Below are positions 1-36,807 of a stretch of 36,807 nucleotides of DNA, piece after piece; positions within the stretch are counted from its first letter, which is position 1, and each line of letters begins with the position of its first letter. The notes below the pieces were generated by a model that did no database searches, was not told where the DNA came from, and saw only the letters and a list, made by a program, of their open reading frames with translations. The position numbers and the translations under genes are program-made. The stretch is from positions 1-36,807 of the forward strand of contig JAHJMN010000031.1 of assembly GCA_018821305.1 (NCBI GenBank). Direction: 5' to 3'. The stretch is from Myxococcota bacterium. Its GTDB lineage: Bacteria; Myxococcota_A; Polyangia; HGW-17.

Positions 1-428
1 AACCTACAGACTCAAATTCTAAATCAATTCAACAACTAATCATTCATTTATCACATATCCAGAATGCCTTCTTAAATCTATAGATAATATTTTCATTACC
101 CTATCAGATCAATTTTTTGCCGTTTTGTCGATCCCCTTTTTATCTTTTTTCGATCCTTTTACTAATGAAGCGGTCTAGATGACCCCTGATTTGCTGTTCC
201 TGTTCCTGATTTCCTGAATACCTGAAAAAACTCACTAACTGATCTGGATTGGGTCTTGACCGCTTTTGTATCCTGAAAAAAATAAAAAATGATTGGGAAC
301 TCCTCGACAGGCAGTTATTCCGGTGTATATTGGTTTATTACAAGGATATTTCCAGAGTATAAAATACAGGTTGCTTGTTGAATGGGTTATATGTTTGATA
401 TCAAACTTTAATTTGGAAGGAGAAGCTT
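1..428. other. Non-coding leader region with one repeat element
   Basis: No convincing gene is seen here. The stretch is AT-rich. It holds one short element bounded by inverted AAGCGGTC/GACCGCTT (168-265), described separately. It ends with a strong Shine-Dalgarno sequence, GGAAGGAG, at about 415-422, seven bases before the ATG at 429. A 63-codon open frame at 293-484 overlaps the real gene in another frame and has no recognisable protein features, so I do not call it. A TATAAA-like hexamer near 358-363 has no -35 partner at proper spacing. Confidence 0.6.
168..265. repeat. Short dispersed repeat with GACCGCTT inverted ends
   Basis: A 98-bp segment begins with AAGCGGTC (168-175) and ends with its exact reverse complement GACCGCTT (258-265). 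Between them is a CCTG-rich tract (about 182-225: alternating CTGATT, CTGTTCCTG and CTGATTTCCTG). The same tract composition and the same TAGACCGCTT word occur in the repeat blocks at 19038-19817, 28008-28398 and 36586-36807, so this looks like a short member of the same family. No coding sequence is present. It lies about 160 bp upstream of the EGF-like lipoprotein gene. Confidence 0.6.
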
Positions 429-1199
429 ATGAAAATTATTTTTATCTTATTGCTGATGTCCGTTTTTTCCGGTTGCGAAGATGAGAAAACTTGCCCGGGA
501 AATAATTGTTCTGGTCACGGAACCTGTCTGGAAACTAAAAGTGGGGATTTCTACTGTCGGTGCAAATCAGGCTATACGGAAGGCAATAATTATTCATGTT
601 ATAAAAAAAGCAGTGACGAGCCAATTAATAATTGCAAGCCGGTAATTTATCTTTATCCTGTTCAGGAGACTCAAGTTTCCGTTGCTTTTGCAAATCCTCA
701 AGATGTTGACCTCACATACACTTATCCACTCTATGGAGAAAATGGTTGGACAGTTACGGCCCTTGAAGATGGTACGCTGCAGATGGGTGACCGAAATTAC
801 TACAGTTTGTACTGGGAGGGCGTCACTCAGGACAGCATTACTTTCAATACTGGTTTTTGCGTGAGTTCAGATGAACTTATTGAATTTTTTGAAGATGCAC
901 TGGCAAAACTCGGACTTAATGATTTTGAAGCTCAGGAATTTATAATCTATTGGCTGCCAATTCTCGGGGAAAATCCATACAATATTATATATTTCGCTAC
1001 AGATGATTGGAAAAGGGATGTTCCTCTTTCAGTAAGTCCTGCTCCGGATACTCAGATTCGCTTTAATATGATTTACCGGCCTTCAGTTGAAAAAATAAAC
1101 ATACTGCCTCAGGAAATTAAGACTCCCGAAAGAGTTGGTTTTACTCTTGTGGAGTGGGGTGGCAGGCTTGAAAGCGGAGAGTACGAGGTTACTGAATGA
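429..1199 (+). CDS. EGF-like lipoprotein with conserved IYLYP-type domain
   Basis: This is a predicted lipoprotein of 256 residues. The signal peptide ends in the lipobox VFSGC, which would lipidate Cys16. Residues 22-57 form a six-cysteine EGF-like module (CPGNNCSGHGTC, then CRC and a final C), a motif much commoner in eukaryotic extracellular proteins. From residue 70 to the end is a single domain opening KPVIYLYP and containing WEG, YWLP, NPYNIIYFA and VEWGG. I recognise this as a widespread but uncharacterised bacterial domain. Start choice: ATG at 429 follows GGAAGGAG. The stop overlaps the next start (ATGA, 1196-1199), so the two lipoproteins are probably co-translated and may work as a pair on the cell surface. 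The function is unknown; binding or adhesion is inferred only from the EGF fold. Confidence 0.85.
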   Translation: MKIIFILLLMSVFSGCEDEKTCPGNNCSGHGTCLETKSGDFYCRCKSGYTEGNNYSCYKKSSDEPINNCKPVIYLYPVQETQVSVAFANPQDVDLTYTYPLYGENGWTVTALEDGTLQMGDRNYYSLYWEGVTQDSITFNTGFCVSSDELIEFFEDALAKLGLNDFEAQEFIIYWLPILGENPYNIIYFATDDWKRDVPLSVSPAPDTQIRFNMIYRPSVEKINILPQEIKTPERVGFTLVEWGGRLESGEYEVTE

Positions 1200-2914
1200 A
1201 AACACTTAAATTTTGTTTAGTACTGACTACTTCTTTCATTCTTTCAAGCTGTTTTTTCGGTCCTGAATGCGGAAATTCAATCCTTGAGCAAAATGAAGAC
1301 TGCGATGGTAAATATTTCGCTCCGATGTATTCTTCTGACTGCCGAGACTGGGGTTACAACGGGGGTAGCGTTAAGTGTTCGGACTGTGGCCTGGATTTTT
1401 CCGAATGTGAAGACTACGGGATTTGTGGGGACGGGGTCTTGTCTCCTTCCGAGGAATGTGATGGGGACCTTATGGCTGCTCAAACATGCGGGGAACTTGG
1501 CTATCCGGGGGGAAATCTTTCTTGCCGTAACTGCAGATTTGACACTTCAGAGTGCGAAATATGTGGCGATAATAAAATTGACGAAGGAGAGATCTGTGAT
1601 GGATTAAACGGTGGGGAATTTACCTGCAGTGCCGAAACTGGAACCTGGGGTGGACCTGTTACCTGTATGGATGACTGTGCAACACCTTCTTTCGATTACT
1701 GCGATGGATATTTTCATATAGCGAGTGGGCGTTATGATTGTGTAAACAATACCTTTTATGATTCCGAAGAGGGTTATTTATATTTATTTGGACACACAGG
1801 GGGAAATCTCCACGGAAACACAAACAAAGGAGATTGCACTGATTATCCTTTATTTATACATGGAAGCGGTTGTGATGATTATATATTTGATTATTATCCA
1901 TGCACTGATGCATTTATTTTAAAAACTGATACCTCGGGAAGGGTTGTTAAAACAATTCAATTTGGAACAGAAGGTGACGATACTGCTCACTTTGCTGGTC
2001 TTGATGATGAAGGCAACTTTATTATTATAGAAAGATATAATGGGAGTTGGTATTTCTCTGGCTCCGAGTCTGATATTGGTAATCCAAACTTAAGTTTCGG
2101 CTCAGTTTCCGTTGGAGTTTTCAATAAAAACTTACACGAGATAAGTTCAGTTGAGATGGAAGAGATAGAGGATAGTCAATTTTTTAATTTTCCCAGAGTC
2201 GTTGGATATAATGGAATTCTTCTATCAGGATATAAGACCGATGGACGTACATTTTTCGGAGAGTGGAACTACAAAACCGGAGCAAATCGCTGGAAAGTCA
2301 ACTTAGATAATTTTTACACAGTTACTGAAGTCGTTGCGGCGGGAACAGGTAGATATCTTGTGAAAACCTCCCATGGTAGGAATTATAAATATTATATGGT
2401 TACGGTTACAAATTCCACACTTGTTGAATATTTCAATTGTGAGACATGGACGCCTGCAGACCGGAAAAGCAAACTTTCAATGGATTCCGAAGGAAACGTC
2501 AGTCTTCAGTGCTATTACCAATATATTTATCTTTATGAAATAACGCTGGATTCCACGAGAAACATAATTAATGAAACCCAGGAAGTAACCCAGGGAACCC
2601 TGGCACCTTCGCATGCGAGGTGGTGGACGGAAATAGAAAACATTGATGCGACGGGGGGAGAAAACCTTGGAGAAATTGGTTCTGATTATTATGAGGGATG
2701 CAGGGTAACAAACAGACTGGCGTTTTACCTTAAAAAACCGGAAGAGCTTTATGTAAAATATACATGGGATTTATGCAGGTTATTTCACTATTCGGGCTTC
2801 AGTGTAGTGGAAGACAGTATTCTGATATACGGCGTGGACGAAAGGAATTACTACCAGACCCTCGTCTACCGTCACGACTTCCCCCCCGGAACCTTCACCT
2901 CTGCGAAAAAATAA
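1196..2914 (+). CDS. Cys-rich repeat lipoprotein, large C-terminal domain
   Basis: Predicted lipoprotein of 572 residues, with lipobox ILSSC and lipidated Cys19. Residues 25-169 hold three Cys-rich repeats of the CGDG...E.CDG type (starting near C25, C77 and C123). They are homologous to the repeats in the proteins encoded at 9104 and 12867. Residues about 170-572 form a Tyr/Trp/Asp-rich beta-like region with recurrent strands (DTSGRVVKTIQFGTEGDDT, FGEWNYKTGANRWKVNL). This resembles the propeller-type bodies of cell-surface proteins often found in Myxococcota, but I cannot assign a family. The gene starts inside the stop of the upstream EGF-like lipoprotein (ATGA), implying translational coupling. 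It converges on the minus-strand DsrE-like gene with only two bases between stops. Confidence 0.85.
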   Translation: MKTLKFCLVLTTSFILSSCFFGPECGNSILEQNEDCDGKYFAPMYSSDCRDWGYNGGSVKCSDCGLDFSECEDYGICGDGVLSPSEECDGDLMAAQTCGELGYPGGNLSCRNCRFDTSECEICGDNKIDEGEICDGLNGGEFTCSAETGTWGGPVTCMDDCATPSFDYCDGYFHIASGRYDCVNNTFYDSEEGYLYLFGHTGGNLHGNTNKGDCTDYPLFIHGSGCDDYIFDYYPCTDAFILKTDTSGRVVKTIQFGTEGDDTAHFAGLDDEGNFIIIERYNGSWYFSGSESDIGNPNLSFGSVSVGVFNKNLHEISSVEMEEIEDSQFFNFPRVVGYNGILLSGYKTDGRTFFGEWNYKTGANRWKVNLDNFYTVTEVVAAGTGRYLVKTSHGRNYKYYMVTVTNSTLVEYFNCETWTPADRKSKLSMDSEGNVSLQCYYQYIYLYEITLDSTRNIINETQEVTQGTLAPSHARWWTEIENIDATGGENLGEIGSDYYEGCRVTNRLAFYLKKPEELYVKYTWDLCRLFHYSGFSVVEDSILIYGVDERNYYQTLVYRHDFPPGTFTSAKK

Positions 2915-2916
2915 CG

Positions 2917-3264
2917 TCAGAATGTGAGGACTGTGTAGCCTTTTTCCATCCAGGTTGTCATGGATGGGTGACCGCTCATGTCGTCTCCAATGGGCAGGTT
3001 CTGGTTCAGAGCACTTTCGAGGGAACCCATTTTCGCTGCGCAGGCTTTGCAGACCAGCGAAATCAGGCGTGCATCCACGACTTTTTTATACAGATTAGCA
3101 AAGGGCATATCAGGGTTTTCATGGAAATCTTTTATCAGTTTTGTGGCGCTGCCTTCCATTACGATGGCAACTTCATAGTTTTTTGCTTTCATATCAAGGG
3201 CATGTAAAAGCACGTGAACAAAACACATGGGATCTCCATTGAATGCAAAAAGTACAACTTTCAT
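2917..3264 (-). CDS. DsrE/DsrF-like family protein
   Basis: A cytoplasmic protein of 115 residues. The N-terminal strand MKVVLFAFNGDPMCFVHVLL, the alternating alpha/beta pattern, and the CKAC pair (Cys72, Cys75) late in the chain match the small DsrE-like fold used in sulfur-relay proteins and relatives. Cys14 is a further candidate reactive thiol. The family includes sulfur carriers (DsrE/TusD) and many members of unknown role, so a thiol or sulfur function is only inferred. The start is supported by AAGGAGC about six bases before the ATG. It lies 29 bp downstream of the ZIP transporter gene on the same strand, so the two are probably co-transcribed. Confidence 0.7.
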   Translation of the reverse strand: MKVVLFAFNGDPMCFVHVLLHALDMKAKNYEVAIVMEGSATKLIKDFHENPDMPFANLYKKVVDARLISLVCKACAAKMGSLESALNQNLPIGDDMSGHPSMTTWMEKGYTVLTF

Positions 3265-3293
3265 TTTTAGCTCCTTTTTTCTCCGGAAGCGGT

Positions 3294-4097
3294 TTAGTCC
3301 AGAACAACCAGACTGAATGCGATAACTATAATTCCTGAAATAAGGCCATAGACACTCCAGTGGCCTTCCCCATATTTTTTGGCCGTGGGAATCAATTCAT
3401 CAAGGCTTATGAAAACCATGATTCCAGCTACGGCGGCGAAAAGATAACCCATAACGAGATCCGAGAAAAACGCACGCAGGGTGAAAAATGCTACGATTGC
3501 TCCAAGAGGTTCTGCTAAACCGGACATGAAACTGTACCAGAACGCCTTCTTTTTACTTCCAGTAGCGTAATAAATCGGAACACTTACGGCAATACCTTCG
3601 GGAATGTTGTGGATAGCCACGGCGACGGCAATGCTTACTCCGAGGGTCGGGGAAGAGTATGCAGCAGCAAAAGTTGCAATACCCTCGGGAAAATTGTGGA
3701 TTGCGATTGCAACAGCAGACAAAAGCCCAAGGCGCATAAGGGCACGTTTTTCATCTTCGCTTCCCGCTTCTCCGGGGAGATTTCGCGCTTCATGGGGGTT
3801 TTCCGCTTCCGGGACAACCAGATCGATGAGAGCTGAAAGAATCATACCTCCAACGAACACAACAATTGTGATCATTTCCGCTTTCTTGGGGGAAAATGAT
3901 TTTGCAATCATTGTCTTAGCCATGGGGTACATCTCCACGAAGGAGATAAAAATCATAACCCCGGCACTGAACCCCAGTGCAGCACTGAGAAATTTTTTGT
4001 TCGTAGATTTACTGAAAAAAGCAATGGCGGATCCGATGCCGGTGGATAATCCTGCAAATAGGGTCAGTAAAAAAGCATTTAAAACCTGATGTGACAT
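3294..4097 (-). CDS. zupT: ZIP family divalent metal transporter (ZupT-like)
   Basis: An inner-membrane metal importer of 267 residues, the usual size for ZupT. It has about eight hydrophobic segments. The two metal-site motifs are HNFPEGIA (His134-Glu138) in TM4 and HNIPEGIA (His163-Glu167) in TM5, the signature of the ZIP family. A charged cytoplasmic loop (about 97-120, PEAENPHEARNLPGEAGSEDEKR) sits between TM3 and TM4. The family imports Zn2+ and often Fe2+, Mn2+ or Co2+; the substrate cannot be read from sequence. It is divergent from the rubrerythrin-like gene across 117 bp and upstream of the DsrE-like gene. Iron or manganese supply to the neighbouring diiron protein would be a sensible, but inferred, link. 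Confidence 0.9.
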   Translation of the reverse strand: MSHQVLNAFLLTLFAGLSTGIGSAIAFFSKSTNKKFLSAALGFSAGVMIFISFVEMYPMAKTMIAKSFSPKKAEMITIVVFVGGMILSALIDLVVPEAENPHEARNLPGEAGSEDEKRALMRLGLLSAVAIAIHNFPEGIATFAAAYSSPTLGVSIAVAVAIHNIPEGIAVSVPIYYATGSKKKAFWYSFMSGLAEPLGAIVAFFTLRAFFSDLVMGYLFAAVAGIMVFISLDELIPTAKKYGEGHWSVYGLISGIIVIAFSLVVLD

Positions 4098-4214
4098 ATT
4101 ATGGACCTCAAAGTCTGATTTGTTCGGTTCACTATATTTCTAACTTGAAAAACAGTAAAGATTGAAATACTCTCATTTGAATTGTACCTGTATTTTTTTA
4201 CACAGGAGATATAA

Positions 4215-4664
4215 ATGGACGAAATGATTTTTGAAGTTATTGAATTTGCTATTGAAAAAGAACAGGAAGCTGTTGATTTCTACAATGGCCTTGCGGAGAA
4301 AGTTAAACAACCGGAACTGAAAGTGGAAATTAAAAAGCTAGCAGGGATGGAAGCTGCTCACAAAAGAAAACTGCAGGAACTCAATCCAGCGGATCCTTTC
4401 TGGTCCGAGAAAAAGTCGATTACAAATCTTAAAATTGCTGAATACATGGTGGAGGAAGAAGTGACCGACTCCATGGATCTTCAGGATATTCTTGTAGTTG
4501 CCATGAAGCGGGAGCTTGCGGCAAAGAGACTTTATCTGGATTTAGCTCAACTGAGTATTGATGCCTCTGTTAAAAAAATGTTTGAAAAACTCGCCGATGA
4601 GGAAGCTGAACATAAAAATTTCTTTGAAAAAATATGGGACGAAAAAGTCCTGAAAGATAACTGA
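4215..4664 (+). CDS. Rubrerythrin-like diiron (ferritin-like) protein
   Basis: A ferritin-like four-helix protein of 149 residues with no fused rubredoxin domain. The diiron ligands fit the rubrerythrin pattern: Glu16 in helix 1, E46xxH49 in helix 2 (MEAAH), Glu100 in helix 3 (KRELAAKRLY) and E130xxH133 in helix 4 (DEEAEH). Family members reduce hydrogen peroxide in anaerobes and microaerophiles. The start follows AGGAGAT. A stand-alone rubredoxin is encoded 72 bp downstream on the same strand. This suggests a split rubrerythrin system in which the separate rubredoxin donates the electrons. That functional pairing is inferred from the adjacency. Confidence 0.85.
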   Translation: MDEMIFEVIEFAIEKEQEAVDFYNGLAEKVKQPELKVEIKKLAGMEAAHKRKLQELNPADPFWSEKKSITNLKIAEYMVEEEVTDSMDLQDILVVAMKRELAAKRLYLDLAQLSIDASVKKMFEKLADEEAEHKNFFEKIWDEKVLKDN

Positions 4665-4736
4665 TTAGTTACTAATACTTTGTTAAGCGAATTACTGTAC
4701 ACGTACTGGTTACAAACTTTTTAGAAGGAGAATAAA

Positions 4737-4895
4737 ATGGCAAAATATGTATGTACAATCTGTGGTTATGTTTATGATCCAGCAGTTGGAGATCCCGATA
4801 ACGATGTAGCCGTTGGAACTGCCTGGGACAATGTTCCATCTGACTGGGTATGTCCAGTTTGTGGCGCTGGCAAGGATGTTTTTGAAGAAGAATAA
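4737..4895 (+). CDS. Rubredoxin
   Basis: A 52-residue iron-sulfur electron carrier, the standard rubredoxin size. The Fe(Cys)4 site is complete: [10 protein letters not shown] (Cys6, Cys9) and CPVCGAGKD (Cys39, Cys42). The conserved aromatic core (Tyr4, Tyr11, Tyr13, Trp30, Trp37) is also present. The start ATG is preceded by AGAAGGAGAATAAA, a strong ribosome site. It lies just downstream of the rubrerythrin-like gene and probably shares its transcript, serving as reductant for peroxide detoxification. The gene is too short for most length cut-offs and easily missed. Confidence 0.95.
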
Positions 4896-5034
4896 ATACC
4901 TCCCTGATATCATCACCTTATGAAATTTTTCTTGTAAAAAGATAATAATATATGTATTATTCCGCCCCGGTTTAATAGCAGTTTTGCGGTCATTTTATTT
5001 CCAATAACTGATGTTAAATCTCCATCAGTATATT

Positions 5035-5099
5035 TTGAATTCAAGAATTCAATTGCGGTTGGAGTTGTAATTTCTTCATCCGGTTTCGCATTGCGAAAC
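5035..5099. promoter_or_regulatory. Two palindromes upstream of the Fic-like gene
   Basis: Two perfect dyads lie in the gap before the Fic-like gene. One is TTGAATTC-AA-GAATTCAA (5035-5052, 8-bp arms). The other is GTTTCGCA-T-TGCGAAAC (5083-5099, 8-bp arms with a one-base centre). The second is 77 bp upstream of the ATG at 5177. Neither is followed by a T-tract, so terminator function is not favoured. Dimeric repressor sites or an autoregulatory operator are plausible. The rest of 4896-5176 shows no gene: a minus-strand open frame there needs a TTG start and has no recognisable features. Confidence 0.35.
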
Positions 5100-5176
5100 G
5101 GCAACAAATTGAAGCGAATTTCCGGACACGATTTTCGATGGGCGCTTATCAGTTGTCCTAAGGTGCAGGGAAGATT

Positions 5177-5965
5177 ATGGCAAGAAATAATTTCAATAAT
5201 TCTATGGATCCCAACGAAGTCTCACAGATTGAAGAAGTAATAAATAATTTTCACAGGGTGCTTGAAAAACAGGGTGATGGGGATCGAAAAGTAATAGAAA
5301 ATTATCTTGATATTACATGGTGTTATCATGAATTTGCTATCGAAGGTATTGTAATGAATCACCTGGAAATCAAGTCTGCTCTTGATGAAAGAATCATAAG
5401 TGATTCCAGTCTGATACCTCATTATGAAGATGTGCGTGCTTATTACCATGGGATTAAAAAAATCCGGGCGGATCGTGGGAAAAAACGTCTGGCAGTTACT
5501 ATTAATTCAATTAAGGAACTTCATGACTTAATTACTGTCAATTCTGATTCCAAATCCCACTCCTATCGCAAGGAAATCCCACTGCACCGTCAGTATGCCC
5601 ATGATTTTTCTCCCCCGGAGAAAATTCCTTATCGTATGCGCAAACTTGGGGAATGGCTTCAGAGCGCTGGTTTCCGGAAACTGCCTCCTTTGATGCAGGC
5701 TGCAAGCGTTCACAACAGGCTGATGAGCATATTTCCCTGGCCGAAAAACTCCGGGGCTCTGGCCAGACTCGTTATGAATCAGATACTTATACACACGGGC
5801 TATCCACCGGTAATTATTCCTTCCGTGGAGCGCCAGACCTACTATGACAATATTCAGACTGATCTTCTCCACGAAACGGACAACCGTATGCTTGCTTTTC
5901 TTTCGGATACTCTTGTCAACTATCTGAATACTGTTATAAAAAAAATCTCCCCATCGGGAGTATAA
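5177..5965 (+). CDS. Fic-domain protein with degenerate catalytic motif
   Basis: A protein of 262 residues with Fic-fold architecture but no Fic active site. Homology is visible on both sides of the active site. An IEG motif with the inhibitory-helix Glu is at 55-57 (FAIEGIVMNHLEI). VHNRLMSI (178-185) precedes the loop. ARLVMN and then GYPPVIIPSVERQTYYD follow it (196-224), matching the usual GYPP-II-x-x-E-x-R-x-x-YY segment. The catalytic loop should read HPFxDGNGRxxR but here reads FPWPKNSGALAR (186-197): His to Phe, Asp to Lys, Asn to Ser and Arg to Ala. The final Arg197 is kept. AMP transfer by the canonical mechanism is therefore unlikely. It may be a pseudo-enzyme or regulator. The frame is open and ordinary, so it is not an obvious pseudogene. 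ATG 5177 has a GGGAAG site upstream. Confidence 0.75.
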   Translation: MARNNFNNSMDPNEVSQIEEVINNFHRVLEKQGDGDRKVIENYLDITWCYHEFAIEGIVMNHLEIKSALDERIISDSSLIPHYEDVRAYYHGIKKIRADRGKKRLAVTINSIKELHDLITVNSDSKSHSYRKEIPLHRQYAHDFSPPEKIPYRMRKLGEWLQSAGFRKLPPLMQAASVHNRLMSIFPWPKNSGALARLVMNQILIHTGYPPVIIPSVERQTYYDNIQTDLLHETDNRMLAFLSDTLVNYLNTVIKKISPSGV

Positions 5966-6075
5966 CAATTTCTACCCCCGGAATTTCAAACTGTGCGAAA
6001 TGTTGGGGTAAAAAATATTCTCTGCCCGGAACAAATAACCCTCAGGGTTTAATAACCTGAAAAGGGGTCAAAGCC

Positions 6076-6864
6076 ATGAAACGTTTTGCATTAATATTTT
6101 TGATTATTTCCACCAGTTGTACCGGATACAAAAGAACATACCCGGTTCCCTCCGCTTCGGAACTTGGGGCTGCCCTCCGCAAAGTTGGAGCAAACAACAT
6201 TAGGGCCAAGGGCAAAGTTGATGCAATGATGCCCCGGGGTCGCACGAAAGTAAAAGTATTTCTGTTAGCAGACCGAACCGGTCGAGTGCGCTTTGATGCG
6301 GTAACTCCTCCGCCGTTGAATGCCACAGTGCTGCTTTTGACAAGTGATGGGTCCGTATTGAGAGCCCATGACAAAGACAAAAATCATTTTTATGAAGGAA
6401 AACCCGATGCCTGCTCTGTTAAAAGCATTCTTGGAATCGGAGTTGATGTTAAGGATCTTTATGGCCTTTTGTCGGGCACTATACCCGCCGGAGCTGAAAA
6501 AGCTCAGGTAACTTGGGACCGGGATTGTGGTTGTGAAAAACTGGTATGGACAGTTAATAAAAAGACATATCGTGCGTGGATTGACGGGAAAAATGGAAAA
6601 GCCCGATGGCGAATGGTGAAACTTGAAATTCTTGAAGGAAAAGAGCGAATCCGCGTTGAGTATCGTGGTTTTAAAAAAGTCGGAAAACTGGAAATGCCCA
6701 CGAGAATCAGAATTTCACGACCAGGAACAAAGACCGATACAATTTTCACATGGTCATCCCTTGAAACAGAAGTTGAAATTGAAGACGAGGCATGGAATCA
6801 ATCAATTCCAGAAAACATAGAAATCCGTCGCCTTATTTGCCCCCCGGGGGAGACCGGCAAATGA
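6076..6864 (+). CDS. Lipoprotein, DUF4292-like
   Basis: Predicted outer-membrane-type lipoprotein of 262 residues. The signal peptide ends in ISTSC (lipidated Cys15). The mature part is a mixed beta protein, beginning with a KGKVDAMMPRGRTKVKVFLL stretch and ending with RIRVEYRGFKKV and MPTRIRISRP strands. This pattern of a half-barrel lipoprotein resembles the DUF4292/LolB-like superfamily that binds lipid or lipoprotein tails; the assignment is tentative. It is followed after six bases by xseA and then by another lipoprotein gene overlapping xseA, so the three form one transcription unit. The upstream gap (5966-6075) has small CCCTCAGGG and CTCCCCATCGGGAG dyads, the latter over the end of the Fic-like gene. 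Confidence 0.7.
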   Translation: MKRFALIFLIISTSCTGYKRTYPVPSASELGAALRKVGANNIRAKGKVDAMMPRGRTKVKVFLLADRTGRVRFDAVTPPPLNATVLLLTSDGSVLRAHDKDKNHFYEGKPDACSVKSILGIGVDVKDLYGLLSGTIPAGAEKAQVTWDRDCGCEKLVWTVNKKTYRAWIDGKNGKARWRMVKLEILEGKERIRVEYRGFKKVGKLEMPTRIRISRPGTKTDTIFTWSSLETEVEIEDEAWNQSIPENIEIRRLICPPGETGK

Positions 6865-6870
6865 TTTTAC

Positions 6871-8412
6871 ATGGATAAGAAAAAGGAAAAATCCCCGGTT
6901 AAATCTGATTCAGGAACACTGGATTTGTTTGCCTCAGCGGGAATTTCCGACTCTGATAGTTCCACTCCACCGGAAAAAAATATTCCATCGGAATCAAAAA
7001 ATCGGCTCCCGGTTCCAGTTCGCCTTCCGGAAACGCCCCCAGTACCGGAACGTCGCGAACCTGAAGAAACAGTTAAATCAACTATTCCACCGGAAAAATC
7101 CGAGCTGGTATACACCGTATCGGATTTCATAAATTCTCTGAATCTTGTTTTGGAAAAAAACTTTTCCAGAGTATGGATCGAGGGAGAGATCGGAAATATT
7201 TCTTCCCGTAATAATGTTCGCTATTTCTCTATCAAGGACAGTAAATCTCTTATTGATTGCGTACTTTTCGTATGGAAAACCAAAATTGATTTCAACCTTG
7301 AAGAGGGGTTAAAAGTTAGAGTAAGAGGATATCTCAATGTTTTCCCATCCCGGGGTAAGCTGTCTTTTAATGTTGAAATCATTGAACAGACGGGAGCGGG
7401 TTCTCTTAATGCCGCCTTTGAATTATTAAAGAAAAAACTGGAAAAAGAGGGTCTTTTTGATGAAAAATACAAAAAGAAACTTCCGGCATTTCCCCGGCGA
7501 GTTGCGGTAATAACTTCCCCGGAAGGGGCTGCTCTGAGAGATATATTAAAAGTTGCCTCGGGGCGTATTGCTGCGGAGATCATCATTGTTCCTGCGGTTG
7601 TACAGGGGAAAAATGCCCCGGATGACATTGTCAGGGCATTGGGGACTGTGTCCCGGATGGAAGATATTGATGTAGTAATTTGTGGTCGCGGTGGAGGAAG
7701 TGCTGAGGATCTTTCCTGTTTCAACGATGAAAAAGTCGCCCGGGCAATCTTTGAATGTCGAGTTCCCGTCGTCAGTGCTGTAGGTCATCAGACGGATTTT
7801 ACCCTTGCGGATTTCACGGCGGATCGCAGGGCTGCCACTCCCACAGAAGCTGCGGAAATAGTTTTTTCGGATAAGATTTTACTTAAAAGAACTCTATCTC
7901 AATATTCAAACAGGCTCATTCATTCAATTTCCCTCCACATGGAAGCTAGAAAAAGGAAAATGGCCCAGATTGCCCTTAAAATGGGGGATCCCGGACACTT
8001 TCTTGATATGAAAGCTCAGGAACTCGACCAGTTCTCCATGAGGATGGAACGAGCTGTCAGTTCAAGCGTTCGAATCAGGAGAATGCAACTTGAACGACTA
8101 AAAAGTTCGGTGCTGAAATTTGACGTTCGTGGATACTATCGTCGGGGGGAAAGAAGTCTGATTATTCTTACAAATCGCATGAATCAGGCTGTTTTGAAGA
8201 ATACTACAAACTGTGAAATTCTGATTGGTTCATTAAAAACCCGTCTTTCAGGTCTGGATCCCATGAAGGTTCTCGAACGCGGTTATGCTATGGTAAGGGA
8301 TTCAGAAGGTACAATAATTACTGATAGTTCCATGGTGGAAAAGGGTGAAAATCTTACAATTCACCTCAGAAAAGGCAAACTGGAGGCACTTGTAGAAAAT
8401 GCAGAGGAATAG
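6871..8412 (+). CDS. xseA: Exodeoxyribonuclease VII large subunit
   Basis: Catalytic subunit of exonuclease VII, which degrades single-stranded DNA in both directions. The order is an N-terminal OB fold (about residues 80-175, VYTVSDFINSLN...VWIEGEIGN), then the nuclease domain with ITSPEGAALRDIL (215-227), CGRGGGSAEDL (271-281) and VSAVGHQTDFTLADFTADRRA (301-321, with G305 H306), then a C-terminal coiled coil and the DPMKVLERGYAMV tail. At 513 residues it is longer than usual (about 400-460) because of a Pro/Ser/Glu-rich, probably disordered extension at residues 1-78. The small subunit xseB is not visible anywhere near it. It is flanked by two lipoprotein genes, with 14-base overlap to the downstream one. 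Confidence 0.95.
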   Translation: MDKKKEKSPVKSDSGTLDLFASAGISDSDSSTPPEKNIPSESKNRLPVPVRLPETPPVPERREPEETVKSTIPPEKSELVYTVSDFINSLNLVLEKNFSRVWIEGEIGNISSRNNVRYFSIKDSKSLIDCVLFVWKTKIDFNLEEGLKVRVRGYLNVFPSRGKLSFNVEIIEQTGAGSLNAAFELLKKKLEKEGLFDEKYKKKLPAFPRRVAVITSPEGAALRDILKVASGRIAAEIIIVPAVVQGKNAPDDIVRALGTVSRMEDIDVVICGRGGGSAEDLSCFNDEKVARAIFECRVPVVSAVGHQTDFTLADFTADRRAATPTEAAEIVFSDKILLKRTLSQYSNRLIHSISLHMEARKRKMAQIALKMGDPGHFLDMKAQELDQFSMRMERAVSSSVRIRRMQLERLKSSVLKFDVRGYYRRGERSLIILTNRMNQAVLKNTTNCEILIGSLKTRLSGLDPMKVLERGYAMVRDSEGTIITDSSMVEKGENLTIHLRKGKLEALVENAEE

Positions 8413-9010
8413 TACACCGATTATTCTTTTATTTTTGCTTTCAGGGTGCAAATCCTACAGCGACAAGGAATTTGGTAAGGGAGATGTAAATATTAATACA
8501 TCAGTTTTTGAAGCTCAGGACAAAGTCGCGGGACGCAGTAAATCGGTGAAAAAAAAACATGGAAAACCGTCGGTACCAACGGAAAATCTTAAATTTTCCT
8601 TTAATCCGCCTCTTCCGGATGTAGAAAGCGAAGATCACTTCAGACAGTTTATCAATGCCCTTGCCAGGAAGGCTCCCCCCCCTTCAATTCAGGTTACGGA
8701 GGAAATTTTCCGACAATTGTGGAATACAGGTTCTGACGAAGTAGTCAGGAAGATTTATAAAAGTCAGGAAGCAAAGTACACTAAATGGCTGGGAAAAGTA
8801 TCAAAAATCAAAGATCTTGGAGGTTCAATTTTTGAGTCCATTGATCTGGGAAAATGCATCTGGAACAAACCCGGGGAAAATCTTGCAAGGTACGGGTATT
8901 GGCTGTGTAAAAAGAGCAGAGTTTATTATCACAGTGGAGGAGATCGAAAATCTCTGATTTTACCTGATTTAATTAACTGGGGTCAACACTGGTACCTGTT
9001 TTTCAGATGA
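8399..9010 (+). CDS. Lipoprotein of unknown function
   Basis: Predicted lipoprotein of 203 residues with lipobox LLSGC (lipidated Cys17). A basic, low-complexity linker (about 40-60, KSVKKKHGKPS) precedes a compact C-terminal domain with many aromatic residues (RYGYWLCKKSRVYYHSGG, ending WYLFFR). I do not recognise a family. The start overlaps the end of xseA by 14 bases, so it is probably translated from the same mRNA as xseA and the DUF4292-like lipoprotein. The link between envelope lipoproteins and a DNase is unexplained and may be only operon packing. Confidence 0.7.
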   Translation: MQRNSTPIILLFLLSGCKSYSDKEFGKGDVNINTSVFEAQDKVAGRSKSVKKKHGKPSVPTENLKFSFNPPLPDVESEDHFRQFINALARKAPPPSIQVTEEIFRQLWNTGSDEVVRKIYKSQEAKYTKWLGKVSKIKDLGGSIFESIDLGKCIWNKPGENLARYGYWLCKKSRVYYHSGGDRKSLILPDLINWGQHWYLFFR

Positions 9011-9055
9011 TTTTAATCAAAAATTTTATGATTACCGCATAATTTTACTGGAAAA

Positions 9056-9086
9056 TTGATGAATAATTGTTTATACGTGCTATAAC
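9056..9086 (+). promoter_or_regulatory. Possible sigma-70-type promoter for the SRCR lipoprotein
   Basis: TTGATG at 9056-9061 and an extended -10 TGC-TATAAC at 9078-9086, spaced 19 bases apart. This is long, but tolerable with an extended -10. It lies 18 bases before the ATG at 9104, leaving a very short leader that holds the ribosome site GGGAG. Candidate only. Confidence 0.3.
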
Positions 9087-9103
9087 AACGCGGGAGAAAA
9101 AAA

Positions 9104-11722
9104 ATGCGACGAATATCTTTATTATTTTCAGTGTTTTTCATGTTATTTTCCTGTGCCGAAGGAACTCCTGATTCTGACGAATCATGCGGTGATGGCATAG
9201 TTAACGGTACAGAAGAATGTGAACCACCTTCAGAAGGCGCCTGTAATGCCCAGTGCATGAGAGAAGTCGCCATGTGTGGTGATGGAAACTGTGAGTACCC
9301 GGAAACGGCTGCAAACTGCAATGTGGACTGTGAGAATACGGTTCCATGCGGCAACGGCAGCATTGATATGGGCGAAGAATGCGACGGTTCCAATCTCGGT
9401 GGTCAAACCTGTGAAATGCACGGTATGCAGAGTGGAACCATTGCCTGTGATGCCGATTGCAAAATTGATCTTGCGGGTTGTCTCAGTGCTGTGGAATGTG
9501 GAAACAACGTTGTGGATCAGCAAACTGAAGCCTGTGACGGTACTGATCTCGGTGGCGAAACCTGTGATTCCCTCGGTTACAGTGGTGGTATTCTCCGGTG
9601 TCATCCGGACTGCTATTTCGATGCATCTGAATGTATTGATCCAAGTTGCGGCAACGGCACAGTTGAAGGTACCGAAGCTTGTGACGGCATTGATCTCAAT
9701 GGGGAATCCTGCATTTCCCGTGGGTTTAGCGGTGGGACGCTTAAATGCACAGAAGCTTGTACAATTGATGAAACAGGCTGTTCATCCTGTCCTAATGGCG
9801 TTCGTGAAGGTGATGAAGCCTGTGATACGAGCGATTTTGGTTCAAGAACCTGTCTCACAGAAGGTTTCGGCGGAGGCACCCTGACTTGTACCGGTACCTG
9901 CCAGATTTCTACTGCCGGTTGCAGCGTTTGCGGCAACAACACAATTGAAGACGGCGAATACTGCGAAGGCACAAACCTCGGTGGAGCCAGTTGTTCATCC
10001 CTTGGATTTTCCGGGGGACTCCTGACTTGCAACACATCATGTGGCTATGATACTTCCCAGTGTTTTTCCCAGGCTTGCGGTGACGGCAATGTCTCCGGTA
10101 GCGAAGACTGCGACGGAAGTGATCTTAACGGAGCCACTTGCACTTCCCTTGGTTTTGTTGGTGGAACCCTTGGGTGTACAAACTGTCAGCATGACACTTC
10201 TGCTTGTACCATGTGTGGCAATAATACCGTAAATTCTCCGGAACAATGCGACGGTTCCAGCCTTGGTGGAGCCAGTTGTACAACTCTCGGTTTTGACGGA
10301 GGCACCCTATCATGCGGTTCAAACTGTACCTATAATACATCATCCTGTTATACAAATAGTTGCGGAAACGGCACAATTACAGGTTCAGAGGACTGTGACG
10401 GTAGCAACCTCGGTGGGGCCACCTGCATAAGTGAAGGTTTCGATGGTGGAACACTTTCATGTAATTCAAACTGCACCTTCAACACTGGATCCTGCTACAG
10501 TTGTGGTGATTATACTAAAAATGGCACAGAAGAATGTGACGGATGGGACTACGGCGGAGCTACATGTACATCCCTTGGATATCCCGGTGGCTACCTGAGT
10601 TGCAATTCCAATTGTACTTTGAATACAACAAACTGCGCCGTTTGCGGCAACGGTGTTGTTCAGAGTGGTGAGCAGTGTGATGACGGGAATACCAACAATA
10701 ATGACGGTTGCTCAAGCACTTGTACCGTGGAATCAAACGCCTACAGGCCCATAAGACTCACTGGGGGAGCCGGTTCCAATGAAGGTCGAGTGGAAATGTA
10801 CTGGAATGGCACCTGGTATTCTGTATGCGACGATAACTATGATTCAACGGAACAAAATGTAGCGGATGTCATCTGCCGCCAACTTGGTTACACTGGAACA
10901 GGACATCAGTTTATTGATTCTTATCCCGGTTTGACCGTGGACAACTTCATAATGGATGACGTAAGTTGCACTGGAACAGAGGATTATCTGCATCGCTGTG
11001 CTCATAAAGGGACGGATGACTGCGGTACCGGTGAAGCTCTTGGAGTTGAGTGTATGCCGGGAGAAGGCGACGTCAGGTTTGTTGATGGTCCACATGGTAT
11101 GGAGGGTCGTCTTCAGGTTTATCACAGTGGAACATGGGGTGATGTTTGTGACGACACGCTTGAGAACTCTTCAAGTCACTGGTATGGAACCTACACAGTT
11201 TGTGCTCAGATGGGTCATAAATTTGGCTCATTCCTTGATAATACATACACGGGAAGCGGATCTTTCCACCTTGATGATGTTAGTTGCACTGGATCTGAAA
11301 TTAGAATAACAGACTGTACCCATTCCACTTGGGGTACCCATAACTGCGGAGCTTCTGAAGCCGCAGGTATGCGTTGCTCCGTATGGACCGAAGGAAACGT
11401 ACGACTTGCCAATCAGACTCAACGAAATAAAGGTCGAGTTGAAATACTTCATCAGAATGTATGGGGAACCGTCTGTGATGATGGTTTGAACACCGGGGGA
11501 ACCTGGGGTGATGAATTTACCACCGTTGCCTGTGGCGAACTTGGTTTTACGGCAGCCGGTAGTGTAAGCGTTGCAGGTTCAAATCAGGGAACCGAGCCTA
11601 CCTGGATTGATGACGTGGAATGTGCTGGGACTGAAGCAACGGTTTCCGCATGTCCCAATGACGGATGGGCTGTGGAAAACTGCTCCCATTACGAAGATGT
11701 TGAAATTACCTGTACTCCGTAG
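9104..11722 (+). CDS. Giant Cys-rich repeat lipoprotein with three SRCR domains
   Basis: A surface-exposed lipoprotein of 872 residues. The lipobox is MLFSC (lipidated Cys17). Two short divergent Cys motifs (28-77) are followed by nine tandem repeats of 46-50 residues (starting at 82, 132, 182, 229, 276, 325, 371, 420 and 467). These follow the scheme CGNG....E.CDG..LGG.TC, then SLGF.GGTL.C..C, then a closing Cys. A DUF4215-type CGNGVVQSGEQCDDGNTNNN motif (514-540) ends the array. Three scavenger-receptor Cys-rich domains follow at about 550-652, 657-759 and 766-872, each with the GRVE, W..VCDD, C..LG and DDV.C.G.E signatures. SRCR domains are mainly animal ligand-binding modules and uncommon in bacteria. 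The likely role is display of ligand-binding heads on a disulfide-stiffened stalk; this is inferred. It has its own upstream region and no coupled neighbour. Confidence 0.9.
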   Translation: MRRISLLFSVFFMLFSCAEGTPDSDESCGDGIVNGTEECEPPSEGACNAQCMREVAMCGDGNCEYPETAANCNVDCENTVPCGNGSIDMGEECDGSNLGGQTCEMHGMQSGTIACDADCKIDLAGCLSAVECGNNVVDQQTEACDGTDLGGETCDSLGYSGGILRCHPDCYFDASECIDPSCGNGTVEGTEACDGIDLNGESCISRGFSGGTLKCTEACTIDETGCSSCPNGVREGDEACDTSDFGSRTCLTEGFGGGTLTCTGTCQISTAGCSVCGNNTIEDGEYCEGTNLGGASCSSLGFSGGLLTCNTSCGYDTSQCFSQACGDGNVSGSEDCDGSDLNGATCTSLGFVGGTLGCTNCQHDTSACTMCGNNTVNSPEQCDGSSLGGASCTTLGFDGGTLSCGSNCTYNTSSCYTNSCGNGTITGSEDCDGSNLGGATCISEGFDGGTLSCNSNCTFNTGSCYSCGDYTKNGTEECDGWDYGGATCTSLGYPGGYLSCNSNCTLNTTNCAVCGNGVVQSGEQCDDGNTNNNDGCSSTCTVESNAYRPIRLTGGAGSNEGRVEMYWNGTWYSVCDDNYDSTEQNVADVICRQLGYTGTGHQFIDSYPGLTVDNFIMDDVSCTGTEDYLHRCAHKGTDDCGTGEALGVECMPGEGDVRFVDGPHGMEGRLQVYHSGTWGDVCDDTLENSSSHWYGTYTVCAQMGHKFGSFLDNTYTGSGSFHLDDVSCTGSEIRITDCTHSTWGTHNCGASEAAGMRCSVWTEGNVRLANQTQRNKGRVEILHQNVWGTVCDDGLNTGGTWGDEFTTVACGELGFTAAGSVSVAGSNQGTEPTWIDDVECAGTEATVSACPNDGWAVENCSHYEDVEITCTP

Positions 11723-11887
11723 TCCCTTCCCTTAACTTTTCAAAAATCTGTGTAATTTTCTTTACAATTGAAAAAAAATAATCTTCCGGTATAATAACTA
11801 TATCTTTTGTAACTGCTCAGAAAAGCAGTATTATTTTTCTGTATTGTTGTATAAAACGCCTGCAGCAACCTGAAAGAGAGGATCGAA

Positions 11888-12721
11888 ATGAAAGGCTCGT
11901 TTACAGGCCTGATTTTATTAACGTTTTTAATTCTTCCTTTTTCTGCGAAGGGTGAAAATCCCACGGATGAATTTAAAAAAGCTACTTCTTTTTACAAGCG
12001 TTATGCCACGGCGGCAGGTCCAATACATGTGTGGAAACCTGCTGGATATAATCATAAAACAGCAGGGACTGTTATCTATGCTCACGGTTATTATATCGAT
12101 GCCGATAAAGCCTGGAAAAACCATAGACTTGCCAAACAATTTGCCGATTCAAAAAAGAATGCAATTTTTATTGTGCCGGAGGTGCCTTCGGATTTTGAAG
12201 AACACATACCGTGGACTACATTTGATAAATTACTACTTTATGCAAAAAAAGCAGGGGTCGTATTTCCCAAAGGCCGGGTGGTTGTTATGGGGCACTCGGG
12301 TGCTTATCGTACTATTGTAAAATGGTTGCCATCCAAACAGATTAATGAGATATATTTATTGGATGCATTGTATCTAAACCATGAAGACTTCAAAAAATGG
12401 GCTCTTAAAAGAAAATCCAACAGGCTCATAGCATTGAGTGAGTTAACTTATAAAAAATCACTTTTATTGATGAAGGATGTTAAAACTGCTGTTTTAAAAG
12501 GTAGTATGCCAGATGATGGTGAGTTTACAGAAAAAGAAAAAAAAGCGGATATTCTGGTTATTAAAAGTCAGTATGATCATTTTGCCATGATCGAAACGAT
12601 GAAAGTAATTCCCTCAATTCTCAATTTGTCTAAATTATTAAATATCAAAAAAGCTTCCGTTACGGAAAAAAAGCCGACGGAAAAAAAGCAAACTGAACCC
12701 CAGATTTCCGAAATTCACTAA
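11888..12721 (+). CDS. Secreted alpha/beta hydrolase-like protein
   Basis: An exported protein of 277 residues. The Sec signal peptide (about 1-22, cleavage after FSAKG) has no lipobox Cys. The fold follows the alpha/beta hydrolase order: IYAHGYY oxyanion turn (HG at 66-67), nucleophile elbow GHSGA with Ser137, then LLDA with Asp159, and DHFAMI with His231 near the C-terminus as candidate triad members. A Lys/Thr/Glu-rich tail (about 255-277) follows. The sequence is near the PGAP1/esterase-like group in layout, but the substrate is unknown. It sits between two Cys-repeat lipoprotein genes, suggesting an envelope or extracellular role. The start follows GAGAGGATCGAA. Confidence 0.75.
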   Translation: MKGSFTGLILLTFLILPFSAKGENPTDEFKKATSFYKRYATAAGPIHVWKPAGYNHKTAGTVIYAHGYYIDADKAWKNHRLAKQFADSKKNAIFIVPEVPSDFEEHIPWTTFDKLLLYAKKAGVVFPKGRVVVMGHSGAYRTIVKWLPSKQINEIYLLDALYLNHEDFKKWALKRKSNRLIALSELTYKKSLLLMKDVKTAVLKGSMPDDGEFTEKEKKADILVIKSQYDHFAMIETMKVIPSILNLSKLLNIKKASVTEKKPTEKKQTEPQISEIH

Positions 12722-12866
12722 TTTTTCATTTCAAAAAATACTCATCTTAACAAAAAATTAACAGTGGAAAAAGTGACTTGAGTCGATAATATGCTAACTT
12801 GTAATGGAGATTAGGACATCAAAGGCCTGAATTATATATGAATGGCATACCCAAAAGGGAGGTATT

Positions 12867-14840
12867 ATGAGGAAATTACTGATTTTATTATTACTTACGT
12901 TCACAATATCCTGCGAAGATCAGCAAATTAAGAAAGAATGTGGTGATTTTGAAGTAAACCGGGATGGGGAAGAGTGTGACGGAATAGATTTTGCCGGATA
13001 TTCCTGTCAGGATTTCGGATTTTATGGGGGAAAACTTTCCTGCACGGCCAATTGCCTTATTGATACAACCGGTTGTGAAGTTATGGGAATGTGTGGGGAC
13101 AATGTTATCCAGGAAGCCGCAGGGGAGGACTGTGACGGGCTTACCCTTGGTGGAGCTGATTGTGAGAGTGAAGGTTATTATGGTGGTCAACTGACCTGCA
13201 ATTCCGATTGCCGCTTTGACTACACCCAGTGCGAGGAATCCGGTTATTGTGGTGATGATATAATTCAGACCAATGAAGACTGCGAAGGTGATGATCTTAA
13301 TGGTAATACCTGCCAGACCCTTGGGTATCACGGAGGTGAGCTTCTATGCCGAACCGACTGTAAATGGGAACTCACGGGATGTGTTGCAGCGGGAAGTTGT
13401 GGAGACGGCATAGTTCAGACAGGAGCCGGCGAAAAATGCGACAACTTCAATCTCGGTGATAATACATGCGAAAATAAAGGCTGGTGGGGCGGTATCCTTG
13501 GGTGCAGTGATACCTGCCAACTGGAGGAAGATTCCTGCTTTGACCCGGTTAAAGTGAGTGCCGGTTTCCTTACAACATGCTCCATCGATTCTCAAGGTCA
13601 GGCGTGGTGCTGGGGTGAAGGAATGTGCGGGCAACTCGGGGATAATTCAACTGGCAATCCTGACTGCTACCAGCTTTTTACAACGGGTGATGTAAATGCA
13701 CTGAGCGTTTCGGTGGATGAACCGGTTCAGGTGTATAATCCTGATAACAAGATATTTACCGATATCAGTGCCGGCTTTCTTCATTCCTGCGCTATTGAAG
13801 CAACAAACCCTTCAGATCCCACAGGAAAAGTTTGGTGCTGGGGGATGAACTTGCTTTTAGGAAACTCCATTGAGGCTGGAGATGCTACTGGCTTTTCAAA
13901 AATACCGGTGGAGGTAGAAACACCGGCTGGAATTAAATTTGAAAAAGTTAGAATTGGATGGTCTCATACCTGTGCTTTAAGTACCGCTGGCGATATATAC
14001 TGTTGGGGAGATAATTCATATCACCAACTTGGGCAGGGACTTGGTGCTTTAAGTGATTTTTATGTAATACCAGTAAAAGTTGCGTCAACTGAAACTTTCA
14101 TAGATTTCGATTCTGCAGCTTATCACAACTGTGCTCTCAATGTAGATAATCAGGTTTTCTGCTGGGGTTTGAATAATTTCGGCCAGACCGGAACTTTAAT
14201 TGGAGGTGACAACTGCCCAATGTCTGATGAGGGTCCTTCTGGGTTTAATACTCATTGTACAAAGAGTCCCGTTAAACATCAGGATCCTAATTTAATTGGC
14301 TTTAAAATCACCGTCGCCGGCGGAGAATTTGATACTGCTCTGGCTACGGCATTGATTGGACATAGTTGTGTTATAGGGTCAAATCATAACTCATCAATTG
14401 TAGACACCGGTGTTGATATCTGGTGCTGGGGTTCCAATCATGGAGGGCAGCTTGCAAAGCCACGAATGGGTGCAGAACCTGGTGGAATTGACTATTCTAT
14501 AAATTCAGTTCAGGTCAATCTTCCCCTTGGAATTAATTTTCTTACTTCTCTTGATGCGGGATATGCCCACACTTGCGCTGATGGCATGGGATTTACCCTT
14601 TGCTGGGGTTTGAATTATACTGGCCAACTTGGAATAGGTTCCTATTCAATCAGCGAGGATGTTACTTTCGTGGAACTACCTGAGTATCAGGCTTTTCGGA
14701 ATGTCAGCAGTGGTTATCTGCACACTTGTGCCATGGGTGTCGGGTCTATGTGGTGCTGGGGTCTCGGGGATTTTGGACAACTTGGCGTTGGCTTAAAAAC
14801 CATATCCAATCTGCCCTACCGTACAGTCTCTCCAGAATAA
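12867..14840 (+). CDS. Cys-rich repeat lipoprotein with RCC1-like propeller
   Basis: Predicted lipoprotein of 657 residues, lipobox FTISC (lipidated Cys16). Residues 25-224 hold four Cys-rich repeats of the same type as in the gene at 9104 (starts near 25, 76, 128 and 178). From about residue 229 to the end there are seven RCC1-like repeats. Each has a variant of SAGF.H.CA followed by .WCWG.N..GQLG; the GHSCVIGSN/WCWGSN copy is the most divergent. Seven units are the number needed for a complete RCC1-type seven-bladed beta propeller. The conserved Cys in each HxC...WCWG unit could form one disulfide per blade, fitting an oxidising extracellular site. RCC1-like propellers act as protein-binding platforms. 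Ribosome site GGGAGG lies seven bases before the ATG. Confidence 0.88.
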   Translation: MRKLLILLLLTFTISCEDQQIKKECGDFEVNRDGEECDGIDFAGYSCQDFGFYGGKLSCTANCLIDTTGCEVMGMCGDNVIQEAAGEDCDGLTLGGADCESEGYYGGQLTCNSDCRFDYTQCEESGYCGDDIIQTNEDCEGDDLNGNTCQTLGYHGGELLCRTDCKWELTGCVAAGSCGDGIVQTGAGEKCDNFNLGDNTCENKGWWGGILGCSDTCQLEEDSCFDPVKVSAGFLTTCSIDSQGQAWCWGEGMCGQLGDNSTGNPDCYQLFTTGDVNALSVSVDEPVQVYNPDNKIFTDISAGFLHSCAIEATNPSDPTGKVWCWGMNLLLGNSIEAGDATGFSKIPVEVETPAGIKFEKVRIGWSHTCALSTAGDIYCWGDNSYHQLGQGLGALSDFYVIPVKVASTETFIDFDSAAYHNCALNVDNQVFCWGLNNFGQTGTLIGGDNCPMSDEGPSGFNTHCTKSPVKHQDPNLIGFKITVAGGEFDTALATALIGHSCVIGSNHNSSIVDTGVDIWCWGSNHGGQLAKPRMGAEPGGIDYSINSVQVNLPLGINFLTSLDAGYAHTCADGMGFTLCWGLNYTGQLGIGSYSISEDVTFVELPEYQAFRNVSSGYLHTCAMGVGSMWCWGLGDFGQLGVGLKTISNLPYRTVSPE

Positions 14841-14984
14841 GTTTGGTTACCGCGAAACACTGAATCTATTCTCCATAAATCATTCGGATTCCAATCAATT
14901 TAACAGTAGTATATTCAGTTACTTCAAAAGTCTTTGACATAAATCCCTCTTTTCCCCTTGATTACGGGACTGGTTTTCCGTTAA

Positions 14985-15200
14985 ATGCACAACTGGCGGT
15001 GGGATATGAAACTCGAAAATGATGCTGAATTTCAATTGGAGTTAAGGGAATACAGTCTATGCTGCTCCTGCGAAAAATGTATTCATTACAACGGGTTTAA
15101 TAAAGGCTGTTCTCTCTACTGGCCCAACGGAAATCACCGGGAGCAATCTTTTGTAGAGCATCCGTTGATCATTTTCTGTAAAGACTACGAGATGAGGTAG
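14985..15200 (+). CDS. Small Cys-rich protein, possible metal binder
   Basis: A cytoplasmic protein of 71 residues, or 64 if the in-frame ATG at 15006 is used. The core is YSLCCSCEKCIHYNGF, then GCSLYWPNGNHRE, then IFCKDYEMR. The spacing CCxCxxC...C...H...C resembles small conserved bacterial proteins ending in an FCKxFE-like motif, and suggests a zinc or iron-sulfur site. I do not know a function. The 15006 start has GGTGGG very close upstream and the 14985 start has no clear site, so the start is uncertain. A TTGACA hexamer at 14934-14939 is a possible -35 with a poor -10. Confidence 0.6.
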   Translation: MHNWRWDMKLENDAEFQLELREYSLCCSCEKCIHYNGFNKGCSLYWPNGNHREQSFVEHPLIIFCKDYEMR

Positions 15201-15272
15201 TGGCAAAGTAGTATTTACAAAATTCTTTGCCCGTTTTCAGGATATAAACCATTTATTAAAAAGGAAGAACTA

Positions 15273-16247
15273 ATGCCCAGAATGGCTGAATTTTATATTG
15301 GAATTGATCTTGGAGGCACTAATCTTCGAACGGCTCTTTTTAAAGCTACTTCCAAAACCCTTGAACCTGTAAGTTTTTTAAAAGATAATCTTCGCAGTAC
15401 TCGTCCAGATGATGTTTTAGATTTTATTGAAGAAACAGTCAAAACAGTTGCCGGTGAACGCGGAATCAGTGGAATAGGATTGGGTGTGGCGGGAATGATT
15501 TCCGCTGGTGATCAAATTGTTAGAAGAGCACCAAATCTGGACTGGACGGATTTTCCTTTAGGGAAGGAAGTTTCATCCCGACTTGGGTGCGTTACAGAAG
15601 TTATAAATGATGTTAACGCTATTGCCTGGGGTGAATATGTCTTCGGTTATGAAAAGAAATACCCTGGAATGCTTTGTGTTTTCATGGGAACGGGCATAGG
15701 AGGCGGTCTGATTCTGGATGGGCATCTTGTTGAGGGATCTCATGGAATGGCGGCGGAAATCGGACACGTTAAAGCTGTTGCTTCACCGGACGCAAGGAAA
15801 TGCGGCTGTGGAAAATCCGGATGTATTGAAGCTTATCTCGGCGGAAAAAACTTTGGATCCTGGATTGGTGAAGTGATCGACAGTTGGGATGGAGCAGCCA
15901 CAAAACTTAGTAATGATCCTGCATTTCCACTCCATGCCGGACATGTGGATGAGGCAGCAGCAGCCGGTGATATTTTTGCTCTTTCTCTGTGGAATGAACT
16001 GGCTCCCGCTTTAGGTATGGTTCTGGCAAATGCAGTAACTTTGACGGATTGTGGTGTGCTTCTTATGGGCGGGACTGTATGGGATAACTGCCCAGTTTTG
16101 CGTCGTTTGGTGACACAATCTTATAATGATTTTGTAAATACTCCATCGAGAGCTACGATTCTTGATAGTCGGCTGGGAGATAAAGCTGGTCTTTACGGGG
16201 CCGCTCACAGGGCTTTCATGAGAAATTTGTCCTCAGAAATTGATTGA
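15273..16247 (+). CDS. ROK family sugar kinase (glucokinase-like)
   Basis: A cytoplasmic sugar kinase of 324 residues, normal for the family. It has the phosphate-binding motif DLGGTN (12-17), the catalytic loop NDVNAIAWGE (112-121, catalytic Asp113), ATP-site GTGIGGGLI (139-147), sugar-contact EIGH (162-165) and the ROK zinc motif CGCGKSGC (177-184). ROK kinases phosphorylate glucose, N-acetylglucosamine, N-acetylmannosamine and similar sugars; which one applies here cannot be told from sequence. The next gene, 63 bp downstream on the same strand, is nagZ, which releases N-acetylglucosamine from cell-wall fragments. Phosphorylation of that sugar is therefore an attractive inference. The start follows AAGGAAGAACTA. 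Confidence 0.9.
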   Translation: MPRMAEFYIGIDLGGTNLRTALFKATSKTLEPVSFLKDNLRSTRPDDVLDFIEETVKTVAGERGISGIGLGVAGMISAGDQIVRRAPNLDWTDFPLGKEVSSRLGCVTEVINDVNAIAWGEYVFGYEKKYPGMLCVFMGTGIGGGLILDGHLVEGSHGMAAEIGHVKAVASPDARKCGCGKSGCIEAYLGGKNFGSWIGEVIDSWDGAATKLSNDPAFPLHAGHVDEAAAAGDIFALSLWNELAPALGMVLANAVTLTDCGVLLMGGTVWDNCPVLRRLVTQSYNDFVNTPSRATILDSRLGDKAGLYGAAHRAFMRNLSSEID

Positions 16248-16310
16248 AATCAAATGGACATTCTCCCGGTAACAGTTTAATCTTTACAGGCTTAAAACGG
16301 AGAGTGACCG

Positions 16311-17351
16311 ATGAAAAATACTTCCCCTGGAAACCTGATATGGGCTGGATTCGAAGGCAGAACAGTACCTGACTATATAAGGGTCCGACTTCAAAGTGGA
16401 GAACTTGGTGGAATTATTATTTTTTCACGTAATTTTACGTCTCCACAGACTCTTCGTAATCTCACAGATGATTTGAGATCTCACTGGAACGGAGTCGGAG
16501 CCCTCCCCATTGCTATTGATCAGGAGGGAGGGAAAGTTAGAAGACTTTCCTGGGTTAACTGGCCAAGTGCTTATTCTCTGTCACATCTTGAAAACGATCA
16601 GCATATTTTTGATATTGGTGCCGCCATGGGGGATGAACTATCTCAAATGGGCATAAATATTGATTTCGCACCGGTTCTTGATTTATATAATCCTGACTCT
16701 ATAGTGCTGGGAGACAGGTGCTTTTCCCATGATGTGGATGTAATAGTAAAAAACGCTTCATCGTGGATTGATGGGATAAAGACTTCTCAAATCGCTGTTT
16801 GTGGAAAGCATTTTCCCGGGCATGGCAGTGTTAATGCGGATTCTCACCTCGAAAAACCTGTTTGCCACTTATCTGCGGAGGAAATTGATATCCACATGCG
16901 TCCATTTAAATTGTTACTGGACAAATTGGATCTTATAATGGTAGCTCATGTTCTATATGAAAATCTGGATGGAAATAGTGTTGCTACATTCAGTCCGATT
17001 ATAATGGATATTCCACACCAATGGGGTTTTTCCGGATTGCTTCTTTCTGATGATCTTGAAATGGGAGCTCTTAAAGAACTTGATGCGATGGAAATTGCGT
17101 TCAGATCAATAGTTGCGGGACTGGATTCTCTGATTGTATGTCGGAGTGAGAATATGTTTATAAAAACGCTGGAGGCTCTTGATAAAGTCTGTACCTCAAG
17201 TTCTGAAACATCTTTAAAAATTCAGAGTGGGATTCAAAAAGTTCTAACATGGCGAAATCGTCTGAGAAATAGTTATCCTGAGTTCAGCGAAAGTAATTTT
17301 AACAAACTGATAAGTGATAATAATTATATGCTCGAAAAAATTATGGGGTGA
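16311..17351 (+). CDS. nagZ: Beta-N-acetylhexosaminidase NagZ (GH3)
   Basis: A cytoplasmic glycosidase of 346 residues that removes N-acetylglucosamine from anhydro-muropeptides during peptidoglycan recycling. GH3 signatures are intact: IAIDQEGGKVRRL (67-79), KHFPGHG (166-172) with the NagZ-specific DSH dyad (Asp177, His179) acting as acid/base, and the nucleophile motif LSDDLEMGAL (Asp247 or Asp248). The gene follows the ROK kinase and runs directly into the Ser/Thr kinase: its stop codon overlaps or lies two bases before the possible kinase starts. These three and the small membrane protein after them look like one operon. Confidence 0.93.
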   Translation: MKNTSPGNLIWAGFEGRTVPDYIRVRLQSGELGGIIIFSRNFTSPQTLRNLTDDLRSHWNGVGALPIAIDQEGGKVRRLSWVNWPSAYSLSHLENDQHIFDIGAAMGDELSQMGINIDFAPVLDLYNPDSIVLGDRCFSHDVDVIVKNASSWIDGIKTSQIAVCGKHFPGHGSVNADSHLEKPVCHLSAEEIDIHMRPFKLLLDKLDLIMVAHVLYENLDGNSVATFSPIIMDIPHQWGFSGLLLSDDLEMGALKELDAMEIAFRSIVAGLDSLIVCRSENMFIKTLEALDKVCTSSSETSLKIQSGIQKVLTWRNRLRNSYPEFSESNFNKLISDNNYMLEKIMG

Positions 17352-17353
17352 AA

Positions 17354-18655
17354 ATGGAACGATCCCTCAAGGGTTCTCAGTATGAAATTATAAGAAAGCT
17401 TGCAACTGGAGGAATGGGAGAGATTTATCTCGCATTGCAATCCGGAGATTTCGGGTTCAAACGAAAAGTAGTTATAAAGCGTCTTCATCAGGAACTCACA
17501 AATGACGAAATACACAGGAACTTCTTTATTCAGGAAGGGGTGATATCAGGACTGTTTGATCATCCAAATGTTATCAGCGTCTACGATATTGGCCAGGATG
17601 AAGAAGGTCTTTATATGATTATGGAATATATAATGGGCCGGGATCTGATGTCCATTGTACGTAGAGCGATAAGTCATAAACAGTTTATTCCTCTTGAACA
17701 TGCTCTTAATATTATTATGCAAATAGGAGAAGGTCTTGACTATGTGCACTCCCTGAAAGATGAAAATGGGAAGAAAATGGGACTTGTGCACAGGGACGTT
17801 ACTCCTTCAAACATTATTGTAACTATGGAAGGTGTTTCAAAACTTGTTGATTTCGGAGTTGCAGCAGTTTCCGGTCGAGATAATTCTCCAGCACAGGGGC
17901 TTATTCCTGGAAAAATGAACTATATGGCTCCGGAACTTATAGTCGGCGGAGTCCCTGATCTTAGAGCGGATATTTTCAGCCTTGGGGTAATGCTTTATGA
18001 ACTTAGTCTGGGCCGTCGATTGTTCAAAGGAACTCCCGAAGAAGTTTCAAAAATTATACAGAGCGGTCAAATCACTCTTCCTACAGCGGTTAAACCGGAT
18101 CTTCATCCGGAACTTGAACTTATAATATTAAAATCACTGGAGAAAGACCCGGTACATAGGTATTCATCGGCAAGAGAAATGGTGAGTGACATTGAGTTAT
18201 TTTGTACCAGTCAATCCATTTCCACCGGAAAATATGGGCTTTCAAAATATATACGAAGTCTGTTTACAGCGGATGTCCCCGTGGAATCCGAAGAGCATGG
18301 CAGTGTTATCGATCTGGATTTTGATGAGAGTTTCTGGGATGATTTTCAGGGACAAAACCTTATTATTGTTGAATCTCCCGACGATTTTACAAGAGACCTT
18401 GATGATGAAACATATTTTGATATAATGGGAGACCCGCAAAAAGCTAAAGAATTTTTCAAACAAAAAAGAGAAAATTCTGTAGCTGAAATTCGCATAGCTG
18501 ACTTAAAGCAAGAGGCGAAAAAATCCAGCGAGGAAAAACAAAAAGTTCTAGAAAACCCAATGGACGACGGAAAAACAAATATTGTTACCTGGATTTTATT
18601 GTTTTCTTCAATATTATTAGCTATATCAACAATATATCTTTTTATAAAAAAATAA
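17354..18655 (+). CDS. Membrane-anchored Ser/Thr protein kinase
   Basis: A Hanks-type kinase of 433 residues. All key elements are present: glycine loop LATGGMGEIY (about 16-25), VVIKRLH with Lys42, HRDVTPSN (146-153, catalytic Asp148), DFG (166-168) and APE (192-194). The VTPSN loop is the form typical of Myxococcota and relatives. An acidic juxtamembrane region leads to one C-terminal transmembrane helix (about 410-430), so the kinase domain is cytoplasmic and almost no residues lie outside; it lacks PASTA or other sensor domains. Start: the ATG at 17354 is preferred over the GTG at 17348, because GGGGTG precedes the ATG. Coupling to nagZ suggests a link to cell-wall recycling. An unknown ligand or partner protein is presumed to activate it. 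Confidence 0.92.
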   Translation: MERSLKGSQYEIIRKLATGGMGEIYLALQSGDFGFKRKVVIKRLHQELTNDEIHRNFFIQEGVISGLFDHPNVISVYDIGQDEEGLYMIMEYIMGRDLMSIVRRAISHKQFIPLEHALNIIMQIGEGLDYVHSLKDENGKKMGLVHRDVTPSNIIVTMEGVSKLVDFGVAAVSGRDNSPAQGLIPGKMNYMAPELIVGGVPDLRADIFSLGVMLYELSLGRRLFKGTPEEVSKIIQSGQITLPTAVKPDLHPELELIILKSLEKDPVHRYSSAREMVSDIELFCTSQSISTGKYGLSKYIRSLFTADVPVESEEHGSVIDLDFDESFWDDFQGQNLIIVESPDDFTRDLDDETYFDIMGDPQKAKEFFKQKRENSVAEIRIADLKQEAKKSSEEKQKVLENPMDDGKTNIVTWILLFSSILLAISTIYLFIKK

Positions 18656-18668
18656 ATCAGGGAGATAT

Positions 18669-19037
18669 ATGTGGAAATATCTGAATGATCACGAAAAAAG
18701 TGTAAAAACAAGATTGCTTGAAGATATTTCAGAAAAAGAGCTACTTAATCTTAAAGTATACCATCAAAAACAGATCCAGTTTATGCAGCATGAAAGGTTA
18801 ATTCATCTTCTGGTTACACTCTTTATGGCTCTGTTTCTGCTAATTTCTCTGGGCTTTTCCATGGTTGTTAAAACGTGGACCGGCGCAGCCCTGTGTATAC
18901 TGCTGCTTATTCTCGTTTCCGCTTATATAATTCACTATTTTCATCTCGAAAATGGAGTTCAGCGTTGGTATGGACTTTCCAATGAGATAGACAGACGCCT
19001 TGAAATAACTACCGAAAAACTTGAAAAAAAATTTTAA
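18669..19037 (+). CDS. Small two-helix membrane protein
   Basis: A membrane protein of 122 residues. A charged N-terminal helix (1-45, including YHQKQIQFMQHERLIH) is followed by two transmembrane helices (about 46-68 and 72-90). The second continues as HYFHLENGVQRWYG into a cytoplasmic coiled tail. I recall similar conserved hypothetical proteins in other bacteria, but no function. It starts 13 bp after the Ser/Thr kinase with GGGAGATAT as ribosome site, so it may be a kinase partner or substrate. That is inference from position only. Confidence 0.75.
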   Translation: MWKYLNDHEKSVKTRLLEDISEKELLNLKVYHQKQIQFMQHERLIHLLVTLFMALFLLISLGFSMVVKTWTGAALCILLLILVSAYIIHYFHLENGVQRWYGLSNEIDRRLEITTEKLEKKF

Positions 19038-19065
19038 ACCGTTCGCAGCTTCCGCTTTCTAATAC

Positions 19066-19217
19066 GATAGTGACTCATTTAAAAGAAATGCTTCAGGAAA
19101 GAGCCCCTGTTTGCCTGATCCTTCTACTGATTTCCTGTTTATCTGATTTTTTTAACAGGAAGACAGGGAATCAGGAAACAGTGGCAGAATCAGGTCGTAA
19201 CCATTCAACATCAATTA
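19066..19217. repeat. Foldback repeat unit P, copy 1
   Basis: First of two copies. The last 98 bases (19120-19217) are identical at every position to 19606-19703; the preceding ~50 bases are similar with a few differences. The unit is an imperfect palindrome: CTTCTACTGATTTCCTG on the left pairs with CAGGAAACAGTGGCAG on the right, around a GATTTTTTT centre. A truncated third copy of its left edge lies at 28361-28398. It is non-coding; short open frames through it lack ribosome sites and protein features. Confidence 0.85.
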
Positions 19218-19534
19218 GACCCAATGCTGATCGGTTAGTGACCTTCCGAGTAAATTAGTCAATAAATACAATCTTGTAAAATAATTACAGGCAGACAGGA
19301 ATTCAGAAAAACAGGGGTCAGGAGCAGGGCGTTTACTTTGAAGGTGAGTGTTTTTTTGGCATAAAGATCGATTTCAATTCAGTATTTGAATATACACCTT
19401 CAGGAACAAGACCCTGTATCCTGATTCTGCTCCTGTTTCTGACTTTTTGAATGTTCTTGCTTTTATTAAATTATGTTGTTTTTATTAACAATATCAACTA
19501 ATACGCCTTAACCGAGCAGCATTGCAATTAGACC
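19212..19534. mobile_element. MITE-like element A with terminal inverted repeats
   Basis: A ~320-bp non-coding unit. The left end contains CCAATGCTGATCGGTTA (19221-19237). The right end carries the near reverse complement TTAACCGAGCAGCATTG (19508-19524). Both ends are flanked by the direct repeat CAATTAGACC (19212-19221 and 19525-19534). The interior (about 19301-19453) is a second large foldback whose arms contain CAGGAGCAGGG and CTGATTCTGCTCCTG. Element B at 28008-28350 has the same layout and shares a 23-base exact match (19322-19344 with 28115-28137). No transposase is encoded, so this would be a non-autonomous element if mobile. Confidence 0.6.
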
Positions 19535-19548
19535 GCTTGCGGAGTAAT

Positions 19549-19703
19549 ACGATTTTGACTCGTTTTAAAGAAATGCTTCAGGAATGAGCCCCCTGTTTTC
19601 CTGTTCCTTCTACTGATTTCCTGTTTATCTGATTTTTTTAACAGGAAGACAGGGAATCAGGAAACAGTGGCAGAATCAGGTCGTAACCATTCAACATCAA
19701 TTA
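19549..19703. repeat. Foldback repeat unit P, copy 2
   Basis: Second copy of the unit at 19066-19217, in direct orientation about 485 bp away, so the two copies bracket element A. Bases 19606-19703 match copy 1 without change. The left edge begins after ATTAGACCGCTTGCGGAG (19528-19545). Perfect identity suggests recent duplication, gene conversion or active selection on the stem. The stretch from 19704 to 19817 holds a further GCGGTCTAAT word (19766-19775) and no gene. Confidence 0.85.
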
Positions 19704-19817
19704 ATAATTTAAAAGCTAGGATGAAAAAATTCACTTTTCACGTTTCGATCCTTTTATTCCGCATGCGGTCTAATTTCCGCTTTCCGAACTTGAGAAACCT
19801 GTACTATAGGACACGAA

Positions 19818-22800
19818 CTATTTTTCAGAGATTTTCAGGATTTTTTTAATATTTTCAATAAGGGAATCAGGAGTGAAGGGTTTTGGTAAAAATTCATGTC
19901 CCTGAGTAATTATTTGTTTGATTGCAGTGACTTGAGTATCGTGACCGGATGTAAAAAGGAATTTTAAATCAGGGTGAGTTTTGAGAGCTATCTCCAGAAT
20001 TTCTCCACCATCCATATCTGGAAGAATCATGTCGCAGAGTACCAGATCAATATTGGACGTATTTGTAATTATATCAAGGGCTTCAGTTCCATTTTTTGAT
20101 TCAAAAACCGAAAATCCGGCCCGGGATAAAATCCTGCACATAATCTGTCGCACGGAGTATTCATCCTCTATAATAAGAATGGAACAGATAGATGATTGTG
20201 ACGGAAAGCCCGAATTTTCATAAAGATTTTCAGGTGTTGAAACGGGAAGGAGGATTCTGAATGAAGCACCAGGAGATAGTGGAACAATATCCACAGTGCC
20301 ATAGTGTTTGTTTATGATAGTTTTTACCGTAGAAAGACCGAGGCCTGTATTTGTACCTTTTCCGGTTGCTTTGAAAGGCTCAAATAATGATGTAGTGTTT
20401 TGATCAGGTGTATCTCCGTTGTCTGAGCATAGTATTTCGATTCCATCGGGAATAAAATCAACAAAATGGTGTGATGTAATTTTTTTCAGGGAAATTTTAA
20501 ATTTCCCAACAGACTGCATAGCATCACGGGCTCTGAGGGCAATATTTAAAATGACTTGCTCTATCTGTACAGTGTCGCCGGAGATGAAAAGATTATTTTC
20601 AATGTCTGTTTCAATCTGAATACGATCTCCCAGGAGCCTGGAAAGAAGGGGAATTAGCGAATGCAGTTTTTCACTAAGATTGAAATTTTCCCAGGAAGGA
20701 GCGGAAACTTTTGAGAAAGTCAGTAACTGGCGAACTAAAGTCGCCGCATACTCGGAGTTCACCTTGATTTCTTCCAGGGATTCAAGGACGGAACCTGGAT
20801 CATTAATTTCCATCATTGCCAGTTGCGTATTTCCGTGAATGCAGGTCAAAATATTATTGAAATTATATGCTATTCCACCTGCAAGGGCTCCTACCACTTC
20901 CATTTTCTGACTCTGAATAAATTTACCCTGTAGATCCATTATCTGGGTTTTGAGTTTTTCTTCAGCAGTAATATCTCTTCCGATAATGAGAACATTGCTT
21001 GCTTTGCCCTCGTTATCAGATTCCGGAATCAATCTCCAGTCATAGAAGAGATCTTTGAAATCAAGTTTGATGGTTAATTCTTCCCCTGTGGTTATTGTTT
21101 TTCCTGCCATGGATGCGATTACAAAAAAACCTTCTTCGGAGACATATTCCCGCATTACCTTTTCAAAGGAACTGAATTGAGATTTATTGGAATTGATTAA
21201 ATTAAAAGCTGGGTCTATTTTTACTATGACGTCCGGTATAGAATCAAGGAGGTTACGGTATTTTTCCTCAGATAACATAAGTCTGACTTGAGAATCATGC
21301 TTTTCAGTTTCATCCCGAAATACACCGATGATTCGGCATTCTCCTTTTCGTTCGGGAATTTGTATAAAATCAGCAGAAAACCATAATTGCTTTTGTGAAA
21401 TTATAGCGCGAAAGAAAGCACTTGTGTGTTTGGAGATTGATGCATGTTCAATGGCTTTTTTGAAAGCAGGCAAGTCTTCCGGGTGAATCAGGTTGGGGAA
21501 ATCCACTGCCTCTATCCCCTCGAACCGAGAAATATTTGGAGTATAAAAGTGGATTTTATCAAAAAATCCTGAAAACATTATAATTATTTCATCAATATTT
21601 TCTGTGATTTCAGTCACCAGTGTGAGCGTTGATTCCAGTTGTTTTTCCATTTCCTTCCGGATTGTCAAATCTGTACTGAATCCAGCATATTGTTGCTTGT
21701 TTTCACAACAGTTTTCAAGGGATCCTGTGGACCAAATCCATCGGTACTGACCGTCAGTATTTTTTACACGATAGGTAGTGTCCAGTTTTCCAGATGTGAT
21801 AAAATCACTGAAATCCTGAAAAAACGTATTCAAGTCATCTTCATGAACGATATCTTTAACGTCGTTTAAAGTTATACTGGGCTTGGAAATAAAATCATTA
21901 TGGTAATGGCCGCGGAACTCAATTCGGTCTGGAGGGATGAATTCCCAAAGTTCTACATTGTTGTTTTGAAGTAGAATTTCAAGTTGTCGCTCTCGCTCTC
22001 TGAGTTGTGAAGATATCTCCAGAGAGTTAAGTGCATTGCCTATAACGGCCCCGAGAGTATGAAAAACATCCAGATCCGCTGCGGTAAAATTACGATGAGT
22101 AATATCATCTGCACCAAGGAATCCAAACCATTTACCTCCCGCTTGAAGAGGAATTAAAACACTGGAAGTAACTTCCATGTCGGAAAAGAATTCCCTCTCC
22201 ATGTCTGTCATGTTGGTGCTGCCCAACGCAATTATTTTTCCTTCCTCAAGGGCATTAATCCACTCATAACCAAACAAGCCATAGGGAATCATATAGAAAT
22301 AAGGGTCATCTTTTATTGAGCGTGTTCCTTCAACGGTGAACTCATGAGTTCGGTTCATATAAAGTTCGCCAATTGTACCTTCCTGATTTTGAACAAGATA
22401 TGCTCTTATCATTCCCCAGGATATGGCAAATTCTTCGAGTATTCGGTTAACAAGAGTATCGGAAAGATTATGGCTGAGTAAGTGAGTAGAAATGCTGGAG
22501 ATAGTTTTGAGCAATCTTTCCCGTCGCACCTGACCAAGATAGATTTCTTTTTCGTGGCTGATATCTTCAACATGAGCAAGAATTGCTTTATGATTTCCAT
22601 TATCAAAGGAGTTCAAATAAACTCTTGCAAGGAAATCTTCTCCGGTTTTCTTACGGTGTACCCATTCAAAAGTCACACTGCCCTTTTCAATAGCTTGAGC
22701 AATACGCATTTCTGCAGCTTCAAAGCTCGATGTTCCATCTATTTGAGTTTCCGGTGATATTTCCGATGGATGAAGTTCAAGGAATTCTATTTTATTTTTA

Positions 22801-23327
22801 TAATTAAAAAGCTTGAGAGCAGCTTCATTCAAATCAAAAAAACCTGTTCCATCAAGTAGCATAAGTGGAAGTGGTGAATTGTGAAAAATATTATGATAGC
22901 GCTTACCTTCTTTTTTAGTTTGCTCCTCCCGTAAATATTTCATTATAGATAATTCATTGGCGTTCAAAAGCTCTATCAGCAAATCTCTGGAATCAATGAG
23001 TTCCTCAAGGGGAATAACCTGATCCGAACCATCTTTTATGGCCTTCACGGTTTTTGCCACGGTGATACTTTCTCCAACTGTAAGCACAGGAGTTTTAATG
23101 GAACGATCTCTAATGATTTTCGATATTTCCCGGAGAGCATTTTGATCCGTTGAATAATCAATAACAATAAGATCAATAACTTTCTCCAGGATTATTTGCC
23201 TCATTTCAGGGAAAGAGGAACAGGATTCAAATACAGGTTCATATTGGCCTTCAAGGGATTGGATAATGGCGTTTTCAATTAACTCTGTCGAAGTGGAAAA
23301 AACAAAGACGTATATTTTTTTAATCAT
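19818..23327 (-). CDS. Hybrid histidine-kinase homologue lacking phospho-His
   Basis: A multidomain protein of 1169 residues with no evident transmembrane segment, so it is probably cytoplasmic. The order is a receiver-like domain (1-115, Asp57 kept but acid pair and Lys missing), PAS (about 145-255), GAF (270-440), three further PAS domains (about 450-565, 575-685, 690-800), DHp (812-875), HATPase (915-1030) and an intact receiver (1046-1165; Asp1055, Asp1099, Thr1126, Lys1149). The H-box reads GALAGGIAYNFNNIL: the phosphoacceptor His is Tyr821. The N-box reads LNIALRARDAM, with Arg932 where Asn normally holds Mg-ATP. The GLGLSTV G-box is kept. It may therefore sense and bind without autophosphorylation, or act through its C-terminal receiver. 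It lies 200 bp from the next minus-strand gene; a sigma-54 response regulator is two genes upstream. Confidence 0.9.
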   Translation of the reverse strand: MIKKIYVFVFSTSTELIENAIIQSLEGQYEPVFESCSSFPEMRQIILEKVIDLIVIDYSTDQNALREISKIIRDRSIKTPVLTVGESITVAKTVKAIKDGSDQVIPLEELIDSRDLLIELLNANELSIMKYLREEQTKKEGKRYHNIFHNSPLPLMLLDGTGFFDLNEAALKLFNYKNKIEFLELHPSEISPETQIDGTSSFEAAEMRIAQAIEKGSVTFEWVHRKKTGEDFLARVYLNSFDNGNHKAILAHVEDISHEKEIYLGQVRRERLLKTISSISTHLLSHNLSDTLVNRILEEFAISWGMIRAYLVQNQEGTIGELYMNRTHEFTVEGTRSIKDDPYFYMIPYGLFGYEWINALEEGKIIALGSTNMTDMEREFFSDMEVTSSVLIPLQAGGKWFGFLGADDITHRNFTAADLDVFHTLGAVIGNALNSLEISSQLRERERQLEILLQNNNVELWEFIPPDRIEFRGHYHNDFISKPSITLNDVKDIVHEDDLNTFFQDFSDFITSGKLDTTYRVKNTDGQYRWIWSTGSLENCCENKQQYAGFSTDLTIRKEMEKQLESTLTLVTEITENIDEIIIMFSGFFDKIHFYTPNISRFEGIEAVDFPNLIHPEDLPAFKKAIEHASISKHTSAFFRAIISQKQLWFSADFIQIPERKGECRIIGVFRDETEKHDSQVRLMLSEEKYRNLLDSIPDVIVKIDPAFNLINSNKSQFSSFEKVMREYVSEEGFFVIASMAGKTITTGEELTIKLDFKDLFYDWRLIPESDNEGKASNVLIIGRDITAEEKLKTQIMDLQGKFIQSQKMEVVGALAGGIAYNFNNILTCIHGNTQLAMMEINDPGSVLESLEEIKVNSEYAATLVRQLLTFSKVSAPSWENFNLSEKLHSLIPLLSRLLGDRIQIETDIENNLFISGDTVQIEQVILNIALRARDAMQSVGKFKISLKKITSHHFVDFIPDGIEILCSDNGDTPDQNTTSLFEPFKATGKGTNTGLGLSTVKTIINKHYGTVDIVPLSPGASFRILLPVSTPENLYENSGFPSQSSICSILIIEDEYSVRQIMCRILSRAGFSVFESKNGTEALDIITNTSNIDLVLCDMILPDMDGGEILEIALKTHPDLKFLFTSGHDTQVTAIKQIITQGHEFLPKPFTPDSLIENIKKILKISEK

Positions 23328-23527
23328 AAATCACCGGATAATATTGTTTTCGTGTGTTATCAGTAGAAACTTTAGCAGAATCGGTAAAAAAAATCATCTA
23401 CCCTGTGTTTTTAAATTGTGTGAAAGTTTGGAATATCCAAAAGATTTTTGATAAACACAAATGTTCGTTTGGGATTCGATAAAACAAAAGAGAAGCAAAC
23501 TGTTGTGTTTTAAACTCAGGGAGCGGT

Positions 23528-24553
23528 CTAATAAAAGAGGAGGGGAAGTGGTAGTAATCCAGCTATGGTGAGTGCTTTAATAAATAAAAGAATGAGAAAA
23601 ATATAGAATAGTATTTTAAACTTTGTCTCGGACAGTCTGTCCCAGGCAAGAGTCATGAATAATGAAATATAAAAAATCATTTCTGAAAGAAAAACAAATT
23701 CATGAGAAATAAGTTTAAAAACTGAAGCAAGGAGCATTGGAATTAAAAACCAATAATTTTTTGAACATCTGAGTGGAAAAATAGAGTAAATTCCAATAAT
23801 TATCATAAGTAAAGAAACGATAGAATATACAATACGTGTCCGGTTTATGGCTTTCAGTGTCTTTTGAAGATTTTTATGAGTATTTTCATCGGTAATAATT
23901 CGATCGGAAAATGCATATATAGAACTGAAGCTCTCCCAATCTGAAGTTCTCAGGCAGAGTTGCAAACTCGTATTCAGTGCTTTAGTACTGACATCTCCTT
24001 CATTATAAAGAGCTGCTTTAAGTAAGAATCGGATTGCTTCTCTGGTCTTTCGCTTTTCGATTTTTTCTTTTGCAAGGTAAATGTAAAGGTCTGCATTCCA
24101 ACTGAAATCAGGAAATTTTGCAGTAAATTCATCAATCTTTTTGATTCGTTCTTTCTCCGATGAAGTGATTACTTCATACCAGCGTCTCATTATGATTGCA
24201 TTTCCTGTGTTAAACCCTCGTTCAAGGCGGTTAAGCCATGAAACTACAAATTTTTTAAGTGGAAATTCCGGAGAAAACTCAGGTCTCTGGGAAAGTTCCC
24301 TTAGAATACCTGAAACCGCATGAAAATCCCTGGAAAAATAATTAAGGACAGCATTCAAAAATCTTGCTTTGTCAGACCAGACAGTATCTTTATGCTTATA
24401 ACTGACTACTTTAAATCTCGTTTTTGCCAAATCAGTTTTTCCGGAGATCATTAGATTTAAAGCATCAATGTAAGCAGCTCTGCCAGACGCATCAGAAGTG
24501 GGTTCTGCTTTAGTTGTTGAAAAAAGTGCAATAAAAATAAACGTTAAGATCAT
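23528..24553 (-). CDS. Membrane protein with periplasmic helical-repeat domain
   Basis: A protein of 341 residues. A Sec signal (MILTFIFIALFSTTKA) leads to a helical region (about 20-240) with TPR-like alternation (YIDALNLMISGKTDLAKTRF, then RFLNAVLNYFSRD). Three or four transmembrane helices (about 245-341) end the chain. I do not recognise a family. Its ATG overlaps the stop of the sigma-54 regulator upstream (TAATG on the minus strand), so translation is coupled and the two products are probably functionally linked. The gene could encode the membrane input or output partner of that regulator. The stop codon TAG falls inside an AGCGGTCTAAT copy (23522-23532) of the dispersed repeat word. 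Confidence 0.75.
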   Translation of the reverse strand: MILTFIFIALFSTTKAEPTSDASGRAAYIDALNLMISGKTDLAKTRFKVVSYKHKDTVWSDKARFLNAVLNYFSRDFHAVSGILRELSQRPEFSPEFPLKKFVVSWLNRLERGFNTGNAIIMRRWYEVITSSEKERIKKIDEFTAKFPDFSWNADLYIYLAKEKIEKRKTREAIRFLLKAALYNEGDVSTKALNTSLQLCLRTSDWESFSSIYAFSDRIITDENTHKNLQKTLKAINRTRIVYSIVSLLMIIIGIYSIFPLRCSKNYWFLIPMLLASVFKLISHEFVFLSEMIFYISLFMTLAWDRLSETKFKILFYIFLILLFIKALTIAGLLPLPLLFY

Positions 24554-25926
24554 TATTCCTGAGCTTTGTTAATATTATAACTCTTGAGTTTTTTATGTAG
24601 ATTGGTTCTTTCCAGTCCCAGAATATCTGCCGCCCGGGTAATGTTCCAATCACATTCTTCAAGTTTCATCAGTATGAACGATTTCTCCATTTCAGATTTG
24701 AATTCCTTGAGACTCATATGAGAAAACTTTGCAATATCAAAATCCACAGTAACAATGTGATTCAGGTTAAATGGAAGATCCTTCACACCAATGTTATCGG
24801 AGCTTAATATAACCATTCGTTCTACCTGATTTTTTAACTCGCGAATATTTCCAGGCCAGTTATAAGATTGCATAGCTTCCATTGCTTTTTGATCAATGGA
24901 CTTTGTTTTAAAACCATACTCTTTGCAGAACGATTTTACAAATCCATCCACAAGTTGTGGGATGTCCTCGGGTCGTTCCCGGAGGGGGGGGAGATGAAGA
25001 GGAATTACACTGAGTCGGAAAAATAAATCCTCTCGGAATGTTCCATCCTTCACCATCAGTTGCAGATCCCGGTTGGTTGCAGCAATTACTCTTACATCAA
25101 CGTAAAGTAGTTGTTCACCCCCGACCCTTTGAACTTCCCCTGACTGCAGAACTCTTAGAACCTTTGCTTGAGCATTGAGGCTCATATCGCCTATTTCATC
25201 CAGAAAAATCGTACCTCCATCTGCTAGTTCAAATAGTCCGATTTTTCGATTAAGTGCTCCAGTAAAGGCACCTTTCTCATGGCCGAAAAGCTCACTTTCA
25301 ATGAGTTCTGGTGGAATTGCTGCACAGTTTACTTTTATTAAAGGCTTATCATGGAGAGTAGAATTTTTATGGATAGCTCTGGCTACGAGTTCCTTACCTG
25401 TTCCACTTTCTCCGGTTATCAAAACTCTGCCCTTGGTTGGTGCAATCTTTTCGATCTGTCTGAAAAGTTCCAGAATAGCAGGACTTGTCCCAATCATTTC
25501 ATATTTATCGGAGAGCTGGGACGCAAGATTATCTCTCTGATCGAGAAGTCTACGATGCTCGAAAGCATTATTTACGGTCACCAGGATGCGTGAACGATCC
25601 AGAGGTTTTTCAAGAAAATCAAAAGCCCCGTTCTTAACGGTTTCCATAGCTTCAGATGTTGTTGCCTGACCACTTATTACAATAATAACTGGCCTTGTTT
25701 CCCTGAAAACTCTTTTTTGAATGATTTTCAAGGCTTCCATGCCGCTCATGCCGCCAAGTTTCAGATCGAGCAAAACGACATCAATTGCACTTTTGGAAGT
25801 TAATATATCAATTCCTTTTTCTGCGCTGTCTGCCTCAAGGAAAGTGTAGCCTTCCCCCTCTAAAACGAGTCTCAGTGCATTTCTTATGTTTTTTTCATCG
25901 TCAATAACAAGGACTGTTTTTTTCAT
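24553..25926 (-). CDS. Sigma-54-dependent response regulator (NtrC family)
   Basis: A transcription activator of 457 residues. The N-terminal receiver has Asp9/Asp10, phospho-Asp54 and Lys107. The central AAA+ domain carries Walker A GESGTGKE (172-179), the sigma-54-contacting GAFTGA loop (219-224) and Walker B TIFLDEIGDM (239-248), followed by the R-finger region. A Fis-type helix-turn-helix (about 425-452, WNITRAADILGLERTNLHKK) binds DNA. All catalytic residues are intact. It therefore activates sigma-54 promoters after phosphorylation by an unidentified kinase. The only kinase-like gene near it (19818-23327) lacks its phospho-His. A candidate -24/-12 site lies upstream of the neighbouring OmpA-like gene. 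It ends TAATG with the membrane protein gene. Confidence 0.95.
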   Translation of the reverse strand: MKKTVLVIDDEKNIRNALRLVLEGEGYTFLEADSAEKGIDILTSKSAIDVVLLDLKLGGMSGMEALKIIQKRVFRETRPVIIVISGQATTSEAMETVKNGAFDFLEKPLDRSRILVTVNNAFEHRRLLDQRDNLASQLSDKYEMIGTSPAILELFRQIEKIAPTKGRVLITGESGTGKELVARAIHKNSTLHDKPLIKVNCAAIPPELIESELFGHEKGAFTGALNRKIGLFELADGGTIFLDEIGDMSLNAQAKVLRVLQSGEVQRVGGEQLLYVDVRVIAATNRDLQLMVKDGTFREDLFFRLSVIPLHLPPLRERPEDIPQLVDGFVKSFCKEYGFKTKSIDQKAMEAMQSYNWPGNIRELKNQVERMVILSSDNIGVKDLPFNLNHIVTVDFDIAKFSHMSLKEFKSEMEKSFILMKLEECDWNITRAADILGLERTNLHKKLKSYNINKAQE

Positions 25927-25978
25927 CTGTTACTTCCGCTGCAAATTTTTTGTGGATTGTCATTGGATGGGAACAGGA

Positions 25979-27892
25979 TCAGTCTTCAAGAATAATGAAG
26001 AGAATTCTGCGGTTAGTTTTCTGTTTAGTCCTGCTATTTCCCTTATAAAGAGACATCTGACTTCCAAGGGGCTGAATAGCAAACCTGTTGGCAGGCAATC
26101 CTTTGGATATGATGTACTTTTTAACCGTTTCGGCTTGAGCTTGTGTTACCTTGTAGGCTTCAGTAGAGGAAATGGTAGTATCAGTATTGATCATAATTGC
26201 CATGCGCGGGATGGCTTTCATGGCTTTCATGAAGAGCACAAACTGATCAATGGCTTTTTTACCGGAATCCGTAAGTTCTGCCCCGCGGCCATCTTTAAAC
26301 CACTCGTCTTTTCGTGACGGGAATTTGAACTCAAGGCCTGCCTTAGTCATGCCCATGATTTTTATGCTTTGACTGACAGTAAACCATGGCTTGCCCTTAT
26401 CAGGACAACCGTCGTCGTCATCAACGCCATTAATGGTTTCTTTCTTACCAGGACACTTGTCTTTATCGTCAGTAACACCGTCTTCATCGGAATCAAGCAT
26501 TGAAAGCGGGCAACCATGGTTTTTCGCTTCACCCTTGTGTTTCGGGCACTTGTCTTTGGAATCCATAACACCGTCGCCGTCACCGTCGTAAGTATCTATA
26601 GTACATCCTTCGTATTTGGATTCACCGGCTTGATTCGGACATTTGTCTTTATCGTCGTAAATACCATCACCGTCGGAGTCAATGGCACTTAACGGACAGC
26701 CTTTATTTGATTTGGGACCGGCGGCTTTGGGGCACTGATCCTGAATATCTGGAATGCCATCTTTGTCGTTATCGAGTTCCGGACAACCGTCTTCGTCTTC
26801 GAAACCGTCGATATCTTCTGCCTTATCAGGGCACTTATCTTTCGAGTCTGGGATGCCGTCTTTGTCGTTGTCGATATCCGGGCAACCATCATCGTCTTCG
26901 AATCCGTCTTTATCTTCTTTGAGGAAGGGACATTTGTCATGAGTATCGGGAACGCCATCATTATCGGAATCTTTGAAGTTTGGATTCCACTTAACGCCAA
27001 TGATTCCACGGAAAAGGGGCGTACCGACACCAGCTACGACACCCATGTTGAAACCAGCATGAACGGTAATACCGTTAGCAACTTCATAGCCGGCACCAAT
27101 ACCGCCTTCAACGGGATGATCATGTTTGGCACCGGAAAATCCGCTTCGACCGGTGATTTCTGCCGTAATTTTAAGCTTTTCTATGACTTGATACCAGGCG
27201 CCAGCTCCGTAAACTATCTGGTTACCCTGCTCGAATTTATCATTGAAAAAGGCACTGTCTGAGGCACTGAGTCGGAACAGGAAACCAGCTTCAACAGCGG
27301 CACCAAATTTTCCGGCATCATACATGAAAAGTGCGCGAAGGGCAGCAGTGGGACCTGATTCACCGGTGAAGTTATCACTGTATTTACCAGTGGGAAGGCC
27401 AATTCGAAGGTCAAGACCAGCATTGATAGCATTCTGCTTGTAGAATCGAGCTTTTGCATGGAGAGTTACATCACCCCATGCCATTGGATTTAAACCTTCA
27501 GTTTCAAGTCCTTCATCGTCGACTTTGTTGCCTTGTACAAAACCTACAGGGACGGATAAACCAACGAGATATTTATCAAAAAGACCAAGGTAACCGCCAA
27601 GTTCTGCCATTCCAATCATGCTGACAAGTTTGGCTCTCACGTCGCCGATATTATTACCTTCCATATTGTAAATAACGAATGGATCCATGCCAAAGCCGAA
27701 AACCATCATGGCACCATATTCCATGTGTGCCGGCATGTGGAGGGATGATGTGTAAAGGAAAGGCCCCCTTCCGACAGCTGGCCTCAATGTGAGAACATCG
27801 AGGGAGTCGGATTGAGGTGCCTGAGCGGCGGAAAGTTGTGCATAAAGCATAACAGCCATAAAAACGATAAAATTTCTAAATTTTGCCATCAT
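25979..27892 (-). CDS. OmpA-family outer-membrane protein with TSP3 repeats
   Basis: Exported protein of 637 residues. I start it at the ATG-ATG at 27892, which follows GGAGAGGAAC, rather than an in-frame ATG 33 bp upstream with no site. The signal peptide ends near LSAAQA. Residues about 20-310 look like a beta barrel with alternating aromatic strands. Next come six thrombospondin type-3 calcium-binding repeats (DxDxDGxxDxxDxCP form, about residues 315-500). The C-terminal OmpA-like domain (about 530-637) keeps the Asp of INTD and the NRRILF end, but the usual LSxxRA motif is VTQAQA, losing the Arg that grips diaminopimelate. Peptidoglycan anchoring may be weak or altered. It is divergent in style from the other surface proteins here. 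Confidence 0.88.
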   Translation of the reverse strand: MMAKFRNFIVFMAVMLYAQLSAAQAPQSDSLDVLTLRPAVGRGPFLYTSSLHMPAHMEYGAMMVFGFGMDPFVIYNMEGNNIGDVRAKLVSMIGMAELGGYLGLFDKYLVGLSVPVGFVQGNKVDDEGLETEGLNPMAWGDVTLHAKARFYKQNAINAGLDLRIGLPTGKYSDNFTGESGPTAALRALFMYDAGKFGAAVEAGFLFRLSASDSAFFNDKFEQGNQIVYGAGAWYQVIEKLKITAEITGRSGFSGAKHDHPVEGGIGAGYEVANGITVHAGFNMGVVAGVGTPLFRGIIGVKWNPNFKDSDNDGVPDTHDKCPFLKEDKDGFEDDDGCPDIDNDKDGIPDSKDKCPDKAEDIDGFEDEDGCPELDNDKDGIPDIQDQCPKAAGPKSNKGCPLSAIDSDGDGIYDDKDKCPNQAGESKYEGCTIDTYDGDGDGVMDSKDKCPKHKGEAKNHGCPLSMLDSDEDGVTDDKDKCPGKKETINGVDDDDGCPDKGKPWFTVSQSIKIMGMTKAGLEFKFPSRKDEWFKDGRGAELTDSGKKAIDQFVLFMKAMKAIPRMAIMINTDTTISSTEAYKVTQAQAETVKKYIISKGLPANRFAIQPLGSQMSLYKGNSRTKQKTNRRILFIILED

Positions 27893-27973
27893 GTTCCTCT
27901 CCAGGTAACTGTTGACACTATACATGAAAGTGTTCTTGAACTAAAGAAATTTCATTACAATTTGTTGTACTTC

Positions 27974-27988
27974 GCAAAACTTTAACCA
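27974..27988 (-). promoter_or_regulatory. Candidate sigma-54 (-24/-12) site
   Basis: On the minus strand, TGGTTA-N5-TTGC gives GG and GC separated by exactly ten bases, the invariant spacing of sigma-54 promoters; the match to TGGCAC-N5-TTGCA is otherwise imperfect. It lies about 80 bases upstream of the OmpA/TSP3 start codon at 27892. Two genes on, the same strand encodes a sigma-54 activator. A single such match could occur by chance. Confidence 0.3.
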
Positions 27989-28007
27989 GACTCTAACAGG
28001 TTTTTGA

Positions 28008-28350
28008 CTAGACCCAATGCTGCTCGGCTTGTGAATTTTTGAAGTAAATAATTAATAAATACAACATTATATAATAATTACAGGAAAACAGAAAGCCAGG
28101 GGGAACAGGGGCAAGAGCAGGGCGTTTACTTTGAAGGAAAGTGTTGTTGGGGCATTAAGACCGCTTTCGCAAGCGGTCAAGATCTATTACAATTCAGTAT
28201 TTGAATATGAACTTTCAGGAATAAGACCCTGAATGTCCTGATTCTGCTACTGTTTCTGACTCTCTGAATGTTCTTCCTTTGATTAATGCGTGTTATTTTT
28301 GTTAACAATATCATCTAATACGGTACTACCGAGCAGTGTTTTTATTAGAC
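28008..28350. mobile_element. MITE-like element B with terminal inverted repeats
   Basis: A homologue of element A, about 343 bp. The left end is CTAGACCCAATGCTGCTCGG (28008-28027) and the right end carries CTACCGAGCAGTG...ATTAGAC (28327-28350), a looser inverted match. The interior foldback has arms CAGGGGCAAGAGCAGGG (left) and CTGATTCTGCTACTG (right). It shares 28115-28137 exactly with element A and most of CAATTCAGTATTTGAATAT. Inside it, 28159-28178 is a perfect hairpin of the family word. It fills most of the gap 27893-28442 between two minus-strand genes; no gene is seen there. Confidence 0.6.
28159..28178. repeat. Perfect hairpin of the GACCGCTT word
   Basis: GACCGCTT-TCGC-AAGCGGTC: eight paired bases and a four-base loop, within element B. 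Element A lacks this hairpin at the equivalent place, so it looks like an insertion of two facing copies of the family word. No T-tract follows, so it is not a typical terminator. Confidence 0.7.
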
Positions 28351-28360
28351 AGCTTACTGA

Positions 28361-28398
28361 GCAATACTATAGTGACTCGTTTTAAAGAAAAGCTTCAG
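28361..28398. repeat. Truncated left edge of repeat unit P
   Basis: Bases 28361-28398 (GCAATACTATAGTGACTCGT then TTAAAGAAAAGCTTCAG) match the left edge of unit P at 19546-19582 with few changes. The similarity stops there, before the foldback. This shows the A/B element and unit P occur in the same relative order at two loci, with unit P cut short here next to the C92-type gene. Confidence 0.65.
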
Positions 28399-28442
28399 CA
28401 AAAACCGCAATTTCATATAGTTTTTAGCATATACAAGACAGT

Positions 28443-29099
28443 CTAACGTTCGAAATTGTATATGATATCGAAGGCTGGTAGATTCAATAGCGATGCGGGA
28501 TTTGTTCCTGGTTTGCCTTCGGGTACTACCAGATTCTTTTTGGCGAAATACTCCTGAAAAACTCTGTATTCTTTTCCTGATTTTTTGCCGAAAAACATGG
28601 GATGCCGGGGTAAGATTTTCAGACCCATAGTGAGAAAACTGTCGGAAATGAGCTCACTGCAATAATATCTGTCATTGTCCGGCATAAAAATATCATCGTA
28701 GGGTTTGCCTAATCGTTTTTCCAGTTCTTTAATAAAAAATGGAATTAATGTCTGATATTCTTTTTTTAATCGAACGATGTAGATGACCTGACGACGACTT
28801 TTCTTTCTGGAACGCTTAATAAATTCATTCAGGGGAGTTCTCTTAACGGATCCATATGCTTCAATTACATAGTCTTTTCCATCATGCTTTGTAAACACTC
28901 CTGCATGGCTGATTCCGTGGTAATTTTTTAGTTTTGTTGCCTTTTCAATTGAATTACAAAGATCCCCGCACGGAATACTCTGAAGAATAATATCCCCTTC
29001 CTGCAGGAGGTTTCTTCCGGGAAATGAACTTGAATTATTGCCGGAGCAGGAAAAAACAAAAAGTGAACTGATTAGAATCAAGTGCTTTAAATATAACAT
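28443..29099 (-). CDS. YiiX/C92-type permuted papain-like lipoprotein
   Basis: A predicted lipoprotein of 218 residues, lipobox FVFSC (lipidated Cys18). The catalytic domain matches the permuted NlpC/P60 papain-like group (YiiX/YaeF, MEROPS C92): LLQEGDIILQ opening, SHAGVF with His65, VIEAYG with Glu80, TPLNEF, GKPYDDIF, and YYCSEL with nucleophile Cys147. In this permuted layout the His precedes the Cys, as seen here. Family members are thought to cleave amide or thioester bonds, possibly in lipids or peptidoglycan; the substrate is unknown. Its 3-prime end abuts the repeat block at 28008-28398. Confidence 0.85.
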   Translation of the reverse strand: MLYLKHLILISSLFVFSCSGNNSSSFPGRNLLQEGDIILQSIPCGDLCNSIEKATKLKNYHGISHAGVFTKHDGKDYVIEAYGSVKRTPLNEFIKRSRKKSRRQVIYIVRLKKEYQTLIPFFIKELEKRLGKPYDDIFMPDNDRYYCSELISDSFLTMGLKILPRHPMFFGKKSGKEYRVFQEYFAKKNLVVPEGKPGTNPASLLNLPAFDIIYNFER

Positions 29100-29440
29100 A
29101 AGTGTGCCTCGCGAATTGAACCCATTAAATTAATGTTCTATAATATGAACTTTTCAAGCTTTCACCAAATCTGGACACAGAACATTAAGAATGAAGACTT
29201 TGAAATTATTGCAGTATTCTGAATAACATGTTTTAATAAACATGCTCAATTTTGATAAAAATTGAATTTCAGGACACGAACCCATTATGTCACATTTTCC
29301 ATTTTCAGGAATGAGGAAATTCATCCAAAACTTCAATTTTTCGACTTTCAGGGTCAGAGACTTCTTGACACTCGGGCGGCTTTGTACTCCAATCCTTCAC
29401 CGGAGTAAATTTTAACCTCTGTTTCTATAAGGAGTTACAT
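29100..29440. other. Intergenic region upstream of glyA
   Basis: About 340 bp between the divergent C92-type gene and glyA. It is AT-rich with no convincing gene; a 60-codon minus-strand frame at 29154-29336 has no features. TTGACA at 29365-29370 could be a -35, but the -10 at 17 bases (TCCAAT) is poor. ACTCC...GGAGT (29386-29406) is a small dyad just before the glyA leader. I see no purine, glycine or SAM riboswitch pattern. GGAG at about 29431 is the glyA ribosome site. Confidence 0.5.
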
Positions 29441-30751
29441 ATGTTGGATCAGGCAATACTTTCAGGTTTAAAAGAAGTTGATAATGAAGTTTTTGATCTT
29501 GTTGTTTCTGAAGAAACACGTCAGCAAAGACAAATCAGGCTTATACCATCGGAAAATTACGCATCCTGCGCCGTCAGGGCTGCTTTAGCAACCAGTTTTA
29601 CCAATAAATATGGCGAAGGTTATCCCGGACGTCGTTATTATCAAGGGCAGGTTAACACCGATAAAATAGAAAATCTTGCTATTGAGAGGGCAAAACAACT
29701 CTTTGGATATCCCTTTGCCAATGTTCAGGCTTTAAGTGGTGCCCCGGCCAATCTGGCAGTTTATACCGCTTTCCTTAAACCTTTTGCCGGGAAAATTATG
29801 GCCATGCGACTTGATCACGGTGGTCATCTCACCCATGGAAGCCCCGTTAGCGTTACCGGAGCATGGTTTGAGATAAGTCATTACGGTTGTCAGGAAGATG
29901 ATTATCTCGATATGGAAAAGATTCGGGCACAGGCTCTGGAATTTCGTCCTGATGTACTGGTCTGTGGATACACTGCATACCCAAGAACAATTGATTTCAA
30001 GGCTTTCGGCGAAATCGCCAGGGAAGTTGGAGCAATAAGTTTAGCGGACATTTCTCACATTGCTGGTCTTATTGCTGGAGGCAGCCATCCATCACCATTC
30101 CCGCATATGGATGTTGTGACATTTACGACGCATAAAACCCTTCGGGGACCCCGTGCGGCAATTATTCTCAGTAAAGATCCTGAGCATGCAGATAAAATAG
30201 ATAAAGCTGTATTTCCAGGACTTCAGGGTGGACCTCACTTTAATACTATTTCTGCGATAGCAGTGGCATTAAAGGAAGCTCTCAGCCCGGCTTTTAAATC
30301 ATACACAGATCAGGTAGTAAAAAATGCGATATCTGTTGCGGATGAACTGAAGGGCCGTGGTTATCATATTATCAGTGGCGGTACAGACAATCACCTTGTC
30401 TTAGTGGATGTACGAAAGAGTTGTAATCTCCCTGGAAAACGTGTTGCGGAAGCTCTTGAAGATGTTGGTATAGTTTGTAATTTCAATACAGTACCAAACG
30501 CAAGTGACAGACAAAAACCACTTTTCCCGGATGGAATCAGGCTTGGAACTCCTTCCATTACTACCCGTGGCTTTAAGGAAAATGATTGTCGGAAAGTTGC
30601 TGAGCTTATGGATCGCACCATGAAAAATATAAAAGCAGGCAAACTTGAAAAAGGTGAAAGTCCATTTATTGATGAAGCTATCAAGGACCAGATAGCTGCT
30701 GAAGTTGCAGAACTTGCAACATCATTTCCAACTTTCAGTTGGCAGGAGTAG
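29441..30751 (+). CDS. glyA: Serine hydroxymethyltransferase
   Basis: A PLP enzyme of 436 residues that interconverts serine and glycine while charging tetrahydrofolate with a one-carbon unit. Strong signatures: LIPSENYAS (34-42), TNKYGEGYPGRRYYQG (54-69), LSGAPANLAVY (98-108), LDHGGHLTHGSP (124-135), the ADISHIAGLIAGG segment (202-214) and the PLP lysine motif TTHKTLRGPR with Lys232. The length is slightly above typical bacterial forms (about 415). It is followed after four bases by deoB, so the two are co-transcribed, supplying one-carbon units and pentose phosphate for nucleotide metabolism. Confidence 0.97.
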   Translation: MLDQAILSGLKEVDNEVFDLVVSEETRQQRQIRLIPSENYASCAVRAALATSFTNKYGEGYPGRRYYQGQVNTDKIENLAIERAKQLFGYPFANVQALSGAPANLAVYTAFLKPFAGKIMAMRLDHGGHLTHGSPVSVTGAWFEISHYGCQEDDYLDMEKIRAQALEFRPDVLVCGYTAYPRTIDFKAFGEIAREVGAISLADISHIAGLIAGGSHPSPFPHMDVVTFTTHKTLRGPRAAIILSKDPEHADKIDKAVFPGLQGGPHFNTISAIAVALKEALSPAFKSYTDQVVKNAISVADELKGRGYHIISGGTDNHLVLVDVRKSCNLPGKRVAEALEDVGIVCNFNTVPNASDRQKPLFPDGIRLGTPSITTRGFKENDCRKVAELMDRTMKNIKAGKLEKGESPFIDEAIKDQIAAEVAELATSFPTFSWQE

Positions 30752-30755
30752 TAAG

Positions 30756-31907
30756 ATGTCCAGGGTTTTACTTATTGTTTTAGACAGTGTCGGTGCCGGG
30801 GAAGCATTCGATGCGGAAAAGTACGGTGATGTTGGTGCGGATACCCTCGGTCACATAATCAATCGGTTTTCCGAAAATGGAAACCCCCTGTCACTTCCCA
30901 ACCTTTCTCGATGGGGACTTTCGCATATTACATCGGGTCTTGAAAAAGTTGCTCCGGAAGCGTTTTATGGGCTTATGGAACCGGCTTCGGCAGGGAAGGA
31001 TACCACCATCGGGCATTGGGAACTTATGGGAATGATTCTTGATAAACCTTTTGCAACTTTTCCCAAGGGTTTTCCACCGGAGATCGTGAAAAAACTTGAA
31101 AGATCGACTGGTCATACTTTTATCGGTAACAAAACAGCAAGTGGTACTGAAATTATTGCGGAACTTGGGGAAGAACACTTGTCATCAGGTTCACTGATTC
31201 TTTACACAAGTGCTGATTCCGTCATTCAGATAGCATCTCATGAGGAAAAAGTTCCTCTCGATGAGCTTTACCGTGTATGCAAAGCAGCCCGGCTTATTGG
31301 CGATGAGTATAAAATCGGTAGAGTGATTGCACGACCATTTACCGGTGATATTGGCTCTTTTGTAAGAACATCAAATCGACATGATTACAGTTATGATCCT
31401 CCACCGGTGAGTGTTCTGACACGTATTTGTGATGCAGGTCTACCAGTTGTTGGTGTTGGTAAAATAAGTGATATTTTCAACACACGCGGTGTTTCCGAAA
31501 CTCATCCTACCAAAGGAAATACCAACGGAATTGAAACAACATTAAAATTATGGTCGGATTTAAAAGAAGGTCTATTGTTTGTAAACCTCGTGGATTTTGA
31601 CATGCTGTACGGCCATCGTAATAACTGGGAAGGTTATGGCCGTGCCCTGGAGGAATTTGACGCGGCAATTCCACGGATTGAAGAACTAACAAAGCCCGGC
31701 GATCTGGTTATGATTACAGCGGATCACGGGAATGATCCTACTTTCCCTGGAACTGATCATAATCGGGAAAATGTTCCAATTCTGGCTTTCTTGAAGGGAA
31801 CAAAAGCGATGCCTCTCGGAATGCGTAAAACATTTGCCGATTGCGGAGCTACCTGTGCCAGACATCTCGGCGTGGAATGGAAATCTCCCGGCGTGCCATT
31901 CTTTTAG
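30756..31907 (+). CDS. deoB: Phosphopentomutase
   Basis: An alkaline-phosphatase-superfamily enzyme of 383 residues that interconverts (deoxy)ribose 1- and 5-phosphates in nucleoside salvage. The metal ligands and active-site motifs are present: LDSVGAGEA near the start, GKDTTIGHWELMG holding the phospho-Thr, DFDMLYGHRN, and TADHGNDPTFPGTDHNRE near the C-terminus. The start is the ATG at 30756 (SRVLLIVLDSVG); an earlier in-frame ATG at 30705 lies inside glyA and adds unrelated sequence. Its stop overlaps by three bases the stop of the convergent lamin-tail lipoprotein gene. Confidence 0.96.
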   Translation: MSRVLLIVLDSVGAGEAFDAEKYGDVGADTLGHIINRFSENGNPLSLPNLSRWGLSHITSGLEKVAPEAFYGLMEPASAGKDTTIGHWELMGMILDKPFATFPKGFPPEIVKKLERSTGHTFIGNKTASGTEIIAELGEEHLSSGSLILYTSADSVIQIASHEEKVPLDELYRVCKAARLIGDEYKIGRVIARPFTGDIGSFVRTSNRHDYSYDPPPVSVLTRICDAGLPVVGVGKISDIFNTRGVSETHPTKGNTNGIETTLKLWSDLKEGLLFVNLVDFDMLYGHRNNWEGYGRALEEFDAAIPRIEELTKPGDLVMITADHGNDPTFPGTDHNRENVPILAFLKGTKAMPLGMRKTFADCGATCARHLGVEWKSPGVPFF

Positions 31908-33451
31908 AAATCATTAAAAGTTGTCCATCGATCACGAACATCACATCCATGGGGATCTATTCGCATCACTACAGCTCCCGGAGTGTTTGAAACATCAATC
32001 CAGCCACCATAGCGACTGATTATGTTTTCGTCAGGGTCAATGAGCCATACAGTTTCACCGGAGTTTGTCATACCCGAAGAGAGCAGGGAACCTTCTGTTA
32101 TAATTATATCTTTGCCTTCCAGACAGGCCGCCTCTTCAGACATAAAGTCATAGTTTTCGCCAACAATATATACTGTGTCTCCCCCCAGCAGGATAAAATC
32201 CGGGAGAATTTCACCAGTCTTTTCCAGGTCATCTGTAATCCTGAATCCCTGCAGGTTCAAATCATTAAAACTTATATTTTTAACAGCAATATATTCCATT
32301 GCAGGTTCAGGCCCGAAAGCGTTGGGGTATAGTTCGGTAATCGCGAGAGTCGGATTCCATTCATCTTCGACTTCAACATCGAATCTCCCAAGTTTGCCCG
32401 ATACACCATTTACTCCAATATAGTAAATCTCAATACGGCCTATATCACGGGTTCCAATTTCAATTTCCCCGCGGTTGAAAACTGATACCGGACTTGAAAA
32501 ACCTTCCTCATTTTTAATCCACATTAAAACGTCTGAATTAACGCTGGAATTGAAATGAGTACAGCCGGTTACTCCGCTCATTTGCACATCTGTAAATTGA
32601 GGATCCCAGCTCCAGAGAAGGTTTCCTGTCTTAAATGCGCCAATTCTATCCCAGGAGGGAATCAGTTTACCGTCAGGAAGAAAAATATTATAGCGACTTT
32701 TAATGTAATACTCTGTATCAGAATCCAGAATATCTTCCAGCCAGAGCATTAAACATTTCGAGCCACAGGATACGATTTTTGTATCCGGTGCAAGCTCCAT
32801 TGTTTCACCGGAAGTTGATTCCAGATAAAGATCACCTGATTTTATTGATCCACTGGAAAGAGATGGGGACTCAATTAATATCCATGCAGTATTTTGAGGA
32901 ATATTTCTGGCACCATTTTCTGGCCAGACGCTGACTAATTGTGCCGTTTCAATGTCTTCTTTCTCCGTTTGAAATGGAAGACTGAACGGAACACTGTCTC
33001 CGAAAGTATCTTTCACCGGGTACCCATGATTGTTTCGCAGCGAAGAAGTAAGGAGAATTTCATAAATACTGTCCGGCCTTAGTGTCCCACTTTGGGGCTT
33101 TATAAAAAGATTTTTATCCATCGGCTCAATGGTAACGGGAATTGTCATTAGTTTTCGTTGACTTGATAGTTCTCCGTCCTTCGCATCATTATAAAAATCT
33201 TCATCAATCTGGGACCGAAAGCATCTGTTATTTTTGCATATACCAGGACACAAAGGATTGCAGATTCCGGAGTCTACCATTTCCAGAAGGAAAACCCCAT
33301 GGGGATTAACTGCGGAATCAAATTGTAAAATGGGCCCCGAATCGTATTTTACAGATGGAGAATAGTTTACAAGTAGAGTCCAATTCTCTTCTGTTTCAGG
33401 GGTAAGACACGATGTAAGTAAAAAAACTGAAATAACCATTGTGAATTTCAT
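31904..33451 (-). CDS. Lipoprotein with Ig-like and lamin-tail domains
   Basis: Predicted lipoprotein of 515 residues, lipobox FLLTSC (lipidated Cys15). A Cys cluster (CNPLCPGICKNNRC, 64-77) precedes two Big_5-like Ig domains (about 100-165 and 170-280). Each contains a Y.I...S.....DG or similar turn. Residues about 369-500 form a lamin-tail domain: LAITELYPNAFGPEPAMEYIAVKN, then FRITDD and a final SRYGGW strand pair. Lamin-tail domains occur in many bacterial surface and secreted proteins. The role is probably structural or adhesive at the cell surface, but unknown. Convergent with deoB, overlapping by three bases. The start follows CAGGAGGTGCACC, a near-perfect ribosome site. Confidence 0.85.
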   Translation of the reverse strand: MKFTMVISVFLLTSCLTPETEENWTLLVNYSPSVKYDSGPILQFDSAVNPHGVFLLEMVDSGICNPLCPGICKNNRCFRSQIDEDFYNDAKDGELSSQRKLMTIPVTIEPMDKNLFIKPQSGTLRPDSIYEILLTSSLRNNHGYPVKDTFGDSVPFSLPFQTEKEDIETAQLVSVWPENGARNIPQNTAWILIESPSLSSGSIKSGDLYLESTSGETMELAPDTKIVSCGSKCLMLWLEDILDSDTEYYIKSRYNIFLPDGKLIPSWDRIGAFKTGNLLWSWDPQFTDVQMSGVTGCTHFNSSVNSDVLMWIKNEEGFSSPVSVFNRGEIEIGTRDIGRIEIYYIGVNGVSGKLGRFDVEVEDEWNPTLAITELYPNAFGPEPAMEYIAVKNISFNDLNLQGFRITDDLEKTGEILPDFILLGGDTVYIVGENYDFMSEEAACLEGKDIIITEGSLLSSGMTNSGETVWLIDPDENIISRYGGWIDVSNTPGAVVMRIDPHGCDVRDRWTTFNDF

Positions 33452-33752
33452 GGTGCACCTCCTGAAATCTTCACAAGCAATATGGATGCCAGTGATATTC
33501 AGGATGAAATATTAAATATATTCAAGATATTAGCTCTAAGATTTGGGTCAAACAACTTTAGTAATGACTCAATAAAAACAATGATGTCTCAATATCGACA
33601 GAGTGGTTTTTTGTGATGATCAATACCATGTGTTAGAAATGCACATGAAAATATCCGGAATAGGCTTTGCCCCCTTTAATAACGGTTGTCGAAATTTTGG
33701 GAATTTTCATATCTTCTTACTGTGATGAATTATTTGTTTTGGAAGGACATAT
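33452..33752 (+). promoter_or_regulatory. Divergent promoter region before ftsE
   Basis: About 300 bp between the divergent lamin-tail lipoprotein and ftsE. No gene is seen. The best sigma-70-type match for ftsE is TTGTCG (33686-33691), 18 bases, TATCTT (33710-33715), giving a leader of about 35 bases. The leader carries GGAAGGA (33740-33746), a good ribosome site. The remainder is AT-rich and holds no repeat-family sequence. Confidence 0.35.
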
Positions 33753-34442
33753 ATGATAATACTTGAAAACGTTCATAAAAAGTTCGGAGATCGGGTGATT
33801 TTTGAAAATTTGAAAGCAAGTTTCAATCCGTTTTCATTGAATATTATAACCGGGCCTTCTGGTTCCGGTAAGACTACACTATTGAGGATGTTACGCGGTG
33901 AGATTCCTGCAGATGCTGGTCGAATAAGAGTAAAAGATAAGGAAATTGGTAAATTGCGGGAATCAAGCCGAAGTCTCCTCGCAAGATCTATTGCGATGGT
34001 GTATCAGGAAGGCAACCTTCTGGACGATAGAAGTGCCATAGAAAATATTGCTCTTCCTCTTAGAATTGCAGGTATACATGGAAGTGCTTTGCGCAATAAA
34101 GTATATGAAATAACTGAAAAACTTGAAATATCCAGTTTGTCTTTTATTAACTGTGGCGATCTGAGTGGTGGTGAGAGACGTCTTATATCCATTGCACGGG
34201 CACTTGCATTTTCCCCTTCCGTTATTCTTCTTGATGAGCCTTTAGCAAATCTCGATAAAACAATGAGGAAAAGGATTTCTGAGTTTCTTTGTAATTTGAG
34301 CGTAAATGAAAAAATCCTCGTAATATGGGCCACCCATGATGTTCATGAAATAGCTGATACTGTGCATCCATACGTTTTTACAATTAAAAACCACAGGCTG
34401 GAATTGTCTCAAACGATTATTCCTTCGTTTATTGAGAACTGA
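33753..34442 (+). CDS. ftsE: Cell-division ABC ATPase FtsE
   Basis: A cytoplasmic ATPase of 229 residues, standard for FtsE. Walker A GPSGSGKT (34-41), Q-loop VYQEGNLLDD (83-92), signature LSGGERR (137-143), Walker B VILLDEP (157-163) and switch His in ATHDVHE are all intact. It powers the FtsEX complex, which controls peptidoglycan hydrolase activation at the septum. It is followed by ftsX after eight bases, then by an EnvC-like activator gene: a complete FtsEX-EnvC operon. The leading FtsE motif IILENVHKKFGD is present at the N-terminus. Confidence 0.95.
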   Translation: MIILENVHKKFGDRVIFENLKASFNPFSLNIITGPSGSGKTTLLRMLRGEIPADAGRIRVKDKEIGKLRESSRSLLARSIAMVYQEGNLLDDRSAIENIALPLRIAGIHGSALRNKVYEITEKLEISSLSFINCGDLSGGERRLISIARALAFSPSVILLDEPLANLDKTMRKRISEFLCNLSVNEKILVIWATHDVHEIADTVHPYVFTIKNHRLELSQTIIPSFIEN

Positions 34443-34450
34443 GTAACGTT

Positions 34451-35347
34451 ATGATGAATCTTTATTATTACTTTATCCAGTCACTGAAAGCATTTCGGCG
34501 TAAACCTCTTACCCATTTGCTGACAGTTGGAACAATCGCTTTGACGCTTACCCTTGCTGGAGGAATTACTCTCACTGCAAATGCTTTGAGGACTATTTCT
34601 GAAAAATGGGGCTCCGGAGCTATGGTTGCAGTTTATCTAAAGGATGGACTTCCTGAACACAAAGTTGAAACCATTAGGAAGAAGTTGACTGAAATTGATG
34701 GAGTAACTAAAACAAGAGTTATTTCAAAGGACTTAGCCCGGAAAAGACTGATTCAAAGCCTTGAAGGTGATGCAGATCTTGTGAAATCAGTAGAAAACGA
34801 ATTTTTTCCTGTGAGTATTGAAGTTGTGATTCATGGTGAGACTGAAAAAGTAAATCAGTGTGTCGAAAAAATGAAGAAATTGAGTGGCGTTGTCGCGGGA
34901 ATTACAGATGTAAGGGATGTTCATACATGGAATAAAAAAGTCGGTCATGTACTTGATATAGTTTACCTTATAGGTATTATTCTTATGATAATTGTCCTTG
35001 TCAGTACCACCTATATTATAATGGTAACAACGCGGCTTACCGTTGAAAATCATTTAAGTGAAATTAAACTTATAAAATTACTTGGAGCCCGGTCAGGTTT
35101 TATTAATACTCCTGTAATTTTCGAAGCAATGCTTACAGGTCTTGCGGGTGCTGCTTTGTCACTGCTTTTTCTCTGGGCCGCCGGACACTTTGGATTACCT
35201 GGGCTAAAAGAAATGCTTGGCAGTTCATGGGAAATGATTTCGGTAAATGATTTCCTGAATATTCGAATAATCGGATTGGGTTGCGCTTTTGGCCTTCTGT
35301 CTGGTCTTTTAAGTGGGAAGCTTGCCCTCATGACCGTAAAAACCTGA
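34451..35347 (+). CDS. ftsX: Cell-division membrane protein FtsX
   Basis: A membrane protein of 298 residues. A first transmembrane helix (about 21-43) leads to a periplasmic domain (about 45-165) that includes MVAVYLKDGLPEHKVETI and the VTKTRVISKDLA element. Three more helices follow (about 172-196, 215-240 and 273-295), the FtsX arrangement. It holds FtsE and connects to the periplasmic EnvC-type coiled coil. The ATG-ATG at 34451 follows GAGTAACGTT, a modest ribosome site; coupling to ftsE would help translation. Confidence 0.93.
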   Translation: MMNLYYYFIQSLKAFRRKPLTHLLTVGTIALTLTLAGGITLTANALRTISEKWGSGAMVAVYLKDGLPEHKVETIRKKLTEIDGVTKTRVISKDLARKRLIQSLEGDADLVKSVENEFFPVSIEVVIHGETEKVNQCVEKMKKLSGVVAGITDVRDVHTWNKKVGHVLDIVYLIGIILMIIVLVSTTYIIMVTTRLTVENHLSEIKLIKLLGARSGFINTPVIFEAMLTGLAGAALSLLFLWAAGHFGLPGLKEMLGSSWEMISVNDFLNIRIIGLGCAFGLLSGLLSGKLALMTVKT

Positions 35348-35356
35348 GAGGTTGAT

Positions 35357-36376
35357 ATGATTGCCTGGATGCTTGTGATTTTTGAAATAACCTCTGCAAC
35401 TACTGCCTATAAGAATCTTGTTGGGTATCTGGAAATCGAAATATCCAGTCTTAAGGACTATTCAAAAAATCATACTGAGTATACAAATTTAAGAGAAGCA
35501 ATAAGGATTTCCAGTGAGGAACGAGTTATTCTGATGACAAGAAGGGATTCTACTGTTGTCAGGATCAATGGTTTTAAGCGGGCTATAAAATCAAAAAAAT
35601 TAAGAACTGGTAAACTCATTTCAGCTCTGGCAAAACTTCATTCTTCAAGTTGGGGAAGTCCATTTCTTTCAGAAAACCATGTGACTGTTCCAACGGATGG
35701 AAGATATGCTCTCTTAAAAATTCTTCGCAGGGAAAAGTCAGAATTACTTAGCCTTGAAAGCGATCTTAAAGCTATTGAACAAATCCGTGAAGAATTGAGC
35801 AGGTCAATTAATGGACTTGAAAATCTTATTGAATCATTAAAAATTCGCCTTTCAGACAAGGAAACTGCCATGGCGAGAGCAAAATTTGCTTTTGATTCTG
35901 CCCATTCCAAGCGAAAATTAATTGATAAGGCCAATTACGACTCTAAAGTATGGCAGATGACCGGCGAATCAAGGATGATGTTTGATAATCTTTTTAAGAA
36001 AAATGTGAATTTCCGGCTTAAAAGAGGTATTTTAATCAGACCTGTAAGCGGTGCTTTTATAAATGACCAGACCATGAGTGATGGGGTTTTCATAAGCGCT
36101 AAACCAGGAGATCGAGTATTTGCGGTAGAAAATGGAATTATCCGCTTTACTGGACCTCTTTCAGGTTATGGTGACGTGGTCGTAATTGAACACGCGGACA
36201 GTCACTTTTCTCTTATCGGCAAAATTCATGAAATAACTGTAAAACCCGGTGATCATGTAAAACGTGCTCAGGTTATAGCAAAGGTAGCCCCCCTTGCAAA
36301 AGCACCTTTTGTTCCTGTATATTACGAAATAAGGAAAGGTACTAAATATCTGAACGCAAGGATCTGGTTAAAATGA
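35357..36376 (+). CDS. EnvC-like murein hydrolase activator
   Basis: A periplasmic protein of 339 residues after a short signal sequence (MIAWMLVIFEITSATTA). Residues about 20-190 are predicted coiled coil, the FtsX-binding part of EnvC. Residues 225-338 are a LytM/M23 domain with EnvC-like strand order (GVFISAKPGDRVFAVENGII, LSGYGDVVVIEH, YYEIRKG). All zinc-ligand positions of active M23 peptidases are replaced: HxGxD is SDGVF, the late HxH is IGK, and HFEI is YYEI. Like EnvC, it should therefore activate amidases instead of cutting cell wall itself. It begins nine bases after ftsX and its stop overlaps the next start (ATGA, 36373-36376). Partner amidases are not in the window. Confidence 0.88.
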   Translation: MIAWMLVIFEITSATTAYKNLVGYLEIEISSLKDYSKNHTEYTNLREAIRISSEERVILMTRRDSTVVRINGFKRAIKSKKLRTGKLISALAKLHSSSWGSPFLSENHVTVPTDGRYALLKILRREKSELLSLESDLKAIEQIREELSRSINGLENLIESLKIRLSDKETAMARAKFAFDSAHSKRKLIDKANYDSKVWQMTGESRMMFDNLFKKNVNFRLKRGILIRPVSGAFINDQTMSDGVFISAKPGDRVFAVENGIIRFTGPLSGYGDVVVIEHADSHFSLIGKIHEITVKPGDHVKRAQVIAKVAPLAKAPFVPVYYEIRKGTKYLNARIWLK

Positions 36377-36579
36377 AGTTTTTTGTTATTCTAATTGCAA
36401 TAAGTTTTGCAGGTTGTTCCAAACCTGCTGAACAACCTGAAACAGTCCCTGTAATTACACCACGTGCTCGAACAGTGCCTGAAGTGCGCCGTGATAAGCC
36501 TCGTGAGCTTAAAGTGATGGGCCCTGAAGGTGAGGCCGTTTCTAAAAAAGGCGGCAAATACGGATACTACGGAAAATAA
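36373..36579 (+). CDS. Small lipoprotein, FtsEX operon tail
   Basis: A predicted lipoprotein of 68 residues: signal MKFFVILIAISFAGC with lipidated Cys15. The mature part is short, Pro/Arg/Glu-rich and ends KKGGKYGYYGK; it is probably disordered. I recognise no family. The start overlaps the EnvC-like stop (ATGA), so it is translated from the ftsEX mRNA. A small lipoprotein tied to FtsEX-EnvC could tune or locate the complex, but this is only inferred from its position. Confidence 0.65.
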   Translation: MKFFVILIAISFAGCSKPAEQPETVPVITPRARTVPEVRRDKPRELKVMGPEGEAVSKKGGKYGYYGK

Positions 36580-36585
36580 ATCTGT

Positions 36586-36807
36586 AACTGATTAGACCGC
36601 TTGCAGAATAAAAGAATCGAAATCGGGGAATTAATTACTCAGGAATCGGCCTAATACCAATGTTGATCGGTTAAGGCGTATTAGTTGATATTGTTAACAA
36701 AACTAAATGCAGTTATAAGGATTTAACTATTTCAGGGAATCAGAAACAGAAACAGATTCAGGAACAGGGAATCAGGGGTCATTTATATTCAGTAAATCAT
36801 TACTTTA
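36586..36807. repeat. Dispersed repeat family, inverted partial copy
   Basis: Starts with TGATTAGACCGCTTGCAG (36588-36605). It contains CCAATGTTGATCGGTTA (36657-36673), and 36667-36697 is an exact 31-base reverse-complement match to 19485-19515, the right end of element A. A CAGG-rich tract (about 36734-36779) follows, and the copy runs off the window. It therefore lies in the opposite orientation to element A. No gene is seen in this segment. Confidence 0.75.

Follow-up and report, generated by a model that had tools for sequence, protein, structure and literature searches.

The window analysed here, a 36,807-nt stretch of DNA from a Myxococcota bacterium, encodes on its minus strand (19818–23327) a hybrid histidine-kinase homologue in which a dead kinase core is followed by an intact receiver. 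The sequence evidence gives good support to its assignment as a CckA/NtrB-like pseudo-histidine kinase, and the protein most likely serves as a regulator of, or a receiver for, other kinases. Pseudo-histidine kinases are defined as proteins with a homologous HisKA/HATPase core that lack one or more kinase functions (PMC12632262), a description that the window protein fits in both sequence and fold. The favoured reading, which we hold at a probability of about one half, is that the protein would act through its sensors, its dimer and its receiver, with phosphate supplied in trans and perhaps with phosphatase activity. DivL is a known example of such a protein, yet the number studied is small, and for almost none has the mechanism been worked out. 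A dead kinase set against a canonical orthologue from the same genus is a before-and-after case, and hence a good test case: the pair asks what role is left to a hybrid kinase that cannot phosphorylate itself but has kept its receiver.

The open reading frame is uninterrupted, with neither a stop nor a frameshift across its 1169 codons. At the N-terminus (residues 1–127; 22947–23327, on the minus strand like all features below) lies a domain without a Pfam match, the first 110 residues of which adopt a full (beta-alpha)5 receiver fold in the model, with a pLDDT of about 80 across residues 1–120 and a poor model for the remainder. The preliminary description had called this domain incomplete. 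The modelled fold is complete, but the acidic pair and the Lys are absent, and on the model the domain is therefore best termed a pseudo-receiver. It is followed by PAS1 (residues 140–260; 22548–22910), a single GAF domain (residues 275–440; 22008–22505), PAS2 of the PAS_3 type (residues 447–562; 21642–21989), a PAS-like region (residues 563–680; 21288–21641) and PAS4, a weak PAS_4 match (residues 681–790; 20958–21287). Four PAS domains had been proposed, together with the GAF domain; Pfam recognizes the GAF domain and three of the PAS domains, and the PAS-like region, which has no Pfam match, is placed by position only. The DHp domain (residues 791–880; 20688–20957) was delimited by alignment and model, and the degenerate CA (HATPase_c) domain (residues 881–1030; 20238–20687) and the C-terminal receiver (residues 1048–1165; 19833–20186) by Pfam. 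The HisKA match, at 20.4 bits, falls below the Pfam cut-off of 26.9, and HATPase_c scores 41 bits as against 80 in the orthologue.

Codon reading and alignment place the damage at the catalytic positions. The phosphoacceptor His is replaced by Tyr821 (TAT, 20865–20867) and the N-box Asn by Arg932 (AGA, 20532–20534), as the preliminary description had it, and two further lesions were found: the acid at H+1 is lost through replacement of Asp by Asn822 (AAT, 20862–20864), and the alignment shows that the G1 box (20412–20423) is broken, reading DNG-D for DxGxG. In its fuller context, DNG-DTPD, this box is one residue short and its second Gly is gone. The G2 box, GLGL (20334–20345), is intact, again as first described. 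Thus, neither the phosphoacceptor His nor the N-box Asn and DxGxG used for Mg-ATP, which mark an active kinase, is present, and the predicted failure of autophosphorylation is strongly supported, by four lesions instead of two.

The significance of these changes is evident from a core alignment of the window protein with 59 others, comprising 29 paralogues from the window genome and 30 cores from a same-genus genome (G001); the census covers these 59 retrieved cores. The phosphoacceptor His is present in 58 of the 59, the N-box Asn likewise in 58, and an acid at H+1 in all 59 (50 Asp, 9 Glu). When conserved columns were taken from 56 canonical cores (the orthologue and two other cores that are degenerate being set aside), 16 columns were at least 95% conserved. 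The window protein keeps 13 of them, and its three departures (H821, N932 and the second Gly of G1) are all catalytic. In the orthologue these three are conserved and one other differs. A search of 318 class genomes for the motif GIAY[DN]FNN returned a single instance, the one in this gene, whereas the window genome alone holds 17 instances of GIAH[DN]FNN; taken with the 58-of-59 counts, this shows that the Tyr is not a chance reading.

Of note is what the core has kept. Asn825 (20853–20855), identified by alignment, occupies H+4. In HisKA proteins the acid at H+1 serves only kinase activity and a T/N at H+4 only phosphatase activity (PMC3510030), so what has been lost is specific to kinase activity, while the residue expected of a HisKA phosphatase remains. 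Any phosphatase activity may nonetheless be weak with Tyr at position 821, by analogy, since the His contributes to phosphatase activity in HisKA proteins (PMC5727384). The C-terminal receiver (Pfam, 90 bits) had been described as intact, and it does hold every key residue: E1054 and D1055 of the acid pocket, D1099 (codon 20031–20033), S1127 and K1149 (codon 19881–19883). An intact receiver downstream of a dead core speaks for a protein still in use.

A single orthologue was found, a reciprocal best hit of 1265 aa from G001 (C82; L033:6676-10473) with 42% identity, matching the window protein over its full length barring one extra PAS domain. No others were found in 318 genomes of the class or 379 of the phylum, a single-protein scan of genome contigs yielded no relative, and the gene had no plasmid matches. 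The two proteins are sisters in the core tree (support 100/99). The orthologue’s N-terminal domain shows the same degeneration, but its kinase boxes are canonical (GIAHDFNN, LALNARD and SDTGYGI), with His and Asn at the positions equivalent to 821 and 932. Because the only orthologue found has a canonical kinase, the loss arose in the lineage of the window protein, and the pseudo-kinase form has been seen in one species only. The preliminary description had regarded close relatives with His and Asn as evidence against its reading. Taken literally, such a relative exists, but it points to a lineage-confined loss and does not demonstrate an error, because several separate substitutions lie within an otherwise open frame.

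Conservation between the two proteins varies by domain. Identity is highest in PAS1 (67%), followed by DHp (49%), GAF (45%), the receiver (44%), CA (40%) and the N-terminal pseudo-receiver (23%). The core tree gives the window protein a branch of 0.91, 1.6 times that of the orthologue (0.57), whereas in the receiver tree the values are 0.84 for the window protein and 0.93 for the orthologue. The faster change would thus be limited to the kinase core, which for a single pair is suggestive and no proof.

The fold itself appears unaffected. A model of the DHp-CA-receiver portion (mean pLDDT 82.5, pTM 0.60) is that of an ordinary transmitter. It was matched to CckA (5IDJ; Z 21.4, 211 aligned residues, rmsd 14.9 owing to domain placement), the CckA CA domain (5IDM; Z 21.4, 165 aligned, rmsd 4.8) and DivL (4Q20; Z 20.2, 200 aligned, rmsd 10.0), long-helix matches of high rmsd that speak to fold only, with Z scores tied within 1 giving no ranking. 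By sequence, the closest match among solved structures is CckA (2.8e-27), not DivL.

These observations suggest the following mechanism. As in any ordinary kinase, the DHp helices would receive the signals sensed by the pseudo-receiver, PAS and GAF domains. The protein would neither bind Mg-ATP properly nor offer a phosphoacceptor; with the His and the ATP site both gone, it could therefore act as neither acceptor nor donor for a partner in a mixed dimer. Output would instead pass through the dimerizing DHp bundle, which provides a receiver-docking surface, and through the live C-terminal receiver. The latter would receive its phosphate in trans from one of the many other hybrid kinases of the genome, with the PAS and GAF domains gating the charged receiver, and the DHp helix bearing Asn825 would retain, detect or remove the phosphate of a receiver. 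Phosphorylation of the receiver by another kinase is plausible by analogy, and is favoured because hybrid receivers charged by other kinases are known and the window genome encodes dozens of possible donors. The receiver tree gave no supported cluster from which a phosphodonor could be named, except that with the orthologue, and the analysis brought up no partner kinase, HPt protein or target. A more specific version, offered tentatively, is that of a naturally occurring hybrid that lacks kinase activity but is competent as a phosphatase: gated by its sensors, it would accept phosphate from other kinases and drain it. If this were true, only the residues for kinase activity would have been lost in evolution, the phosphatase Asn and the receiver being retained, with the same-genus orthologue still a kinase.

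The main rival to trans-charging of the receiver is a scaffold role like that of DivL, in which the dead transmitter binds a regulator or a kinase and alters the activity of that kinase, with phosphate on its own receiver being secondary. There is precedent for such a role, as DivL, with Tyr at the same site, binds DivK~P through its DHp surface, and the pseudo-kinase ChrS helps a paralogous kinase to carry out phosphotransfer, the proposal being that the two form heterodimers. The DHp domain of the window protein is also closer to its orthologue’s than are most of the sensor domains. Nothing marks a partner, however, and the retention of every key residue in the C-terminal receiver counts against this rival as well; scaffolding is a possibility of the second rank. 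Somewhat less likely again is erosion of a core whose kinase signalling has become useless in this species, with no new function gained. The canonical state of the sole orthologue, the restriction of the pseudo form to one species, the accelerated core branch and the location of the gene outside the conserved deoB-SHMT-C92-OmpA-NtrC-TPR block (the orthologue lying elsewhere in the sister genome) are all in keeping with decay; the open frame, the intact and unaccelerated receiver downstream and the 13 of 16 invariant core positions kept are not. Under free decay of the entire gene, the three changed invariant codons of 16 would correspond to ~0.19 missense changes per codon, or ~219 in the gene, and with a nonsense/missense ratio of 0.05 about 11 stops would be expected. 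Since none is present, neutral decay of the whole gene after the loss is argued against, although relaxed selection on the core alone would be compatible with the sequence.

Two further explanations carry very little weight. An assembly or sequencing error might be suspected in a draft genome of 216 contigs, yet the changes at codons 821, 822 and 932 and the one-residue loss in G1 are separate and fall in an otherwise open frame of 3.5 kb: a separate error would be needed for the pair of adjacent codons (TAT AAT from a CAT GAT type), for the N-box substitution and for the G1 change, which makes this explanation highly improbable. Least probable of all is that Tyr821 works as a phosphoacceptor, an option raised in the preliminary description. 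Tyr can be phosphorylated in principle, and PDB entry 4Q20 still carries the name tyrosine kinase once given to DivL, but DivL itself has no autokinase activity, and use of the Tyr is unsupported here given the further loss of the second Gly of the G1 box, the acid at H+1 and the Asn of the N-box.

Pseudo-histidine kinases are a known kind of protein; the Tyr form with all of these boxes lost is rare. The His is absent from 0.9% of HisKA domains (722/76,471; PMC12632262). Across 85 thousand species, the motif G-x-A-Y-[DN]-F-N-N was found in 89 stretches, 16 of them within histidine-kinase frames, and the 15 of these frames that were inspected all keep the H+1 Asp and mostly the N-box Asn. A pair of species from Kiritimatiellales and Verrucomicrobia shares a Tyr-for-His hybrid kinase homologue (L116, near 5549–5572, and L117, near 3695–3718) in which the N-box and G1 are also lost and the receiver is degenerate. 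The sister genome encodes a second hybrid pseudo-kinase (L172, 1–2622; G001:C31), with Asn for His, Ala for the N-box Asn and broken G1 and G2 boxes, but with the receiver Asp and Lys kept, which suggests that the combination of dead core and live receiver recurs in the genus. In the window genome itself, another kinase (L026, about 14724–15812; G000:C43) has apparently lost its G2 box (TVNL) and carries Ser for the first N-box Asn; it keeps the His and the main Asn, and its orthologue (L157) is canonical. A literature search for other hybrid pseudo-kinases returned nothing further.

Upstream of the gene lie a 341-aa TPR-like membrane protein, an NtrC-type regulator, an OmpA/TSP3 protein, a C92 peptidase, SHMT and DeoB. 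The order of this block is conserved in G001 without the pseudo-kinase gene, the orthologue of which is found in another neighbourhood, so the NtrC-type regulator next to it does not count as a conserved partner. The NtrC and OmpA genes are conserved in three more genomes (G002, G003 and G006), again without it. Promoter and terminator matches were no more numerous than in shuffled sequence, or nearly so. Nearby, the window holds two copies (98% identical) of a 114-nt repeat, at 19104–19217 and 19590–19703, both of which fold better than shuffles (z −4.3 and −3.3). The repeat has 26 copies in the window genome at 78–100% identity, several of them paired, with one weak fragment in the same-genus genome; a further 36 relatives have none. 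It has no Rfam family and resembles dispersed elements of the REP or MITE kind. Elsewhere in the window, an RCC1-repeat protein is encoded at 12867–14840, and parts of an 872-aa ORF (9104–11722) and of the ORF at 1196–2914 both match one RCC1-like gene in the sister genome, which suggests a cluster of RCC1-like repeat proteins.

Among known systems, the best match in sequence and fold is to CckA (5IDJ) and HisKA kinases of the NtrB/FixL/ZraS type. CckA is a bifunctional kinase and phosphatase, whereas the window protein has lost the kinase residues. Hybrid kinases whose receivers are charged by another kinase include EspC of Myxococcus, phosphorylated by EspA (PMC4320627), and RetS of Pseudomonas, phosphorylated by GacS (PMC8175716); the likeness to the window protein drawn here is one of proposed phosphate supply, and their partners, unlike its own, are known. 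DivL with its native Tyr has neither kinase nor phosphatase activity and senses a phosphorylated regulator; it binds ATP weakly (57 uM for TNP-ATP), and phosphate uptake can be stimulated in its Y550H variant (PMC4211667). The window protein resembles this Caulobacter crescentus protein in the Tyr at the phosphoacceptor site, its PAS sensors, the retained DHp-CA fold and the expected absence of kinase activity. DivL has, to our knowledge, no C-terminal receiver. Unlike DivL, the window protein is also without an intact N-box, G1 box and H+1 acid, and it carries a live receiver at its C-terminus.
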